A DNA stretch of 64,000 bases, taken from assembly GCA_020161135.1 (NCBI GenBank), contig JAIUOB010000002.1, positions 124,001 through 188,000 on the forward strand. Direction: 5' to 3'. The notes beneath the pieces are model-generated. The model saw only the letters and a program-made list of their open reading frames with translations, did not search any database and was not told the origin of the DNA. The translations under genes were made by a program, and so were the position numbers. The first letter of the stretch is position 1; each line of letters starts with the position of its first letter. This DNA comes from Gemmatimonadota bacterium. Its GTDB lineage: Bacteria > Gemmatimonadota > Gemmatimonadetes > Gemmatimonadales > Gemmatimonadaceae. Shown here piece after piece: positions 1 through 64,000 of this stretch.

Positions 1-998
1 CCGTCGCGCGCAATGGATTCGCCTTCCGCGGTCTCGAAGTTGCCGAGCCCGACACCGAGGATGGGGTTCTTCAGGGCATAGCCGACGCCGCGCTTCCAGA
101 TCTCTTCGCGACCGAAGTAGGCGTAGCTGTTGTAGTCGTTGGACAGGTCGGTGAGCGTCGTGAAGCGATCACGCGTGGCCTGCGGCGCGGTGAACCAGAA
201 CGCCACGAGCCCCAGCGCCGCGACACTCAGCCAGATGGCGCGCTTCGCGCCCGGCACGGCGAGCACGAACACGCCCGCGGTGAGGAGGAGCGAGAGGAAG
301 CCACCGCGCGATCCGGTCTTGAAGATGACCAGCGTGGTGATGCCGGCGCAGCCGAGGAAGATGAGCTTGCTGAGCCCCTTGCCCTTGCGCGCAGCGCCCA
401 GCGCCAGCGCGGTACTCATGGCCATGACGGCCGCGAGGTCGTTGGCGTCGAGCGAGCCGCCGAACGACAGGCGACCGATCCAGGACCCCTGGTTCTGGAT
501 GATGGCGATCACACCGACGATGGCGCCGGTGATGGCGATGGCACGGATGAGCCAGTCGAGGACCCGCTCCGTGGCCGGCAGCATCGCGAAAGCCGCCGTG
601 ATGAAGATGACCGTGTAGATCACCTTGATGGTCTCGATGCCCGCGCCGATGTACAGCGCCTGCGGAATCGAGGCGATGCCCCACAGCAGGTAAAGCGCCG
701 TGATCTTGACGAGCGGATCGGCGGTGATGCGCGCGCGCTGATCGGGCGTGGCGCGCACCAGCAGGAAGATGAAGCCACCGGTGCCAAACAGGACGGCCGG
801 GCGTAGGAACTTCGAGACCGACGGCACCGCCTCGTGAATGCGAAACGCGAGGACCGCCACCATGAGCGCCACGGGCACGAGCATGACCAACGGCGCCGCG
901 GTGCTGGCCGCAACGGCGCGCAGGCGTGGCCTCGGGCGTCCCGCCATGGCGGGACGCATCGGCGTGCCAGGACGCTGCGGCCGAACGGCTGTGGTCAC
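1..998 (-). CDS. O-antigen ligase/polymerase-like membrane protein, exosortase-associated (C-terminus beyond window)
   Basis: I translated this frame from the minus strand. A GTG start at 998 overlaps the stop of the EpsI gene (GTGA). The product is a polytopic membrane protein with hydrophobic segments around residues 37-55, 62-78, 95-110 and 120-175. It carries the motifs FKTGSRGG and GVGLGNFET, typical of O-antigen ligase/Wzy proteins that join glycan units on the periplasmic side of the inner membrane. In exosortase loci this position is often taken by a putative O-glycosylation ligase. ATG codons at 959 and 947 are alternative starts. The frame stays open to position 1, so the C-terminus is missing. 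Polymerase versus ligase cannot be decided. Confidence 0.75.
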   Translation of the reverse strand, partial: MTTAVRPQRPGTPMRPAMAGRPRPRLRAVAASTAAPLVMLVPVALMVAVLAFRIHEAVPSVSKFLRPAVLFGTGGFIFLLVRATPDQRARITADPLVKITALYLLWGIASIPQALYIGAGIETIKVIYTVIFITAAFAMLPATERVLDWLIRAIAITGAIVGVIAIIQNQGSWIGRLSFGGSLDANDLAAVMAMSTALALGAARKGKGLSKLIFLGCAGITTLVIFKTGSRGGFLSLLLTAGVFVLAVPGAKRAIWLSVAALGLVAFWFTAPQATRDRFTTLTDLSNDYNSYAYFGREEIWKRGVGYALKNPILGVGLGNFETAEGESIARD

Positions 999-1630
999 GG
1001 CATGACCTCGTTCACCGCCTTCGAGAGTTGCACCGACCAGCGCATCGCGCGCGCGTCATCCTCGGGGGTGATGGGCACGTTGTTGGCAATGGGCATGACG
1101 ATGCGCACGAGCGCCTCCTCGGTGCGGCCGGTGAGGGCGGCGTCGCGCATGAGGTTCCACTTCACCTTGTATTCGCTCGCCTCGATGCGGCCGCGACCCT
1201 GATACCAGTAGTACACCAGCGCCCGCACGCCCTTGTTGGCGAGGAGCACGCGGTTGACGGTCTGGCCGGGCGCGCCGCCCGCGAGCGGCAGCCGCGCGCT
1301 CTCCATGATCTCCCAGCCGGCGCCCGGCAGGCAGTTCTTGGGCGAGTGGATCGACTTCCCCTGCACCTGCTTGTCGTAGTAGCCGACGTACGCGGTGAAC
1401 GCGGGCATGGTGTCGCTGCCGAAGACGCGCATGACGTAGTCGGTCATGCCGGCGACCTTGCGCTCTTCTTCCGGCACCTCGAGATCGTGCGACGGGACCC
1501 CGGCGAAATCGGTGCGCAGCGTGGCGATGGGCGCCTTGGCCGGCACCGTGTACTGCTCGCGGATGCCGGAGATGAGCAGGACACCAAGGCCGAGAATGGC
1601 GACCGGCGTGAACAGGACGGTGCGGCTCAT
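995..1630 (-). CDS. EpsI family protein (exosortase-associated)
   Basis: A 211-residue protein with one N-terminal membrane segment (about residues 5-22) and a soluble domain outside. The diagnostic EpsI motif HSPKNCLPGAGW lies at residues 95-106, including an invariant-looking cysteine at 100. EpsI proteins are encoded next to, or fused to, exosortases in exopolysaccharide loci; their biochemical role is not settled. The ATG at 1630 overlaps the exosortase stop (ATGA) and the stop overlaps the GTG of the ligase gene, so these three genes are translationally coupled. Confidence 0.9.
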   Translation of the reverse strand: MSRTVLFTPVAILGLGVLLISGIREQYTVPAKAPIATLRTDFAGVPSHDLEVPEEERKVAGMTDYVMRVFGSDTMPAFTAYVGYYDKQVQGKSIHSPKNCLPGAGWEIMESARLPLAGGAPGQTVNRVLLANKGVRALVYYWYQGRGRIEASEYKVKWNLMRDAALTGRTEEALVRIVMPIANNVPITPEDDARAMRWSVQLSKAVNEVMP

Positions 1631-2526
1631 GCGAGGGCCTCTGTGCGGGCGGCGATACCGCCGCGAGTGAACAGGCGCTCCACGAGCCCCATGGCCCAGG
1701 CGATGCCTGCCGTGATGACGAACGCTGCGCCGAACATGACCATGCCTTCGCTGGTGTGCATGAAGCCCTCACCCATCTCCGGGCTCACGAAGTACACGAG
1801 GAAGCCGGTCAGGAACACGCGCACGCCGTTGATGATGATGGCCACCGGAATCGCCGCGAGCACCAGCAGCACGCGCGTCGGCCACTTGTCGAGGAAGAGT
1901 GCACCCAGCAGCACGCTCAGGCTGAGCAGCGCGGTGAGGGAACGCAGCCCGCTGCATGCCTCGGCCACGAACAGCTCGTGCCCCGGAATGCGGATCACAT
2001 TGCCGGTCATCATCACCGGGATCTGCCGCCACTTGAGCAGGCCGGCGCCGATCTTCGACGCGGTGAACTGCAGCGGCAGCGCCACCGTGTTGAGGATGAC
2101 CTCGGGGATGGGGATCGACAGCGACAGGAGCGTGAACGGCAGCCACCAGTGCAGGAGCTGCCGGAATCCCGCGTGATACACCACGAGCCCGCCCAGGGCG
2201 AGCACCATCGACCCGCGCATCACGAACAGCTCGGCGGCGAGGTCGGCGGCATAGCGGAAAAGCACGGCGGCAACGAGCATCGCGATGCCGAGCGCGCGCT
2301 GCGGCCCTGCGCCCTGCCGAATGCCCGCCTTCCACGCGAACCACAGCGCGAGCGGCGCCAGCAGCAGGCCATGCCCCGAGTTGGGATCGTTCCACCACGC
2401 GTCGAAGAGCAGGCGCGCCGGGCGGGCGAAGAGCAGCACGAACGCCAGCGCGGTGGCGCCATGCGCCGCCAGCGCGATCGTCGGCAGGCGGCGCACGCCG
2501 TCGAGCAGGTTGCGCACGTTGGGCAT
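1627..2526 (-). CDS. Exosortase (EpsH/XrtA-type membrane cysteine protease)
   Basis: A 299-residue polytopic membrane protein with about eight hydrophobic segments. The three exosortase catalytic motifs are present in order: Cys191 in EACSGLRSL, Arg236 in NGVRVFLTG and His257 in GEGFMHTSEGM. Exosortases cleave proteins carrying a C-terminal PEP-CTERM signal, a sortase-like job in diderm bacteria. I chose the ATG at 2526 because upstream frame overlaps the metH coding end; GTG codons at 2565 and 2571 are possible. It lies 82 bp downstream of metH on the same strand and overlaps epsI by 4 bases. The only PEP-CTERM protein found in the window is at 46110-46787. Exosortase A subtype is inferred from neighbours. 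Confidence 0.92.
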   Translation of the reverse strand: MPNVRNLLDGVRRLPTIALAAHGATALAFVLLFARPARLLFDAWWNDPNSGHGLLLAPLALWFAWKAGIRQGAGPQRALGIAMLVAAVLFRYAADLAAELFVMRGSMVLALGGLVVYHAGFRQLLHWWLPFTLLSLSIPIPEVILNTVALPLQFTASKIGAGLLKWRQIPVMMTGNVIRIPGHELFVAEACSGLRSLTALLSLSVLLGALFLDKWPTRVLLVLAAIPVAIIINGVRVFLTGFLVYFVSPEMGEGFMHTSEGMVMFGAAFVITAGIAWAMGLVERLFTRGGIAARTEALA

Positions 2527-2608
2527 CGCGGCCGGAGCCGTATGTGTCGGGGCGGGAATCGTCACAGGCACGTTGGCAAAAGGGACAACCGGGAGACGCG
2601 CCTCCCTG

Positions 2609-6316
<3,708 letters not shown>

Positions 6317-6328
6317 GCCGGCAATATA
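6317..6328 (-). promoter_or_regulatory. -10-like box for metH (probable leaderless start)
   Basis: On the minus strand TATATT (6328-6323) is followed by GCCGGC and then the metH ATG at 6316. The 6-nt gap puts a normal transcription start at or next to the ATG, so the mRNA would be leaderless. No Shine-Dalgarno sequence is visible. The same layout occurs on the opposite strand for the divergent gene. Confidence 0.6.
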
Positions 6329-6334
6329 AGGCAC

Positions 6335-6350
6335 CGGGATGCCCCTCCCG
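6335..6350. promoter_or_regulatory. Palindrome CGGGA-N6-TCCCG between the divergent metH and HMT/MTHFR promoters
   Basis: A perfect 5-bp inverted repeat lies midway between the two outward-facing TATATT boxes. Each half falls where a -35 element would be (17 bp from its box). It could be a shared -35 sequence (CGGGA) or an operator for a methionine/B12-responsive regulator. Which one cannot be told from sequence. Confidence 0.35.
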
Positions 6351-6357
6351 AACGGCT

Positions 6358-6369
6358 TATATTGGCCGG
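6358..6369 (+). promoter_or_regulatory. -10-like box for the HMT/MTHFR gene (probable leaderless start)
   Basis: TATATT (6358-6363) is followed by six bases (GGCCGG) and the ATG at 6370. This mirrors the metH promoter and supports both the start choice and leaderless transcription. Confidence 0.6.
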
Positions 6370-8226
6370 ATGTCCCTGCTGACCCGACTGCTCGACCCCG
6401 ACCAGGTCATCGTGTTCGATGGCGCGATGGGCACCATGCTCTACGCGCGTGGGGTGTTCATCAACCAGTGCTACGACGAGCTGGTGTTGCGCACCCCCGA
6501 CCTCGTGCGCGATGTGCACGCGGCCTACGCGAAGGCCGGCGCCGAGGTGCTCGAGACCAACACCTTTGGCGCAAACCGCGCGAAGCTGTCGCAGTACGGG
6601 CTCGAGGGGCAGGTGGTGGCCATCAACACGCAGGCGGCCCGCCTGGCGCGGGAGGCGGCCGGCGACCGGCGTCTCGTGGCCGGCGCGGTGGGGCCGCTGG
6701 GACTCCGCCTCGAGCCGTACGGCCCGACGGGGCGTGACGAGGCCCGCGGCTGGTTCCGTGAGCAGATGGCCGCGCTGGTCGAGGGAGGCGCGGACTGCTT
6801 CATCCTGGAGACGTTTGCCGATCTCGAGGAGCTGGAGCAGGCGATCCTCGCCGCGCGGGATGTCGACCCGACCCGCCCGGTGATCGCGCAGGCCACCATC
6901 GGCCCCGATCTCCGCACCACGTACGGCGCGTCCCCCGAGGACATCGCCCGGGCGCTCGACCGGTGGGGGGTCGACGTGATCGGCCTCAACTGCTCGGTCG
7001 GTCCGCAGACCATTCTCGAGGCCATCGAGCGCATGGCCGCCGTGACCGACCGCAAGCTGTCGGCGCAGCCCAACGCCGGCATGCCGCGCGACGTGGGCGG
7101 GCGGTCGATGTACATGGCGAGCCCCGAGTACATGGCGAGCTACGCGCGCCACCTCATTCACGCGGGTGCGAAGGTGGTGGGCGGGTGCTGCGGCACGACC
7201 CCCGACCACATCAAGGCGATGGTGGAAGGGGTGCGCCCCCTGGCCCCGCGTACGCGCCTGACCGTGACCGCCACGCACCCCGTGCCGGGGGCTGAGGGCG
7301 CTGCGACGCCGCCGGTGGGACGCGAGCCCGTGCCGCTGGGCGCGCGCTCTCGGCTGGGCGCCAAGCTGGCGGCCGGTCAGTTCGTCACGACGGTCGAGAT
7401 CGTGCCGCCGCGCGGCGTGGACACAAAGAAGCTCGAGCAGGACGCCGCCGCGCTGCACGCCGCCGGGGTGGACGCCATCAACGTGCCGGACGGCCCGCGG
7501 GCGCAGAGCCGCATGGGTGCCATCGCGACGAGCCTCGTGGTGGAGCGGCACGGTATTGAGTCGGTGACGCACTACTGCTGCCGCGACCGCAACCTGCTGG
7601 GCATGCTGAGCGACCTGCTGGGTGCGTCGGCGCTGGGGCTGCGCAACCTGCTCCTCATCACGGGCGACCCGCCGAAGATGGGCCCGTATCCCGACGCGAC
7701 GGCGGTGTTCGATATCGACTCGATCGGGCTCACGAACCTGGTCCGCAAGCTCAACCGCGGGCTGGATCCGGGGAACAACCCGATCGGCGACCCGACGCAG
7801 TTCGTCGTGGGTGTGGGCGTGAACCCGGCGGCCATCGACCCGGCGCACGAGCTGCAGCGCTTCCACTGGAAGGTGGAGGCGGGGGCCGAGTATGCGATCA
7901 CGCAGCCGGTGTTCGACGCGGAGCAACTGGAGCGATTCCTGGCCAGCATTGAGGACGTCCGCATCCCGGTCGTGGCCGGCATCTGGCCGCTGGTGTCGGC
8001 GCGGAATGCGGAGTTCCTGGCCAACGAGGTGCCGGGTGTCACAGTCCCGGCAACCGTGCTCGACCGTATGCGCAAGGCCAACGAGAAGAGCAAGGAGCAC
8101 GCGCTGGCCGAGGGGATCGCGATTGCGCGGGAGATGCTGGCGCAAGTGCGGGGGGCGGTCCAGGGGGTGCAGGTGAGCGCCCCCTTCGGGCGGATCGAAC
8201 TGGCACTCGAGGTGTTCGCCAACTGA
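6370..8226 (+). CDS. Bifunctional homocysteine S-methyltransferase / 5,10-methylenetetrahydrofolate reductase
   Basis: A 618-residue fusion of the YitJ type. Residues 1 to about 300 form a homocysteine S-methyltransferase domain with FDGAMGTML near the start and zinc ligands in GLNCSVGP and [11 protein letters not shown]. Residues about 330-618 form a MetF-like reductase ([21 protein letters not shown]), which reduces methylene-THF to methyl-THF. The protein can thus make methyl-THF, the substrate MetH uses, and may also methylate homocysteine itself. The ATG at 6370 is preceded by TATATT at 6 nt. It is divergent from metH with 53 bp between them. The methyl donor of the first domain is not determined here. 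Confidence 0.93.
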
Positions 8227-8320
8227 GACGGTGGGAGCGTTTCGCGGCGGGCACTCAGGTCGTCATTTTCCGGATCGCTCCTCACCGGCGCGCCGTAGCG
8301 CCGTTCCCGTCACCCGGCCG

Positions 8321-9169
8321 ATGGATTCCCTGACTTCTGCGCGTCCCCGCATCGTGGTGCTGTCGAAGCGCCTGCGCCTCACCTCCTACCTCGTGCAGGA
8401 GCTGCGCAAGGCGGGGGTGCTGGCGGGTGTGATCTACGAGGAACGCTTCCGGAGCACCGGCGACACGCTGAAGTACCTGCGTCGCAACGTGAAGCGCGAG
8501 GGCTTCGTGCACACGCTCGACGTGCTGGCGTACGAGGTGTTCCAGCGCCTCACGCGGCAGGGGGAGTTCGCGGCGAATGCCGCGCGACTGCTGCCCCTCG
8601 ACGGGCCGGAAGAGGCGGTGGCCGGCGATGTGCCGGTGCACGTGGTGGCCGATCACAACGCGCCGTCGACCCACGCGCTCATCCGCGCGTTGGCGCCCGA
8701 CCTGCTGGTGGTGCACGCCTGCGGCATCCTCAAGGAAGCCACCTTCTCGCTCGGGGCGACGGCCGCGCTCAACATCCACTGCGGGGTGTTGCCGGAGTAT
8801 CGCGGTCACGCGAGCACCTTCTGGGCCATGGCGCGTCGCGATGCCGGCAACGTGGGCGTCACGGTGCATCTCGTGGCCAAGACGGTCGACACGGGGCGTC
8901 CGATTGCCGTGGGGCGGGTGCCGGTGGGTGCCGACGACGACGACATGACGATGTGGTTCCGGGCCTTCAAGCGCGGAACGGAGATCGTGCTGCACGCCGC
9001 CGACACACTGGCCCGCACGGGCGCGCTGCCCTTCGAGCAGTACGACGGGGCCTTCGGTCCGCATTACGTGCGTCGCGGCCTCACGCAGCACGTGCGCTTC
9101 CGCCTCGGCGCCTTGCCCGCCCTGCGTCGTGCAGCGCGGCGTGACGACGCCACGCTCCGGAGTGCCTGA
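8321..9169 (+). CDS. Formyltransferase-family protein in the exopolysaccharide locus
   Basis: A 282-residue protein with the formyl-transferase fold. It keeps the catalytic signature of the family: Asn151 and His153 in NIHCGVLPEYRGH and Asp190 in TVDTG. Relatives move a formyl group from N10-formyl-THF to an amino group. Sitting next to an amidotransferase and glycosyltransferases it is more likely a sugar N-formyltransferase or hydrolase than the Met-tRNA enzyme, which also carries a longer C-terminal domain. The ATG at 8321 starts just before the first beta strand (RIVVLSKR). It follows the methyltransferase/MTHFR gene by 94 bp and precedes the amidotransferase gene by 2 bp. The substrate is unknown. 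Confidence 0.75.
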   Translation: MDSLTSARPRIVVLSKRLRLTSYLVQELRKAGVLAGVIYEERFRSTGDTLKYLRRNVKREGFVHTLDVLAYEVFQRLTRQGEFAANAARLLPLDGPEEAVAGDVPVHVVADHNAPSTHALIRALAPDLLVVHACGILKEATFSLGATAALNIHCGVLPEYRGHASTFWAMARRDAGNVGVTVHLVAKTVDTGRPIAVGRVPVGADDDDMTMWFRAFKRGTEIVLHAADTLARTGALPFEQYDGAFGPHYVRRGLTQHVRFRLGALPALRRAARRDDATLRSA

Positions 9170-9171
9170 CC

Positions 9172-11106
9172 ATGTGCGGCATCGCCGGCCAGATCCGCTT
9201 CGCGTCCCCCGTCGACGCCGCGCTGCTCGAGCGGCAGCGCGACGTGCTCGCGCATCGCGGACCCGACTCCTTCGGCAGTTGGATCTCCCCCGACGGACGC
9301 ATCGGCTTCGCGCATCGTCGCCTGGCCATCGTCGACCTGACACCGGGCGGCCATCAGCCGATGCACGAGCATGCGGACGGCTCGGGCGCGACGGTCACGT
9401 TCAACGGCGAGCTGTACAACTTCCGCCCGCTGCGCGAGAAGCTGCGCGCGCTGGGCTTCAGCTTCCGCTCGGGCTCGGACACCGAGGTGCTGCTGGCGGC
9501 GTGGCGGCAGTGGGGTCCCGACTGCGTGCGCGAGTTCGAGGGGATGTACGCGTTCTGCCTCTACGATCCGACGACGCAGCAGGTGCTGCTCGCACGCGAT
9601 CGCGCGGGCGAGAAGCCGCTGTACTACCGCCGCTCGGCCGAGGGGCTGCTCTTCGCGAGTGAGCTCAAGGCGCTGCTCGTGGACCCGCGCGTGCCGCGCC
9701 ACGTGCGCGCCGCCGGCGTGAACGAGTACCTGGCCTACGGCTACGTGACCGGTGACGACACCATCTGGGCCGGGATCCACCGCGTGCCGCCGGCCGGACG
9801 TGTCCTCCTCGATCTCACCACGGGGAGCGTACGCAACGACCGGCATTGGACGCTGCCGTCGCAGCTCCGGGAGACGGGACAGACGCCCGACGAGCTGGCG
9901 GACGAACTGCACGCGCTGCTGCGCCAGGCGGTGCGCGGACAGCTCATGGCCGACGTGCCGGTGGGTGTGCTGCTGAGCGGCGGCGTCGACTCGAGCATCG
10001 TGGCGGCGGTGGCGGCCGAGGTGAGCGACCATGCGCCACGCACGTTCACGGCGCGCTTCGAGGGGCACGCGGGCTTCGATGAAGGTCCCTATGCGCGGCT
10101 CGTGGCGCAGCACCTGGGCACCGAGCACATCGAGTTGCCGACGCCGCCCGCGAGTCCCGATGTGCTCCAGACACTCGTCACGCACTTCGACGACCCGCTG
10201 GCCGATTCCTCGATGATTCCGACGTACCTGATCTCGAAGGAGATCCGGAAGTACGCGACGGTGGCGATCGGCGGCGACGGCGGCGACGAGCTGTTCGGCG
10301 GCTACAAGCGGCACGCCTGGTTCGTGCGGCAGGAGCAGTTGCGGCATCGCCTGCCCCCCTTCGTGTGGCGGGCCGCGCGCGCGGCGCATGGCGTGCTGCC
10401 GCCCGGGACGCGCGGACGCGGCATCCTGAACGCGCTGGCTGCGGGCGAAGGGGCCGGCGTGAACTTCGCCGGGCTCATCTTCCGCGACGATGAGCGTGTG
10501 GCGCTGAGCCCTGTGTTCCGCGGGCGTTCGGCGGCGTGGGTGCGCACCCCCGAGCTGCGTCGCTCGCTGCTGCAGCCGTCGGGGAGTGCCCTGCGGCGCG
10601 CCACGGCGCTCGACTTCGGCACGTACATGGTGGATGACGTGCTCATGAAGGTCGATCGGGCCAGCATGATTCCGTCGCTCGAGGTGCGCGCCCCCTTCCT
10701 CGACTCGCGCATCATCGAGTTCGCGTTCGGCCGCGTCCCTGACGCCCAGCGCGCCACCCGCGATGCGCGCAAGGTGCTCCTGCGCCGACTCGGCGCACGC
10801 CTGCTGCCTGCCGCGCTCGACCTCACGCGCAAGCAGGGCTTCTCGGTGCCCATGGAGTCATGGCTGGGCGGGGCGTGGGCGCCCCTGCTGGACGCGGCCG
10901 CGGCACGCCGCAGTCTGCTGCTCAACGCCGACGTGCTGCCCGGGCTGCGCCAGCGACTCGCCAACGGCGAGCCGCTGGGGGAGCGGCTGTTCTCCCTGCT
11001 GTTCCTGTCGCTGTGGGAGCATACGCACGGCGTCACCGATGTCGTCGAGGAGACGCCCGCGTCCGGTGCGGACGCCGAGCCGGCGCGCGTGAGTCATGTC
11101 GGCTAG
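9172..11106 (+). CDS. Asparagine synthase (glutamine-hydrolysing) family amidotransferase, exosortase locus type
   Basis: A 644-residue protein with the complete two-domain plan. The N-terminal class II glutaminase starts with the nucleophile Cys2 (MCGIAGQ) and includes FNGELYNF. The synthetase domain has the PP-loop LLSGGVDSSIVAA near residue 265 and IGGDGGDELFGGYKR. It would release ammonia from glutamine and attach it to an adenylylated acid. In exosortase/EPS loci this family is a standing member and is thought to modify the polymer or a precursor rather than make free asparagine. It starts 2 bp after the formyltransferase gene and its end overlaps the next gene by 11 bases. The native substrate is an inference. 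Confidence 0.9.
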   Translation: MCGIAGQIRFASPVDAALLERQRDVLAHRGPDSFGSWISPDGRIGFAHRRLAIVDLTPGGHQPMHEHADGSGATVTFNGELYNFRPLREKLRALGFSFRSGSDTEVLLAAWRQWGPDCVREFEGMYAFCLYDPTTQQVLLARDRAGEKPLYYRRSAEGLLFASELKALLVDPRVPRHVRAAGVNEYLAYGYVTGDDTIWAGIHRVPPAGRVLLDLTTGSVRNDRHWTLPSQLRETGQTPDELADELHALLRQAVRGQLMADVPVGVLLSGGVDSSIVAAVAAEVSDHAPRTFTARFEGHAGFDEGPYARLVAQHLGTEHIELPTPPASPDVLQTLVTHFDDPLADSSMIPTYLISKEIRKYATVAIGGDGGDELFGGYKRHAWFVRQEQLRHRLPPFVWRAARAAHGVLPPGTRGRGILNALAAGEGAGVNFAGLIFRDDERVALSPVFRGRSAAWVRTPELRRSLLQPSGSALRRATALDFGTYMVDDVLMKVDRASMIPSLEVRAPFLDSRIIEFAFGRVPDAQRATRDARKVLLRRLGARLLPAALDLTRKQGFSVPMESWLGGAWAPLLDAAAARRSLLLNADVLPGLRQRLANGEPLGERLFSLLFLSLWEHTHGVTDVVEETPASGADAEPARVSHVG

Positions 11107-12373
11107 CGCCGTGTTGTCGGCGGCAGAGGCGCCGCATGCCGCGGCGGGCGGTCGATGCGTGTTCATCGCGAACCGTCTCCCGTGGCCACTGGCCGACGGC
11201 TGGGCGCGCCGCACCTTCCACGTGCTCGAGGCCCTCGCGGCCGAGTGGCCGACGCACTTCATCGCGTATCACGCGGGCACCGACGCCGAGCGGGAGCGGG
11301 ACCGCGCCGCGTGCGAGGCCGCGTTCGAAGGTCGCGTGACGGTGGAGGCGCTGCCGCGCCCGTCGCATCGCCTGCTGCGCGGCGTGCTGGGCAGCCTGGT
11401 GCGCAACCAGCCGCTGCACATCCCGGTCAACACGAGTGCCGCCTTCGCCGCGGCCGTCGACCGGGCCATGGCCGCCGGCCCCGTGTCGGTGTGGGGCTGC
11501 GCCGGCGTGTACATGGCGCACTACATGCCACCGGCCCGCCCGGGGCTGGTGCGCCTCATCGACACGCACAACATCGAGTCGCTGGCCGTGGCGCGGCAGG
11601 CGCGCTTCACCACGCAGGCGCTGCGCCGTTGGTTCACGACCCGCACCGCGGGGCAGCTCGAGGTGTTCGAGCGCAGCGCGTTCGCCGACAGTGATCTCGT
11701 GGTGGTCTGCTCGCAGGACGAGGTGCCGATCGCGCAGGCGCGCGCGCCGCAGTGCGCCGCCACGATGATCGCGAACGGGGTCGACCTCGCGCGCTTCGAC
11801 GGCGTGCGCACCCCGCACCCCAACTCGCTGCTCTTCTTCGGGCGCCTCGACTACTTCCCGAACGTCGACGCGGTCCGCTTCTTCACCGAATCGATCGCCG
11901 CGCCGCTGGCCGCACGCGTGCCCGGCGTGCGGCTGCGCATCGTCGGTGCGGGCGACACCACCGCCGTGCGCGCCCTGGCGGCCCCGTTCCCGTGGATCGA
12001 GGTGGTGGGTGAGGCCCCCGACATCGTGACCGAGCTGCTGCACGCCGCCGCCGTGGTCGTGCCGCTGCGCGTCGGCGGCGGGACACGCCTCAAGATTCTC
12101 GAGGCCCTCGCGACGCGTGCGCCCATCGTTTCCACCACCATCGGCGCCGAGGGAATCGCGGCGCGCGATGACGTGGAGTTGCTGCTGCGCGACACGCCCG
12201 ACGCCTTCGTCGACGCGACGGCCCGCCTCCTCGCGCAGCCGGAGGAGTCCGCACGCCTCGGCGCGGCCGCGCGCGCGCTGGCCGAGGCGCACTACTCGTG
12301 GGACGCCATCGGCGAGGCGTTGCGTGCCCGCGTACGGACGGCGGGCGCGGGCGCCGGGCGAGTGTCGACGTGA
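11096..12373 (+). CDS. Glycosyltransferase (GT4 type), similar to PEP-CTERM/EpsH1-associated sugar transferase 1
   Basis: A 425-residue GT-B glycosyltransferase. The N-terminal half has NRLPWPLADGWARR and IDTHNIESL; the C-terminal half has a Rossmann segment (LLFFGRLDYFPN), VPLRVGGGTRLKILEA and IVSTTIGAEGI, the donor-binding region of GT4 enzymes. The IDTHNIES segment is reminiscent of the sugar transferases described in exosortase loci. It overlaps the amidotransferase gene by 11 bases and the next gene by 3 bases (TGATG). It probably works at the cytoplasmic face in building the EPS repeat unit. Donor and acceptor are unknown. Confidence 0.85.
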   Translation: MSASAVLSAAEAPHAAAGGRCVFIANRLPWPLADGWARRTFHVLEALAAEWPTHFIAYHAGTDAERERDRAACEAAFEGRVTVEALPRPSHRLLRGVLGSLVRNQPLHIPVNTSAAFAAAVDRAMAAGPVSVWGCAGVYMAHYMPPARPGLVRLIDTHNIESLAVARQARFTTQALRRWFTTRTAGQLEVFERSAFADSDLVVVCSQDEVPIAQARAPQCAATMIANGVDLARFDGVRTPHPNSLLFFGRLDYFPNVDAVRFFTESIAAPLAARVPGVRLRIVGAGDTTAVRALAAPFPWIEVVGEAPDIVTELLHAAAVVVPLRVGGGTRLKILEALATRAPIVSTTIGAEGIAARDDVELLLRDTPDAFVDATARLLAQPEESARLGAAARALAEAHYSWDAIGEALRARVRTAGAGAGRVST

Positions 12374-13290
12374 TGATGGCCGCCGTGTCCCCCCGCGTCT
12401 CGGTGATCATGCCCTGCCGCAACGACGAAGCCACCATCGAGGCTGCCGTGCGCTCGGTGGTCACGCAGCAGTGGCCCGACACGGAACTGCTGCTGTGCGA
12501 CGACGGCTCGACCGACGCGACCATCGCGCGGGCACGGCGCGTGGCCGCGGGCGCGACGCACGTCGCAGTGCGGGTGATCACGAGCCCGCGCCGCGGCGCA
12601 GCGGCCGCGCGCAACGCCGGACTGGACGCCGCCACGGGCGACGTCGTGGCCTTCCTCGACTCCGACGACCTCTGGCTCGACGGGAAGCTCGCGACCTGCA
12701 TGCAGCTGGTGGCGGAGGGCGCCGACGTGGTGGCCCACGGCGAGGAGTGGCGCGGCCCTGAGGGAGTGCGGGCCGTGCGCTACGGCGACATGGTGGACCG
12801 AACCGTGCCGCTCGCCCTCAGCGTGCTGCGCCTCAACCCGTTCTCCACGTCGGCGGTGTGCATCCGCCGCACGGTGGTCGAGCGCGTCGGCCGCTTCGAC
12901 GAATCGCTCCCCAGCGCCGAGGACTACGACTTCTGGCTGCGGCTCGTGCTCGAGCCGGGGCTCGACGTGCGGTTCCCCGACGCGATGCTGGGCGTGTACA
13001 CGCTGCGTGCGGGCAGTGAGAGCTCGCGCGTGGATGCGCGGCATGCGGCCATGCTCGCCATCGGCGAGCGTTTCCTCCCGCGCATCGCACCGCTCGCGGC
13101 CGTGCCGGCGTTCGAGGGGCTGCGCTACCGCTCGCGCATTCGCATCGCCAGCGGCGTGCGCTACCTCGGCAGCGGGCGTCGCGTGCGCGGTGCACTGCTG
13201 GTCGTGGGTGGACTGCTGCAGTGGCCGTGGCGCCCGGAGATCGTGCGGTACGCGCAAGCGCGCCTCAAGCGAACGGCGGTGGCGGCATGA
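12373..13290 (+). CDS. Glycosyltransferase family 2
   Basis: A 305-residue GT-A enzyme. It opens with VSVIMPCRNDEATIEAAV, has the nucleotide-binding LLCDDGSTDAT and the metal-binding FLDSDDLW, followed by EDYDFWLRL, which fits the usual catalytic-base position. No membrane segments are evident apart from a weakly hydrophobic stretch near residue 270. The ATG at 12373 overlaps the stop of the previous gene, with another ATG directly after it. It overlaps the next gene by 4 bases, so it is part of one coupled operon for EPS assembly. Confidence 0.88.
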   Translation: MMAAVSPRVSVIMPCRNDEATIEAAVRSVVTQQWPDTELLLCDDGSTDATIARARRVAAGATHVAVRVITSPRRGAAAARNAGLDAATGDVVAFLDSDDLWLDGKLATCMQLVAEGADVVAHGEEWRGPEGVRAVRYGDMVDRTVPLALSVLRLNPFSTSAVCIRRTVVERVGRFDESLPSAEDYDFWLRLVLEPGLDVRFPDAMLGVYTLRAGSESSRVDARHAAMLAIGERFLPRIAPLAAVPAFEGLRYRSRIRIASGVRYLGSGRRVRGALLVVGGLLQWPWRPEIVRYAQARLKRTAVAA

Positions 13291-14387
13291 CGCGCGTGTT
13301 CGCGCTCATGGACACGCGCATTGTCTCCGGGCCCGGCCGACAGCTCGCCGCCTCCGTCGCGCCGCTGCGTGCCCTGGGCATCGAGGTGGAGGTGGTGTGC
13401 TTCGAGCGCGCCGATGGCCCGCCGTCGCCGTTCGCGTCGTTTCTCGACACGCTCGGCATCCGTCGCCATGTGGTGCACGCCCCGGGCCGCCTCGATGCCG
13501 CGCTCATTGCGCGTGTCGAGGCACTGCTCGCGGCCGAGCGACCGGATGTGGTGCAGACGCACAGCTATCGCCCGGCGTTCATCCTGTGGACGCTGCGGCG
13601 CCGTGGCCTGCGCCTGCCCTGGATCGGCTTCTTCCACGGGCAGACGCACGAAGACCTCAAGGTGCGTGTCTACAACCTGGTGGACCGCCTCGTGCTGCGG
13701 CGCGCCGACCGTCTCGTGGTGGTGGCGCCGCACCAGCGCGCGCGCTTTCCGTTCACGCGGCGCCTGCGCTACATCCCCAACGCGGCGCTCCCCGGCGACG
13801 CGGCTCGCGCAAACGCCGTGCCGCCGGTCATCCCCGACACCCTGCCCCGCCCGTGGCTCGGCTACATCGGTCGGCTGAGTCATGAAAAGGGGTGGGATGT
13901 GCTGCTCGACGCCCTCGCGCGCGTGCCGGTGTCGCAGCCGTGCAGCCTGGTCATTGCCGGCGATGGACCCGATCGGGCCGCCTGTGAAGCGCGCATCGAC
14001 GCGCTTGGCCTGCGCGACCGCGTGCACCTGCTGGGGCAGATTCCGAGCGCGCTGCCGCTCTACGCGCAGCTCGACGCCATCGTGATGCCCTCGCGCTCGG
14101 AGGGCATGCCCAATGTCGTGCTCGAAGCGCTTGGCGCCGATGTGCCGATCGTCGCCGCGCGCGTGGGCGCCGTGCCTGAGCTCATTCCTGACGACGCGAC
14201 CGGGCTGGTGGTGCCACCGGAGAATGTCCCGGCGCTCACCGACGCCATCGTGCGCGTGCTGCGCGAGGGGCGCACGCCGCAGGGCAGCGCCGCGCGGGCA
14301 GCGAGTGCCGCGCGGTACACACTCGCCGCGCGCGTGGATGCACTCCGCGCGCTCTATGGCGACGTGTTGACCCGGGCGGCGGCATGA
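13287..14387 (+). CDS. Glycosyltransferase (GT4 type), EPS locus
   Basis: A 366-residue GT-B glycosyltransferase. The start ATGA at 13287 overlaps the previous stop. GPGRQLAAS lies near the N-terminus; the donor-binding half has GYIGRLSHEKGWDVLLDA, LVIAGDGPDR and MPSRSEGMPNVVLEALG, the E-x7-E region of GT4 enzymes. It is the third glycosyltransferase of the operon and is probably cytosolic or membrane-associated. It overlaps the deacetylase gene by 4 bases. It could be related to the second exosortase-associated sugar transferase; the substrate is unknown. Confidence 0.87.
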   Translation: MTRVFALMDTRIVSGPGRQLAASVAPLRALGIEVEVVCFERADGPPSPFASFLDTLGIRRHVVHAPGRLDAALIARVEALLAAERPDVVQTHSYRPAFILWTLRRRGLRLPWIGFFHGQTHEDLKVRVYNLVDRLVLRRADRLVVVAPHQRARFPFTRRLRYIPNAALPGDAARANAVPPVIPDTLPRPWLGYIGRLSHEKGWDVLLDALARVPVSQPCSLVIAGDGPDRAACEARIDALGLRDRVHLLGQIPSALPLYAQLDAIVMPSRSEGMPNVVLEALGADVPIVAARVGAVPELIPDDATGLVVPPENVPALTDAIVRVLREGRTPQGSAARAASAARYTLAARVDALRALYGDVLTRAAA

Positions 14388-15310
14388 GCGCCGCCGCAAG
14401 CCGCGCGCACGCCGTGACGGACGCCGTGACGCACGCCTTCACGGTGGACGTCGAGGAGTTCTTCCAGGTGTCGGCGTTCGAGGAAACGGTGCCGGTGGCG
14501 CAGTGGGAGCGCCTGCCGTCGCGCGTCGAGGCGTCGATGGACACGCTGCTGGCCATCATGGACTCGCACGGCGTGAAGGGCACCTTCTTCACGCTCGGGT
14601 GGGTCGCCGAACGGCATCCCGCCATGGTGCGTCGCTTCGTCGAGCTGGGGCATGAGCTGGCCTCGCACGGCTACTGGCATCGGCGCGTGACCACGCAGCA
14701 GCCCGACGCATTCCGGGCCGACGTGCGTCGTGCGCGCGAGGTCCTCGAGCAGGTGGGTGGTGTGGCGGTGCGCGGTTACCGGGCGCCGACCTTCTCGATC
14801 ATCGCGGAGTCGGAGTGGGCGCTCCCCATCCTGGTGGAGGAGGGCTACGGCTGGGATTCGAGCCGCTATCCCATCCATCGGCGGGGATATGGCTCGCCGC
14901 ATGTGGCGCGCGCCGCGCATGTGCAGCAGACGGCCGCGGGCGCCCTGCTCGAGGTGCCCATGACCGTGGTGGAGGCGCTTGGACGTGCGCTGCCGGCGGC
15001 CGGCGGCGGATGGTTCCGGCAGTTTCCGTTCGCCATCACCGACTGGGCGCTCACGGCGCGCGCGCGCGAAGCGCTGCCCGCCATCTTCTACATTCATCCA
15101 TGGGAGCTGGACGCATCGCAGCCGCGCCTGCCCGTGGGTCTCCTGACGCGACTGCGCCACTACCGCGGGCTCGCGGCCACAGCGACGCGTATCGATCGCA
15201 TGCTCGCGCGGCACCGCTTCGCGCCGGTGCGCGATGTGTTCCACCACCTCTGCCCTGCGGCGTTCGGTCCAGCGCCGATGGGCGGCGCGGTGTCCTGCTC
15301 CGCTTCCTGA
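14384..15310 (+). CDS. Polysaccharide deacetylase, PEP-CTERM locus subfamily
   Basis: A 308-residue NodB-fold (carbohydrate esterase 4) protein. It begins with TVDVEEFFQ, the form of the first catalytic/metal motif seen in the exosortase-linked subfamily. It continues with GTFFTLGW, the metal-binding HELASHGYWH (H-x3-H pattern) and GYRAPTFSI, and ends with FYIHPWELD. It would remove acetyl groups from a polysaccharide or precursor. There is no signal peptide, so it would act in the cytoplasm unless exported otherwise. It overlaps the previous gene by 4 bases. Confidence 0.92.
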   Translation: MSAAASRAHAVTDAVTHAFTVDVEEFFQVSAFEETVPVAQWERLPSRVEASMDTLLAIMDSHGVKGTFFTLGWVAERHPAMVRRFVELGHELASHGYWHRRVTTQQPDAFRADVRRAREVLEQVGGVAVRGYRAPTFSIIAESEWALPILVEEGYGWDSSRYPIHRRGYGSPHVARAAHVQQTAAGALLEVPMTVVEALGRALPAAGGGWFRQFPFAITDWALTARAREALPAIFYIHPWELDASQPRLPVGLLTRLRHYRGLAATATRIDRMLARHRFAPVRDVFHHLCPAAFGPAPMGGAVSCSAS

Positions 15311-15330
15311 CGCTTCCCGACGCACCCTCG

Positions 15331-16386
15331 ATGCCTGCCGCCGTCTCCGCTGCCCTCTCCGCCACACCGGGCGCCACCATCCGCACCGACACCGACCCGT
15401 CGGCGTGGGACGCCTTCGTGCACGCGTCGCCGGACAGCTCGTATGTGCACCTGTCGGGCTGGCGTGACGTGATGTCCCGCGCGATGGGGCACGTGACGCA
15501 CCGCTACGCGATGGTGGACGCCCATGGCGCCATCGTCGGCGTCCTGCCGGTGACGCATGTGCGGAGCGCGCTCTTCGGGAAGCACGCGGTGTCCATGCCG
15601 TTCCTCAACTACGGCGGCGCGCTGGGCGCACCTGCCGTACAGCGCGCCTTGGCCGAGCACGCGGTGGCTGAGGCACAACGCGCGGGGATCAGCTCGATCC
15701 TGCTGCGCGGTCGTGCGCCACAGGCACTGCCGTGGGACCCGACGCTGCTCAAGCTCACCGTAATGCGCCCGCTGCCGGCCACGCCGGAGCTGCTGCTCAA
15801 GGAGTTCGACGCCAAGCTACGGAGCCAGGTGAAGCGCGCGCTCAAGGAAGGCGCGACGGTGCACCATGGCCCCGACGAGCTGCCGGCCTTTTACGAGGTG
15901 TTCCGTCGCCACATGCGCGACCTCGGCACGCCGGTCATGCCGCGCCGGTTCTTCGAGGAGATCGTGCGCACGTTCCCGGTCGAGGCGCGCGTGACGACGG
16001 TACGACACGAAGGCGTCCCCATCGCCGGCGGCTTCGGCTTTCGCTGGCACGACGAGTTCGAGATCACCTGGGCGTCGTCGCTCATCGCGTACAAGAAGAT
16101 GTCGCCCAACATGCTGCTCTACTGGGGCGTGATGGAGCAGTGCATGGCCGAGGGCGTTCAGCGGTTCGACTTCGGGCGCTCCAACCCGGACAGTGGCACG
16201 CACAAGTTCAAGAAGCAGTGGGGCGGCGACGATGTGCCGCTGCACTGGTACTACCCGGGGCGCGGCAGCGCCGCACTGCCGCAGAAGGAGCAGGGCGCGT
16301 TCGCGCTGGCCACGAAGCTGTGGAAGCGACTTCCGCTCGGCGTGGCGAGCGCGTTGGGGCCGCACATCGTGCGCGGTGTGCCGTGA
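15331..16386 (+). CDS. FemAB-like protein, exosortase/PEP-CTERM system-associated
   Basis: A 351-residue GNAT-fold protein of the FemAB/BioF2-like group. It contains HLSGWRDVMSRAMGH, MPFLNYGGALG, a long DAKLRSQVKRALKEG segment and FDFGRSNPDSGTHKFKKQWG, matching the FemAB proteins that recur in exosortase loci. FemAB enzymes proper add amino acids from aminoacyl-tRNA to peptidoglycan precursors; the role in EPS loci is unknown. The ATG at 15331 was chosen because it sits 20 bp after the deacetylase stop and leads straight into the conserved region, although a longer frame exists upstream. Confidence 0.88.
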   Translation: MPAAVSAALSATPGATIRTDTDPSAWDAFVHASPDSSYVHLSGWRDVMSRAMGHVTHRYAMVDAHGAIVGVLPVTHVRSALFGKHAVSMPFLNYGGALGAPAVQRALAEHAVAEAQRAGISSILLRGRAPQALPWDPTLLKLTVMRPLPATPELLLKEFDAKLRSQVKRALKEGATVHHGPDELPAFYEVFRRHMRDLGTPVMPRRFFEEIVRTFPVEARVTTVRHEGVPIAGGFGFRWHDEFEITWASSLIAYKKMSPNMLLYWGVMEQCMAEGVQRFDFGRSNPDSGTHKFKKQWGGDDVPLHWYYPGRGSAALPQKEQGAFALATKLWKRLPLGVASALGPHIVRGVP

Positions 16387-16408
16387 CGACGGCCGAGAGT
16401 CGCCGCAC

Positions 16409-17593
16409 GTGATTCCGCGCTGGCTCGCGCCGGCGGCCACGCCATTTCCGGCGCGCAGCGCGCTGGCCGCCGTGCGCGCGATGGGTGCCGCGGCCGACGC
16501 GACCGACGGACCACACGCACGGCTCGGCGCGGCGCTGCTCGCGCGCTTCGGCGGCACGCGTGTGAGCCTGACCGACTCGGGTACGAGCGCGCTTCAGTTG
16601 GCCATCGCCGCGTGCTGCCCATCGGAAAGACCCGTCGCCCTGCCCGCGTTCGGCTGCTACGACCTCATCACGGCCGCGCAGGGCGCCCAGCGCCGTGTCG
16701 TGGTCTACGATGTCGACCCGCACACGCTGGCGCCGGTCACGGACAGCGTGGCGGCTGCGCTGGCGCAGGGTGCCGGCGCGCTCGTCGTGACGTCGACGTT
16801 CGGCTACGCCCCCGACATGCCCACCCTCGCGGCCATGGCCGCGCACGCCGGCGTGCCGCTCATCGAGGACATCGCCCAGGGCGGCGGTGCGCAGTGGGAT
16901 GGCCAATTGCTGGGCCGGTTCGGTGCGGCCACGGTCCTGAGCTTCGGTCGTGGCAAGGGTCTCGGCGGCGCGGGCGGCGGGGCGCTCGTGCTGCGCGACG
17001 CGCACGGGGTGCCGACGCCGCGCGAGGCGGTATCGCGCGTCGCCGACGCGAAGGGCGTGGTGTTTCTCGCGCTGCAGCAACTGCTGTCGCATCCGCGCGT
17101 GTTCGCGTTGCCCAGTGCCCTGCCGTTCCTGGCCTTGGGCGAGACCGTCTATCACCCGCCGCATGACCCACGCGCGATGGGCGCCATGCAGGCGGCAGTG
17201 GCCGCGCGTGGCGTCGCCCACATCGACGCGCAGCGTGCGGTGCGTGCCCAACGGGCCGAGATGGTGACGCAGGCACTCGCCGAGCGCGCAGATTTGGTGA
17301 CGCCCATCGCGATTCCTGCGCCATCGGTCCCCGGGTGGCTGCGCGTCGGTGCGGTGATGCCTGCAGCATGCGCGCAACGGTTGCGCTCGCTTGGCGTGCG
17401 CCGCTCTTATCCGGTCGCGCTGCCCCAACATCCGGCGCTCCGCCCCTTGCTCGATGCCGGCACTGTGACGCCCGGGGCCATCCAGCTTGCGGCGTCGCTG
17501 GTCTCGTTACCCTCTCATGACCAGCTGCGTGACAGCGACATCACGCGACTGGCTGCACATCTGCGCCACGAACCGGCGGTGGTGGCGGACTGA
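16409..17593 (+). CDS. DegT/DnrJ/EryC1/StrS-family aminotransferase-like protein
   Basis: A 394-residue PLP-fold type I protein with a GTG start (16409), 22 bp after the FemAB gene. It has SLTDSGTSALQLAI (phosphate-binding region), IEDIAQGGGA and SFGRGKGLGGAGGGAL, in which the lysine occupies the place of the PLP-binding lysine. Members make amino sugars from keto sugars, or act as dehydratases. An amino sugar would give the formyltransferase in this operon a fitting acceptor, but that link is inference. It is the last gene of the plus-strand EPS run. The C-terminal half is more divergent than usual. Confidence 0.75.
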   Translation: MIPRWLAPAATPFPARSALAAVRAMGAAADATDGPHARLGAALLARFGGTRVSLTDSGTSALQLAIAACCPSERPVALPAFGCYDLITAAQGAQRRVVVYDVDPHTLAPVTDSVAAALAQGAGALVVTSTFGYAPDMPTLAAMAAHAGVPLIEDIAQGGGAQWDGQLLGRFGAATVLSFGRGKGLGGAGGGALVLRDAHGVPTPREAVSRVADAKGVVFLALQQLLSHPRVFALPSALPFLALGETVYHPPHDPRAMGAMQAAVAARGVAHIDAQRAVRAQRAEMVTQALAERADLVTPIAIPAPSVPGWLRVGAVMPAACAQRLRSLGVRRSYPVALPQHPALRPLLDAGTVTPGAIQLAASLVSLPSHDQLRDSDITRLAAHLRHEPAVVAD

Positions 17594-17870
17594 AGCGTGG
17601 AGACGTGTGTGATGGGTGGCACAGAGCACCACATCATGACGATGCGTTCCTGTGACGCAGCGCTCTTGAGTCCGGCGCTGGCACGGCACAGTTTGGCGTT
17701 CTATGATCGTTTCATCCCCCGCGTGCAGGCATCACGTCGCGCAACGTCGCGCGTCGCTCGATGTGCGAGTCGGTGCCGGGAGTGAACGGTTTTGTAGGGT
17801 GGGTGCGCGTTGCGCCACTGGGGGAGGACCTCGTCTGCCCTTGTGCAGGATCCACACACAAGGAGCTCAG
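17594..17870 (+). promoter_or_regulatory. Spacer with candidate promoter ahead of the secreted Ig-like protein
   Basis: A 277-bp spacer. TATGAT at 17702-17707 is a reasonable -10 box; 17 bp upstream is TGGCAC, a poor -35. The leader would be about 155 nt. A strong Shine-Dalgarno AAGGAG sits at 17860-17865, unlike most genes in the window. No gene was found in it. Confidence 0.35.
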
Positions 17871-20180
17871 ATGTCCACCCGCAGTGTCCCCGTCGCCCAG
17901 CGCATCGCGCGCCTTTTCCGGAGCGACATCCGTATGACCACGTTGTTCGTAGCACTGACCGTAGGCGCCGCAGCCTGTGGAACTGACGTCCCCATGGCGC
18001 CACTGTCAGACGCTGCACCGTCGTACGCGCTCGTCGCGTCCGCGGCGGTGTCGGTGGCGAACACGGCATACATGGGGGACACGGTGGTGTTGCTGCGAGG
18101 CAACACGATCGATCTCGTGTCGCGGTCGCTGAGCCTCTCGCGCATCCGCACCGCCAGCTGGACCTCGAGCAACACGTCGGCCATCGCCGTCTCCACGACG
18201 TCGCGCGGCGGCTTGGCTCGCGGCGTCAATGCCGGCGTCAGCATCGTCACCCTGAAGGCCGGCACGCTGACCGAGCAGAGCCGGATCTGGTCGGTGAACC
18301 CCACCGACATCACGGCGGTCACGCTGGCCGGTGTCAGCGACACCATGCCGGTGCAGACGACGTTCAAGGTGCGGGCGCGCGCGACCTCGGTGCAGTTCGG
18401 CGCCCTGACCACGCCGGTGGCCACCTACACCAGCAGCGACACCACGGTCGCGGTGTTCGACGGCCCGGCGTTGTGGGGCAAGAAGCCCGGTGTCACCACG
18501 CTCACCGTCACGGCGCTCGGCCGCACCGGCACGCGCACGGTGGTGCTGCGTGGCGCCGCGGTGTCCGGCACCATCAGCAACATCACGTCGCTGCAGACCG
18601 GCGCGCAGGGCGCCCCGCGTGCGACGTTCGTCGACGCCGGCAACACGCCCGTTTCCTGCACGACGTGGCAGTGGACATCGTCCACTCCGAGCGTGTTGAC
18701 GGTGGCCAACGCCACCACGGCCACCCCGACGGTCACGGCCGTGTCCGCAGGCACCTCGACACTCACCGCGCGCTGCGACAACGGCCCGACGGCGTCGTTC
18801 GCCGTGACGGTGAGCGCGCCGGTCGCCCCCGGGCCGCCGGCCACCATGCTCGACCTGCGCTTCGTGCGTCTCGACTCGTCGGTGGCGTCGCCCACCGTGT
18901 TCGTCTCCGCCGGCGTACCCCTCGCCAAGGGCCAGCTCAAGGCCGTGGACGTGGACAAGGTCCGCATCCTGGTGAACGGGGTCGAAGTGGCCCGGCATGC
19001 GTCCGCGCTGCTCGGCACGCACAGTGACGGCAGCCTGCGCTCGGTGCTCATCCAGTTCACGACGCCCGTGTCGAGCCTCAACCAGCCGGTGAAGCTGGAG
19101 TTCGGCAACCGCACGCTGGCCCCGCTGAACAAGGTGACCCCGACCGCCACGCCGGCCGCGATCATCAGCTACATCAATCTCGACGAGCTCATCGCCACCG
19201 GGATCGTGGGCCCCACGAAGTCGCGGGCGAGCATTCCCAACACGGCCACGTTCTGGAGCAAGTACGAGAGCGACTGGAACACGTGGGAGTCCACGCACTA
19301 CAACGCCAAGCTGCAGTCGTACTTCGACCAGTACTACGACCGCATCAGTGCGTACTTCGGCTTCTGGGCACGCACCGGCAACGCGCTCTACTTCGCGCGC
19401 GGCGCTGAACTGACCAAGCGGTATCGCGACCAGTACGTCGTGCCGAACGGTTACGGCCTCCCCGAGTGGCAGGCGTTTATCGACGGGATGGCGACGCACT
19501 ACTGGCTCACCGGCGACGACTCCACGCGCAACACAGTGTTGAGAGCCGCAAGCGCGTTCGAGTTCACACGAGGCAGCACCAACAACATGGTCAATGATCC
19601 CGGCGGCTGGATGGACAACCGCGTCATGGGTCGTGCACTTGGCCTCAAGATCGCTGCGTTCCAGATGGGCGCCACATCGCTTCCTGCGACGGGGTCCGCG
19701 CCGGCAATCGCCGATCTGCGTGCCGCGATGGCAACGGATGTCAACGACATTCTTTCCACCCAGAAGGCCGACGGCTCCTGGCGCTTCACCTCCCAGTGCG
19801 GCCAGAGCTCGAACTTCATGACGGCCATGCTCACCGGCGTCCTGGGCTCGTACTACGACAACGTCACGCCCGACGCGCGCATCCTCCCGACGGTGACGAA
19901 GGCCTGGACGTTCCTGCGTACGCAGTGGTTGCCCACGCCGCGCGTGTTCAAGTACTACTCCGGCCTCTGCACGGGACATGGCGATGCCACCCCGGGTTCG
20001 GACCTGAACGGACTGTTCCTCGAGGGACTCGGCTGGCTCTACAAGCAGACCGGCGACCCGACGCTCCGCACGCTCGGTGACGAGGCGTATCGCGGCGGCG
20101 TGGAGCAGACCTACCTGCAGGGCTACAAGCAGTTCAATCAGCAGTACATGCTGTCCTGGCGGTGGCTCGGCTACCGCTGA
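17871..20180 (+). CDS. Secreted protein with bacterial Ig-like (Big) region and alpha-helical C-terminal domain
   Basis: A 769-residue exported protein. A hydrophobic segment near residues 22-35 ends in VGAAACGTD, a weak lipobox, so it is either a lipoprotein or a secreted protein (an internal ATG at 17934 would give a tighter signal peptide). Residues about 55-330 are Thr/Ser/Val-rich beta repeats of the Big type. Residues about 460-769 are rich in Trp and Tyr with repeated helical hairpins (FWSKYESDWNTWES, EFTRGSTNNM, QKADGSWRF), resembling alpha/alpha-toroid glycan-active domains. AAGGAG stands 5 nt before the ATG. It follows the EPS operon, so a role in handling the polymer is possible. 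I do not recognise a catalytic site. Confidence 0.75.
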   Translation: MSTRSVPVAQRIARLFRSDIRMTTLFVALTVGAAACGTDVPMAPLSDAAPSYALVASAAVSVANTAYMGDTVVLLRGNTIDLVSRSLSLSRIRTASWTSSNTSAIAVSTTSRGGLARGVNAGVSIVTLKAGTLTEQSRIWSVNPTDITAVTLAGVSDTMPVQTTFKVRARATSVQFGALTTPVATYTSSDTTVAVFDGPALWGKKPGVTTLTVTALGRTGTRTVVLRGAAVSGTISNITSLQTGAQGAPRATFVDAGNTPVSCTTWQWTSSTPSVLTVANATTATPTVTAVSAGTSTLTARCDNGPTASFAVTVSAPVAPGPPATMLDLRFVRLDSSVASPTVFVSAGVPLAKGQLKAVDVDKVRILVNGVEVARHASALLGTHSDGSLRSVLIQFTTPVSSLNQPVKLEFGNRTLAPLNKVTPTATPAAIISYINLDELIATGIVGPTKSRASIPNTATFWSKYESDWNTWESTHYNAKLQSYFDQYYDRISAYFGFWARTGNALYFARGAELTKRYRDQYVVPNGYGLPEWQAFIDGMATHYWLTGDDSTRNTVLRAASAFEFTRGSTNNMVNDPGGWMDNRVMGRALGLKIAAFQMGATSLPATGSAPAIADLRAAMATDVNDILSTQKADGSWRFTSQCGQSSNFMTAMLTGVLGSYYDNVTPDARILPTVTKAWTFLRTQWLPTPRVFKYYSGLCTGHGDATPGSDLNGLFLEGLGWLYKQTGDPTLRTLGDEAYRGGVEQTYLQGYKQFNQQYMLSWRWLGYR

Positions 20181-20209
20181 GCCGCGCGCGGCAGCGCCGG
20201 TGAGATGAT

Positions 20210-20240
20210 CGAACGGGAGGCCCTGGTGGCCTCCCGTTCG
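20210..20240. terminator. Bidirectional hairpin terminator between convergent genes
   Basis: A perfect 13-bp stem, CGAACGGGAGGCC at 20210-20222 and its complement at 20228-20240, with the loop CTGGT. It lies between the ends of two convergent genes (20180 and 20269). No long T-run follows, so termination may be hairpin-driven only. Confidence 0.7.
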
Positions 20241-20268
20241 CATTTCGCCGACGAGCGCAACGCCAACC

Positions 20269-22305
20269 CTACCGCACCCGCGTGACCCCCACGCGCACCG
20301 CTGCACCCGCATCGAGCGACAGCACGCGACCGCGCCCCGTCGCCAGCGTCACGTAGCGCACGCCCAGCGGACGCACGGCGAGGTCGCGCACCTCGACGCC
20401 ATCCTGCAGCGCCAGCGGCTGCAGTGGCGTCGCCCGGTACGTGCCGGCGAAGGTGTCGGAGAGCCCCCGCCACACGTCGGCCACGTCCCATGTGGCCGGC
20501 TGCGTGCCGGCCCCCACGATACCCAGCGCCGTCGCCGCCGTCGCATTCGCCCATCCTGCGAGAAGTGCGTCGGCGCTGCGGCCCGACAGCGCCGCCAGCT
20601 GCGACGCGCCCACCTGCGCACCGCCGCGCACGAGCGCCCGCAGCCACGCGGACTCGTTGGCCGCGTGCTCGTCCACCACCCAGCGAACCAGGCTCCAACC
20701 GCTGGCGTACCACGTCTGGTCGCTGCGCCCCGACGGGCCAAGCAGCGACAGGGTGTCGGCGCCCGCGAGATACTGATGCAGCACGCTGAACAGCTTCCAC
20801 GCCACCAGCGGACGACCGTCGCACTGCTGCAGCTCGCACAGCACGCTGGCCGCATAGCCCGTGCGCCCCTTCCACGCCATCTGTGCGAGACGCCGCGCGT
20901 ACAGCTCTTCGGCCACACGCGCCGTCGCCTCCTCGAGCCACGTCGCTTCGAACGCGTGGCCGGCCGACAACCGCTCGGCGTAGCTCGCGAGATGCTTCGC
21001 CTCATGCACGACAGTACTGCGCATGACGCGGCGCCACTCCGCCGGCGACTCCACCGCCGACGGCACGCGGCCGTACAGCAGCGGGCGCGCATTGCTGGCG
21101 GGGAACAGTGACGCCGGCTGGAAGTTGCACGCACTCACGTAGCCCGCCGTGCCCGCCAGCGAGTCGTTCACGAAGCGCGTGAAGAGCATGGTCACGCGCC
21201 CGTCGCCACCAAGCCGCGCATCCATGGCATTCGGGTCGCCGATGGCGTCGAGCAGCAGCGGGTGCACCACCTCGTCGTATTCAGCACCCAGCGCGCGATA
21301 CTCGGCGTCCATGCTGCCCGCACGCGGCGCCGAGACGTCTTCCAGCACCAGCGCGCGGCGGCCGGCGTACACCACACGCGCGCGCACCGCCTGCCCGGCG
21401 TTGCAGCTCGCATAGAGCGCGCGCAGCGTGAGCGTGTCACCGAGCTGCGCCGGCGCCATCGCGCGCGCCGCGCGCATGGCACCGCGCGCGGTCAGGGCCT
21501 GCCAGCTGGCCGCCACCGCAGCGAAGTGTGCGCGGTCCGCATCGAGGTGCGTGGCGTGCGCGTCGCCCGACACCCCTGCCGCGTGTCGCACGCTGGCGGC
21601 AGGCGCAGCAACGGGGTGCGCCGGCGCCGACGGGACGGCCTGGGCCGACGTGACATCGCGCGCGGTGGCGCGCACGGCGACGGCAGCCTGCGTCGTACTC
21701 TGTTCGGTGGCGTTCGACAGCGTGAGGAGCATGGACGCGTCGGCACCGTCGGCCGCCGCCAATTCGATGCAGGCAGCGCCACTGTCGGCGAGCGCGGTGT
21801 GCTGCCCCACTGCGAGCGTCAGGCGCCGTGCGGTGCGCACGGGGCGCTGCCAGACGCTGTCGACGTCACCCGCGCGCACGCGCAGCGCGAGCGTCGGCAC
21901 CGTGCCGCAGGCCCCGAGCGATCGCGGGAGCACGACGCGCGCAGTCGCGAGACCTGCAGCCGAGACACCGTGAGACAGCACGGGCAGTGGCACCCCGGCG
22001 AGCGTCACCAGCACGGTGCCCGCGTCGAGCGCCGAGCCGGAGAGCGCCACGGTGTCCCCGACGACGAGCGTGTCGGACGCCGGAGCGAGCAGCGCGGGGC
22101 GCGGGGCCACCGCTGGCGTGGACGGGCTGGTCGGTGCGGTGGGCGTTGAGGACCGTGGCGCGACCGCATCGGCGCCGGCACAGCCCTGCAGCAGCGACGC
22201 CACGCCGGCCGTTATTCCGATGGCCACCAGCCGCCGCGCAGAACGCGTGGCAGTACCGTAAACTCCTGCAGGGCAGGAACTTGCGGAGGCCTGAGCCGTC
22301 GTCAT
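20269..22305 (-). CDS. Putative lipoprotein zinc metallopeptidase (HEAKH site, M30/gluzincin-like)
   Basis: A 678-residue protein. An N-terminal basic and hydrophobic stretch ends in the lipobox SLLQGC (Cys42), so it is probably a lipoprotein. A Ser/Thr/Pro linker and a beta-rich region (IPT/Ig-like, residues about 65-215) follow. The segment VVHEAKHLASY holds HExxH (residues 434-438), and 20 residues later comes TWLEEATARVAEE, whose Glu458 could be the third zinc ligand. The spacing and the WLxE motif resemble hyicolysin-type (M30) gluzincins. The upstream LGGDGRVTMLFTRFV fits that family as well. The ATG at 22305 was chosen for signal-peptide length. The target is unknown. Confidence 0.7.
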   Translation of the reverse strand: MTTAQASASSCPAGVYGTATRSARRLVAIGITAGVASLLQGCAGADAVAPRSSTPTAPTSPSTPAVAPRPALLAPASDTLVVGDTVALSGSALDAGTVLVTLAGVPLPVLSHGVSAAGLATARVVLPRSLGACGTVPTLALRVRAGDVDSVWQRPVRTARRLTLAVGQHTALADSGAACIELAAADGADASMLLTLSNATEQSTTQAAVAVRATARDVTSAQAVPSAPAHPVAAPAASVRHAAGVSGDAHATHLDADRAHFAAVAASWQALTARGAMRAARAMAPAQLGDTLTLRALYASCNAGQAVRARVVYAGRRALVLEDVSAPRAGSMDAEYRALGAEYDEVVHPLLLDAIGDPNAMDARLGGDGRVTMLFTRFVNDSLAGTAGYVSACNFQPASLFPASNARPLLYGRVPSAVESPAEWRRVMRSTVVHEAKHLASYAERLSAGHAFEATWLEEATARVAEELYARRLAQMAWKGRTGYAASVLCELQQCDGRPLVAWKLFSVLHQYLAGADTLSLLGPSGRSDQTWYASGWSLVRWVVDEHAANESAWLRALVRGGAQVGASQLAALSGRSADALLAGWANATAATALGIVGAGTQPATWDVADVWRGLSDTFAGTYRATPLQPLALQDGVEVRDLAVRPLGVRYVTLATGRGRVLSLDAGAAVRVGVTRVR

Positions 22306-22466
22306 GGTGCGGGCACGAGTTGACACACCCCGAGAGTGTTGCAATCGACGTGCCGAGCTCGACCATATACAGTGGTATTCGCAAGCCTTCGGGATCGCAC
22401 CGGCAGGGTGGAGCCGATTGCCGTCCCGGGATTAACGTGCGCGACACCCCCAACCGATTCCCTGTC
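22306..22466. promoter_or_regulatory. Divergent promoter region between metallopeptidase and acyl-CoA dehydrogenase genes
   Basis: A 161-bp divergent spacer with an AT-richer island around 22362-22385. TAACGT at 22433-22438 is a possible -10 for the plus-strand gene with a leader of about 20 nt; the same hexamer precedes the TauE-like gene at 39160-39165. TTGACA occurs at 22320-22325 but no -10 stands at the right distance. No Shine-Dalgarno is evident on either side. Confidence 0.3.
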
Positions 22467-23633
22467 ATGTCCAGCGACACCCTCCCCGCCCGCCCGCCCC
22501 TCACCCTGCTCTCCGAGGAGGAGGAGCTCTTTCGTGCCGCCGTGGCCGAACTGGCCGAGTCGGAGGTGCGCCCGCGTGTGCGAGCCATGGAGGAAGCGGG
22601 AAAGGTCGACCCTGCACTGACCGCGAAGTTCTTCGAACTCGGCCTCATGGGTATCGAGCTGCCGGATGCCGTGGGGGGCGCGGGCGGTTCGCTCATGATG
22701 GTCACGCTGGCCGTCGAAGAGCTCAGCAAGGTCGATGCGAGCGCGGCCATCCAGGTCGACGTGCAGAACACGCTCGTGAACTATCCGCTCCATCGCTACG
22801 GCACCGAGGAGCAGCGCGCGCGCATCCTGCCGCGCATGGCGAGTGACACCATCGGCGCGTATGCGTTGTCGGAGCCCGGCTCCGGCTCGGATGCGTTCGG
22901 CCTCGCGACGCGCGCCGAGCGGGTGGACGGCGGCTGGCGGCTGACGGGCTCGAAGGCGTGGATCACCAACGGCGGCGAGGCGTCGGTGTTCGTGGTGTTC
23001 GCGAACACCAAGCCCGAGGCCGGCTACAAGGGCATCACCGCCTTCATCGTCGAGCGCGGCGCCGACGGCTTCACCGTGGGCAAGAAGGAAGACAAGCTGG
23101 GCATCCGCGCGTCGAGCACCACGAGCCTGCACTTCGAGAACGTGTTCGTGTCCGATGCGAACGTGCTGGGCGAGGTAGGCACGGGCTACAAGATCGCGAT
23201 CGAGACGCTCAACGAGGGGCGCATCGGCATCGGTGCGCAGATGATCGGCGTCGCGCAGGGCGCGCTGGCGGCGACGACGGCGTACCTCAAGGAGCGCAAG
23301 CAGTTCGGCAAGTCGCTCGCGGACTTCCAGGGCATCCAGTTCCAGGTGGCGCAGGCGGCCACCGAGCTCGAGGCGGCGCGGCTGATGGTCTACAACGCGG
23401 CGCGCCTCAAGGACGCCGGGCACGACATCGCGCGCGAGGGGGCGATGGCCAAGCTGTACGCGTCGCAGATGTGCGAGCGGGTCACGAGCCTCTGCGTCGA
23501 GCTGTTCGGCGGCTACGGCTACACGCGGGAGTATCCGGTGGAGAAGTTCTACCGCGACGCGAAGATCGGCACGATCTACGAGGGGACGAGCAACATGCAA
23601 CTGCAGACGATCGCGAAGGCGGTGCTGCGCTGA
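22467..23633 (+). CDS. Acyl-CoA dehydrogenase
   Basis: A 388-residue FAD enzyme that introduces the trans-2 double bond in acyl-CoA. All family landmarks are there: YALSEPGSGSDAF, the FAD/substrate segment WITNGG, RKQFGKSLADFQGIQF, and the C-terminal IYEGTSNMQLQTIAK, whose Glu is the catalytic base of the short-chain/SCAD-like group. Length is normal. The ATG at 22467 begins just before the helical N-terminal domain. No beta-oxidation partner is adjacent; the following genes are for cell-envelope functions, so it may be a stand-alone unit. Chain-length preference cannot be assigned. Confidence 0.95.
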   Translation: MSSDTLPARPPLTLLSEEEELFRAAVAELAESEVRPRVRAMEEAGKVDPALTAKFFELGLMGIELPDAVGGAGGSLMMVTLAVEELSKVDASAAIQVDVQNTLVNYPLHRYGTEEQRARILPRMASDTIGAYALSEPGSGSDAFGLATRAERVDGGWRLTGSKAWITNGGEASVFVVFANTKPEAGYKGITAFIVERGADGFTVGKKEDKLGIRASSTTSLHFENVFVSDANVLGEVGTGYKIAIETLNEGRIGIGAQMIGVAQGALAATTAYLKERKQFGKSLADFQGIQFQVAQAATELEAARLMVYNAARLKDAGHDIAREGAMAKLYASQMCERVTSLCVELFGGYGYTREYPVEKFYRDAKIGTIYEGTSNMQLQTIAKAVLR

Positions 23634-23679
23634 GCGCGCTCCTGCCCCACGGCCGCCGCCTCGGCGTGAGCGTGTCACG

Positions 23680-24300
23680 GTGAGTCGACTCGCGAAGGCG
23701 CTGCGCAATCCCGGGCTCGCCGCGGGCGTGCTGTGGGCGCTCGCCAAGGGGCAGTTCTACAAGACGTGGCTGCCGCTGCGCGGGGTGCGCTTCACCGCCG
23801 GTCGCAATTTCCAGGTGTTCGGACGGCTCACCGTGCGCGGCCCCGGAACCGTGCGCTTCGGCGACAACACCACCGTGGGCATGCACGTCACGCCCTACAC
23901 GCACGCGCCGGACGCGGTGATCGACATCGGCAATCACTGCTTCCTCAACGGCGTGCGCTTCGGCTGCGCCGCGCGGATCACCGTCGGCGACGACTGCATT
24001 CTGGCCGAGTCGCGCATCATGGACACGAACTTCCATTCGACGCGCGCCGACCGGTGGAGCGCGGACGCACCGGTGCGCGTGAAGCCGATCACGTTGGCAC
24101 GCAACGTCTGGGTGGCGGCGCAGGCGGGACTGCTGCCCGGCACCGAGATCGGGGAGAACAGCGTCGTCGGATTCGGCGCCGTGTGCAGCGGCAGGTTTCC
24201 GGCGAACAGCCTCATCGCGGGCAACCCTGCGGTCGTGGTGCGCGCGATCGAGGGGTCGGACCACAGCACCTCCGCGCTCGACCAGCCCGCGACGGCGTGA
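23680..24300 (+). CDS. Hexapeptide-repeat (left-handed beta-helix) acyltransferase
   Basis: A 206-residue protein starting with GTG at 23680. Residues about 50-185 show imperfect hexapeptide repeats (VRFGDNTTVG, VIDIGNHCFL, RITVGDDCIL, NVWVAAQAG, EIGENSVVGFGAV) ending in AGNPAVVVRAI, the usual close of sugar and maltose-type O-acetyltransferases. The family moves acetyl or other acyl groups from a CoA or ACP donor, often onto sugars. The usual catalytic His is probably in DTNFHSTRADRW. It overlaps the VanZ gene by 4 bases, pointing to a shared envelope or glycan role. Confidence 0.82.
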   Translation: MSRLAKALRNPGLAAGVLWALAKGQFYKTWLPLRGVRFTAGRNFQVFGRLTVRGPGTVRFGDNTTVGMHVTPYTHAPDAVIDIGNHCFLNGVRFGCAARITVGDDCILAESRIMDTNFHSTRADRWSADAPVRVKPITLARNVWVAAQAGLLPGTEIGENSVVGFGAVCSGRFPANSLIAGNPAVVVRAIEGSDHSTSALDQPATA

Positions 24301-25634
24301 GCGGGCGCGCGGAGCCCGGCCACCATGCCGGCCGCGGGGTCTTGCTCGCGCGCGCAGCGCTCGTCGCCAGCGTCGTGCTCATCCTGGGCGCCACGCTCGG
24401 TCCGTTCAGCGCGATCGATCCCGGACAGATCCCGCCGCGCTGGTGTCTCGCCTGCGGCGGCGCGTGGCTCACCGACGGCATCAGCAACGTGGTGCTCTTC
24501 GTGCCGCTGGGGCTCGCGTTGGCGGCGAGCGGTGTCCCGGCGTGGCGCGCGATCGGCGCTGGCACGCTGCTCTCGCTGCTGGTGGAGACGCTGCAGTCGG
24601 TGGGCATTCCTCCCGCGCGTTCGCCGGCGAGCGCCGATGTGCTCGCGAACGCGTGGGGTGCCGTGTGCGGCGTGCTGCTCTGGCGCGCCCGATACGCCCT
24701 GCTCACGCCCTCGCCCGTGTTGGCGCGGCGGCTTGCCGTGGGCTGGTCGAGCGGGGCGGCCGCCGTGTGCGCCGCGTCGGCCCTGCTGCTGCAGCCGCCC
24801 GACGACGCCACCACCAGCCCGGTCACGATCACGCCGAGTCGCTACGACTACGCGCCGGGCTTTGGCTGGTACGACGGCGTGCTGCAGGGCGCCACCGTGA
24901 ACGGCACCGCCGTGGGACACCGTGGCAGCGGCCCCGTGGTGGTGCAGACGTCGGCGGTGCCACGCACCTTCGCGCTGCAGGCGACGCTCACGGGGCGCGA
25001 CACCGCGCGCTACGGCCGCGTGGTGCTCTTCGTGCACCTGCCGGGTGACACGACGGCGGTGGCGATGCTCGTGCAGCGCGACGCGCGCGCCGAGCTCATG
25101 GTGCGACGCCGTGCGTCGATGTGGGGACTCGCGATGCCGCCGGTGGTGCTCTGGTCCGCGTTCGCGGAACGCGCGGCCGACGATCCGCGGCCGCTGACGC
25201 TCACGGCACATGCCGACGGGCGTGCACTGACGCTTTCGTCGGCATCGGCGGCGGCGCGCGACTCGGTCACGCTTCGGCTCACGCCATTGCTGGGGTGGAG
25301 TCTCATCCAGACCATCGCGCGCCCGATCGGTCCCTACGGCACGCTTTGGCTCGTGGCGTGGCTGCTGCTGCTGGCGGCGCCGGCGGGCTTCTATGCGGCG
25401 CGCGGTGCCGTGGCCGGACGCCACCGCGGCGCGGGCTCGCTCGCGGCCTCGCGCGCTGCGCGGGGGGTGCTCACGATCCTGCCGCTGCCGGTCTCGCTGG
25501 GCGTGCTGCCGCCCCTGCTGGATGTCGCGCCACTCGTGCCGCAGGAATGGGTGTGGCTGGTGCTGCTGCTGGCGGGCGGGTTTGCGGCGGGGACGGCAAC
25601 TCGCGGCGCACGCGGGGTATCTTTTCCGACATGA
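24297..25634 (+). CDS. VanZ-like membrane protein with LamG-like insert
   Basis: A 445-residue protein starting with GTG at 24297, overlapping the previous stop. Residues 1 to about 130 form a VanZ-type membrane unit (SNVVLFVPLGLALA, LLVETLQSVGIPPARSPASADVLANAWGAVCG). Residues about 175-335 look like a periplasmic concanavalin/LamG beta-sandwich (FGWYDGVLQGATVNG, HADGRALTLSS), and three further hydrophobic segments follow up to the C-terminus. VanZ homologues are linked to glycopeptide tolerance and to many cell-surface loci; the function is unclear. It overlaps the YggT gene by 4 bases. Confidence 0.78.
   Translation: MSGRAEPGHHAGRGVLLARAALVASVVLILGATLGPFSAIDPGQIPPRWCLACGGAWLTDGISNVVLFVPLGLALAASGVPAWRAIGAGTLLSLLVETLQSVGIPPARSPASADVLANAWGAVCGVLLWRARYALLTPSPVLARRLAVGWSSGAAAVCAASALLLQPPDDATTSPVTITPSRYDYAPGFGWYDGVLQGATVNGTAVGHRGSGPVVVQTSAVPRTFALQATLTGRDTARYGRVVLFVHLPGDTTAVAMLVQRDARAELMVRRRASMWGLAMPPVVLWSAFAERAADDPRPLTLTAHADGRALTLSSASAAARDSVTLRLTPLLGWSLIQTIARPIGPYGTLWLVAWLLLLAAPAGFYAARGAVAGRHRGAGSLAASRAARGVLTILPLPVSLGVLPPLLDVAPLVPQEWVWLVLLLAGGFAAGTATRGARGVSFPT
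25618..25630 (+). promoter_or_regulatory. -10-like box ahead of the YggT gene
   Basis: TATCTT (25618-25623) lies 7 nt before the ATG at 25631, inside the end of the VanZ coding sequence. It fits the TANNNT-N5-7-start pattern seen at other genes here and could add a leaderless transcript within the operon. Confidence 0.4.
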
Positions 25635-26224
25635 TCGAGACTGTGGTCGGTGGACTCTCGCTGGTGCTGCAACTGCTGCGCCCGGCCGTCTTCGTGGCCG
25701 GCGCGGTCGCCGCGCTCGGCGCGGCCGGGTCGTGGGCGGTGCGCACGCGCCGCATCTCCCCGTTCGGTGGCGTCGCGCGCTTCATTCGCGGCAACATCGA
25801 CCCGTGGCTGGTGGCACCCATGGAGCGTCGCCTGCTGCGCGCCGGCGGCACGCCGTACGCCGCGCCGTGGTGGGGGCTGGCCGTGGTCATCCTGGGCGGC
25901 CTGCTTCTCATTTCGCTCGTGCAGTTCGTGCGCGACGAACTGGCGACGCTCTACATCGCGACCCAATCGGGGCAGTTCCTGCTGCTGCTCGTGCGCTGGA
26001 CGTTCAGCGTGCTGCGCATTGCGCTCATGGCGCGTGTGATCTCGAGCTGGGTGGGCGGCAGCCCGTATTCCAAGTGGTGGCGCTGGTCGTACGTGCTCAC
26101 GGAGTGGATGCTGGCGCCGCTGCGGCAGATCATCCCGACCATCGGCATGATCGACATCACGGTGCTCGTCGCCTATTTCGGCCTCGGGTTTCTCGAAGGC
26201 GCGGTGATGGGCGCGCTGCGGTGA
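25631..26224 (+). CDS. YggT family membrane protein
   Basis: A 197-residue membrane protein with hydrophobic segments at about residues 5-35, 80-100, 115-140 and 175-193. The YggT signature is clear in the C-terminal half: ALMARVISSWVG, then LTEWMLAPLRQIIPTIGMIDITVLVAYF. YggT proteins are conserved inner-membrane proteins implicated in ion or osmotic stress and cell-envelope upkeep; the mechanism is unknown. The ATG at 25631 overlaps the VanZ stop. The N-terminal 60 residues are extra compared with the simple two-segment forms. Confidence 0.88.
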   Translation: MIETVVGGLSLVLQLLRPAVFVAGAVAALGAAGSWAVRTRRISPFGGVARFIRGNIDPWLVAPMERRLLRAGGTPYAAPWWGLAVVILGGLLLISLVQFVRDELATLYIATQSGQFLLLLVRWTFSVLRIALMARVISSWVGGSPYSKWWRWSYVLTEWMLAPLRQIIPTIGMIDITVLVAYFGLGFLEGAVMGALR

Positions 26225-26270
26225 CGCGCTGCGGTAACGCGCTGCGGTAACGCGCTGCGGTAACACGCCG
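26211..26270. repeat. 13-bp tandem repeat at the 3' end of the YggT gene
   Basis: About four and a half copies of a 13-bp unit (GTAACGCGCTGCG) run from the last codons of the YggT gene into the spacer before the convergent HAD gene. Central copies are identical; outer ones carry single changes (GTGACG, GTAACACGCC). The first copy supplies the stop codon. Confidence 0.75.
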
Positions 26271-26304
26271 AGGCAACGCGCCCATTGAGGCGCGGCGCAC
26301 GGCG

Positions 26305-26883
26305 TCAGGCGAACTCGCGCAGCACTGGCACGGTGAGGCCCTGCGCGACGTCGCGGCGCGCGCTGCGCACGACGATCGCGCCCGCCGATTCGGCCCACAC
26401 GGCGCGGTCGGCCATCGAGTCGCCCACGTAGACGAATCCGTGGCGGCCAAAGCGCGCGACGAGCGCGTCACGCTTGCGCGGCCCCTTGAGATTGACGGTC
26501 GCGGTCGTCGCCATGACGTCGTCGAACACCGGCCAGTGTGCCGCGACCCGTCGGGCCAGCACCTCGTGCGTGGCCGTGGCCAGGACGACCAGCCGACCGG
26601 CGGCGCGCTGCTCCCTGAGCCAGGCCAGCAGCGGCGCACGCACCGGGAGGGTGGTCACGTCGGGTGCCTCGCGCACGAGCGCGCTCTTGAGCGCCGCCCG
26701 ACTGGTGGGCGCGGCCCGCAGCAGGCGCCACCAGGCCGCCGGAGACGTGGCGACCCGTCGAATCGTCTCCACCAGCACGTCGACGTGCAGAAAGGTGTGA
26801 TCGAGGTCGACGACGAGCGGCAACCCGGCGGTCGGGTCGTCCGACACAGGGCTGGATGGCGAGGAGTCGGGACGTTCTGGCAC
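26305..26883 (-). CDS. HAD-superfamily hydrolase
   Basis: A 192-residue phosphatase-like protein starting with GTG at 26883. Motif I is DLDHTF (Asp26, Asp28), motif II is a Thr in LATATHEV, a lysine sits in NLKGPRKRDA, and motif IV is YVGDSMADRAVW (Asp155). The sequence resembles the HAD domain found fused to UbiA-type prenyltransferases (VVDLDxT, then a helical cap), but here it stands alone. The first 20 residues are Pro/Ser-rich and may be disordered. A TAGTCT box 6 nt before the GTG supports the start. The substrate is unknown. Confidence 0.82.
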   Translation of the reverse strand: MPERPDSSPSSPVSDDPTAGLPLVVDLDHTFLHVDVLVETIRRVATSPAAWWRLLRAAPTSRAALKSALVREAPDVTTLPVRAPLLAWLREQRAAGRLVVLATATHEVLARRVAAHWPVFDDVMATTATVNLKGPRKRDALVARFGRHGFVYVGDSMADRAVWAESAGAIVVRSARRDVAQGLTVPVLREFA

Positions 26884-26895
26884 GGCGGTAGACTA
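26884..26895 (-). promoter_or_regulatory. -10-like box for the HAD gene (probable leaderless start)
   Basis: On the minus strand TAGTCT (26895-26890) is followed by ACCGCC and the GTG start at 26883. It has the same 6-nt spacing as the boxes before metH and PolX. Confidence 0.5.
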
Positions 26896-26966
26896 CTCGC
26901 GAGCGCGACCGTCACGCCACGAGAACGGACTCAGCCGCTGGCCCCCTTCTTGCTGCTCCGTCAAGT

Positions 26967-28835
26967 ATGTCCCAGGCTTTCACCACACCGGCCGACATTG
27001 TGACCACCACGTCACCGACTTCTGCAGTCGAGTCCGCTTCGGCTCGCCCCGAAGCGGGTGCGACCGTTATCGCGCTCGCTGGCGGCGGTGTGTTGGGTGC
27101 GACACTAGGTGTTGCATGGTCACTACAGGGCGTTGCGCGTGGCGCCGGTGCATCACCCGAGCAGACCGCCGCGCGACTGGCCGTGGCGGCTGTCGCGGCC
27201 ACCGTGCTGACCGCGCTCGCCTACCTCGCGGTGCGCTGGCGACGCCTGAGCGCGTCCGAGGTGGGGCGACTCGCGCTGGTGGCGGCGGCCGGGGTCATTG
27301 CCATCTTCGCCGGCGTCCGTCTGCTGGCGCTGGTCCGCTTCCCCGCCGACATCCTCATCTGGTCGGAGAGCGACTTCGTCGCCGACATCCTGAAGCTGCG
27401 CATCGGCCATCCGGTGTACGCGCCGCAGGCCGACAACGAGTCCTTCCCCTACATGCCCGGCGCGCAGGCCCTTACGGGGCTGCTGGCGGCCCTCGCAGGC
27501 CACGGTGACAGCATCGTCGCCTTCCGGGTCGTGCAGCTGCTCTTCACCGCGCTGGCGGCCGTGCTGGGCGCCCTCACCGTGCGCCGCCTCCTCGAGGCCG
27601 CGGGGGTCCGGCTGGCACGCCCGGATGCCGCCGGCTGGGCCGCGTTCTGGGTGCCCACGCTGTTCCTCGTGGCCACGAACGCCACCACGAACACGTTCAC
27701 CGTCCTGCTGCACAACGACGCGCTGAACCAGCTGCTCACGATGCTCACGTACTGGCTGCTGGTGGAGTTCACCGTCACCCGCCAGCGCGCCGCCCTCGTG
27801 GCACTCGTCTGCATGCCGGTGCTCGGCTTCCTCGTGAAGCAGTCGTCGGTGTTGTGGGTCGGGCTCATTCCGCTGCAGCTCTGGCTGTTCGACACGCAGG
27901 CCTCGTTCAAGCGCGCCTTCCTGTTCGGGCTCACGGCCACGGCGCTCGTGGCCGCGGCGTTCGCCGGGCTGTATGCGCTCTGGGGCGCGGACTTCATCTA
28001 CTGGGTGTTCACGGTGCTCAAGGCGCGCGGGGTGTCGCCCATTCGCGCCGTCTATCACGCGGTCGAGGCGGCGCCGTTCTGGGTGGCGGGGCTGGTGGGC
28101 GGACTCGTCCTGCTCGGACGCGGCGGGTCGCGGCAACTGGTCGGGCTCTGGTGCGTGTGGCTCGCGCTCATGGCCACCGAGGTCTACACGAGCGGCATCG
28201 CCTGGATGCTCAACCACATCGGGCCCGCCTCGCTGCTGGCCGGCGTCTGGTGCCTGGCCGGCGTCACCATCCTGTGGCAACGCTGGATGGCGCAGGCCGA
28301 TCAGGGCACGCCGCTCACGCGCTGGATGCGCACCGCGCTCCCCACCGGCGCGGTGGTCATGGCCCTCCCCCTCTTCGACCTGGTGCATCTCCCGGAGCAG
28401 ACCTTCGGGGACGCGGCGTACGCGTACGCACAGGCCATCGAGCGGGAGAGTGTCGGTGTGCCGCCGCAGAAGTTCCTCCTCGACGCCGGCAGTTGGGTGT
28501 ACCTCCCCAGCCGCACCGTGCAGAAGGACCGCGCGCCCACCATCGGCGAGCGCGGCCTCTCGCAGACCGGCGACTTCTCCGGCATCATCGGCCGCCTCAA
28601 CGCGAAGCAGTACGACCGCATCCTCGTGCGGCACTGGCACGAGGACGACCTGTGGTACGACGTCGGCTTCTGGAACGCGTCCAGCGGCATTCGCGCCGCG
28701 CTCGCGGCCAACTACCGCGAGGTGCGCACGATCCCGGGCGTCAAGGGTCCCCGCTCCTTCGTCGGTTACCTCATGGACGACATCAGCGTGTTGGAACCGA
28801 TCCCCGCGTCTTCCCCCACGTCCCCGGCCCGATGA
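26967..28835 (+). CDS. Polytopic membrane protein, GT-C glycosyltransferase-like
   Basis: A 622-residue protein with about 10-12 membrane segments. The first large periplasmic loop contains LIWSESDFVADILKLR and YAPQADNESFPYMPGAQ, a layout seen in polyprenyl-phosphate-dependent GT-C enzymes (acidic residues after the first segment). The C-terminal 130 residues are soluble. It overlaps the methyltransferase gene by 4 bases and is followed by an epimerase and a DPM1-like GT2, which could supply sugars. Family membership is a judgement from topology and motifs; it could also be an uncharacterised membrane protein. Confidence 0.6.
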   Translation: MSQAFTTPADIVTTTSPTSAVESASARPEAGATVIALAGGGVLGATLGVAWSLQGVARGAGASPEQTAARLAVAAVAATVLTALAYLAVRWRRLSASEVGRLALVAAAGVIAIFAGVRLLALVRFPADILIWSESDFVADILKLRIGHPVYAPQADNESFPYMPGAQALTGLLAALAGHGDSIVAFRVVQLLFTALAAVLGALTVRRLLEAAGVRLARPDAAGWAAFWVPTLFLVATNATTNTFTVLLHNDALNQLLTMLTYWLLVEFTVTRQRAALVALVCMPVLGFLVKQSSVLWVGLIPLQLWLFDTQASFKRAFLFGLTATALVAAAFAGLYALWGADFIYWVFTVLKARGVSPIRAVYHAVEAAPFWVAGLVGGLVLLGRGGSRQLVGLWCVWLALMATEVYTSGIAWMLNHIGPASLLAGVWCLAGVTILWQRWMAQADQGTPLTRWMRTALPTGAVVMALPLFDLVHLPEQTFGDAAYAYAQAIERESVGVPPQKFLLDAGSWVYLPSRTVQKDRAPTIGERGLSQTGDFSGIIGRLNAKQYDRILVRHWHEDDLWYDVGFWNASSGIRAALAANYREVRTIPGVKGPRSFVGYLMDDISVLEPIPASSPTSPAR

Positions 28836-29758
28836 CCGCCGCCCTCCCGCCCGTCGACAATCACCAGCCTCCGTCGCCCGCCACCACGGTCGACGCGTTG
28901 CTGGCGCTGGGTGTGGCCGCCTGTCCCCTGTGCCACGCCACGTTGCGCACCGTCGAGGTGACTGCGGTGGCCTGCACCGCCTGCGCCACGCGGTTCGCGG
29001 TACGCGGCAGCGTGCTCGACCTGCGCCCGCCGCAGCGCGAATCGGTGCAGGACGACGAAGGATTCTGGGAAGACCACTGGAGCGACGACCGCCAGGAGAC
29101 GCTCGTCCAGCGGTTCTTCTCGTGGTACCGCAAGGCGGTGTTCGCACGCACGGTTGCGTACTTCGTGCAGCGCTACTTTCCGGCGCGCGCCGTGCTCGTC
29201 GAGGCGGGCTCGGGCACGGCGGAAACGTCGATGCGCATCGACACGGCGCAGGACGGTCGCCAGCTCGTGGCGCTGGACCTCATCCCGGCGGTGCTCACTC
29301 GGGTGCACCCCATCATGCATCACCGGCTCGCGGGGGACATCTTCCGCCTGCCGCTCGCCGACGACTCGGTGGACGGCATCTGGAACGTCGGCGTGATGGA
29401 GCACTTCACGCATCCGCAGATCGACGCGATCCTCGCCGAGTTCCGGCGCGTGCTGCGCCCGGGCGGGCGCATCATCCTGCTGTGGCCGGGCTCGGACTCG
29501 ATCCCGCAGAAGATGCTCGAGGCGGTCGCGTTCGTCGTGAACACGCTCAAGGGCACGCGCGCCCAGCAGGAACAGTTCCGGTTCCATCCGCCGGAGATCT
29601 CGCGGCTGCGCTCCCGCCGGCACGGTCGTGAGGTCATGTCGCGCAACGGCTTCGACACGGTCACGGTCGATCCCGGCATCTACAGCCTGATGGCGTTCAA
29701 GACGGTCGTGGCCGAGAAGCCGCGTGCCGGCAGTGCCACCTCCCGCAGCCTTCCCTGA
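28832..29758 (+). CDS. SAM-dependent methyltransferase with N-terminal zinc ribbon
   Basis: A 308-residue protein. A Trm112-like zinc ribbon at residues 31-51 has Cys31, Cys34, Cys48 and Cys51. A class I methyltransferase follows: motif I LVEAGSGTAETS near residue 122, LAGDIFRLPLADDSVDGIWN as the motif II/III region, and VLRPGGRIILLWPG. ATGA at 28832 overlaps the stop of the GT-C-like gene. Similar proteins occur in glycan and lipid-modification loci. The substrate is unknown. Confidence 0.82.
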   Translation: MTAALPPVDNHQPPSPATTVDALLALGVAACPLCHATLRTVEVTAVACTACATRFAVRGSVLDLRPPQRESVQDDEGFWEDHWSDDRQETLVQRFFSWYRKAVFARTVAYFVQRYFPARAVLVEAGSGTAETSMRIDTAQDGRQLVALDLIPAVLTRVHPIMHHRLAGDIFRLPLADDSVDGIWNVGVMEHFTHPQIDAILAEFRRVLRPGGRIILLWPGSDSIPQKMLEAVAFVVNTLKGTRAQQEQFRFHPPEISRLRSRRHGREVMSRNGFDTVTVDPGIYSLMAFKTVVAEKPRAGSATSRSLP

Positions 29759-29769
29759 CCCGCCCCGCC

Positions 29770-30834
29770 ATGTCGCGCAACATCCTCATCACCGGCGGCG
29801 CCGGCTTCATCGGCGTGAACGCGGCCGATCGCTTCCTGCGGGCCGGAGAGCATGTCACGATCCTCGACAACTTCCGCCGTGCCGGCACGCGCGAGAACGC
29901 GCGCTGGCTGCGTGAGGTGCACGGCGATCGGGTGCGTATCGTCGAGGGCGACATCCGTGACACCGACGACCGCCTCGTGCGCCTCGCCGACGGTGCCGAT
30001 GTCCTGCTGCACCTCGCCGCGCAGGTCGCCGTGACCACGAGCGTGCGGGACCCGCGGGAGGACTTCGACATCAACGCGCTCGGCACCTTCAACGTCGTCG
30101 AGGCGGCGCGACGCGCCGAATCGCAGCCGATCGTCCTGTACGCCTCCACGAACAAGGTGTACGGCAAGATGGCCGACGTGGCCGTGGCCGAGCGCGACGG
30201 GCGCTGGGCCTATCGGGACTTCGACGGGGGCATTCCGGAGTCGCGGCCGCTGGAGTTCTACTCGCCGTACGGCTGCTCCAAGGGCGCCGGCGACCAGTAC
30301 GTGCTCGACTATGCCCGCATCTACGGGCTGCGCACGGTCGTCTTCCGCCAGTCCTGCATCTACGGACCACATCAGTTCGGCATCGAAGATCAGGGGTGGG
30401 TGGCCTGGTTCAGCATCCAGGCCATGCGGCAGCGCCCGTTCACCATCTATGGCGACGGCAAGCAGGTCCGTGATGTGCTCTTTGTCGACGACCTGATGTC
30501 CGCCTATGAGGCGGCGATCCAACACATCGACGTCACGTCGGGGCAGGCCTACAACATCGGCGGCGGCCCGGAGAACACGCTGTCCCTGCTGGAGCTGGTC
30601 GACCTGCTCACGGCGAAGTTCGGCACGAAGCCTGCATTTGGTTTCGACGCGTGGCGTCCGGGTGACCAGCTCGTCTATGTCAGTGACATCGCGAAGGCCC
30701 GGGCCGATTTCGGCTGGACGCCGCGCGTCACGGCCAGCGAGGGGATCGACCGCCTCCTGACGTGGCTCAACGAGAATCGCCAGATTTTCGACGTGCTCGA
30801 TGCGCTCGCGGCCGAAGCGGCCTCGGCGCGCTGA
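29770..30834 (+). CDS. NAD-dependent sugar epimerase/dehydratase (extended SDR)
   Basis: A 354-residue extended short-chain dehydrogenase. The dinucleotide-binding motif GGAGFIG is at residues 9-15 and the catalytic Tyr167-x3-Lys171 is in PYGCSKGAGD, with the Ser/Thr partner in YASTNKVYG. The latter, together with SCIYGPHQFGIEDQGWVAWF, strongly recalls CDP-paratose/CDP-tyvelose 2-epimerases. It would interconvert nucleotide sugars in the cytosol for surface glycans. It lies 11 bp after the methyltransferase gene and 15 bp before the GT2 gene, in one operon. The nucleotide sugar is not proven. Confidence 0.88.
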   Translation: MSRNILITGGAGFIGVNAADRFLRAGEHVTILDNFRRAGTRENARWLREVHGDRVRIVEGDIRDTDDRLVRLADGADVLLHLAAQVAVTTSVRDPREDFDINALGTFNVVEAARRAESQPIVLYASTNKVYGKMADVAVAERDGRWAYRDFDGGIPESRPLEFYSPYGCSKGAGDQYVLDYARIYGLRTVVFRQSCIYGPHQFGIEDQGWVAWFSIQAMRQRPFTIYGDGKQVRDVLFVDDLMSAYEAAIQHIDVTSGQAYNIGGGPENTLSLLELVDLLTAKFGTKPAFGFDAWRPGDQLVYVSDIAKARADFGWTPRVTASEGIDRLLTWLNENRQIFDVLDALAAEAASAR

Positions 30835-30849
30835 ACCATCCACGCCTTC

Positions 30850-31650
30850 ATGTCCACACGTCCCGCAGGTTCCGGAGAATCCGTCGCCATGACCACCCTG
30901 AGTGTCATCATCCCCGCGCGCAACGAGGAGGAGACGCTGCCGATGGTCCTGGCGGATCTCAATGCCACCATCGCCACGCTCACCGACCAGGTGGTCGAGG
31001 TCATCGTGGTCGACGACCGTTCGACCGACCGGACGGCTGAGATCGCGAAGAGCTTTGGCGCGCGGGTAGTGCAGAACACGAGCGGCCGGAGCGGCAAGGG
31101 GATGGCGCTGCGCGCGGGCTTCGAGGCGGCGCAGGGCACCCTGCTGGTCATGATGGACGCCGACTACTCGCACCGCGCCGAGGAGCTCCCCGTATTCCTC
31201 GAGGCGATGAAGCCCGGCGTCGGCCTCGTCATCGGGTCGCGTGTGGTGGGCGGCAGCGAGGAGTATCACCATGTGCGCGCCCTTGGCAACGTGTTCCTGA
31301 GCGCCGCCGTGGGGCTGTTCATGGGGCGCTATCTCTCGGACGCGCTGAACGGCTACAAGCTGTTCCGCCGCGAGGTGTTCACCGACTTCCGCTACACGTC
31401 GGCCAACTTCGAGATCGAGATCGAGATCATCGCCAACACGCTGCGCAGCGGGTCGCGCGTGGTGGAGGTGTCGAGCCACGAGCGCGCGCGCGCTGGCGGC
31501 GAGATGAAGAGCCGCGTGGTGCGCCACGGGACGCGCTTCCTCGCGCGCATCATCTGGGAAGGGATGCGCGGCGTGAAGGCCATCAAGCGCGCCCCGAGCT
31601 CCGCGACCGCCGCGTCGGCGGTCAGTGTCCCGACATCGGCGACGAAGTAG
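30850..31650 (+). CDS. Glycosyltransferase family 2 (dolichyl-phosphate-mannose-synthase-like)
   Basis: A 266-residue GT-A enzyme: LSVIIPARNEEETLP, VVDDRSTDRTAEIA, the metal-binding MDADYSHRAEELP and DALNGYKLFRREVF. Relatives pass a sugar from a nucleotide donor to polyprenyl phosphate. A downstream ATG at 30889, with GGAG about 11 nt before it, would remove 13 non-conserved residues and may be the real start. The 3' end overlaps the convergent propeller gene by 29 bases, which is tight for two expressed convergent genes. Confidence 0.87.
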   Translation: MSTRPAGSGESVAMTTLSVIIPARNEEETLPMVLADLNATIATLTDQVVEVIVVDDRSTDRTAEIAKSFGARVVQNTSGRSGKGMALRAGFEAAQGTLLVMMDADYSHRAEELPVFLEAMKPGVGLVIGSRVVGGSEEYHHVRALGNVFLSAAVGLFMGRYLSDALNGYKLFRREVFTDFRYTSANFEIEIEIIANTLRSGSRVVEVSSHERARAGGEMKSRVVRHGTRFLARIIWEGMRGVKAIKRAPSSATAASAVSVPTSATK

Positions 31651-33622
31651 CGCGCGGCGGCCGCGGACCGCGCGGCAGCGCACAGCGCAACACATCGGCG
31701 AGGGGCACCGCTTCGACGGTGCCCTCGCGACTCGCGAGAAAGGCCGCCCCCGCGCCCACGGCCGGCCCGCTCCGGTCGAAGCCCACGGCACGGCGCGCTG
31801 CGCACCACACCCCGCCGCGCACGGCATCGCGCACCTCGAGCGTGCCGTCCATGGCGGTCACGATGGCGCGCGTGCCATAGAGCAGCGCCGGCCCGCGCGC
31901 GAGATGCGCCGGCGCGCTCCAGCGCACGCGCCCGTCCCGCGGGTCGAAGCCGACGGTGACATCGGCCTCCGGCAGGACCGCGAGGCCGATCGAGTCCGAC
32001 AGCGACGCGGTGCCCGCGGTGTGCCCGTCCACCCAGCGCACCTTCGGAAAGTTCGGTGTGCGCCAGCGTTCTTCGCCGGTGGCGAGGTCGAGCGCGATGA
32101 GTCGCTGCCCGCCGTGCTCGGTGCTCACGACGGGAAAGAGCGCCGTGGTCACGAGGCGTCGCGCCAGCGCGAACGGCGCTGCACGGAACTCGGCCCACGA
32201 GAGGTTGCCGATCGTGGTGACCGCACTCAGCACCACCTGACCATCCGCGATGGCACTGGCCGCGTGCCCCATCATGCGGTGGCCCGGAAAAGTGCGGCAC
32301 CAGAGCCGCCGCAGCGTGGGCGCGAGCACCGCGCATGCGGCGTCGTGCTCGAGCGTGAACACCACGGTGTCGCCCGAAGCAGCGGGGGGTGCCATGACCA
32401 CGCCGCCCGGCAGCGTGTCCTCCGCGAGCAGCCGCCCGTCGGCGAGCGCGCGCGTGCGGATGATGCCGAGCGCGGTGCCGTAGACGAGCACCGAATCGCG
32501 CAGCAGTGGCCCCGACATGTTCGAACTCTCGTCGAAGCGCGTCCAGCGGAGTTGCCCGGTGGCGAGGTCGTACACGCTGGTGCCCGAGGGCGCGCGTCCG
32601 GTGAACGAACGGTGGTTGTCGCCAAAGCCCACGGCCGCGACGCGTCCGTCGGAGACGATGTCCATGTGCACCCAACTCGGCACGCGCGACGTCCAGCGTG
32701 GGCGACCGGTGGCGACATCGAGGGCGACCACGGCGCCGCTGCCATGCGCGCCGATGAGCGCGAGGTCGCCGGCGAGGCTCACCGCGCTGCGAATCGGCCC
32801 GTCGATGCGATAGCTCCAGCGCGGTGGTGCGGGCGTCGACGCCGCTGTGTCTGCGGACCCGCGCGCGTCGCTGGCCTGGCGGGCATCGTGCGCGCCATTG
32901 CGGCGGTACTGGGTCCAGCCCGTGGCGTCGGCGGCCAGGGGCGCGAGCGGCGACGGCGTCGGGTCGATCACGCGAGTGATGGCGCGAAAGCTTTGGGCCG
33001 CTGGTGCGACCGGACGCTCGCCGCATTCGCGCATCTCCTCGAGCGCGGGCTCCGCGACACACGCGGCCGTGCCGTCGGGCGTGCGCGCCCACACGTACAT
33101 GCGCACGCTGTCCCGCAGGCGCGCCACGCGCACCCCCGGCGGGAACGCCCAGCTGGCAGGAATCGCCAGTGTGCCGCCCGCGGGCCAACTGCTGCTGTCG
33201 GTGAGGAGCCGGTGCTGCGCCACGCGCGCCGCCCAGCGGGCGCGCTCGTCGTCGGCCAGGCGCGCGAACGCGGTGCTGTCCGACGCGGTGGCCACGTTGT
33301 CCGCGCTGCGCGGCGGCCAGTGATCGGTGCTGCGCGCGGACTCCCACTCGAGCCGCGCGCGGGCGCCGGCCATGCCCACGAGCAGGAGCGTGAGGAGGAG
33401 CGCCCCGACGCGCGCCGGGAACCACGCGCGCTGCGCGAGCCAGCTGATGCACACCAGGAGCAGCACGCCGGGGAGCAGCGCAGCCCGGCCGCGCGGGAGC
33501 CACTCGAAATACTCCGCGTCGTGCGGACCGGCGATGAACCAGAGCACGGCAGCGCCGGCGCCCACCAGGCAGAGCAACGTGAGCGGGCGCGGTGCCGCGC
33601 GCGGAGCGGTCCGTGGAGACAT
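31622..33622 (-). CDS. PQQ-like beta-propeller repeat protein with N-terminal membrane anchor
   Basis: A 666-residue protein with three hydrophobic segments in the first 90 residues and then a large extracytoplasmic part. From about residue 240 it shows repeated beta-propeller blades of the PQQ/quinoprotein type (VVALDVATGRPRWTSRV, YDLATGQLRWTRFD, LIALDLATGEERWRTPN, VGFDPRDGRVRWSAP). Such propellers occur both in real PQQ dehydrogenases and as binding scaffolds; no PQQ or calcium-binding signature was recognised, so a scaffold or binding role is likelier. The ATG at 33622 is set by a TAGATT box 6 nt upstream. It is divergent from the EEP gene. Confidence 0.8.
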   Translation of the reverse strand: MSPRTAPRAAPRPLTLLCLVGAGAAVLWFIAGPHDAEYFEWLPRGRAALLPGVLLLVCISWLAQRAWFPARVGALLLTLLLVGMAGARARLEWESARSTDHWPPRSADNVATASDSTAFARLADDERARWAARVAQHRLLTDSSSWPAGGTLAIPASWAFPPGVRVARLRDSVRMYVWARTPDGTAACVAEPALEEMRECGERPVAPAAQSFRAITRVIDPTPSPLAPLAADATGWTQYRRNGAHDARQASDARGSADTAASTPAPPRWSYRIDGPIRSAVSLAGDLALIGAHGSGAVVALDVATGRPRWTSRVPSWVHMDIVSDGRVAAVGFGDNHRSFTGRAPSGTSVYDLATGQLRWTRFDESSNMSGPLLRDSVLVYGTALGIIRTRALADGRLLAEDTLPGGVVMAPPAASGDTVVFTLEHDAACAVLAPTLRRLWCRTFPGHRMMGHAASAIADGQVVLSAVTTIGNLSWAEFRAAPFALARRLVTTALFPVVSTEHGGQRLIALDLATGEERWRTPNFPKVRWVDGHTAGTASLSDSIGLAVLPEADVTVGFDPRDGRVRWSAPAHLARGPALLYGTRAIVTAMDGTLEVRDAVRGGVWCAARRAVGFDRSGPAVGAGAAFLASREGTVEAVPLADVLRCALPRGPRPPRATSSPMSGH

Positions 33623-33634
33623 GCGCACAATCTA
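33623..33634 (-). promoter_or_regulatory. -10-like box for the propeller gene (probable leaderless start)
   Basis: On the minus strand TAGATT (33634-33629) is followed by GTGCGC and the ATG at 33622. A GTG at 33628 would begin inside this gap, so the box favours the ATG. Confidence 0.5.
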
Positions 33635-33687
33635 CGCGGACGGCAGCGTACATTGGGACGCCGGCACTCCCTCCCTTCCGTCACCGC

Positions 33688-35112
33688 GTGTCCACCGACT
33701 CCTTCGACGTCACCTGCCAGTGCGGCGTGGTCTACCACACCGACACGGCCCACATTGGCCAGCAGATCCGCTGCCGCTGCGGCGCGCGCGTGACGGTCTA
33801 TCCGCCGTCCGACATCGGCGACGTGTCGGAGACACGCAGCGCGCCAGGCGACCGCCCGACGTCGGGGTCGCGGCGCCGGCGGCGCACCACGGTGGGTCCC
33901 GAGAGCGCCCATGCGCGCTTTCTGCAGGAACAGCTCGACGCCGACCGCTGGTGGATCCGCCTGCGACGATGGCGTCCGGGGCAGTCCTTCGCCGGGGCAC
34001 GCACCTTCGGGCGCGCGCAAACGCACGCCACGCGGCGCGTCGCACGGATCGCGGAGTGGGGAGCCGTTGCCTGGACCGGGGCGTTGGCGCTCTGGTGGCT
34101 GGTGTGGCGCGTGACGGCGGAGACCTTCCTGCCATCGGCGCTGTTCACCTTCGGCCCGCGATGGGTCGTGCTGCTCCCGGCCGCGGTGCTGGTGCCCCTC
34201 GCGCTGTGGACGTCGCGTCGCGCGCTCGGTGTGCTCGCCGTGGGCCTGTGCATCGCGGCGTGGCCGTTGCTCGGGTTGCGGGTCGCCGTGCCCCCCGCCG
34301 GGCTCAGCGCGCCGCCGGCGGCGGCGGCCGGCGCATTGCGCGTGCTCTCCCTCAACGTGCTGGGCGGCGCGGCGGTGCTCGAGCGACTCGACGACATTCG
34401 CGCGCGCTACGCGCCGGACCTGTTGGCGCTGCAGGAGTGCGGACCCGCCATCGCGGAGGCCCTCGAGGCGCGCCGCGACTGGCACGTGGTGCGCGTGGGC
34501 AGGCTGTGCAGCGTGAGCCGCTGGCCGCTCACCTTTCTCGACACCATGCCGCGCGCGGCCTTTGCGCGCGTGGCGGCCTACGGCGCCGGCGGCACGGGCC
34601 AGGTGCTGCGGGTGCAGGTGGCGCATCCCGCCGGCCCGTTCACGTTCGTCAACGTGCACCTCGAAACCGCGCGCAAGGGGCTCGAGGGGCTCGTGTCGTC
34701 GCAGGGGATCCTCGACGACGACGGCCTCGGGCTCGCCACGTCGCCCGTGCCCAGCGCGGGCGGCGCGGCCCGCGCGGAGCTCAATGCCATGGTGCGCGAA
34801 CGTGAGTCGGAGCGTGCCGCGATGTGGTCAGCGCGGCACGCCGAGCGCGAGCCCGTGCTCGTCGCGGGCGACTTCAACATGCCGGTGGAGAGCGCGATCT
34901 ACCGTGCGCACTGGTCGGCGCTCACCAACGCGTTCGACGCGCGCGGCACGGGCTTCGGCTACACCAAGCGCGATGGCCGGTGGCTGCGCGTGCGCATCGA
35001 TCATGTGCTCGCGGCGCCGCGCTGGTTCGCCGTCTCGGGGGCCTGGTTGGGCGAGGACGTCGGGTCGGACCACCTGCCGATGGTGGCGGACGTCACGCGC
35101 CGGCAACCGTAA
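33688..35112 (+). CDS. Endonuclease/exonuclease/phosphatase-family protein with N-terminal zinc ribbon and membrane segments
   Basis: A 474-residue protein from a GTG at 33688. Residues about 8-32 form a short zinc ribbon (CQCG and CRCG). Three hydrophobic segments follow (about 115-135, 145-165, 172-195). Then comes an EEP domain: LRVLSLNVLGG, LLALQECGPAI (the metal-binding Glu), FVNVHLET, VAGDFNMPVES and the final GSDHLPMVADV with the catalytic Asp-His pair. The EEP domain hydrolyses phosphodiesters, either nucleic acid or phospholipid headgroups. After three membrane passes it would face outside, like EndA/sphingomyelinase-type surface enzymes. TACATT at 33650-33655 may be the -10 with a leader of roughly 25 nt. 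Confidence 0.82.
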   Translation: MSTDSFDVTCQCGVVYHTDTAHIGQQIRCRCGARVTVYPPSDIGDVSETRSAPGDRPTSGSRRRRRTTVGPESAHARFLQEQLDADRWWIRLRRWRPGQSFAGARTFGRAQTHATRRVARIAEWGAVAWTGALALWWLVWRVTAETFLPSALFTFGPRWVVLLPAAVLVPLALWTSRRALGVLAVGLCIAAWPLLGLRVAVPPAGLSAPPAAAAGALRVLSLNVLGGAAVLERLDDIRARYAPDLLALQECGPAIAEALEARRDWHVVRVGRLCSVSRWPLTFLDTMPRAAFARVAAYGAGGTGQVLRVQVAHPAGPFTFVNVHLETARKGLEGLVSSQGILDDDGLGLATSPVPSAGGAARAELNAMVRERESERAAMWSARHAEREPVLVAGDFNMPVESAIYRAHWSALTNAFDARGTGFGYTKRDGRWLRVRIDHVLAAPRWFAVSGAWLGEDVGSDHLPMVADVTRRQP

Positions 35113-35385
35113 GAAGCCCTGATGACGGCGCGACCGGGCGCTTGGACGGACGCGCGCCGGCAGTCCGGACCGGACGGGAGTCCCCGGCGGTGCCCGGCGG
35201 TCCGATCCGCCGATTCGGACCGTCACCATCGGACTGTCACAGGATCTTCGCGGCCGGAACCGGGTTGTACAGGGGTGTGTTGGACGGGTGCGCGGCGGTC
35301 GCGTGGCCGCGACGCGCAGCGGGTCGCACACTTCTCATGCGCTCGACTCTCGACACGCACTTACTTCTCGCAGGGAGCAGCACCA
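35113..35385 (+). promoter_or_regulatory. Spacer with candidate ECF-type promoter ahead of the fasciclin gene
   Basis: A 273-bp spacer. GGAACC at 35256-35261 with GTTGGA 17 bp downstream (35279-35284) looks like an ECF-sigma promoter (GGAAC core). The leader would be about 95 nt and ends with a purine-rich AGGGAG around 35372-35377 before the ATG at 35386. The part 35150-35220 is dense in short CCGG-type inverted repeats. No gene seen. Confidence 0.3.
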
Positions 35386-35871
35386 ATGCGGATCCGTACG
35401 ATGCTGGCGGCAGTGGTGACCTTCGCGGTGGCCGCGCCGACGCTGCAGGCACAGGACAAGGACATCGTCGAGACGGCGGTGGCGGCGGGCTCGTTCAAGA
35501 CGCTGGCCAAGCTGCTCGGTGACGCCGGGCTGATCGAGACGCTCAAGGGCCCGGGCCCGTTCACGGTGTTCGCCCCCACCGACGAGGCGTTCGCGAAGGT
35601 GCCGGTCGCGACGCTCGAGGCGCTGGGCAAGGACAAGGCGAAGCTCAAGAACGTGCTGCTGTACCACGTCGTCGCCGGCAAGGTCATGGCGGCGGACGCG
35701 CTCAAGCTCGCGGGCAAGGGCGCGAAGACGGTCGAGGGGTCGGAAGCCAAGATCTCCGTCATGGGCAGCACGCCGATGATCAACAACGCGCACATCGTGA
35801 AGACGGACATCCTCGCGAAGAATGGCGTGATTCACGTCATCGACGCGGTGGTCCTGCCGCCCGCGAAGTAA
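35386..35871 (+). CDS. Secreted fasciclin (FAS1) domain protein
   Basis: A 161-residue protein with a clear signal peptide (residues 1-22, cleavage after LQA-Q) and one FAS1 domain. The H1 motif is [13 protein letters not shown] and the H2 region is [10 protein letters not shown]; the domain ends with [17 protein letters not shown]1 proteins are extracellular adhesion or structural modules. The ATG at 35386 has an AGGGAG stretch upstream, one of the few good ribosome sites in the window, which fits strong expression. A hairpin 17 bp after the stop may end the transcript. Confidence 0.93.
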
Positions 35872-35888
35872 GCACGCTGGTCGTGGTT

Positions 35889-35914
35889 GCGTCGGCCGGG
35901 TAACCGGCCGACGC
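35889..35914 (+). terminator. Hairpin after the fasciclin gene (11-bp stem, GTAA loop)
   Basis: GCGTCGGCCGG (35889-35899) pairs perfectly with CCGGCCGACGC (35904-35914); the loop GTAA is of the stable GNRA type. It starts 17 bp after the stop of the fasciclin gene. There is no T-run. It probably ends or stabilises the fasciclin mRNA. Confidence 0.55.
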
Positions 35915-35925
35915 GAGGCGCAGTA

Positions 35926-35953
35926 GGTTGGGGGCGACCCTTCGCCCCCAACC
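35926..35953 (+). promoter_or_regulatory. Hairpin over the start region of the amidohydrolase gene
   Basis: GGTTGGGGGCGA (35926-35937) pairs perfectly with TCGCCCCCAACC (35942-35953), loop CCCT. The ATG at 35955 lies one base after the stem, so the fold would cover any ribosome site. TAGGTT at 35924-35929 and a TTG at 35928 with GAGG 9 nt upstream suggest alternative starts. It may control translation or be a second terminator. Confidence 0.45.
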
Positions 35954-35954
35954 G

Positions 35955-37643
35955 ATGCGCCGTTTTTCGTTTTGCACGACACTCGCCGCGGCCTGCGCGC
36001 CGCTGGCCGTCGCCACGCAGACTCTCGCCGCGCAGGCGTCGCTGCCGGCCGATCTCATCGTCACCAACGCCCGCGTCTACACGGTGGACGACGCGCGCCC
36101 GCTCGTGGACGCCTTCGCGGTGCGCGGTGGCCGCATCGTCTTCACCGGATCGTCGCGCGAAGCCGCCGTGTACCGTGGCAGCGCCACCCGCGTGCTCGAC
36201 GCCGGCGGCCGGACCGTCATTCCGGGCATGGTGGACGCCCACGCGCACTTCGCGGGGCTCGCGCAGACGCTGCGCGCCGTCGACCTGACCGGCACACGCA
36301 GCGAGGACGAGGTCATCGCGCGCGTCGTCGAGCGCGCCCGGGCACTGCCGGCCGGGACGTGGATCACCGGACGCGGGTGGGACCAGAACGCGTGGGCCGA
36401 CACGCGCTTCCCCACGCATGCGAAGCTGTCGGCCGCCGTGCCCAACCATCCGGTCGTGCTCACGCGGGTCGACGGACATGCGAACTTCGTGAACGCCGCC
36501 GCCATGCAGCGCGCGGGGGTCACGCGCGCCACGCGCGACCCGGACGGCGGCAAGATCCAGCGTGACGCGCAAGGCGACCCGACCGGTGTCTTCATCGACC
36601 GCGCGCAGGGGCTCGTGGGCGACAAGGTGCCGGCGCTCACGCGCGAGGAGCTGCGCACGTCGCTCAAGGACGCCATCGCGCTCATGCACGGCCTGGGGCT
36701 CACCGGCATGCACGACGCCGGCGCGTCGCGCGGTGCGATCGACCTGTTCGAGGACATGGCGCAGAAGAACGAGCTGCGCCTCCGCCTGTACGTCATGATC
36801 GGCGGCGACGCGGCCGCGCTGCAGCACTACTTCGCCCGCGGCCCGCAGAGCGGCCTCCACGGCGGCCAGCTGTGGCTGCGCGCCGTGAAGCTGTACGCCG
36901 ATGGCGCGATGGGCTCGCGCGGCGCCGCGCTGCTCGAGCCGTACAGCGACGATGCCAACAACACCGGCCTCCTGCTGAGCGCCCCCGCGCACATCCGCGA
37001 GGTGGCCGAACGCGGCTTGGCGGCAGGCTTCCAGATCAACACGCACGCCATCGGCGACCGCGGCAATCGCGTGGTGCTCGACGCGTACGAGCAGGCGCTC
37101 GCCAAGACACCCAGGGCCGACCACCGCTTCCGCGTGGAGCACGCGCAGATCCTGCACTACGACGACATCCCGCGCTTCGCACAGCTCGGCGTGATTCCGA
37201 GCATGCAGGCCAGCCATCAGTCGAGCGACATGTACTGGATCGGCAAGCGACTCGGGCCGACCCGCCTGTATGGCGCCTACGCCTGGCAGTCGCTGCTCGC
37301 GACGGGCGTGGTGATTCCCAACGGTTCCGACTTTCCCGTGGAGCAGGTGAATCCGCTCATCTCGTTCCATGCCGCCATCGCGCGACAGGACGCGCGCGAC
37401 TGGCCCGCCGGCGGCTGGTATCCCGAGCAGCGCATGTCCCGCGAGGATGCGCTGCGCAGCATGACGATCTGGCCGGCCTACGCCGGCTTCCAGGAGAAGG
37501 AGCTCGGCTCGATCACTCCGGGCAAGTACGCCGATTTCGTGCTGCTCGACCAGGACATCATGCGCGTACCCGCCGAGCTCGTGCTGAACACGAAGGTGGT
37601 GGCGACGTACGTGGGAGGGGTGGAGGTGTTCGGCAGGAAGTGA
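35955..37643 (+). CDS. Exported amidohydrolase (YtcJ-like, amidohydrolase 3 family)
   Basis: A 562-residue metal-dependent hydrolase with a signal peptide (about residues 1-27, TLAAQA). The fold's landmarks are present: DLIVTNARVYTVDD at the start, the metal-binding VIPGMVDAHAHFAGL, a lysine in AVKLYADGAMGSRG, NTHAIGDRGN, EHAQI and NGSDFPVEQVNP, and the closing ITPGKYADFVLLDQD. Members hydrolyse amide or ester bonds in varied small molecules; the substrate is unknown. The signal peptide implies a periplasmic place. A TTG at 35928 is an alternative start. It is followed by a long palindromic element. Confidence 0.9.
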   Translation: MRRFSFCTTLAAACAPLAVATQTLAAQASLPADLIVTNARVYTVDDARPLVDAFAVRGGRIVFTGSSREAAVYRGSATRVLDAGGRTVIPGMVDAHAHFAGLAQTLRAVDLTGTRSEDEVIARVVERARALPAGTWITGRGWDQNAWADTRFPTHAKLSAAVPNHPVVLTRVDGHANFVNAAAMQRAGVTRATRDPDGGKIQRDAQGDPTGVFIDRAQGLVGDKVPALTREELRTSLKDAIALMHGLGLTGMHDAGASRGAIDLFEDMAQKNELRLRLYVMIGGDAAALQHYFARGPQSGLHGGQLWLRAVKLYADGAMGSRGAALLEPYSDDANNTGLLLSAPAHIREVAERGLAAGFQINTHAIGDRGNRVVLDAYEQALAKTPRADHRFRVEHAQILHYDDIPRFAQLGVIPSMQASHQSSDMYWIGKRLGPTRLYGAYAWQSLLATGVVIPNGSDFPVEQVNPLISFHAAIARQDARDWPAGGWYPEQRMSREDALRSMTIWPAYAGFQEKELGSITPGKYADFVLLDQDIMRVPAELVLNTKVVATYVGGVEVFGRK

Positions 37644-37658
37644 GCGTACGCGGGGAAA

Positions 37659-37801
37659 GGAACGACGGGAGCGGGACTGCGGGAGCGGGGCGACGGGAGC
37701 GCGGGACAACGGCGACCGCGGGTAGCACGGGAGCACCGTCGTCACCGTCGTCCCGCGGTCCCGCTCCCGTCGTTCCTCTTCCGCTCCTCCCGCTCCCGTG
37801 G
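37659..37801. repeat. Long intergenic palindrome A (26-bp arms, CGGGAGCGG-rich)
   Basis: The arm at 37659-37684 (GGAACGACGGGAGCGGGACT... ) pairs with 37751-37776 with one mismatch in 26. The 66-base interior holds a second copy of CGACGGGAGCG (37663 and 37691) and a shorter internal pairing (37701-37716 with about 37741-37756). The tail 37790-37801 is the complement of CCACGGGAGCGG, a word that also occurs in palindrome B at 47732-47743. It lies between an amidohydrolase gene and a B12-binding-type gene. No coding sequence seen. Confidence 0.8.
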
Positions 37802-37812
37802 TTTCCTATCGC

Positions 37813-38715
37813 ATGCGTACAATCTCCCTCCTCCCCGCGGCGACCGAGATGGTCGCCCTGCTCGGGGCCTCGGATCACCTCGTGGGCGTCACGCACGAAT
37901 GCGACTACCCCGACGTGGTCGCCTCGCGCGCGCGGGTGACGCGCAGTGCCCTGCCCGACACGCACGATCCGTCCGTCATCGACGCCGCGGTGCGCGCGCA
38001 GCATGCGTCGGGGCTCGCGCTGTTCACGCTGGACGAAGCGCGCATGCGGGCGTTGCATCCCGACCTGCTGCTCACCCAGGCGCTGTGCGACGTGTGCGCG
38101 GTGCGGGAGAGCGATGTGCGCGCGATCGCGGCACGCCTGTCACCGGAGCCGGCCGTCGTCACGCTCGGCGGCACGACGCTCGAGGGAGTGTACGCGGACA
38201 TTCGCGCCGTCGCGCACGCGCTGGACCTCGATGATGAAGCCGACGAATTGCTGGCCGGCCTGCAGGGGCGCGTGCGGCATGTGCACGAGGTGCTCAAGGC
38301 GGCGCAGGCGCCGCGACCGCGTGTCGCGCTCGTCGAGTGGACGTCGCCGGTGTATGCGGCCGGTCATTGGGGCCCCGAGCAGATCCGCCGCGCGGGGGGC
38401 ATCGATGTCGTGGGGGTGGCCGGCGCGCATTCGGTGCCGGTCGCGATGGACGCCCTCGTTGCCGCCGACCCCGAGATCGTCCTCTTTGCGCCGTGCGGCT
38501 ATTCGCTGCGCGCCGCGCGCGCCGAGGCCGAGCGGTGTCTGCAGCACGCCGACTGGCAATGGCTCGCCGGCCGCGCTGTCTGGGCGCTCGACGCCAACGG
38601 ACTCACGTCGCGCCCGGGCCCCCGCATCGTCGACGGCATCGAGGCGATGGCCAGCATCTTCGCACCGACCCTGTTCCCGCCCGTCAGCGCCGCCCACGCC
38701 GAGCGGGTGGCATAG
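37813..38715 (+). CDS. Cobalamin-binding / BtuF-like protein
   Basis: A 300-residue protein of the helical-backbone metal-receptor (class III binding protein) family: TISLLPAATEMVALLG, VGVTHECDYP, LLLTQALCDVCAVRESDV and EWTSPVYAAGHWGPEQIRRAGG. These match BtuF-type vitamin B12 binding proteins. No signal peptide is present, so this belongs to the cytosolic-looking BtuF-like group rather than the classic periplasmic receptor. The B12-dependent MetH in the window needs cobalamin, a loose connection. The ATG at 37813 is 11 bp after palindrome A. No BtuC or BtuD gene is nearby. Confidence 0.82.
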   Translation: MRTISLLPAATEMVALLGASDHLVGVTHECDYPDVVASRARVTRSALPDTHDPSVIDAAVRAQHASGLALFTLDEARMRALHPDLLLTQALCDVCAVRESDVRAIAARLSPEPAVVTLGGTTLEGVYADIRAVAHALDLDDEADELLAGLQGRVRHVHEVLKAAQAPRPRVALVEWTSPVYAAGHWGPEQIRRAGGIDVVGVAGAHSVPVAMDALVAADPEIVLFAPCGYSLRAARAEAERCLQHADWQWLAGRAVWALDANGLTSRPGPRIVDGIEAMASIFAPTLFPPVSAAHAERVA

Positions 38716-38720
38716 CACCT

Positions 38721-38750
38721 CTCCGCGCTTCCGCGCTCCGCGCCTCCGCG
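38721..38750. repeat. Short CTCCGCG array
   Basis: Four units of 7-8 bp (CTCCGCG, CTTCCGCG, CTCCGCG, CCTCCGCG) lie between the BtuF-like gene and the convergent TauE-like gene. Related words continue near 38780-38795. Confidence 0.55.
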
Positions 38751-38796
38751 TAGCAACCGCCGCGTCAGCGGCAGTCCCCCCTCCGCGCCGCCGCGT

Positions 38797-39153
38797 TCAC
38801 CCGAACCACAGCTTCCACGCCACGAACACCAGCAGCAGCGCGAAGCCTTTCTTCAGCATGCTGGCATCGAGATGGGTGCCCAGCATGGAGCCAAAGTAGG
38901 CGCCCACGGCCATGCCGGCGGTGATGAACAGGGCATCCCGCACCTGCAGGTGACCGGCGCGGTAGTACGTGATCGCGCCGACGGTCGCGCTGATCGGGAG
39001 CACGAGCGCCGCCAGCGAGGTGCCGGCCGCCTGTTGCGGTGGCATCTTGGCGAGGTAGATGAGCGCCGGCACGATGACCACGCCGCCGCCGATGCCGAAG
39101 AGTCCGGAGAGCGCGCCGGCGGCGAGGCCGATCGCGAGTAGCAGGAGAGTCAT
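38797..39153 (-). CDS. TauE/SafE family membrane protein (half-size)
   Basis: A 118-residue protein with four hydrophobic segments and the family motif GLFGIGGGVVIVPAL, followed by AAGTSLAALVLPISATVGAITYY. TauE/SafE proteins are anion exporters for sulfite or organosulfonates. Most have about 250 residues in two repeats; this one has a single repeat and may work as a dimer. A TAACGT box 6 nt before the ATG supports the start. It is divergent from the M42 peptidase gene (29 bp between starts). Confidence 0.87.
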   Translation of the reverse strand: MTLLLLAIGLAAGALSGLFGIGGGVVIVPALIYLAKMPPQQAAGTSLAALVLPISATVGAITYYRAGHLQVRDALFITAGMAVGAYFGSMLGTHLDASMLKKGFALLLVFVAWKLWFG

Positions 39154-39165
39154 GCCCGAACGTTA
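39154..39165 (-). promoter_or_regulatory. -10-like box for the TauE-like gene (probable leaderless start)
   Basis: On the minus strand TAACGT (39165-39160), then TCGGGC, then the ATG at 39153. It is part of a 29-bp divergent spacer that holds two such boxes, one per strand. Confidence 0.5.
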
Positions 39166-39170
39166 GCACC

Positions 39171-39182
39171 TATATTCGGGGG
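39171..39182 (+). promoter_or_regulatory. -10-like box for the M42 peptidase gene (probable leaderless start)
   Basis: TATATT (39171-39176), then CGGGGG, then the ATG at 39183. Same box and same spacing as at the two methionine genes. The GGGGG run could also act as a crude ribosome site but is too close to the ATG. Confidence 0.55.
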
Positions 39183-40262
39183 ATGCTCCCAGAGTCCTCC
39201 GTTGCCTTCCTCAAGCTGCTGCTCGACACGCCCGGTCCCTCGGGCTTCGAGAGCGCACCCGCGCGCGTGTGGCGCGCCGAAGCCGCGACCTTTGCCGCGA
39301 CGGTCCGTCCGGATGTCGTCGGCAACAGCCTCGCCACGGTCGAAGGAACGGGGGGCGCGACGGCCCCGACGATCCTGCTGGCCGGACACATCGACGAGAT
39401 CGGCCTCATCGTCACGCACATCGACGACAACGGGTTCGTGTACATCGACGCGATCGGCGGCTGGGACCCGCAGGTGCTCGTCGCGCAGCGCGTTCGCTTC
39501 CTGGGCCGCGAGGGCGACGTGTTCGGCGTCATCGGCAAGAAGCCGATCCACCTCATGAAGCCCGACGAGCGCGAGAAGGTCACGAAGCTCACCGACATGT
39601 GGGTGGACATCGGCGCGCGCAGCAAGGCCGAGGCGCGCGAGCGCCTCGAGGTCGGCGACGCGGGTGTCATCGACGCGCGGGCCATGGACTTCCCCAACGG
39701 GCGGCTCGTGTCGCGCAGCATCGACGACCGGATCGGCGCCTTCGTCGTGCTCGAGGCGCTGCGGCGCTACGCAGCGACGCCCGGCGTCGCGCGGGTGGTG
39801 GCCGCGGCCACGGCGCAGGAGGAGATCGGCTACAGCGGCGGCGGCGCGCGCGTCGCGGCGCAGAGCGTCGATGCCATCATGGCCATCGCCGTCGACGTCA
39901 CCTTCGCCACCGATCACCCGGGCGTGAAGAAGGAGGAGATCGGCGAGCACACCATCGGCGGCGGCCCCGTGCTCACGCGTGGCTCGGTCATCTCGCCGGT
40001 CGTGTACCGCCTGCTGTCGGACGCCGCGCGCCGACTCGAGATGCCGTTCTCCATTCACGCCGCCGGCCGTTTCACCAGCACGGATGCGGATGCGATGCAG
40101 CTCGCGCGCACGGGTGTCGCGACGGGGTTGGTGTCGATTCCCAACCGCTACATGCACTCGCCCAACGAGATGGTGTCGCTCGAGGACCTCGATCGCGCTG
40201 CGGACCTGCTGGCCGAGACCTGCCGCGCCGTGACCGCAGAGACCGACTTCACCGACCGCTGA
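39183..40262 (+). CDS. M42 family metallopeptidase (glutamyl aminopeptidase/endoglucanase-like)
   Basis: A 359-residue cytosolic aminopeptidase of the tetrahedral TET type. Metal and catalytic positions are visible: His69 in LLAGHIDEIG, Asp in SRSIDDRIGAF, the Glu pair in TAQEEIGYSGG, Asp in AVDVTFATD and the final His in RYMHSPNEMV. The PA-like insert GVIGKKPIHLM is typical. It removes N-terminal residues from peptides made by the proteasome or other proteases. Length is normal. The ATG is fixed by TATATT 6 nt upstream. Confidence 0.95.
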   Translation: MLPESSVAFLKLLLDTPGPSGFESAPARVWRAEAATFAATVRPDVVGNSLATVEGTGGATAPTILLAGHIDEIGLIVTHIDDNGFVYIDAIGGWDPQVLVAQRVRFLGREGDVFGVIGKKPIHLMKPDEREKVTKLTDMWVDIGARSKAEARERLEVGDAGVIDARAMDFPNGRLVSRSIDDRIGAFVVLEALRRYAATPGVARVVAAATAQEEIGYSGGGARVAAQSVDAIMAIAVDVTFATDHPGVKKEEIGEHTIGGGPVLTRGSVISPVVYRLLSDAARRLEMPFSIHAAGRFTSTDADAMQLARTGVATGLVSIPNRYMHSPNEMVSLEDLDRAADLLAETCRAVTAETDFTDR

Positions 40263-40289
40263 GCCGCCGCAGCACTGGACGCGGCGTCG

Positions 40290-41921
40290 TCAGGTGCGAT
40301 GGCGCCGCGCGGTGGCGGCCACGTCCGGGTCGGGGTCGTTGATGAGCGAATCGATGGCGGGTTGCACGGCGAGGCCGCGTGCCCGCACGAGCGCCTCGAT
40401 GGCGGCGACGCGCATCCAGGCCTCACGACGTGCCGTCTCCATCACGCCGTCCGGGCCGGCCGTGGCCGGCAGGGCGATGCGCAGCAGGCGCTGGATGGCA
40501 TCGGCGCTGCCCAACCGTCCGAGCGAGGCGAGCATCTCGAGCGCGACGTCCTCGTCGGTCTCGTGCTCGAGGGCCGCGGCCAGCCGCGCCGCCGGGGGCC
40601 GTACGCCGATGCCGGTCGTGCCGGCCGCGGAGGCGAGGCCGTAGGCCACCGCGGCGATGCGGCGCACCTCCGCCGCGCTGTCCTCGATGGCCGCGTGCAG
40701 CCCCTGCAGTGCGCGCGGGGTGCCCAGGCGCAGCAGCGCGCGCGCCACCGCGATGCGGAGACGCTCGTCGTCGCTCGTGAGCAGCGGCAGCAGCACGGCG
40801 TCGGCCTGTTCGACACCCATCTCGCCCAACAGCGCGACCACGTTGCGTACCACGTACCAGCGCGGATCGTGCACCTTCTCGAACAGCAGCGTCGCACCCA
40901 GATCGAGTGACACGACGCTGTCGAAGTACGCGCGACGGGTGGGCGAATCCTCGGCCTCCATGAGCTGCTGCACGAGGATGTCGACCGACAGCTCGCCGGC
41001 GCGCGCGAGCAGTTCGAGGAGGGGCAGCCGGTCGACCGCCTGCGGCACGCAGCGCGCGAGCAGTTCGAGGGTGCCGCGGCGCTGCATCCGGCGCAGCAGG
41101 CGTTCGAGGGCGAGGCGTCCCGGCCCTCCCCCCACGAGGTGCACCTGCGCCATCGCCGCGCGCACCACGCCCTCGAGGATGACGGCGTCGCCTCGCAGCT
41201 CGGCGTCGCCGATGAGGGGCAGGAGCTGGTCGACGGCGCGCATGGCCATGTCGTCGCTCGTGGCAGCGGCGAGGCGGGCCAGGGCCGACGCCACCGGTGA
41301 GCCGCTCGTGCCGTCGGCACCAGGCGCCGAGACCAACGCGATGCCGTCGGCCGGCGTCCCGCGCCCACGCGCCCGCGCCAGTTCGGCGGGCAGCACCAGC
41401 ACACTCCACGACCGCAGCAGCTCGCGCGGCATTCCCTCGGGCGCCACGCTGCTCATCGTGGTCGGCGTGTCGGTGAGCAGCGGCCCCTGCCGCGGTGCGC
41501 GGGCCAGCATCGCCGCCAGTGTCAGCAGCTCGCCGGGCGAGGCGCCCTGCCGCACCGCAATGCTCCCCACACCGAGCTGGTGGCAGCGCTGCACGAGCGC
41601 CTCCAGCACCGCGTCGGTGCGCGTGCTCGCGCGATCGGCCGCCTCCCCCTCGAAGATCAGGTCGCCGTCGACGAGGCGGCACAGCAGCGACGCCTCGCGC
41701 ACGCGCGCGACCACCAGCCGCACCGCGTCGCGCACACCGGGCACCGACAGCCAGTGGGCGTGCAACGCCTCTTCGTCCCGCGCCGCGCGCGCCTCGTCCG
41801 TGAGCGACTCGGCGCGCAACTGCTCGACGAGCCGTGCGAGCGCCCGCAGCGTGTCACGCATCGACGGGCCGTCGATGGGGACGGCCACGGGGGTGGCGCG
41901 GCGATAGCCCAGGGGTGCCAT
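40290..41921 (-). CDS. HEAT-repeat protein
   Basis: A 543-residue helical protein without signal peptide. Residues about 330-540 consist of HEAT/PBS-lyase-type repeats (RWYVVRNVVALLGEMGVEQA, LRIAVARALLRLGTPRALQ, VRRIAAVAYGLASA, REAWMRVAAIEALVRARG). The N-terminal 300 residues are helical and Leu/Arg-rich with no motif I recognise. Such proteins are usually binding scaffolds; the partner is unknown. The ATG at 41921 is supported by TATCTT 5 nt upstream. It is convergent with the M42 gene. Confidence 0.78.
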   Translation of the reverse strand: MAPLGYRRATPVAVPIDGPSMRDTLRALARLVEQLRAESLTDEARAARDEEALHAHWLSVPGVRDAVRLVVARVREASLLCRLVDGDLIFEGEAADRASTRTDAVLEALVQRCHQLGVGSIAVRQGASPGELLTLAAMLARAPRQGPLLTDTPTTMSSVAPEGMPRELLRSWSVLVLPAELARARGRGTPADGIALVSAPGADGTSGSPVASALARLAAATSDDMAMRAVDQLLPLIGDAELRGDAVILEGVVRAAMAQVHLVGGGPGRLALERLLRRMQRRGTLELLARCVPQAVDRLPLLELLARAGELSVDILVQQLMEAEDSPTRRAYFDSVVSLDLGATLLFEKVHDPRWYVVRNVVALLGEMGVEQADAVLLPLLTSDDERLRIAVARALLRLGTPRALQGLHAAIEDSAAEVRRIAAVAYGLASAAGTTGIGVRPPAARLAAALEHETDEDVALEMLASLGRLGSADAIQRLLRIALPATAGPDGVMETARREAWMRVAAIEALVRARGLAVQPAIDSLINDPDPDVAATARRHRT

Positions 41922-41932
41922 GCCGCAAGATA
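41922..41932 (-). promoter_or_regulatory. -10-like box for the HEAT-repeat gene (probable leaderless start)
   Basis: On the minus strand TATCTT (41932-41927), then GCGGC, then the ATG at 41921. Spacing is 5 nt, one less than the common form here. Confidence 0.45.
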
Positions 41933-41977
41933 GCCCCGGATGTCGCGACGGCGCGTGCGGGTGGCGAAGTTGCGGGC

Positions 41978-42922
41978 ATGCTCCACACGACGCCCGACAC
42001 CGTCACCGGCTTCTCGGCCACCACGAGTGTGCCGCTCTTCTGGCGCGCCGATGGTCCCGTCGATGCGCCGCCGCTCGTGCTGCTGCACGGCGGCCCGGGC
42101 GCGCACCACGACTACCTGTATCCGCAGCTGCTGGCGCTCGCGGCCACGCATCGCGTGTTCACGTACGACCAGCGTGGCGGTGGGCAATCGAAGACGGACG
42201 ACCCCACACCGGTCACCTGGCAGGTGCACGTCGCCGATCTCGCGCGGCTGCTGCAGGAGTGGCAACCGCAGGCGCCCGCACTGGCCGCGCCGGTCGTGGT
42301 GGGCTATTCGTGGGGCGCCCTGCTGGCGCTGCTCTACGCGGCCGCTACCACGCCGGGCGCGCTCCCCGACCACGGCGTGCCAGGCAGCGACCTTTTACCG
42401 CCGCGCGATCGCTGGCCCGCGCCCAGCCGGCTGGCGCTGCTGTCTCCGGCGCCCGTCACGCGCATCTGGCGCGACCAGTTCGAGGCCGCGTTGGCCGAGC
42501 GGCAGCGCGCCCCGGCCATCGCGGCGCTGCGCGACGCGCTGCGCGAATCGGGGCTGCGCGAGCGCGACCCCGAGGCGTACCGCCACCGCGCCTTCGAGCT
42601 CAGCGTGGCCGGCTACTTCGCCGACCCGGCCCGTGCCGTGTCACTCACACCCTTCCGTGTGACGGGCCGCGTCCAGCAGTCGGTGTGGGACAGCCTGGGC
42701 GTCTTCGACCTCACGGCGGCGCTGCACGCGGTGCGTCGTGGCGCAGCGACCCCGTCGCTCGTCGTGCATGGGTGGCAGGACCCCATTCCCATGGCGTCTG
42801 CCGCTGCCGTGGCCGAGTCGCTCGGGGCGTCGCTGGTGGCGCTCGAGGACTGCGGACACGTGCCGTACGTGGAGCGCCCCGCCGCCCTGTTCGAGGCGTT
42901 GGACGCGTTCCTCCCCGCCTGA
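41978..42922 (+). CDS. Alpha/beta hydrolase (proline-iminopeptidase-like)
   Basis: A 314-residue alpha/beta-hydrolase. The oxyanion-loop motif HGGPG (residues 37-41) and YDQRGGGQS are those of the S33 prolyl aminopeptidase group. The nucleophile is Ser111 in VGYSWGALL, and the Asp and His of the triad fit WQDPIP and CGHVPYVE. The lid region is short. It may cleave N-terminal proline or be a general esterase. The ATG at 41978 was chosen as the nearest to the conserved TVTGFSATTSVPLFW start. The next gene follows by 9 bp. Confidence 0.85.
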   Translation: MLHTTPDTVTGFSATTSVPLFWRADGPVDAPPLVLLHGGPGAHHDYLYPQLLALAATHRVFTYDQRGGGQSKTDDPTPVTWQVHVADLARLLQEWQPQAPALAAPVVVGYSWGALLALLYAAATTPGALPDHGVPGSDLLPPRDRWPAPSRLALLSPAPVTRIWRDQFEAALAERQRAPAIAALRDALRESGLRERDPEAYRHRAFELSVAGYFADPARAVSLTPFRVTGRVQQSVWDSLGVFDLTAALHAVRRGAATPSLVVHGWQDPIPMASAAAVAESLGASLVALEDCGHVPYVERPAALFEALDAFLPA

Positions 42923-42931
42923 TCTCTCCGC

Positions 42932-43387
42932 ATGCTCAGCTACGGTCCCGTCACGCAGACTCCGCTCGCGGTCCTCCAGGTCGATGACATGGAGGTGCGC
43001 GTCACACTGCACACCGTGTCCGATGGCGTCGAGTACCTCGGTCGCCTCTTCTTCGCCGAGCCGGGGTGGACCAACAACGGCATCCCCGATCGCGGCGTGG
43101 TCCCCGGGCGCACCCCGGCCGATGTCGAGGCCCGCGCGCGTGATCTGCGCCCCGAGGAGCTGGCCCAGCGGTGGCGGCGCGCGAATGCGGAGAAGCGACG
43201 CTTTCACGGCCTCCGTCACCTCACGCTCGAGTTCCTGTCGCGCGTGCGGTACATGAATCAGGTGGGCGTGAGCATGCGATCGGGGCTGCTCGACGCCGAT
43301 GGCGCCTCCCAGGAGCTCTTGCTCACCGAGCAGCAGATGATCGACGTGGTGCGCCAGATGCGACATCTCGCGGGCGTGGAGAGCTAG
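42932..43387 (+). CDS. Hypothetical protein, 151 residues
   Basis: I do not recognise a family. The protein starts with a beta-rich part (VLQVDDMEVRVTLHTVSDGVEY), has an aromatic LFFAEPGWTNNGIPDRG segment, and ends in charged helices (AEKRRFHGLRHLTLEFL, LLTEQQMIDVVRQMRHL). There is no signal peptide or membrane segment, so it is probably cytosolic. It lies 9 bp after the hydrolase gene and is probably cotranscribed with it. Confidence 0.7.
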   Translation: MLSYGPVTQTPLAVLQVDDMEVRVTLHTVSDGVEYLGRLFFAEPGWTNNGIPDRGVVPGRTPADVEARARDLRPEELAQRWRRANAEKRRFHGLRHLTLEFLSRVRYMNQVGVSMRSGLLDADGASQELLLTEQQMIDVVRQMRHLAGVES

Positions 43388-43434
43388 CGGCGACGCAGTC
43401 GCGGTGCGGGACGCCTCGCACTCCCGGCGTCGTG

Positions 43435-43446
43435 TAGATTTCCCGC
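43435..43446 (+). promoter_or_regulatory. -10-like box for polX (probable leaderless start)
   Basis: TAGATT (43435-43440), then TCCCGC, then the ATG at 43447. It is identical in box and spacing to the minus-strand element at 33623-33634. The preceding spacer also holds CGACGC/GCGTCG inverted words (43391-43396, 43427-43432). Confidence 0.5.
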
Positions 43447-45243
43447 ATGGATTGCCGCGCCGCTGCCCATGCGCTGACCCAGGTCGCCACGTTGCTCGAG
43501 CTGCACGGCGAGGATCGCTTCACCGTGCAGGCCATGCAGGGCGCGGCGCGCGCGGTCGCGGCGTGCGGCGATCGCGCCCTGGGCGAAGCGCTGCAGCGTG
43601 AGCTGGCGGCCGCCGACACCGTCGCGCCCGCAGCGCGCGCCGTGCTCGACGACCTCGCGGCGCACGAGGGCTCGTCGCTCCTCGAACGGCTGCAGGAAGA
43701 GACCCCCGAAGGGCTGCTCGAGATGCTGCGCATTCCCGGGCTGGGCCCTGCGCGGATCCGCGCCATTCACGACGGGCTGCACCTCGAGAGCGTGCAGGCG
43801 CTGGAGGAGGCCGCGCGCGATGGCCGACTCGCGGCGCTCCCGCGCTTCGGCGCGCGCACCGCTGATCGCGTCCTCAAGGGCATCGCCGACCTGCGCGACA
43901 CGGGCGCCTACGTGCTCTGGCATCACGCGCGGGCCGAAGCCGAGCGCTTTGCCGAGGCGGTGCGGGGGCACCCGGACGTGCTGCAGGTCGCCATTGCCGG
44001 TTCCATCCGGCGCCGCATGGAAGTGGTGCGCGACGTGGATCTCGTGGTCGCCGTGCGCGGTGCGCCCAGCACGGTCGCGGCGGCGCTAGGCCGACTCCGC
44101 GGCGTACGCGACGTGCTCTTCGGCAGCGGGCGCACCCTCACCGTGCGGCTCGAGCATGGCGTGCGGGTGGACCTCGCCTGCGTGCGCCCGGAGCAGTTCG
44201 CGTTGGCGCTGTGGCGCGCCACCGGCAGCGCCGCCCATGTGCAGCAGGTGGGGGCTCGCGCCGCCGCCCGGGGCCTCGTGCTGGGGGGTGACGAGCTGCG
44301 CGACGCGGATGGTGCCGTGGTCGCGATCCCCGACGAGGCGACGCTCTACGCCGTGCTCGACCTCGCCTACGTGCCGCCGGAGTTGCGCGAGGCGACGGAC
44401 GAAGTGGCGTTGGCCGCGCGCGGTGCGCTGCCCGCCCTGCTCGAGGAGTCGCAGCTCGTGGGGGCGCTGCACTGCCACTCGCAGTACAGCGACGGTGGCG
44501 CCACGATCGCCGAGATGGCCGAAGCGGCCCGCGGACGCGGCCTGCGCTACCTGGGCGTGTCGGATCACTCGCAGAGCAACACGTACGCCGGCGGATTGTC
44601 GCGGGATGCGATCGCGCGCCAGCACGACGAGATCGATGCACTGAACGAAGGCTACGCGAGCGCCGGCACCGACTTCCGCGTGCTCAAGGGCATCGAGGCG
44701 GACATCCTGCCGTGCGGTCGCGTGGACTACGACGGCGCGTTCCTCGATCGCTTCGACTTCGTGATCGGCTCGGTGCACACGCGCTATGGCCTGAATGCGC
44801 AGCAGATGACCGACCGCGTGCTCAAGGCACTCGACGATCCGCACATCACCATCCTCGGCCACCCGACGGGGCGGTTGCTGCTGACGCGGGAGCCGTACGC
44901 GATCGACCTCGAGGCCGTGATCGCGAAGGCGGGTGCCGTGGGCGTCGCCATCGAGCTCAACGCCGATCCCCATCGCCTCGACATCGACTGGCGGGCCTGC
45001 CGCATCGCGCGTGCGCACGGCACGCTGGTGAGCATCGGTCCCGATGCCCACTCGCCGGCGGGGTTCGAGAATCTCGAGATCGGCGTGGCGATGGCCCGCA
45101 AGGGCGGCCTCACCGCCGCCGACGTGCTCAACGCGCGCGACGTGCGCACCGTGCAGGCCTTCGCGCGCGCGCGACGCGACGGACGTGGCACGGACGCCGC
45201 GCGTGCGACCGACGCGGCGGTGCCTCGGCTGCGCGTGGTGTAA
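43447..45243 (+). CDS. polX: DNA polymerase/3'-5' exonuclease PolX (family X polymerase with PHP domain)
   Basis: A 598-residue repair polymerase with the usual bacterial PolX plan. The N-terminal helix-hairpin-helix region includes LLEMLRIPGLGPARIRAIH. The nucleotidyltransferase palm has IAGSIRRRMEVVRDVDLVV with the catalytic Asp pair and a third Asp in GVRVDLACV. The C-terminal PHP domain (from about residue 335) has LHCHSQYSDGGATIAEMA, GVSDHSQSN, FVIGSVHTRYG and IGPDAHSPAG metal ligands. It fills gaps in base-excision repair and removes 3' ends. The endonuclease III gene follows by 11 bp, a sensible repair pair. Confidence 0.95.
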   Translation: MDCRAAAHALTQVATLLELHGEDRFTVQAMQGAARAVAACGDRALGEALQRELAAADTVAPAARAVLDDLAAHEGSSLLERLQEETPEGLLEMLRIPGLGPARIRAIHDGLHLESVQALEEAARDGRLAALPRFGARTADRVLKGIADLRDTGAYVLWHHARAEAERFAEAVRGHPDVLQVAIAGSIRRRMEVVRDVDLVVAVRGAPSTVAAALGRLRGVRDVLFGSGRTLTVRLEHGVRVDLACVRPEQFALALWRATGSAAHVQQVGARAAARGLVLGGDELRDADGAVVAIPDEATLYAVLDLAYVPPELREATDEVALAARGALPALLEESQLVGALHCHSQYSDGGATIAEMAEAARGRGLRYLGVSDHSQSNTYAGGLSRDAIARQHDEIDALNEGYASAGTDFRVLKGIEADILPCGRVDYDGAFLDRFDFVIGSVHTRYGLNAQQMTDRVLKALDDPHITILGHPTGRLLLTREPYAIDLEAVIAKAGAVGVAIELNADPHRLDIDWRACRIARAHGTLVSIGPDAHSPAGFENLEIGVAMARKGGLTAADVLNARDVRTVQAFARARRDGRGTDAARATDAAVPRLRVV

Positions 45244-45254
45244 GGCCCGACGCC

Positions 45255-46094
45255 ATGGCCCAGAGCAGGAGCGGCGCGCGACAGCCGCTGTCCGTGACCA
45301 AGCCCAAGCTGGCGGCGCAGAAGCCGGTGCAGCAGCCGGCGGGTACCGCTGGCAGTGCCGCCGCGCCGACGTCGCCCAAGCGCAAGACGACGAGGACCTA
45401 CGGGCTCAAGCCCTCGCAGCGGGCCGCCCCGGTGGCGCACAGCCCGCGCACCATGGCGGAGAAGCGCGCGTTGGCGCTCGTCGTGCTCGAGCGGCTCAAG
45501 GCCGAGTATCCCGATGCGCACTGCGAGCTCGATCATCGCAATGCGTTCGAACTGCTCTGCGCCACCATTCTCTCGGCGCAGTGCACGGATGCGCGCGTGA
45601 ACATGGTGACGCCGGAGCTGTTCGCGCGGTACCCCGATGCACAGGCGCTGCGCGCCGCGCGCCTCGAGGACGTGGAAGCGATCATCCGCACCACCGGCTT
45701 CTTCCGTGCCAAGGCGAAGAGCCTCGTGGGCATGGCCACCGCGCTGGTGGACCGGCACGGCGGCGCGGTCCCGCGCACGATCGCCGAGCTGGTGCCGCTG
45801 CCGGGTGTCGGCCGCAAGACCGCCAACGTCATCCTCGGCAACGCCTTCGACCTGAACGAGGGGATCGTCGTCGACACGCACGTGCAACGGCTGGCGCGAC
45901 GCTTCGGGCTCACGCGCGAGCCCGACCCCATCGGCATCGAGCGTGCGCTCATGCCGCTCTTTCCGCAGCAGGATTGGGCGCTGCTCAGTCACCTGCTCAT
46001 CTGGCACGGCCGGCGCACCTGCACCGCGCGCAAGCCGGCCTGCGGCGCGTGCGTGGTGCAGGATGTGTGTCCCAGCGCGGGTCGCGCCGACTGA
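45255..46094 (+). CDS. nth: Endonuclease III (DNA glycosylase/AP lyase) with basic N-terminal extension
   Basis: A base-excision enzyme for oxidised pyrimidines. The catalytic Lys is in LPGVGRKTANVILG and the Asp in VDTHVQRLARR. The C-terminal 4Fe-4S cluster has the exact C-x6-C-x2-C-x5-C spacing (CTARKPACGACVVQDVC). The core of about 210 residues is preceded by some 66 Lys/Pro/Ala-rich residues not present in standard Nth. A start at the internal ATG 45453 would give a normal-sized enzyme. The 11-bp spacing after polX favours the long form or at least cotranscription. Confidence 0.93.
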   Translation: MAQSRSGARQPLSVTKPKLAAQKPVQQPAGTAGSAAAPTSPKRKTTRTYGLKPSQRAAPVAHSPRTMAEKRALALVVLERLKAEYPDAHCELDHRNAFELLCATILSAQCTDARVNMVTPELFARYPDAQALRAARLEDVEAIIRTTGFFRAKAKSLVGMATALVDRHGGAVPRTIAELVPLPGVGRKTANVILGNAFDLNEGIVVDTHVQRLARRFGLTREPDPIGIERALMPLFPQQDWALLSHLLIWHGRRTCTARKPACGACVVQDVCPSAGRAD

Positions 46095-46109
46095 CCGCGC
46101 TGGGGCCGA

Positions 46110-46787
46110 CTACCAGCGACGCAGCGTCGGCGCGGCCACGCGACGGCGCGCTACTGCCAGCAGCACCAGCCCGGCGATGCACAGCGTGAGCGTGGCCGGC
46201 TCCGGCACCGTGGTCGTGGGCGGCGCGGCGCGCACGAGCCAGCTTCCGAGCTGCCGGTCGTTGTCCTCGTCACCCCACCAGGCGTTGTCGATCAGCCAGC
46301 CGGCGTCGTCGCCCCACTGCACGAGCCCCACCGTGCGATGCGTGCCGGGCCCCCACACGCCCTCGTCGGCGGTGAAGCCCTGCGTCCGCGGACAGAACAC
46401 CGTGTTGTCGGCACACCACATGGCGTCGGCGGTGCCGAACCAGTTCAGGAACGACACCGCGGCCGTGTGCCCCGCGGCGCTGCCCGGGTAGTCGGTGGGG
46501 AACGGGCCGCCGAAGTTGGTGCCGATCATGGAGAGCACTTCGGCGCGCGTGGCGTAGCGGAAGCCGTGTGTGGCGGTGATGCCCTGGACGAGGGAGCTGT
46601 TGAAGGTCTCGTTGCGGGTGTAGACCGGGGTGAGCCACTGGAGCCCGGCGGCAGCGTCGGTCACCAGCAGCTGGTCGCCGGCTCCGAGAAAGTCGGCGAG
46701 GGAGAGCTGCGCGGCCGCGGGACGGGCGGCAGTCAGCAGCAGGCCGGAGACGGCGAGGAGGCGGCCGAGAGTGCGTGCGAGGTGCAT
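46110..46787 (-). CDS. PEP-CTERM sorting-domain protein (probable exosortase substrate)
   Basis: A 225-residue exported protein. The signal peptide is residues 1-26 (ending AAAQ). The C-terminus has the three-part sorting signal: TVPEPATL near residue 193, the hydrophobic [13 protein letters not shown], and the basic ARRRV end. In between is an extracytoplasmic domain with [17 protein letters not shown] and [14 protein letters not shown], of a type often seen in PEP-CTERM proteins. The exosortase at 1627-2526 would cleave it at the PEP motif. It is not linked to the EPS locus and is the only such protein in the window. The 190-bp spacer before it has no clear -10 at the leaderless distance. 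Confidence 0.9.
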
Positions 46788-46942
46788 GGTGCGGTCCGTG
46801 TATGGGTGCGATCGCGCGGCGGTGATGCGCGCGGTGTGTGAGCAGCCTACGGCCGTGCCGCGTCGCGGTCGTGAGGCGAATGACCGGGGTCATCCGACCC
46901 GTGGGGCATCGGGCGGGCGCGGCGGGCGGGGCCGCACCTCGC

Positions 46943-46948
46943 TAGCTT
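46943..46948 (+). promoter_or_regulatory. Candidate -10 box for the cyclophilin gene
   Basis: TAGCTT fits the TANNNT form. The implied start is about 23 nt before the GTG at 46978, so this mRNA would have a short leader, without an obvious Shine-Dalgarno. Confidence 0.3.
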
Positions 46949-46977
46949 TCGGGCGCACCCTCAACCCGGGATTTTCC

Positions 46978-47439
46978 GTGCCCAAGCTGGCCACCTTCGA
47001 GACCAACAAGGGGACGCTCGTCGCCGAGCTGTTCCCCGGTGAAGCGCCCAAGACCGTCGAGAACTTCGAGAAGCTCGCCAACAGCGGCTTCTACGACGGC
47101 ATCAAGTTCCATCGCGTCATCCCCGAGTTCGTCGTGCAGGGCGGCTGCCCGCACACGAAGGACGGCAAGGGGCCCGTGGGCACCGGCGGTCCCGGGTGGA
47201 AGATCAAGTGCGAGACGGCCGGCAATCCGCACAAGCACAACGTGGGCGCCCTGTCGATGGCGCACGCCGGCAAGGACACGGGGGGCAGCCAGTTCTTCGT
47301 GGTGCTGAGCGAGGCCAACACGCGGCACCTGAACGGGGTGCACACGGTGTTCGGCCAGGTGACCGAGGGGCTGGACGTACTGCCCTCCATCGCCCAGAAT
47401 GACCACATGGTGTCGGTCCGCGTGACCGACGTCGCCTGA
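46978..47439 (+). CDS. Peptidylprolyl isomerase (cyclophilin type)
   Basis: A 153-residue single-domain cyclophilin without signal peptide, so cytosolic. The active-site motifs are in place: [18 protein letters not shown] (with the catalytic Arg after FH), [19 protein letters not shown] and [15 protein letters not shown]. It speeds cis-trans isomerisation at proline. The GTG at 46978 was chosen because it leads directly into [15 protein letters not shown], the conserved first strand. The small membrane protein gene follows by 20 bp. Confidence 0.95.
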
Positions 47440-47459
47440 CACTCCCCCTGGACGAGACC

Positions 47460-47639
47460 ATGGCTGGACACGAACAGCACAGCGACAAGGGCGCCGCTTT
47501 CACGGGCCTCATCGGTGGCGTGATCGTCATCGGCGCGATCCTGTACGGGATCACGATGTGGACCAACGCGAAGTTCGCCGGCCACAAGGCCGAGGCGAAG
47601 ACCGGCGCGGTGACGGTGGTGGCCCCTTCGGTGGGCTGA
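47460..47639 (+). CDS. Small single-pass membrane protein (59 residues)
   Basis: An ATG at 47460 opens a 59-codon frame. The N-terminal dozen residues are His/Asp/Lys-rich (MAGHEQHSDKG). One hydrophobic segment follows at about residues 13-33 (FTGLIGGVIVIGAILYGITM), and then a tail of about 25 residues with four lysines. A purine stretch GGACGAGA stands just before the ATG as ribosome site. It sits 20 bp after the cyclophilin gene on the same strand, so it is probably in its operon. I know no family for it. Confidence 0.65.
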   Translation: MAGHEQHSDKGAAFTGLIGGVIVIGAILYGITMWTNAKFAGHKAEAKTGAVTVVAPSVG

Positions 47640-47732
47640 CGCGCTCCGGCGTGGTCAAGGAACGCGGCGATCGGTCAACATGACCGGTCGCCGCGTTTCG
47701 TTCGTGGGTGGCGAGGTGGGGGAGGGGCGAAC

Positions 47733-47863
47733 CACGGGAGCGGAACCACGGGAGCAGGAGGGGCGGGAGCGCAACGGCGAGACGACGGCGGGGACGGTCC
47801 GTGTTTGCCGTTGTCCCGTTGTTGCGCTCCCGCCCCTCCTGCTCCCGTAGTTCCGCTCCCGTG
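47733..47863. repeat. Long intergenic palindrome B (43-bp arms)
   Basis: The arm at 47733-47775 pairs with 47821-47863 with a single mismatch in 43 bases. Pairing continues imperfectly into the 45-base interior (about 10 of the next 14 positions). The arms consist of CACGGGAGC-type words and share CCACGGGAGCGG with palindrome A (37790-37801, opposite strand). It lies between the small membrane protein gene and the HD gene. No T-run follows. The rest of the spacer 47640-47921 holds nothing else obvious. Confidence 0.85.
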
Positions 47864-47921
47864 CTTTGCGGTCCCCGCCCCCATAGACGAACCCTTTCCC
47901 GTCCGCCACAATCCAAGAGCC

Positions 47922-48545
47922 GTGGACATCCCCTCTCGCGCCGACGCCCTCCGGCTGGTCCAGGACTGGACCGCCTCCGAATCCCTCCGCAAGCACATGC
48001 TGGCGGTGGAATGCGCCATGCGCGCCTATGCGACGCGCCTCGGGGAGGATGTGGAGCGGTGGGGGCTGGCCGGTCTGATCCACGATTTCGACTACGAGCG
48101 CTTCCCGAACGACGCGCAGGCGGCCGACGCCGAGCATCCGGCGGAGGGGGTCCGACACCTGCGTGCGTTGGGGTGGCCCGAGGACGTGTGCACGGCGGTG
48201 CTGGGCCACGCGCACTACACGGGCGTGCCGCGCGAGACGCGCATGGCACAGGCGCTGTTCGCGGTGGACGAACTGACCGGGTTGATCACGGCCTGCGCGC
48301 TGGTGAAGCCGTCCAAGGCGGTGCGCGACGTGGACGTGCCCGGCGTGCGCAAGAAGATGAAGGACAAAGCATTTGCCCGAGGTGTCAATCGGGACGACAT
48401 CGTGCAGGGGGCGGAGGCGCTCGGCGTCCCCCTCGACGAGCACATCGCGGTGGTCCTGACGGCCATGCAGGGAGACGCCGCGGCACTCGGACTGGCGGGT
48501 GTGGCGCCATCGTCCCCCTCAACGGGTCCGGACGGGGATGCGTAA
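47922..48545 (+). CDS. HD-domain protein
   Basis: A 207-residue protein starting with GTG at 47922. The HD metal-binding pair is in GLIHDFDYERFP, preceded by KHMLAVECAMRAYA (first His). A later GHAHYTG and DELTGLI complete the pattern of the small HD hydrolases. Such proteins are phosphohydrolases on nucleotides or similar compounds. CACAAT lies 9 nt before the GTG and is a weak -10 candidate. The ECF sigma gene follows by 74 bp on the same strand. The substrate is unknown. Confidence 0.82.
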   Translation: MDIPSRADALRLVQDWTASESLRKHMLAVECAMRAYATRLGEDVERWGLAGLIHDFDYERFPNDAQAADAEHPAEGVRHLRALGWPEDVCTAVLGHAHYTGVPRETRMAQALFAVDELTGLITACALVKPSKAVRDVDVPGVRKKMKDKAFARGVNRDDIVQGAEALGVPLDEHIAVVLTAMQGDAAALGLAGVAPSSPSTGPDGDA

Positions 48546-48619
48546 CGACAGTGCACCCACCCACCAACGTGACGGTCATCGCCCTTCCCCTTCCAGCCGC
48601 GCCGACAACGGGTTCCCGC

Positions 48620-49183
48620 ATGGGGACTGATCGACCGTTGTCGCCCGAGGCGCTGGAGGAGCGCGGGTTGGTGCTCGCCGCGCAGGCCGGGGACAGTGTG
48701 GCCTTCGCGGGGTTGGTCCGCCGGCATCAGCGGCGGGCTTACGCGGTGGCCCGCGCGATCGTCCTGTCACACGACGATGCCGAGGATGCGGTGCAGGAGG
48801 GGTTCCTCCATGCGTTCCGCGCGCTCGAGCGGTTCCGTCCGGAGCAGGCCTTCGGGGCGTGGCTGCATCGCATCGTGGCCAACGCCGCGCTGGACATCGC
48901 GCGGCGTCGCAAGGTCCGCGATGCGGACGAGTTGCCGGAGACGCTGTCGTCGCCGCATCGCGATCCGGCGGAGTCGGATGAACTGCGCGCACGGTTGATG
49001 CGCGCGTTGGACACGCTCGGCGAACGGCAGCGCGCCGTCATCGTGCTGCACGACGTCGAGGGATACAAGCACGCGGAAATCGGCGCCATGCTCGGCATTC
49101 CCGAGGGCACGGCGCGGTCGGATCTGCATCATGCACGGGCGCATCTCAGGCGCCAGTTGAGCAACCTTCGGAGCGAACGATGA
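48620..49183 (+). CDS. RNA polymerase sigma factor, ECF type
   Basis: A 187-residue sigma-70 family protein with only regions 2 and 4. Region 2 covers about residues 28-95 (FAGLVRRHQRRAYAVARAIV, DAEDAVQEGFLHAF, WLHRIVANAALDIARRRK) and region 4 about 125-180 (LGERQRAVIVLHDVEGY, EIGAMLGIPEGTARSDLHHA). It would direct RNA polymerase to a small regulon, probably including this operon. The next gene overlaps it by 4 bases and encodes a membrane protein in the place of an anti-sigma factor. An upstream GTG at 48551 is an alternative start. Confidence 0.93.
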   Translation: MGTDRPLSPEALEERGLVLAAQAGDSVAFAGLVRRHQRRAYAVARAIVLSHDDAEDAVQEGFLHAFRALERFRPEQAFGAWLHRIVANAALDIARRRKVRDADELPETLSSPHRDPAESDELRARLMRALDTLGERQRAVIVLHDVEGYKHAEIGAMLGIPEGTARSDLHHARAHLRRQLSNLRSER

Positions 49184-49608
49184 GCACGCGGAACGACGAC
49201 GGGCGCAGCCCGGGCGCGGATCCCGAAGTCACGCGACTGCTGCAGGCGCACTATGCGCCGCCGGTAGACGCGGCGTACTGGAGCGGGCTGGAGCAGCGCA
49301 TGCTCCAGCGCCTCTCGACAGCCATGCAGGAGACGGTGCTCCGCCCCTCGTGGTGGAGTGGCTTTGCCGAGCTGCGTCCCGCCGACTGGCGCACCGCCGG
49401 CCTGGTGGCGGCCACGCTGGCGCTGCTGGCCGCTGGAGCCACCTTCGTGCGCGATCGCGCGGCCGACGCGCATGCGCGGGACATCGCGGCGCGCGCGGCA
49501 GTGGAAGCGGCCATGCCGCTCCCCATCGACGACGCGACGCTGTCGCGGGCACGCCCGCACCTTCCGGCCGACGCGCCGGAACGGTACCTGAATCCCCTCG
49601 ACTACTGA
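49180..49608 (+). CDS. Probable membrane anti-sigma factor
   Basis: A 142-residue single-pass protein. Residues 1 to about 70 face the cytoplasm and are helical (VTRLLQAHYAPPVDAAYWSGLEQRML). A hydrophobic segment spans about residues 72-90 (TAGLVAATLALLAAGATFV), and a periplasmic tail of 50 residues follows. There is no zinc-type HxxxCxxC motif. Translational coupling to the sigma gene (ATGA) and the topology point to an anti-sigma factor; direct sequence evidence is weak. Confidence 0.6.
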   Translation: MSTRNDDGRSPGADPEVTRLLQAHYAPPVDAAYWSGLEQRMLQRLSTAMQETVLRPSWWSGFAELRPADWRTAGLVAATLALLAAGATFVRDRAADAHARDIAARAAVEAAMPLPIDDATLSRARPHLPADAPERYLNPLDY

Positions 49609-49615
49609 GCGTGCG

Positions 49616-50014
49616 GTGACGAGCACTCCCCGCCCCAAATCGCTCGCGATGCTGTCGCTGATCGGCGCCTTCCTCCTGGGAGGCGCCTTGGGCTTTGGGG
49701 CCGATCGCGCCATGGCCACGCCCGAGCCGCCGCGTCCGGCGGACGAGCGCACGATGCGCACCGAACTCGGGCGAGAGCTCTCGCTGCGCCCCGAGCAGCA
49801 GGTGATCGTCGACAGCGCCTGGGCCTGGCGGCGCCGGCGATACGGCGAGATCATGGCGCCGGTCAAGCCGCAACTCGACGCGGCGCGCGACAGCATGCGC
49901 GCCCTCATCATGAACACGCTCGACTCGAGTCAGCAGGAGGCGTTCCGCCGCCTGATCGAGCGCCAGCAGCGCGCCGCCGACAGTTCGGCCCGCGCACGAG
50001 GGGATATCAAGTGA
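49616..50014 (+). CDS. Spy/CpxP/CnrX-like periplasmic sensor or chaperone
   Basis: A 132-residue protein with GTG start. Residues 10-33 form a membrane segment or uncleaved signal. Behind it is an all-helical domain with the pattern of the heavy-metal-resistance/Spy family: LSLRPEQQVIVDSAWAWRRRRYGEI, then AARDSMRALIMNTLDSSQQEAFRRLIERQ. In CnrX-type proteins this domain senses metals and signals to an anti-sigma factor. Here there is no histidine or cysteine at all, so metal binding by the known ligands is unlikely. It overlaps the TolC gene by 4 bases. Confidence 0.72.
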   Translation: MTSTPRPKSLAMLSLIGAFLLGGALGFGADRAMATPEPPRPADERTMRTELGRELSLRPEQQVIVDSAWAWRRRRYGEIMAPVKPQLDAARDSMRALIMNTLDSSQQEAFRRLIERQQRAADSSARARGDIK

Positions 50015-51378
50015 CGCGTTCGATCTTCCGGCCCCGTGCGCATGCGCGCGGGGCCGTCTCGCTCATGGCCGGCGTCCTGGCTTCGGCCTCTTCCGCGGCG
50101 GCGCAGTCGCCCGTGCCACTCCCCGACGACAACGCGCGAGCGGTGACGCTGGCGGAGGCGGTGCAGATGGCGCAGCGCAACGCGCCGGCGGTAGTGAACG
50201 CGCGCGGCCTCGAGCGCAACGCGGGAGCCGCCCGGCGCGCGGCGATTGCCGCCTACATCCCGTCGCTCAACCTCACCGCGTCGAGCGCGCGGACGCAGGG
50301 CGTGCAGTTCTTCCAGGGACAGCTGGTGCCGCTCACCGGCAACCCGTGGAACTACAACAACGGCCTCGCCACGCAGCTCGTGCTCTTCGATGGTGGGCAG
50401 CGCTGGCAGGACCTCAACCGCGCCAAGGCATCACAGCACGTCGCAGAGGCGTCGTTCCTGTCGGCCCGCTTCGACGCCGCGCTGCAGGTGAAGCAGCAGT
50501 ACTACGCGGCACTCGCCGCACGCGAGTCGGAAGCCGCGGCGCGCGCGCAGCTCGAGCAGGCTGAGCAGCAGCTCAAGGCCTCCACGGCCCGGGTGGCCGC
50601 CGGCGTGGCCATCAAGTCGGACTCGCTGCGCTCAGCCATTCAGGTGGGCAACGCGCGCCTCGCCGTCCTCACGGCCCAGAACGACCTGCGCGTCGCCAAT
50701 GCCGCGCTCACGCGCGTGGTGGGCTCCACCACCACCGTCACCGCGACGCCCGGCGACTCGCTCGACACGCCGCTCCAGCTCCCCACCGAGCAGGAACTCG
50801 AGACGCTCGTCGCCCAGGGCCCAGCGGTCCTGCTCGCCGAGGCTAACGTCGCCTCGGCGCGCGCGTCCAAGAAGGCACAGCGCTCGCAGTACCTGCCCAC
50901 GCTCTCGATGTCGTACAACTACTCGTACACGCAGAGCTCGAAGGCCTTCACGGGCGGCAACCTGTTCCTGCTCGGCGGGAACGATCCGAACCGCCAGAAC
51001 ATGTCGTTCAACTTCTCGTACCCGCTGTTCAACCAGTTCACGCGCGAGCAGGCCACGGTGCAAGCTGATGTCGGGCTGGTGAACGCCGAGGCGCAACTGC
51101 GCGACGCCAAGCTGGCCGCGCGGGCGAACCTCACCGCGCAGCTGCGGTCACTGGCCAACGCGCAGGCGCGCGTGCAGGTGCAACTCGCCGCCATCGCGGC
51201 GGCCGAGGAGGACCTGCGCGTGCAGCAGCAGCGCTACGGCCTCGGCGCGTCGACGTTGCTCGACCTGCTCACCAGCCAGACCACGCTCAACCAGGCGCGG
51301 CAGGCGCTCATCCAGGCGCGCTTCGACGGGCGCATCGCGCGCGCGCAACTCTCCGCGCTCGTCGGCCGGGAGCTCTGA
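50011..51378 (+). CDS. TolC family outer-membrane efflux protein
   Basis: A 455-residue outer-membrane factor. The GTG start at 50011 overlaps the previous stop, and the signal peptide ends near residue 33 (SSAAAQ). The repeated OEP pattern is seen twice: AVTLAEAVQMAQRNAPAVVN then long coiled-coil helices, and EQELETLVAQGPAVLLAEAN then the second helical hairpin, ending in GASTLLDLLTSQTTLNQARQ. It would form the exit duct of a tripartite pump together with the adaptor and permease downstream. The adaptor ATG overlaps its stop by one base. Confidence 0.93.
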   Translation: MTRSIFRPRAHARGAVSLMAGVLASASSAAAQSPVPLPDDNARAVTLAEAVQMAQRNAPAVVNARGLERNAGAARRAAIAAYIPSLNLTASSARTQGVQFFQGQLVPLTGNPWNYNNGLATQLVLFDGGQRWQDLNRAKASQHVAEASFLSARFDAALQVKQQYYAALAARESEAAARAQLEQAEQQLKASTARVAAGVAIKSDSLRSAIQVGNARLAVLTAQNDLRVANAALTRVVGSTTTVTATPGDSLDTPLQLPTEQELETLVAQGPAVLLAEANVASARASKKAQRSQYLPTLSMSYNYSYTQSSKAFTGGNLFLLGGNDPNRQNMSFNFSYPLFNQFTREQATVQADVGLVNAEAQLRDAKLAARANLTAQLRSLANAQARVQVQLAAIAAAEEDLRVQQQRYGLGASTLLDLLTSQTTLNQARQALIQARFDGRIARAQLSALVGREL

Positions 51379-52910
51379 TGTCCATGCGCATCGACGTCCG
51401 CCCGCTCGCGCTGGCCGCCCTCGTGGCGCTCGGCGCGTGCAAGAAGCCGGCGGCCGCGCCGCCGACCATCGGGGTCGTGACCGTCGATCGACGCACCATC
51501 GTCGTCGATGCGCAGGCCACCGGGGCGGTGGAGCCCATCAACGTCATCGAAGTGAAGTCGAAGGCCTCCGGACAGATCGTGAAGATCCCCGTCGAGACGG
51601 GCACGCTGGTCAGTGCCGGCGACCTCCTCGTGCAAGTCGACACGCGGGACGTGAAGAACCAGTACGACCAGGCCATGGCCGACCTGCGCAGCGCGCAGGC
51701 CAACCTCGAGGTGGCCGAGGCGAACAAGAAGCGGTCGGACGAGCTCTTCAAGACGCGCATCATCACGACGCCGGAGTACGAGGCCGCAGAGCTGCAGCTC
51801 ACGCAGGCGCAGGGTGCGATCGTGCGCGCCACCACCAATGTCGACCTCGCCAAGCAGCGGCTCGAGGACGCGACCGTCATCGCGCCGGTGAGTGGCACGA
51901 TCATCGAGAAGCCGGTCTCGCTCGGCCAGGTCATCGCGTCGGCGACGGGCTCGGTGTCCGGGGGCACGACGCTGCTCAAGATGGCCGACCTGACCAAGGT
52001 CCGCATGCGTGCACTCGTGAACGAAACCGACATCGGCAGCGTGAAGTCCGGCCAGTCGGCGCGGGTCACCGTCGATGCGTATCCCGAGCGCCCCTTCCAG
52101 GGCACGGTGGAAAAGATCGAGCCGCAGGCCGTGGTGCAGCAGAGCGTCACGATGTTCCCGGTCATCATCTCCCTCGACAATCGTGAGGGCTTCCTCAAGC
52201 CCGGCATGAACGGGGAAGTGTCGATGCTCGTCGAGCGCCGCGAGAACGTGGTGGCGGTGTCGAACGATGCCGTGCGCACGTTGCGCGAGGCGGCCATCGC
52301 GGCCTCGCTGGTGGGGCTCGACCCCGACAGCGTGCAGGCCATGGTGCGTGAGCAGCAGGCCGCGATGGGCGGCGGGCGCACGGGCGGGGGCGCGAGCGGT
52401 GCGCCGGCCGGCGCCGGCCGAGGCGCGGATGCGCCGCCGTCACAGTCGGTGGCGGTGGGTGGCGGCGAGTCAGCCGGCCGTGGACGCAGCGGCAGCGGCG
52501 GCGCGGCGACGAGCGGTGGCGCGCCGCGCGCCGGTGGTGGCACCGGGGCCAGTGGTCGCGCGATGGGCGCCGGCATGGGCGGTGGCGCGCCGGGCGGCAG
52601 CTCCATCCGCACACGCACCGCGCTGGTGTTCGTGCAGGAAGGTGGCAAGTTCGCGCCGCGCATCGTGCGTCTGGGCGCCGCCAACTACGACTACTCCGAG
52701 GTCATCTCGGGGCTCAAGGAAGGCGAGAAGGTCGCGACACTCAACGTGGCCTCCCTCCAGGCGCGCCGTGACCAGCAGAATGACCGCTTCCGCAACATGG
52801 GCGGCGGCGGCATGCCGGGCATGACGCCGCCCGGTGGCGGGGGCGCCCGCGCTGGCGGCGGTGGGGCTGCGGGTGGTGGTGGCGGCCGCCCGGGCGGCGG
52901 GGGCATCTGA
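51378..52910 (+). CDS. MacA-like periplasmic adaptor with long Gly/Ala-rich insert
   Basis: A 510-residue lipoprotein adaptor (lipobox LGAC, Cys21). The HlyD-type core is clear: GAVEPINVIEVKSKASGQI, GTLVSAGDLLVQVDTRD, a helical hairpin, and VIAPVSGTIIEKPVSLGQ. Between the membrane-proximal parts, residues about 330-415 are an unusual low-complexity stretch of Gly, Ala, Arg and Ser, and the last 40 residues are nearly pure Gly/Ala/Pro. Standard MacA has about 370 residues. The adaptor would link the TolC protein to the inner-membrane permease 1 bp downstream. Confidence 0.9.
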   Translation: MSMRIDVRPLALAALVALGACKKPAAAPPTIGVVTVDRRTIVVDAQATGAVEPINVIEVKSKASGQIVKIPVETGTLVSAGDLLVQVDTRDVKNQYDQAMADLRSAQANLEVAEANKKRSDELFKTRIITTPEYEAAELQLTQAQGAIVRATTNVDLAKQRLEDATVIAPVSGTIIEKPVSLGQVIASATGSVSGGTTLLKMADLTKVRMRALVNETDIGSVKSGQSARVTVDAYPERPFQGTVEKIEPQAVVQQSVTMFPVIISLDNREGFLKPGMNGEVSMLVERRENVVAVSNDAVRTLREAAIAASLVGLDPDSVQAMVREQQAAMGGGRTGGGASGAPAGAGRGADAPPSQSVAVGGGESAGRGRSGSGGAATSGGAPRAGGGTGASGRAMGAGMGGGAPGGSSIRTRTALVFVQEGGKFAPRIVRLGAANYDYSEVISGLKEGEKVATLNVASLQARRDQQNDRFRNMGGGGMPGMTPPGGGGARAGGGGAAGGGGGRPGGGGI

Positions 52911-52911
52911 C

Positions 52912-54135
52912 ATGCTGTACGCCGAAGTCATCCGCGTGGCGCTCGGTGCGCTGCGAGCGAACAAGCTGCGCTCCGTCCTCACGATGCTCGGCATCGTGAT
53001 TGGGGTCGGCGCGGTCATCGCGATGGATGGCATCGGCCGGGGCGCGCAGGTGGCCATCAAGGACCGCATCACGGCCCTCGGCACCACGCTGCTGACCGTG
53101 ACGCCGGGACAGATTCGCGGCATGGGGGGCGTGGCCGCCGAAGCCGATCGCGCGCGGCTCACGATGAACGATGCCGCCGCGCTGGACGAGCAGGCCACGA
53201 TGCTCCGCGCCGTGCAGCCTGAGATGTCGCGGCAACTGCAGATCCAGTTCAACGCGAAGAACGCGAGCACGCAGGTGGTGGGCACCACCTCGAACTACCT
53301 CGACGTGCGCAAGTACGAGCTGCAGGGCGGGCGCATGTTCACGTCGCAGGAGGACATCGGCAAGCAGCGCCTCGCGGTGCTGGGCCCTGCCGTCCTCGAG
53401 AACCTCGGCGTGACCAACCCCGAGGCGATCATCGGGGAGAGCGTGCGCATTCGCGGCATCCAGTTCCAGGTGGTCGGGGTGCTCAAGTCGAAGGGGCAGA
53501 CCTCGCCCTTCCAGAACCCCGACGATCAGATCCTCATCCCGCTCAACACCGCGCGGTTCCGCGTGCTCGGCACTGACCGCGTCCGCTCCATCTCGGTGCT
53601 GGCCGAGTCGGAGGAGAAGATCCCCGAGGCGATGGCGGAGATCCAGAAGATCCTGCGCCGTGAGCATCGACTGGCGCGTGAGCGCGAGGATGACTTCACG
53701 ATTCGCAACCAGGCCGACTTCCTCACGACCTTCGCCGAGACGAGCAAGGTGTTCGGCTCGCTGCTGGCGGGCATCGCGGCCGTGTCGCTGGTGGTGGGCG
53801 GCATCGGCATCATGAACATCATGCTGGTCTCGGTCACGGAGCGCACGCGCGAGATCGGCGTGCGCAAGGCGCTGGGCGCGACGGGGAACAACATCCTCTT
53901 CCAGTTCCTGATCGAGGCGATCGTGCTGTGCCTGCTGGGGGGCGCGATCGGCATCGCGGTGGGCAGCGGCGGAGCGATGGCGCTGAGCAAGATCTTCCAG
54001 TGGAACACCGCGATCAGCTCGCAGTCGGTCATCCTCGCCTTTGCCTTCTCGGCCGCGGTCGGCCTGGTGTTCGGCGTCTGGCCGGCACGGCGGGCCGCCA
54101 AGCTCGACCCGATTCAGGCGTTGCGGTACGAGTAG
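52912..54135 (+). CDS. MacB/FtsX-type ABC transporter permease without ATPase
   Basis: A 407-residue membrane protein. The first segment (RSVLTMLGIVIGVGAVIAMD) is followed by a MacB periplasmic core domain of about 220 residues (GTTSNYLDVRKYELQGGRMF, VVGVLKSKGQ) and the three-segment FtsX domain (VVGGIGIMNIMLVSVTERTR, EIGVRKALGATG, LDPIQALRYE). It lacks the N-terminal ATP-binding domain of MacB, and no ABC ATPase gene lies on either side. A LolD/MacB-like ATPase must come from elsewhere. The gene starts one base after the adaptor stop. Confidence 0.92.
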   Translation: MLYAEVIRVALGALRANKLRSVLTMLGIVIGVGAVIAMDGIGRGAQVAIKDRITALGTTLLTVTPGQIRGMGGVAAEADRARLTMNDAAALDEQATMLRAVQPEMSRQLQIQFNAKNASTQVVGTTSNYLDVRKYELQGGRMFTSQEDIGKQRLAVLGPAVLENLGVTNPEAIIGESVRIRGIQFQVVGVLKSKGQTSPFQNPDDQILIPLNTARFRVLGTDRVRSISVLAESEEKIPEAMAEIQKILRREHRLAREREDDFTIRNQADFLTTFAETSKVFGSLLAGIAAVSLVVGGIGIMNIMLVSVTERTREIGVRKALGATGNNILFQFLIEAIVLCLLGGAIGIAVGSGGAMALSKIFQWNTAISSQSVILAFAFSAAVGLVFGVWPARRAAKLDPIQALRYE

Positions 54136-54188
54136 CGGGCGTTCCGGCGGCATCCGGCACGCTGGCGGTGCGCTGGCCCGAGGTCGTC

Positions 54189-54196
54189 TATACATT
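54189..54196 (+). promoter_or_regulatory. Candidate -10 box for kup
   Basis: The AT-rich TATACATT precedes the ATG at 54217 by 20 nt. Either TATACA or TACATT fits TANNNT-like forms. The leader would be about 12-18 nt. Confidence 0.35.
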
Positions 54197-54216
54197 TCGG
54201 GTTTCCGTACCACTCC

Positions 54217-56337
54217 ATGCCAAACGAACCGACATCCACAGGCGCGCCGCACGCGGCGTCCCCTGACGACCCCGGCGCTGCACGCGCCGATGCGACCGGC
54301 GGCGAGCCGGCGTCTTCCGACGCCCCCAGCGACGACCCGCCGAGTCCGCAACGATCGACGCCGGCCACGGGAGCGGCCGGCACCGAGTTCCGCGCCACGA
54401 CCGCGATGTTCCCCGTCGAGGCGCGCACCTCCAGCCACCACCCGGAATCGCACCCCACCGGCAAGCGACTCGCGATCCTGACGCTCACGGCGCTCGGGGT
54501 GGTGTACGGCGACATCGGCACCTCGCCGCTGTACTCGCTCAAGGAGTGCTTCAGTCCGTTGTACGGGCTGCAGCCCACGCGCGAGAATGTGTTCGGCATT
54601 CTCTCCCTGATGGTGTGGGCGCTCACGCTGGTGGTGACCGTCAAGTACGTCGCCTACATCCTGCGGGCCGACAATCGCGGTGAAGGCGGCACCTTCGCGC
54701 TGCTGGCGCTGATCTTCCCGAAGGGCACGCCGACCGGCATGGCGCGAGGTGGCATCCTCGTGGCCCTCGCCCTCTTCGGCACGGCGTTGCTGTACGGCGA
54801 CGGCATCATCACGCCGGCCATGAGCGTGCTGGGCGCCATGGAAGGGCTCGAGATCGCGCTGCCGCGACTCGCCGACTACATCGTGCCCATCACGCTGGTC
54901 ATCCTCGCGACGCTGTTCCTCGCGCAGCGTTTCGGCACCGACCTGGTGGGGAAGGCGTTCGGCCCCATCATGCTGGTGTGGTTCACCGTCATCGGCCTGC
55001 TTGGCCTCAACGAGCTGCGCCACTCGCCGTGGATCCTCGGCGCCGTGAACCCGATGTACGCGGTGCACTTCATGCAGGCGCACGGCGCACTCAGCTTCTT
55101 CGTGCTCGGCTCGGTGGTGCTGGTGATCACCGGCGGCGAGGCGCTGTATGCGGACATGGGACACTTCGGCCGGCGCCCCATTCGTGTGGCGTGGCTCATC
55201 ATGGTGTTCCCGTCGCTGCTGCTCAACTACTTCGGGCAGGGTGCGCTGCTGGTGCGCTTTCCGGAGGCGGCGGAGAATCCGTTCTTCCTACTCGCGCCGC
55301 GCGCCTTCCTCATCCCGCTGCTGGTCATCGCGACGCTGGCCGCGATCGTGGCGTCACAGGCGATGATCTCCGGGGCATTCTCGGTGACCCGCCAGGGTAT
55401 CGCGCTCGGCTTCATCCCGCGCCTCGAGATCCGCCACACCTCGAAGGTCGAGGAGGGGCAGATCTACATCCCCGAGGTGAACTGGTTCATCGCGGTCGGC
55501 TGCCTCATCATCGTCGTCGCGTTCCGCAACACCTCGGCGCTGGGCGCGGCGTACGGCATCGCCGTCACGGGTACGATGCTCATCACGAGCATCCTGTTCT
55601 ATGTGGTCGCGCGCATCCGCTTCCGCTGGGAGTGGTGGCAGGCGGCGCTGTTGACCTCCCTGTTCATCGTCGTCGACCTGGCCTTCTTCAGTGCCAACGT
55701 CGTGAAGTTCCTGCACGGTGGCTGGGTGCCGATGGCGCTGGGCGTCGTGCTCTTCGTCCTGATGCTCACCTGGAAGCGGGGACGCCTGCTGCTCAACCAG
55801 CGGCTGGCCGAGGGCACGATGCCCCTCCAACTGTTCCTGGACGGCGTCGAGAAGTCGGCCGTGCATCGCGTGCCCGGCACCGCGGTTTTCATGACCGGCA
55901 GCGACGACGGCGTGCCCCCTGTGCTGCTGCATCACCTCAAGCACAACAAGGTGCTGCACGAACGCGTGCTGCTGGTCTCGGTGAAGACCGCCGACGTGCC
56001 GGAGACGAGCCCCGGCGAGCGTGTGCGGGTGCTGCCGCTGGGCCACGGCTTCTGGCGCGTGATCGCGTCGTACGGCTTCATGCAGTCGCCCAACGTGCCG
56101 CAGGTACTCGAGGTGGTCGACCACATGGGCATCCGTGCCAAGCCGATGGAGACGAGCTACTTCCTGGGCCGTGAGCGGCTCATTCCGGTCACGCGCCCGT
56201 CCACCGACCGCGTCTCGATGGGACGGTGGCGCAAGATCATCTTCGCGATCATGGCGCGGAACGCGCGTTCGGCCACGGAGTTCTTCAACATCCCGCCCAA
56301 CCGCGTCGTGGAGCTGGGCACGCAGATCGAGTTCTGA
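54217..56337 (+). CDS. kup: Kup family potassium:proton symporter
   Basis: A 706-residue low-affinity potassium uptake protein. The hallmark GVVYGDIGTSPLYSLKE starts near residue 94, and about 12 membrane segments follow, including LYGDGIITPAMSVLGAMEGL and GGEALYADMGHFGRRPIRVAW. The C-terminal 200 residues are cytoplasmic. The first 80 residues are Pro/Ala/Ser/Thr-rich, longer than in E. coli Kup (622 residues), and possibly disordered. It has its own promoter-like box and ends before a strong hairpin, so it is probably a single-gene unit. Confidence 0.96.
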   Translation: MPNEPTSTGAPHAASPDDPGAARADATGGEPASSDAPSDDPPSPQRSTPATGAAGTEFRATTAMFPVEARTSSHHPESHPTGKRLAILTLTALGVVYGDIGTSPLYSLKECFSPLYGLQPTRENVFGILSLMVWALTLVVTVKYVAYILRADNRGEGGTFALLALIFPKGTPTGMARGGILVALALFGTALLYGDGIITPAMSVLGAMEGLEIALPRLADYIVPITLVILATLFLAQRFGTDLVGKAFGPIMLVWFTVIGLLGLNELRHSPWILGAVNPMYAVHFMQAHGALSFFVLGSVVLVITGGEALYADMGHFGRRPIRVAWLIMVFPSLLLNYFGQGALLVRFPEAAENPFFLLAPRAFLIPLLVIATLAAIVASQAMISGAFSVTRQGIALGFIPRLEIRHTSKVEEGQIYIPEVNWFIAVGCLIIVVAFRNTSALGAAYGIAVTGTMLITSILFYVVARIRFRWEWWQAALLTSLFIVVDLAFFSANVVKFLHGGWVPMALGVVLFVLMLTWKRGRLLLNQRLAEGTMPLQLFLDGVEKSAVHRVPGTAVFMTGSDDGVPPVLLHHLKHNKVLHERVLLVSVKTADVPETSPGERVRVLPLGHGFWRVIASYGFMQSPNVPQVLEVVDHMGIRAKPMETSYFLGRERLIPVTRPSTDRVSMGRWRKIIFAIMARNARSATEFFNIPPNRVVELGTQIEF

Positions 56338-56360
56338 CGAGGTCGCGCCCCCGTGATGGC

Positions 56361-56400
56361 ACAACGCCCCGGTGATCCATGTGATCGCCGGGGCGTTGTT
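56361..56400. terminator. Strong hairpin between convergent kup and RND permease genes
   Basis: ACAACGCCCCGG (56361-56372) pairs with CCGGGGCGTTGT (56388-56399). The interior TGATC/GATCG extends the stem through wobble pairs. On the plus strand it is followed by a T/G-rich stretch. It serves as terminator for kup and possibly for the convergent RND gene. Confidence 0.75.
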
Positions 56401-56449
56401 GTGGGTTCTGTGTTGCGTGTTGTGGGTTCTGCGTTGTGGGTTCTGCGTT
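56401..56449. repeat. 14-bp direct repeats (GTGGGTTCTGCGTT)
   Basis: Three copies of GTGGGTTCTG(C/T)GTT start at 56401, 56422 and 56436, with a 7-bp insert (GCGTGTT) between the first two. GC content is clearly lower than in the surroundings. It lies directly after the terminator hairpin. Confidence 0.7.
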
Positions 56450-56480
56450 GTGCGATACTGGGGCCGACCGAGACCGAGAA

Positions 56481-59400
56481 TCAGTCGCCCGCCAAGGGCA
56501 CCGGATCGAGCGAGGACTCGCGCGCGGGCGCTGCGGCGGCCGCCGCGCGATACCGACGACGGTTCGCGAGCCGATCGAGGTAGGTGTACACGACCGGCGT
56601 GACGTAGAGCGTGATGAGCTGCGAGAAGGCGAGGCCGCCGACGACCGCGAGGCCAAGCGGCTGGCGCGACTCGCCACCGGCACCGTACCCCACGGCGATG
56701 GGGAGCGTGCCCATGAGCGCCGCCATCGTCGTCATCATGATGGGGCGGAAGCGCACGCGCGCCGCCTCGACGATGGCCTCCGCCGGCGCCATGCCGTCCT
56801 TGCGCTCGGCATCGATCGCGAAGTCGATCATCATGATGGCGTTCTTCTTCACCAGGCCGATGAGCATGATGACGCCGACGTAGGCGTACACGCTCAGGTC
56901 CTTGCCGAAGAGCATGAGCGTCGCGAGCGCGCCCACGGCGGCGAACGGCAGGCCCGAGAGGATCGTGAGCGGATGCACGAAGCTCTCGTACAGGATGCCG
57001 AGCACCATGTAGATGACGAAGATCGCGACGACCAGCAGGGCGAGGAGCCCGCTCTGTGCCTGCGCGAACGCCTGCGTTTCGCCGCTCAGCACCGCCGTCA
57101 CGCTGGACGGCAGCACTGCGGCCGCCTCGCGCTGCACGGCGTCGACCGCGGTGCCCAGGGCCACGTCGGGACGCGTGTTGAACGAGATGGACACCGCAGG
57201 CTGCTGTCCGTTGTGCTGCACCGACACCGGCCCGACGCCCTTCGAGAAGCTGGCGACCGACCCGAGGTTCACGAGGTTGCCGGTGTTGCCACGCACGAAG
57301 AGCTGGCTGAGCGCCGCGGGATCGCGCTGGTACTGCGGCAGCAGTTCGAGGATGACCTGGTACTGGTTGGTCTGCGTGAAGATCGTCGAGACCTGCCGCT
57401 GTCCGTAGGAGCTGTAGAGCGCGTTCTCGAGCTGGCTGGCCGTGACGCCCAACGCCGACGCGCGCTCGCGGTCGATGACCACACCCACCTGCGGGTTGCC
57501 CACCTGCAGGTCACTCGAAATGTTCTCGAGCTCGGGGAGTTCCCGCATGCGCTGCTCGAGGGCGCGCGCCGAGGTGTAGAGCTCGGCGATGTCGCTGCCC
57601 TGCAGGGAGACGCTGTAGGCGCTGTTGCCGCGGCGTCCGCCGATGTTGATCGGCGGCGGGTTGCGGAAGAACACCTGCACTCCCGGCACCTGCGAGGTGG
57701 CGCGGGTGAGCTCGCGCATGACCTGGTCGACGTGCGGGCGCTTGTCGCGATCGGCGAGGGTGAGCTGGATGCGGCCGCTGTTGCTGCCACCGCCCGGCCC
57801 ACCGCCGATGCTCATGAGCGCGAACTTCACGTTCGGGTTGTCGGAGAGGATCTTGCCGACCTCGCGCACCTTGACCGCCAGCGCGTCGTAGCCGATGCCC
57901 TCGGGGCCTTCGACACTGCCCTGCAGGCGGCCCGTGTCCTCCGACGGAATGAAGCCCTTCGGGATGACCATGAAGAGCACCACCGTCGCGACGAGCATCA
58001 GGAAGCTGAAGAGCATCGTGAGCCCGCGGTGCCGCATGACCCAGCCAAGCGACGACATGTAGCCGCGCTCCGAGGCCTGGTAGAGGCGCTCCACCGAGCG
58101 CCAGGCGCCCTTCTCGTCGCCGCCATGGTGGCCCTCACCGCCCTTCAGGAACTTGGCGGCCAGCATGGGCGTGAGGGTGAGCGACACGAAGCCCGACACG
58201 AGGATCGCGACACCGATGGTGACGGCGAACTCGCGGAAGAGGCGGCCGACGAGCCCCGGCATGAACAGCAGCGGGATGAACACCGCCACCAGCGACAGGG
58301 TCATCGACAGGATCGTGAAGCTGATCTCCTTCGAGCCGTCGAGCGCGGCGCGGAGCGGCTTCTTTCCCATCTCCATGTGACGCACGATGTTCTCGAGCAT
58401 CACGATGGCATCGTCGACGACGAAGCCCACGGCCAGCGTAAGCGCCATGAGCGACAGGTTGTCGAGCGAGTAGTCGAGCACCCACATGATGCAGAAGGTG
58501 CCGACGATCGAGAACGGCAGCGCCAGCGACGGGATGATCGTCGCACGGGCGTTGCGCAGGAACAGGAAGATGACGAGCACGACCAGCGCGACGGTCAGCA
58601 GCAGCGTGAACTGGACGTCGTCGACCGAGTGCTGGATGCTCTCCGAGCGGTCGAAGATGGTGGTGACCTGCACGCTGGGCGGCAACTGCGGGATGAGCTT
58701 CTCCATCTCCGCCTTGACGCCGTTGGCCGTGGCCACGGTGTTCACGCCCGGCTGGCGGATGACCGCCAGCGAGATGTTGGCGCGGCCATTGAGCTCGGAC
58801 ATGCCGCGCATGTTCTGCAGGCCGTCGAAGACGTTGCCGAGGTCGCCGAGACGCACCGGCACGCCGTTGCGGTTGGCCACCACCAACTGACGGAACTCAG
58901 CCGCGTTCTTGAGCTGGCCGTTGGCCTGCAGCGTGAAGGACTGGTTGGGGCCCATCAGCACGCCGGCCGGCGAGTTGGAATTGCCGGTGTTGATGGCCTG
59001 CTGCACTTCGTCGATGCCGATGCCGCGCTGCGCGAGCGCCGCGGGGTCGAGCTGCACGCGCACGGCGAACTTGGCCGAGCCGAACACCTGCACCTGCGCG
59101 ACGCCCGTGACCGTGCTGAGGCGCTGCGCGATGAAGGTCTCGGCGTACTCGTTCAGCTCCGTGCGCGAGAGCACGTCGGAGTTGAGCGAGAACATGATGA
59201 TCGGCGCGTCGGCGCCGTTGGCCTTGTTGTATGACGGCGGATTGATGCCCTGGGGGAGCTGCCGCAGCGTCTTCGAGATGGCGGACTGCACGTCGGCCGC
59301 CGCCTTGTCGATGTCACGATCGAGGTTGAACTGGATCGTGACGTTCGTGTTCCCCTGCGAGCTCGACGACGTGATGTTGTCGATGCCGGAGATGGTCGAG

Positions 59401-59687
59401 AACGACTGCTCGAGCGGCGTGGCCACCGAGGTCGCCATGACCTCCGGGCTCGCACCCGGCATGCCGGCCGACACGGTGATCGTCGGGTAGTCGATCGTGG
59501 GGAGGTCGCTCACCGCGAGGGAGCGATACGCCACCACACCGAAGACGAGGATCCCCAGCATCACCAGCGTCGTCATGACCGGACGCCGGATCCAGATCTC
59601 GCTGATGTTCGTGGACGTCCCGGGGGTCGGTTCGTCGTCCGACGGCCCGCCCTGCATGCCCTGTCCGCCCTGCACGCCTGCGCTCAT
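56481..59687 (-). CDS. RND efflux permease (HAE1/MdtB-C-like)
   Basis: A 1068-residue inner-membrane proton antiporter with twelve membrane segments and two large periplasmic loops. The N-terminus has FGVVAYRSLAVSDLPTIDYP and ITVSAGMPGASPEVMATSV, the wording of the MdtB/MdtC branch. The proton-relay pair is in LAVGFVVDDAIVMLEN of segment 4. Sequence near the C-terminus (MIGLVKKNAIMMIDFAI) is typical. It pumps drugs or other small molecules. It overlaps the adaptor gene by 4 bases. No TolC gene is next to it; the one at 50011 could serve. Confidence 0.96.
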   Translation of the reverse strand: MSAGVQGGQGMQGGPSDDEPTPGTSTNISEIWIRRPVMTTLVMLGILVFGVVAYRSLAVSDLPTIDYPTITVSAGMPGASPEVMATSVATPLEQSFSTISGIDNITSSSSQGNTNVTIQFNLDRDIDKAAADVQSAISKTLRQLPQGINPPSYNKANGADAPIIMFSLNSDVLSRTELNEYAETFIAQRLSTVTGVAQVQVFGSAKFAVRVQLDPAALAQRGIGIDEVQQAINTGNSNSPAGVLMGPNQSFTLQANGQLKNAAEFRQLVVANRNGVPVRLGDLGNVFDGLQNMRGMSELNGRANISLAVIRQPGVNTVATANGVKAEMEKLIPQLPPSVQVTTIFDRSESIQHSVDDVQFTLLLTVALVVLVIFLFLRNARATIIPSLALPFSIVGTFCIMWVLDYSLDNLSLMALTLAVGFVVDDAIVMLENIVRHMEMGKKPLRAALDGSKEISFTILSMTLSLVAVFIPLLFMPGLVGRLFREFAVTIGVAILVSGFVSLTLTPMLAAKFLKGGEGHHGGDEKGAWRSVERLYQASERGYMSSLGWVMRHRGLTMLFSFLMLVATVVLFMVIPKGFIPSEDTGRLQGSVEGPEGIGYDALAVKVREVGKILSDNPNVKFALMSIGGGPGGGSNSGRIQLTLADRDKRPHVDQVMRELTRATSQVPGVQVFFRNPPPINIGGRRGNSAYSVSLQGSDIAELYTSARALEQRMRELPELENISSDLQVGNPQVGVVIDRERASALGVTASQLENALYSSYGQRQVSTIFTQTNQYQVILELLPQYQRDPAALSQLFVRGNTGNLVNLGSVASFSKGVGPVSVQHNGQQPAVSISFNTRPDVALGTAVDAVQREAAAVLPSSVTAVLSGETQAFAQAQSGLLALLVVAIFVIYMVLGILYESFVHPLTILSGLPFAAVGALATLMLFGKDLSVYAYVGVIMLIGLVKKNAIMMIDFAIDAERKDGMAPAEAIVEAARVRFRPIMMTTMAALMGTLPIAVGYGAGGESRQPLGLAVVGGLAFSQLITLYVTPVVYTYLDRLANRRRYRAAAAAAPARESSLDPVPLAGD

Positions 59688-60976
59688 GGAGTCGCTCCTC
59701 CGCCGCCTCGTGGGCCGCGTCCTTCGCCGTTACGACCGCCGTTCTGGCCGCCCCCGTTCTGGCCGCCCCCATTCTGGCCGCCGTTGCGTCCACCACCATT
59801 CCGCCCGCCGCCGTTACGTCCACCGCGCCCGGCGTTGGCCGCTGCGGCGGCTTCTCGCGTCTGCACCGGCGCGCCGTCACGCAGGCGCGTCTGCCCTTCG
59901 GTGATGACCGGTTCGCCACCCACGAGGCCGCTGTCGATCTTCACGACGTCGCCGAACTGCCGGCCGACCTTCACCGGCGTGCGCGCCGCCTTCCCGTCGG
60001 CCAGCAGGTACACGAAGCTCGACGTGCCGGTCGTGACGACGGCCTCCGAAGGAATCGTGACGGCGTCCTGATCGACGCTCAGCTCCAGCGCCACCTGAAC
60101 GAATTGCCCCGGCCACAGCAGGCGGTTCTCGTTGGCCACGCGCGCCTTGAGCAGCACGGTGCCGGTCGCGCGATCGACCTGGTTGTCGACGAACGTCAGC
60201 ACACCCATCACCCGCTGCGCCGAGTCGGCGCCGCCGGGCGTGACCTGCACCGCGAGGGGCTTCTCGAGGCCCGCGCGACGGCGCATCTCCTCGAAGTCCT
60301 TCTCGGGGACGCTGAAGCGCACGAGCACCGGTCGCAGCTCGTTGATGGTGACCAGCTGATCGGTCGACGCGCGCACGAGGGCACCCGCGCGGAAGGGCAT
60401 CTGCCCGGTGCGCCCCGCGATGGGCGCCTTGACGGTGGTGTTCTCGAGATCGAAGCGCGCGCGCGACAGCGACGCCTGCCCGGCCGCGACAGTCGCGGCC
60501 AACGCGGACGCTTCGGCGAAGGCCTGGTCGAGCTGCTGCTTCGTGATGTAGCCATCCTTCGCGAGCGCGGCGAAGCGCGCCGAATCGGCGCGCGCACGCG
60601 CGAGCGTCGCTTCGTCACGCTGCAGCGTGCCCTGCACGCGATCGAGTTCGGCGCGGAACGGGCGCGGATCGATCTGGAAGAGCGTCTGCCCCTGCCGGAC
60701 CTCGTCGCCTTCCTCGATGCCGACGCTCATGATCTGCCCGGACACGAGCGCCTGTACGGCGACCGTGCGGTTGGCTTCGACCTGTCCGTTGGCGATGACG
60801 ATGTACGGAAGCGGGCCCTTGTCCGCGGGCTTCACCGTGACCACGGGCGTGGGGCGCTGCGGGCGCGGCTGCTCCTTGCAGGCGGCGAGGACGAGCAGGG
60901 GCGCGGCGGCACACAGCATCCGGCGCGAGGCGACCAACCAGAGCGCGGAGCGCGCCGGGAACCGATATGGGGACAT
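59684..60976 (-). CDS. RND efflux periplasmic adaptor with NGGG repeats
   Basis: A 430-residue lipoprotein adaptor (lipobox VLAAC near residue 33). The membrane-fusion pattern is there: VEANRTVAVQALVSGQIMSV, EGDEVRQGQTLFQIDPRPF, a hairpin rich in AEASALAATV, and VKAPIAGRTGQMPFRAG. The last 50 residues are a run of RNGGG and QNGGG units with no counterpart in MdtA/AcrA. The start is the ATG at 60976; no -10 box at the leaderless distance was found. The upstream spacer (60977-61196) holds only a terminator hairpin. Confidence 0.93.
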   Translation of the reverse strand: MSPYRFPARSALWLVASRRMLCAAAPLLVLAACKEQPRPQRPTPVVTVKPADKGPLPYIVIANGQVEANRTVAVQALVSGQIMSVGIEEGDEVRQGQTLFQIDPRPFRAELDRVQGTLQRDEATLARARADSARFAALAKDGYITKQQLDQAFAEASALAATVAAGQASLSRARFDLENTTVKAPIAGRTGQMPFRAGALVRASTDQLVTINELRPVLVRFSVPEKDFEEMRRRAGLEKPLAVQVTPGGADSAQRVMGVLTFVDNQVDRATGTVLLKARVANENRLLWPGQFVQVALELSVDQDAVTIPSEAVVTTGTSSFVYLLADGKAARTPVKVGRQFGDVVKIDSGLVGGEPVITEGQTRLRDGAPVQTREAAAAANAGRGGRNGGGRNGGGRNGGQNGGGQNGGGQNGGRNGEGRGPRGGGGATP

Positions 60977-61080
60977 TCGCTGGGCGAACGACGTGGCGAA
61001 GAAAAAGCGCGCCGTCCTCCAGCAGATGGGCGGGCGGCGGCAGCGCAGGTGGGCGGAAGGTATCTGGCAGAATACGGCAA

Positions 61081-61112
61081 CGGAGGGGACAGCGTTGCCG
61101 CCATCCCCTCCG
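61081..61112 (-). terminator. Hairpin terminator after the PDZ gene
   Basis: CGGAGGGGA (61081-61089) pairs perfectly with TCCCCTCCG (61104-61112), with a 14-nt loop. It lies 85 bp beyond the stop of the minus-strand PDZ gene and upstream of the adaptor gene, thus between two transcription units. Confidence 0.5.
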
Positions 61113-61196
61113 TGTACACGTCTGCAGTTCCGGTGTGGCCGCCCCGGACGGCGTCCGAAGAGGCGCCGAACCCGCGCGAGCGTCCGCCCGGCGGCT

Positions 61197-62393
61197 CTAC
61201 AGGATCACCAGCGAGGCCCGGCGGCCGCGGACGGTGGGCGCAGCGGGCGGTGTCGGCAGTGCGCGCCACTCGAAACTGCGCACCCCGTCCCGCACGCCGT
61301 CCTGGATCTGCTGGCGCATGTGCTCCATCACGTCGCGCAGCCGCTCGCTGTCGATGCGCAGCTCCCGCCCGTCCAACTGGATCCGCCCGACCGGCCCCTC
61401 GCGCCCCAGTTCCAGCATCCGCGGCATGCCCATGCCGTCGCCGATCGACATCGAGAAGCCGGTCCGCGGCAGTTCCGACGCCTTGGCGGCCTTCACGGCC
61501 ACGTCCCGGTACCGGCCGTTGCCGTACACCTTGAGCGTGACCGTCGCGCCAGGGGCCGTCTTCTCCACTTCGCGGACGAAGCGCCCGATGCGCGCGGACA
61601 CCGCCTGCGCGTCCTCGAGGTCCTCACGCGGCACCCGGACGTCGACGCCGTTCACCGCCGCGATGCGCTCCCCTTCGACGATTCCGGCCTGCTCGGCCGG
61701 GCCGCCGCCGACGACGCTGCTCAGGAAGAGACCGAGCGTGTCGCGCTTGGAGCCAGAGGCGCCGACGCTCACGCCCACCATGCCGCGGTCACCCGAGCGC
61801 TCGCCCTCGCCCCGCTCGCTGCGCGAACGGACCCGCACGTCGCCGGCGTCACTCATCCGCCGCACTTCGCCGCGCTCGAGCTCCGCCTGCGACACCGTCT
61901 TCACCGCGACCGTGCGCGGCGCCGCCGAGCCCGACCGAACGGAGAGCGTGACCTCGTCGCCGGCCTTCACTTGCGCCAGTGCCCGCTGCAGCCGCCGCTG
62001 CGCGAGCCCCGCGAGAGCGAGGTCCTCGGCGTCCTCCTTCGCCACGCGCAGGCTGATGCCGTTGATCTGCGTGAGCACGTCGCCGGCCTTGAGCCCCGCC
62101 TTGGCGGCCGGGCTGTTCGCGTCGACCTCCTCGAGCCGGATGCCGGCGGTGTCCGCCCGCGAGCCGGGCGCCATGACAACGCCCAGCACGGCGCGGTCGG
62201 CGCTGCGCGTGTAGACCGTCGCCATGCCACCAGGCGGCGTGCGAATGATGCGCACGTCGGGCGACTGGGCGCGCGCGGCGGCTGGCGCGAGGGCGAGCAG
62301 GGCGGCGGGAGCGAGCGCCAAGACAACGAATCGGGTCGCGGTCGCGGCCGCGGTCGCGCGACGATACGGGGTATGCATGGGAAGCGCCTTCAT
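61197..62393 (-). CDS. Exported protein with two PDZ domains
   Basis: A 398-residue protein. A signal peptide covers about residues 1-43 (ending ARAQ), taking ATG 62393 as start. PDZ domain one is at about residues 65-155 (VDANSPAAKAGLKAGDVLTQ), and PDZ two at about 210-315 (GGPAEQAGIVEGERIAAVNG). Neither a trypsin-like nor a S41 catalytic domain is seen. The C-terminal 70 residues carry charged segments (RELRIDSERLRDVMEHM). It is likely a periplasmic binding protein, perhaps a partner of a protease; the function is unknown. ATG 62378 is also possible. Confidence 0.78.
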   Translation of the reverse strand: MKALPMHTPYRRATAAATATRFVVLALAPAALLALAPAAARAQSPDVRIIRTPPGGMATVYTRSADRAVLGVVMAPGSRADTAGIRLEEVDANSPAAKAGLKAGDVLTQINGISLRVAKEDAEDLALAGLAQRRLQRALAQVKAGDEVTLSVRSGSAAPRTVAVKTVSQAELERGEVRRMSDAGDVRVRSRSERGEGERSGDRGMVGVSVGASGSKRDTLGLFLSSVVGGGPAEQAGIVEGERIAAVNGVDVRVPREDLEDAQAVSARIGRFVREVEKTAPGATVTLKVYGNGRYRDVAVKAAKASELPRTGFSMSIGDGMGMPRMLELGREGPVGRIQLDGRELRIDSERLRDVMEHMRQQIQDGVRDGVRSFEWRALPTPPAAPTVRGRRASLVIL

Positions 62394-62499
62394 GGGTCCG
62401 TGTCCTCGGATGGCTGCAGGATGGCTGCAGGGCTGCAGGGTGGAACGATGCCCATCCGACACGGGGGTGGCGGCCGAGGGTTTCCCTGCCCCGCCGGAC

Positions 62500-64000
62500 T
62501 CAGCGCCCGAGGCGCGCCCGCAACTGCTGCGACAGCGCCTGCCGCGTGATGGGCTTCTCCAGCACGAGCAACCGTTCGTCGGCGAGGAACGCCTCCGCGT
62601 CGGCCGTCGACGCGCCGCCGGTCAATACCACGAGCCGCTCGCGCAGCGTGGGGTGCGTTCGTCCCAGCGCTTCCGCGAACTCCACACCGGACATCTCCGG
62701 CATCATGAGATCGGTGACCACGAGGTCGACAGTCGCCGTCTCGAGCCACGCGAGCGCGCGTCGTGCACTGGCCTCGCCGTGGGCGTCCATCCCCTCTGCC
62801 GTGAGGCCGCGCAACAGTGCGCGCAACGCCGCCTCGTCGTCCTCCACCAGCAGGACCCGCGGACGCTGCGCGGGGTCGGACAGCACGGGCGGTTCCGCGG
62901 GAGCCGTGGGGATGGCGGTCGCCTCGGGGGTACGCCGCGAGAGTCGCGCGGCGGGGAGGCGGATGCGCACCACGGCGCCGCCGTTGGGATCATTGCCGAA
63001 CGACACGGTGCCGCCGTGCGCCTCGACGATGCCGCGCGAGACGAAGAGGCCGAGCCCCGAGCCGCCCTGCTGCGCCCGGGTGGTGAGGTAGGGCTCACCC
63101 AATCGCCCCATGACGTCGCGGGAGAACCCGGGTCCCTCATCCCGCACCTCGATCTCCGCCCACCCGGCCGGAGTGGTGCGCGTCGCGACGTGCAGCGTGT
63201 GGCGCGCCGGGTCGGCGGCGGCGATCATCGCCTGCGCGCCATTCACGAGCGGATTGAGCACCACCTGCACGAGCCGCCCCTCGTTGCCCTCGACGAGCGG
63301 CACGTCGCCCAACTGCACATCCAGCGTGATGCCGTGCCGCCACTGGTGCGCACCGACGCGCAGCGCGGCCCGCACGACGTCGCGCACGTCGAGCACGGCC
63401 TCGTCGCGATCGCCGGGGCGTGCATAGGTGCGCAAGTCGTCCACCACCTGCCGGATGCGGTCGGTGCCCTCGAGCGCCTGGGCCACCACGGCCCGCGCCT
63501 CCGCATCGCCGTCGCGCTCGATCACCTCGCGCAACTCCTCGAGGTTGAAGCGCAGGTACTGCAGCGGATTGTTGATCTCGTGTCCCACACCGGCCGCGAG
63601 CCGGCCCAATGCCGCGAGGCGCTGCTGTTCGACCATCGCGCGACGGGCCTCGTCGCGTTCGTCGGTGCGACGCTGCACGTCGCTGGCCAATCGCGCGGAG
63701 AGGGTATCGAGCGCTTCGGCATCGTCGCGGAAGCGCGCCAGCAGTTGCAGCGTGACGGGCGTGACCACGCAGACATAGCCGAGGTCGCCCAGGAACATGA
63801 AGCGCAGCCAGCCCGAGGCGACCGCCAACTCCTCGACCGCGACCAGGACGAAGACGATGAAGCCGATCACGATGGGCCAGCTGCCCGCTTCGCCGGCACG
63901 GGCGCGGCGCGACCAGGCCACCGCGCTGAACGCCAGCAGTGCCACGGGCAGGGCGCCCAGCACGGCGCCAAGGTCACTCAACTTCGCGCGCGGGGTGTCG
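62500..64000 (-). CDS. Hybrid sensor histidine kinase with receiver domain (N-terminus beyond window)
   Basis: At least 499 residues. The frame stays open through the right edge, and the only start inside is a TTG at 63981, so the sensor part probably continues outside. The visible part has three hydrophobic segments, then a coiled-coil region and a kinase core: H-box GVGHEINNPLQYL, N-box LNPLVNGAQAM, G1 DEGPGFSRD and G2 GGSGLGLFVS. A receiver domain follows, with RVLLVEDDEA, the phospho-Asp in VVTDLMMPEMSG and the Lys in VLEKPITRQ. It may regulate a partner outside the window; no response regulator gene is beside it here. Confidence 0.9.
   Translation of the reverse strand, partial: DTPRAKLSDLGAVLGALPVALLAFSAVAWSRRARAGEAGSWPIVIGFIVFVLVAVEELAVASGWLRFMFLGDLGYVCVVTPVTLQLLARFRDDAEALDTLSARLASDVQRRTDERDEARRAMVEQQRLAALGRLAAGVGHEINNPLQYLRFNLEELREVIERDGDAEARAVVAQALEGTDRIRQVVDDLRTYARPGDRDEAVLDVRDVVRAALRVGAHQWRHGITLDVQLGDVPLVEGNEGRLVQVVLNPLVNGAQAMIAAADPARHTLHVATRTTPAGWAEIEVRDEGPGFSRDVMGRLGEPYLTTRAQQGGSGLGLFVSRGIVEAHGGTVSFGNDPNGGAVVRIRLPAARLSRRTPEATAIPTAPAEPPVLSDPAQRPRVLLVEDDEAALRALLRGLTAEGMDAHGEASARRALAWLETATVDLVVTDLMMPEMSGVEFAEALGRTHPTLRERLVVLTGGASTADAEAFLADERLLVLEKPITRQALSQQLRARLGR

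Follow-up and report, generated by a model that had tools for sequence, protein, structure and literature searches.

How does a bacterial genome come to hold a nearly perfect stem of more than 40 base pairs between two co-directional genes, and what could such a structure do there? Bacterial DNA that contains long, nearly perfect stems is usually unstable. The palindrome that raises this question, palindrome B, lies in a window of 64,000 nucleotides (positions 124,001 to 188,000 of contig JAIUOB010000002.1, assembly GCA_020161135.1) from a member of the Gemmatimonadaceae whose genus is Gemmatimonas-like. The broader interest of the locus is that dozens of long stems built of short words occur per genome in this genus, at gene ends. 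Should they end or shield transcripts in the absence of a U-tract, they would represent a distinct way of ending transcription in a little-studied GC-rich phylum. The replacement of one word by another at constant positions would offer a direct test of how long RNA or DNA stems arise, stay paired and spread.

No inverted repeat in the window is longer than palindrome B

An ungapped-arm scan of positions 47733-47863 recovered, as the longest arms with at most one mismatch, a G-rich left arm at 47733-47775 and a C-rich right arm at 47821-47863 (plus strand), 43 bp each and with a single mismatch, as the first-pass annotation had described. B ranks first among the inverted repeats of the window, with 63-nt arms that are 89% complementary across a 17-nt gap, and has a palindrome score of 99; codon-shuffled controls yielded 0-1 palindromes with a score of at least 34 per four 20-kb stretches. 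The predicted minimum free energy (MFE) of the folded region is -146.4 kcal/mol, compared with -78.3 ± 4.5 kcal/mol for 200 dinucleotide shuffles (z = -15). The whole hairpin spans 47717-47883 (no strand assigned); the stem of about 131 bp originally delimited at 47733-47863 is thus real, but the full hairpin is wider. The left arm contains two tandem 14-bp units (ACCACGGGAGCGGA and ACCACGGGAGCAGG) at 47731-47758 (+), and the right arm contains family units as the reverse complement at 47841-47865 (-), with word starts at 47841 and 47855.

Upstream of B, on the plus strand, lie a gene for a cyclophilin-type peptidyl-prolyl isomerase (46960-47442) and a small open reading frame for a probable membrane protein (47460-47639), a further tblastn match of which adjoins the HD gene in one congener (G011). 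They are followed, 3' of this operon, by a separate classical-looking stem-loop (AACGCGGCGATCGGTCA...ACCGGTCGCCGCGTTTCG; 47661-47697, plus strand, palindrome score 27), which fails the T-run rule of the terminator search; the same search found no terminator-like sequence around B. The gene downstream of B encodes an HD-domain protein (47922-48545, +) and starts 38 bp past the hairpin; its named relatives belong to the Gemmatimonadaceae. On the minus strand, window positions 46110-46787 encode a protein that carries a PEP-CTERM sorting motif.

Palindrome A (37646-37820, no strand assigned), the second family member in the window, begins 2 bp past the stop codon of its upstream gene. The sequence CCACGGGAGCGG, found at 47732 in B, recurs as CCGCTCCCGTGG at 37790 in the outer right side of A, which bears out the proposed kinship of the two palindromes. 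The earlier remark that they stand close to the next start holds for both A and B but is not the rule in the family, which as a whole abuts stop codons. B is atypical in this respect, being preceded by a classical-looking hairpin and lying nearer the next start.

B belongs to a family of about 30 long hairpins

The host genome (4.55 Mb in 8 contigs, 93.6% complete) was sampled by stretches rather than read whole. A BLAST search of this genome with B returned 66 matches, both strands being counted and many matches representing one place twice. The matched places comprise 26 full palindromes, A and B included, and about six places with single-arm copies, all sharing a 14-bp unit, so that the repeat family suspected in the first-pass annotation does exist: B is one copy in an interspersed repeat family of long, non-coding hairpins with ~30 loci. 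The single-arm places (L024, L026, L031, L032, L033 at 1220-1290, and L035) carry only the C-rich arm on the plus strand, with no G-rich partner nearby.

Full copies are 106-303 bp long (median 161 bp), with a median MFE of -116 kcal/mol. Each copy consists of an array of tandem 14-bp units, ACNACGGGAGCGGA, with a variable third base, then a short loop and the reverse complement of such an array. The inner units are shorter, the spacing between words being 14, 9, 22 and 8, with a mode of 14, and the copy ends vary, often reading GGCGAACNACGG...CCGTNGTTTGCC. Arm autocorrelation is 0.49 at lag 14, 0.42 at lag 28 and 0.29 at lag 7; a strict heptad period was rejected for this family on the difference between lags 7 and 14.

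End-to-end identity between any two copies is at most 75%, and there is therefore no sign of a recent burst. The suggestion that the near-perfect stem is of recent origin is not supported by this comparison, nor by the finding that several congeners carry a hairpin at the corresponding site, made either of related words or of other ones. Arm likeness is 0.67 within a copy and 0.56 between copies, although the distributions overlap.

Long hairpins sit at gene 3' ends

Genes were called with a home-made codon-usage caller, by which gene starts are approximate; for the genes flanking 10 copies, a Pfam check supported the strand of most genes checked. Hairpins were counted with a BLAST-based palindrome score at thresholds of 34, 40 or 45. 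In the host genome, convergent spacers hold 13 of the 26 full copies; of the gene pairs used for comparison, 60 of 335 are convergent (p = 4e-4). The spacer that remains around these copies has a median length of 6 bp, whereas the median of ordinary convergent spacers is 47.5 bp (p = 0.0018). The bias extends beyond this word family. Among hairpins of all word families with a score of at least 40 and a clear context, drawn from unbiased samples of 800 kb from three congeners, 14 of 29 are convergent, versus 76 of 529 expected (p = 3e-5), and none is intragenic. All 13 co-directional hairpins in the three congeners are closer to the stop codon upstream than to the start that follows, as are 27 of 32 when the host genome is added (p = 1e-4). 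The median distance from hairpin to stop codon is a few base pairs. Long word-built hairpins, whatever their words, thus sit at gene 3' ends.

Divergent spacers hold four of the 26 full copies of the host genome (with the genes confirmed by Pfam), as many as expected by chance; one such copy (L012:1283-1423) lies upstream of rpsL, the gene for ribosomal protein S12, and has a protein kinase gene on its other side. At three loci (L014:1830-2004, L015:1225-1380 and L030:1250-1390), gene ends enter the hairpin and the stop codon apparently comes from hairpin sequence. In the samples of two congeners, long palindromes were much denser in the first 0.5-1 Mb of the chromosome than further on (G003, L095-L099 versus L100-L104; G001, L075-L077), a regional density that comes from few stretches and gives no more than a hint of proximity to the replication origin.

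A putative terminator or mRNA 3' barrier

The flush position of the copies, their sharing by convergent genes and the absence of room for another terminator argue that the family copies are putative bidirectional terminators or mRNA 3' barriers, a reading to which we assign a probability of roughly 0.5. Whichever strand is transcribed, a copy would terminate transcription or form a 3' barrier on the mRNA, and copies that fill a spacer would replace an ordinary terminator. For B, which follows another hairpin and precedes the HD gene by 38 bp, a terminator role may be redundant; B may insulate or modulate the HD gene instead.

The copies are not textbook intrinsic terminators, since none of the 52 ends of the 26 full copies has a run of at least four T within 12 nt. 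Against a terminator role also stand the four divergent copies, where it makes no sense, and, for B, the separate stem-loop at 47661-47697 between it and the upstream stop codon. Compensatory changes on both sides of the stem are likewise few, 1-2 per pair of sister species (G006/G008 and G019/G025), and wobble-type (G-U) mismatches number 45 in the sense and 41 in the antisense orientation; as they show no bias to the transcribed strand, no RNA-level selection is seen. On selection, earlier named as one possible cause of the near-perfect stem, the evidence points both ways: copies gather at gene 3' ends in a strongly nonrandom manner, but neither a U-tract nor a strand asymmetry of G-U wobbles accompanies them.

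Hairpins and words at orthologous sites

The exact two-unit array of the host genome was found in none of 84,980 species genomes (a set that may omit the host genome itself). Related versions of the hairpins occur in congeners, with ACNACGGGAGGGGA at a period of 14 in three of them (G015, G019 and G025) and GCTGG at a period of 15 in another (G001). Heptamer arrays of a related type (ACGGGAG) occur in other genera of the Gemmatimonadaceae, and a three-unit ACGGGAG array in 12 of the 298 Gemmatimonadota genomes, from 5 of 119 genera, some of these being plain heptamers.

Among the 26 congeners with sufficient sequence ahead of the HD gene, nine carry a palindrome there that scores at least 45 and is made of quite different words; because some of the nine are close sisters, they amount to about six independent lineages, and sister species are not independent of each other in any of these counts. 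The adjacent spacer between the HD and sigma genes has a palindrome in 0 of 27 congeners. Beyond the genus, a hairpin upstream of the HD gene is rare, being present at 2 of 53 loci at a score of at least 40, with L200, which is the G025 copy, left out. The 3' flank of another gene (L034, encoding an L-PSP family protein) has a hairpin in 8-9 of 25 congeners. Two congeners (G013 and G020; L055 and L057) have no hairpin upstream of the HD gene; they carry direct repeats in tandem there, with units of 14 bp (CCAACGCGTAGCTG) and 11 bp. Copy number differs between the two species, which are set apart by many 14-bp units.

A different picture emerged at L022, where a hairpin fills the convergent spacer between a thioesterase and a TonB-receptor gene in the host genome. 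The 3' flank of the thioesterase gene has a hairpin in 0 of 22 congeners, the best being a 49-bp palindrome with a score of 43, and in four of them (G001, G006, G008 and G009) the two convergent genes are separated by roughly 7-55 bp, without a long hairpin. L022 is thus a lineage-specific hairpin gain in the host lineage.

The hairpins upstream of the HD gene in G019 and G025 differ by 14-bp indels in both the left and the right arm; slippage in unit steps is therefore seen, both in these arms and between the G013 and G020 arrays. One-sided changes between G006 and G008 kept pairs about as often as they broke them. Elsewhere, stems are known to arise and to be mended by template switching (PMC8794818), and the arms may be repaired by this route; the sister species compared gave only one or two two-sided pairs, not enough to back template switching or RNA selection. 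A tentative and rather doubtful extension is that hairpins at gene 3' ends might be exchangeable cassettes in Gemmatimonas, whose place and structure persist while their 7-15-bp words are replaced or homogenised in each species by an undescribed copying between hairpins.

Origin and spread of the copies

Under the terminator or 3' barrier reading, the arms would change by one-unit slippage, with complementarity possibly kept in part by template switching during replication, and copies would spread within a species, perhaps by transposition in trans or by ectopic conversion from one hairpin to another. Such within-species spread would explain why each species has its own version of the word.

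A selfish MITE-like or REP-like element without function, inserting anywhere and surviving where it does least harm (in convergent spacers and behind stop codons), is a less probable but serious alternative. It would fit dispersed copies built on one common unit, the copies in divergent spacers and the absent wobble asymmetry, and a safe-haven model of this kind also explains much of the placement. The gain at L022, in an otherwise tiny spacer, is a presence/absence difference at an orthologous site of the kind that MITEs produce. Yet the flanks of the copies carry no signal of target-site duplication: the longest flank match is 4.08, equal to the 4.11 of permuted flanks, although a very short duplication could escape notice because the boundaries are fuzzy. 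No two copies exceed 75% identity, contrary to what a recent burst would predict, and the ~6 bp left by convergent copies provide no room for another terminator. Of the two enzyme classes searched, neither Y1 transposase (PF01797; 0 matches, with responding controls) nor reverse transcriptase was found in the host genome, which is 93.6% complete. The exact-word list contained no unit pairs 1-3 kb apart, a plasmid collection gave no match, and Rfam yielded nothing above gathering score, with sub-threshold matches to long hairpins of the microRNA type only.

Growth in situ is improbable. Ordinary terminators would here expand by slippage and template switching, and words would become common through local bias or conversion between sites. 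Hairpins of unrelated words at the orthologous 3' ends upstream of the HD gene and at L034, set against their absence from the HD-sigma spacer, would be expected from such growth, as would arm indels of unit size, the greater likeness of the two arms within a copy and the documented ability of template switching to make stems. However, independent growth cannot yield one 14-bp word at about 30 loci of one genome, most relatives lack at L022 a hairpin of any size as a starting point, and both-sided changes between sister species are few. It is very improbable that the hairpins are DNA-level sites (cruciforms, protein-binding sites or G-quadruplex-prone arrays) with a chromosome-organising role, as the very long G-rich and C-rich arms and the higher density in the first 0.5-1 Mb might suggest, because placement tracks gene 3' ends rather than chromosomal spacing and the regional density comes from few stretches.

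Comparison with known repeats and terminators

Intrinsic (Rho-independent) bidirectional terminators include clustered hairpins and hairpins without a U-tract (PMC8355165). Like these, the family copies, as candidate terminators, are GC-rich stems a few bases from a stop codon that are common to convergent genes; unlike them, they have stems of at least 50 pairs and a family-wide word and lack a U-tract.

REP elements, with their GTAG- and CGTC-tagged repeats (PMC3733652), RAYTs (PMC2817692) and REPINs (PMC3116915), offer a second comparison. As in REP, REPIN and BIME families, the palindromes are interspersed and non-coding, lie in unidirectional and convergent spacers, extragenic and mostly downstream of coding regions, and form species-specific families. 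In contrast to REPs, which are single stems of 20-40 bp, copies here measure 106-303 bp and have arms of tandem 14-bp units; their ends, read by eye, showed neither a GTAG or CGTC tag nor any other fixed unpaired tag; the genome is without a RAYT (Y1_Tnp); and copy number is far below that usual for REPs. A limited literature search returned no report of such hairpins in Gemmatimonas.

The construction of hairpins from short repeated words has a parallel in the P6b stem of the tRNA-Leu(UAA) intron of Nostoc and Calothrix, which consists entirely of 7-nt words, has 7- and 14-nt insertions and has seen word classes replace one another repeatedly at the same place (PMC4476775). That stem occupies one intron locus, whereas about 30 intergenic loci per genome, a 14-bp unit and gene 3' ends are involved here. 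Arrays of short words also occur in intergenic DNA as the tandem heptamer repeats of cyanobacteria, Xanthomonas and Beggiatoaceae (PMC4692102, PMC4679880). Those are direct repeats, and in Beggiatoaceae they lie near start codons, whereas the arrays described here form inverted pairs close to stop codons.

Random stretches of the host genome (L115-L134) and of three congeners (G001, G003 and G002; L075-L114) also hold many long palindromes between genes that belong to other, unrelated word families, with words such as CACAGAGG, CTCTGACCTC, CACAGAGGACACAGAGG, GGGGTCAGAGTT and heptads of AACTGAC and CCCATTA. Some of these words resemble repeats known in unrelated phyla.

Follow-up and report, generated by a model that had tools for sequence, protein, structure and literature searches.

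A conserved ECF sigma factor operon of Gemmatimonadota pairs a putative minimal anti-sigma factor and a Spy-like protein with a MacB-type efflux unit lacking its own ATPase

A six-gene cluster within a 64,000-nucleotide stretch of a Gemmatimonadota genome (hereafter the window) is best read as an autoregulated envelope-stress efflux operon, in which a self-activating switch would control a three-layer pump whose ATPase is most likely supplied in trans (probability roughly 0.6). More tentatively, we propose that the switch is a family-wide ECF system, its minimal antagonist devoid of zinc and its Spy-like sensor independent of metals, and that the MacB permease under its control, having lost its ATPase, borrows that of another exporter. 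No description of this operon type was found in the open-access literature.

Results

The operon consists of six intact genes on the + strand, encoding an ECF sigma factor (48569..49183), an adjoining antagonist that is a putative anti-sigma factor (49180..49608), a Spy/CpxP-like periplasmic helical protein of the LTXXQ/Metal_resist superfamily (49616..50014), a TolC-family outer membrane channel (50011..51378), a periplasmic adaptor of the MacA/HlyD/RND-MFP family (51378..52910) and a MacB-type permease with 4 TM helices and no ATPase domain (52912..54135). The tight, co-directional arrangement noted in the initial annotation holds at all five junctions (−4 to +7 bp): sigma factor and antagonist overlap by 4 bp (ATGA), a gap of 7 bp precedes the Spy-like gene, which overlaps tolC by 4 bp, and the adaptor gene overlaps tolC by 1 bp and is separated from the permease gene by 1 bp. 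Neither sigma-70 promoters nor terminators were found on the coding strand inside the operon. The sigma gene, previously placed at ATG 48620, most likely starts at GTG 48569, which gives a product of 204 aa and lies 24 nt downstream of the predicted promoter; the resulting N-terminus (VTVIALPLP...) is common to the sigma orthologs, and ATG 48620 is probably internal. An HD-domain gene (47952..48545, + strand; PF01966, 3.8e-08) is a syntenic upstream neighbour and probably stands outside the switch. We also considered kup as a member of the operon and excluded it, because other genes intervene in many relatives and it stays in place where the pump has been lost. The host of the operon is a soil bacterium.

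Gene order is conserved across the window's family far above chance. The sigma-antagonist-Spy trio is contiguous in all 40 sampled family loci, and a search for the full six-gene order, suggested in the initial annotation, recovered it in 27 of them. Adaptor and permease are absent beside the trio in 12 of the 40 loci, one of these ending at a contig border, which indicates that the switch can do without this pump; six loci of one genus are without adaptor and permease, and five of the 40 have lost the whole pump and retain sigma factor, antagonist and Spy-like protein only.

The sigma factor is of the sigma2-sigma4 ECF type (Sigma70_r2, E 2e-19; Sigma70_r4_2, E 2e-17; Pfam), and its nearest solved chains include SigE, RpoE and CnrH (4cxf, E 2e-16), SigE and RpoE scoring above CnrH. 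The ECF promoter motif that had been proposed for search upstream of this gene and elsewhere was recovered: the form [C/T]CAAC[G/A]-N16-CGT (core CAAC-N17-CGT) occurs with fixed spacing just upstream of sigma in 35/36 relatives, as against a mean of 0.16 and a maximum of 2 loci in dinucleotide shuffles, and the same core is present in 6/7 sister-family loci. In the window it reads TCAACG-N15-GCGTA (48519..48544, + strand), its −10 part overlapping the stop codon of the HD-domain gene. In a sister-family genome in which the trio diverges from the pump genes (L110) the intervening gap contained no motif, and among five unlinked pump cassettes only one (L120) has a promoter site, some 155 nt before tolC.

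The strict motif has only two occurrences in the window's genome, one of them here, which makes the sigma factor look self-dedicated. Its conserved sigma-type promoter suggests an autoregulated ECF module, presumably read by its own sigma factor. The five loci that carry the trio alone could instead mean that the pump is a passenger and that the sigma factor mainly controls genes elsewhere. We regard this as unlikely, as the strict promoter hardly occurs outside the operon (a reversed control pattern gave 7 hits in the same genome) and, in a comparison of four genomes of the genus, this sigma gene is the only ortholog found repeatedly behind a strict-motif hit.

Orthologs of the antagonist are present in 81/87 family genomes, conserve the motifs YWxxLExRIM and WW, and match no Pfam or NCBIfam family. 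The predicted model has cytosolic helices at about residues 15-25 and 31-51, one TM helix near 72-90 and a short periplasmic tail. The zinc motif HxxxCxxC is found in 0/40 orthologs, so that by motif the protein is not a class I (zf-HC2) anti-sigma factor; a sequence search against CnrY detected no relationship, and a Foldseek search of the model against the PDB returned no significant match. Its putative anti-sigma role is supported by adjacency, co-conservation and topology.

The third gene product is predicted to form four helices (pLDDT above 90 over the core), a model for which Foldseek gave no significant match in the PDB. Among its orthologs, 23/37 hit LTXXQ (PF07813, E<0.1), which the window copy does not, and 10/37 hit Metal_resist, which the window copy does weakly (E 0.04). 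Its best solved relative in a PDB profile search is Spy (E 0.0016), and CnrX is absent from the list. Two LxxxQ motifs are conserved, as is an N-terminal hydrophobic anchor with G22xxxG26...R31.

The Metal_resist hits, the presence of CnrH among the solved sigma relatives, a layout in the same three parts as CnrYXH, and an antagonist model with two helices and one TM segment, as in CnrY (PMC4598750, PMC7406223), would all fit a true CnrYXH-like switch, with Ni, Co, Cu or Zn bound by the periplasmic protein and exported by the pump, as such or in a complex. Against this, the window protein has neither His nor Cys, no alignment column of 38 orthologs exceeds 13% His or 16% Cys, and the pump is not of the RND metal type. 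With no conserved metal ligands and a match to Spy rather than CnrX, metal sensing by this protein is unlikely, and the metal switch as a whole is the least probable of the readings considered here.

The relationship to the chaperone Spy and the two LxxxQ motifs could also point to an effector, a chaperone whose expression the sigma factor switches on as Cpx/Bae does that of Spy, with the antagonist sensing through its own periplasmic tail or being cut by a protease. This reading is a serious contender, if an unlikely one: the Spy-like gene is always third, directly after the antagonist, even in the five pump-less loci, which suits a regulatory partner, and the protein keeps a conserved hydrophobic anchor with a small-residue motif, not merely a signal peptide. 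We favour a Spy-like protein that acts as the sensor of the switch.

Among the pump proteins, the TolC homolog is assigned by OEP (2.3e-47) and type_I_sec_TolC (2.5e-48). The adaptor scores 192.7 bits against RND_mfp TIGR01730 (cut-off 94.9), matches HlyD_D23 at 3e-24, reaches 85.9 bits against the MacA model, whose cut-off is 342, and carries a Gly-rich insert and tail. The permease matches MacB_PCD (4e-46) and FtsX (9e-20) in Pfam and MacB in the PDB (3e-61), the latter alignment beginning at MacB residue 276. The MacA/MacB-type output of the initial annotation is supported as a working analogy, but remains incomplete, because the operonic ATPase is missing family-wide and present in other Gemmatimonadota families.

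The operon encodes no ATP-binding domain, fused or separate, so that the pump amounts to a permease without a motor. ATPases were sought in the loci by tblastn, a motif regex overlooking those of one family (f5): none was found in 40 family loci, whereas every tested locus of families f2 and f5 carries a MacB-type ATPase gene between those for TolC and the adaptor. Gaps downstream in relatives, checked for a hidden ATPase, held other ORFs, several of them PadR-like by eye, and no ATPase. The operonic gene was likely lost or replaced in the window's family; an ATPase tree built to tell loss from gain gave no clear order for the deep forks.

The family-wide lack of an ATPase, together with the six loci of one genus that lost adaptor and permease, might indicate that the permease-adaptor-TolC unit is no longer ATP-driven, being vestigial, a passive gate or a sensing device. 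We consider this improbable, given that permeases of the family share 61-87% identity and their NBD-contact segment TERTREIGVRKALGA is nearly invariant in 28 orthologs, which would be needless in a de-coupled permease, and that MacB-type ATPases are kept in every family genome except one of low completeness. The near-invariance of this segment argues instead that the ATPase is probably provided in trans. The most likely candidate is the MacB-type ATPase at C2:137.5k in the same genome, which shares 71-73% identity with the ATPase of the f2 operons (next own ATPase, 53%). It belongs to a second MacB cassette (TolC-adaptor-ATPase-multipermease) that is kept in 6/6 other family genomes looked at. 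No orphan MacB/LolD-type ATPase was evident in the genome; of the four other best-scoring ATPases (C5:83.6k, C3:586k, C1:263k and C3:527k), three lie beside their own MacB-type permease.

Discussion

We propose that at rest the one-TM antagonist would tether the sigma factor to the inner membrane while the membrane-anchored Spy-like protein probes the periplasm. When the latter binds a toxic amphiphile or unfolded protein, the way it touches the antagonist via periplasmic and TM helices may change; the freed sigma factor would then bind the conserved promoter at 48519-48544 and step up expression of all six genes. A tripartite complex of TolC, adaptor and MacB-type permease would form and, as homology to MacB suggests, use mechanotransmission to expel the harmful molecule from the periplasm, most likely with the ATPase of the second cassette as its motor.

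If the ATPase is indeed borrowed, stress would redirect a motor already present towards a new permease and outlet. The operon offers a compact, conserved model of how an ECF sigma factor might be served by a Spy-type sensor that needs no metals, and of how a mechanotransmission ABC permease may persist after its ATPase gene has been lost from the operon. Every step is directly testable, given the promoter, the candidate partner ATPase and naturally occurring variants that carry the ATPase, lack the pump or consist of the trio alone.

Comparison with known systems supports CnrYXH as a working analogy, not as a copy. The likeness lies in an ECF sigma factor, a small antagonist with one TM segment and a short cytosolic part predicted to form two helices, a membrane-anchored helical periplasmic protein, and an efflux output with a TolC-type channel. 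The gene order is sigma-antagonist-Spy here, whereas it is Y-X-H in Cnr. The periplasmic protein is Spy-like and without the conserved metal ligands of the CnrX type (His/Glu/Met), and the output is an ABC-type MacB_PCD/FtsX permease instead of an RND metal pump (CnrCBA). CnrY, a class II anti-sigma factor, wraps the sigma factor with two helices and has one TM segment (PMC4598750, PMC7406223), but the antagonist here has no detectable relationship to it.

The permease, adaptor and TolC channel resemble MacAB-TolC, in which MacB works by mechanotransmission (PMC5985334), but the permease has no fused NBD and the operon no ATPase gene. A MacB-type permease separate from its ATPase, as in YknYZ (PMC4887032), is found in YknWXYZ of Bacillus, which protects against a peptide toxin, and in Spr0693-0695 of Streptococcus pneumoniae (PMC4887032, PMC5768738). 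In both, however, the ATPase belongs to the dedicated system. Neither operon is known to contain a Spy-like/anti-sigma cassette. A similar order (sigma, anti-sigma, Spy-like, TolC, MacB-type) occurs in loci of Methylomirabilis (Methylomirabilota, L187) and Elusimicrobia (Elusimicrobiota, L151), but their anti-sigma factors are of the canonical zinc type and carry HxxxCxxC, with zf-HC2 in L151, and an ATPase is present, separate in L187 and fused in L151. The seven-gene operons of f2 and f5 have homologous sigma factor, antagonist, Spy-like protein, TolC, adaptor and permease, in f2 with the same promoter core, and differ by the MacB-type ATPase between TolC and adaptor.

Gene organization and conservation

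The operon lies in a 4.5-Mb Gemmatimonadota genome (window G000:C7:124001-188000), and its six genes are present, intact and tightly packed, as initially annotated, three of the junctions being overlaps (4, 4 and 1 bp) and two being gaps (7 and 1 bp). Family searches identify the first gene as an ECF sigma factor, the second (putative antagonist, 49180) as belonging to no family, the third (Spy-like, 49616) as a weak Metal_resist match, the fourth (50011) as TolC/OEP, the fifth as an HlyD/RND-type adaptor and the sixth (52912-54135) as MacB_PCD plus FtsX. The sigma start, originally placed at ATG 48620, should move to GTG 48569, because the N-terminus common to its relatives, (V/M)T-(A/V/S)-(I/V/L)-A-L-P, begins there, 24 nt past the promoter. 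In the adaptor (51378-52910), whose orthologs measure 496 to 651 aa, a long Gly/Ala/Arg-rich insert covers approximately residues 330-415, and the C-terminal tail is Gly-rich.

The operon is real, conserved and well organized. Among 40 loci of the same family, fetched with their flanks, the sigma-antagonist-Spy trio is contiguous in all, TolC follows it in 35, and the six-gene order, searched across these relatives, is complete in 27; of the remainder, five consist of the trio only, seven extend no further than TolC (in one of them the contig ends there) and one more is truncated by the end of its contig. Since the trio is always contiguous and the pump genes are sometimes absent, the regulatory trio is the core of the operon, and adaptor and permease are a frequent yet dispensable output. 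Other families of the phylum also have the trio, as profile searches show. The antagonist is the operon's most specific protein; it was detected in 81 of 249 genomes from the phylum, every one of them in its own family (81/87).

Downstream, a Kup-type potassium transporter gene (54217-56337) accompanies the operon in most relatives, a conserved neighbourhood in which a PadR-looking regulator gene often intervenes. On the opposite (minus) strand, the adjoining genes (56481-62462) encode an AcrB-type RND pump and its adaptor, followed by a PDZ-domain protein.

A conserved predicted promoter

Alignment of the region 5' of sigma reveals [C/T]CAAC[G/A]-N16-CGT, then mostly A or T, with identical spacing in 35 of 36 loci (190-nt stretch searched); over 100 rounds of dinucleotide shuffling, the motif turned up in 0.16 loci on average and in 2 at most. 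The predicted promoter (48519-48544) overlaps the stop codon of the upstream HD-domain gene, as elsewhere in the genus, and is kept in the longer intergenic gaps of other genera, which points to the site itself, not coding sequence, as the target of selection. Sister-family loci carry CAAC-N17-CGT, the same core and spacing, near the sigma start in 6/7.

A check suggested at the outset was to look for a promoter motif shared between sigma and other sites; the motif is conserved upstream of sigma, but the own genome holds only one further strict match. The strict form, TCAAC-N16-GCGTA, occurs twice there and 2-7 times per genome in four genus genomes tested, and is no commoner than a reversed control pattern; the only strict matches with an orthologous downstream gene in common are those at sigma. 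Such a distribution is to be expected of a self-dedicated ECF factor, and the operon's own sigma factor probably reads the site. At locus L120 (genome G159), an unlinked TolC-adaptor-permease cassette (5453) has CAAC-N17-CGT about 155 nt upstream of tolC, the trio being on a different contig.

Antagonist and Spy-like protein

The N-terminal half of the antagonist contains conserved YWxxLExRIM and WW motifs, and the protein is predicted to form helices at 15-25 and 31-51, with a single TM segment leading to a short periplasmic tail. The HxxxCxxC zinc motif occurs in none of 40 orthologs, and a fold search with a moderate-confidence model (mean pLDDT 69) was empty. The topology is reminiscent of CnrY, a class II protein (PMC7406223) whose two helices embrace the sigma factor (PMC4598750), but a search for a sequence relationship with CnrY found none.

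The third protein appears to belong to the LTXXQ/Metal_resist superfamily, with LTXXQ and Metal_resist matches in 23 and 10 of 37 orthologs, respectively; Spy was best in a PDB profile search (E 0.0016), with CnrX not among the matches. Its model comprises an anchor helix and four further helices, and its hydrophobic N-terminus, in which G22, G26 and R31 are invariant, suggests a retained anchor. His occurs in at most 13% of orthologs at every alignment column, and the window's copy has neither His nor Cys, which counts against a CnrX-like metal site. The CnrYXH-like plan initially proposed holds as an analogy for the set of sigma, antagonist and helical periplasmic protein, but not for a CnrY sequence link or metal ligands.

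A permease lacking its ATPase

Of the proposed MacA/MacB-type output, the operon encodes a MacB_PCD/FtsX permease, an HlyD/RND-type adaptor and TolC, but no ATPase, which tblastn detected in 0/40 family loci. Alignments of the permease with MacB from three species begin at about residue 256-276, leaving out the ATPase domain, and no ABC ATPase match was found near the operon in its own genome. A MacB-type ATPase lies between TolC and adaptor in all eight tested loci of the type found in one other family (f2) and all four complete loci of another (f5), and is lacking from that position in the tested loci of f4, f7 and f9; the ATPase tree gives no answer on loss versus gain. The f2 operonic ATPase shares 71-73% identity with an own-genome ATPase at C2:137.5k (at most 53% with the others), which belongs to a cassette of TolC, adaptor and ATPase with five permeases behind it. 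This cassette type is found in 6/6 other family genomes looked at, and at least one MacB-type ATPase in 86/87. The permease segment TERTREIGVRKALGA, almost invariant among 28 orthologs, corresponds in position to the major coupling helix that MacB has between TM2 and TM3 (PMC5985334). Because the ATPase is absent from the operon, a related one exists elsewhere in the genome and the coupling segment is near-invariant, borrowing of an ATPase in trans seems the best reading for this genome, which is 93.6% complete.

The C2 cassette (L071, G000:C2:134600-144700) comprises TolC, adaptor, one MacB-type ATPase and five tandem MacB permeases; relatives have cassettes of this type in which the permeases number two to seven. 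Two tandem MacB-type permeases at L075 (G000:C5:764646-766612) have no MacB-type ATPase found beside them.

Proposed mechanism and relation to known systems

The antagonist would sequester sigma, the Spy-like protein would do the sensing, sigma would drive positive feedback, and the pump, with its ATPase acting in trans, would export an envelope-damaging compound or misfolded protein out of the periplasm. The weak points of this mechanism are the trio-only loci and the motif search finding no promoter before most unlinked pump cassettes, nor in the divergent L110 locus. The initial reading of the operon was partly right.

Relatives beyond the phylum were sampled as the 80 nearest permease loci in a titled genome collection. 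L143 (VBOT01000077.1, a MAG labelled Candidatus Eisenbacteria) has the order ATPase-TolC-adaptor-permease, its permease sharing 65% identity with that of the operon, possibly through mis-binning or transfer. A Methylomirabilis MAG (L187) encodes sigma, an HxxxCxxC membrane anti-sigma, Spy-like protein, TolC, adaptor, ATPase and permease, and an Elusimicrobia MAG (L151) sigma, a zf-HC2 anti-sigma, Spy-like protein, TolC and two ATPase-permease fusions. The plan is thus a recurring architecture, from which the zinc-less antagonist and absent ATPase set the present operon apart. The operon is a variant of the already-known ECF-controlled tripartite efflux systems, with the absent motor as its unusual and testable feature.
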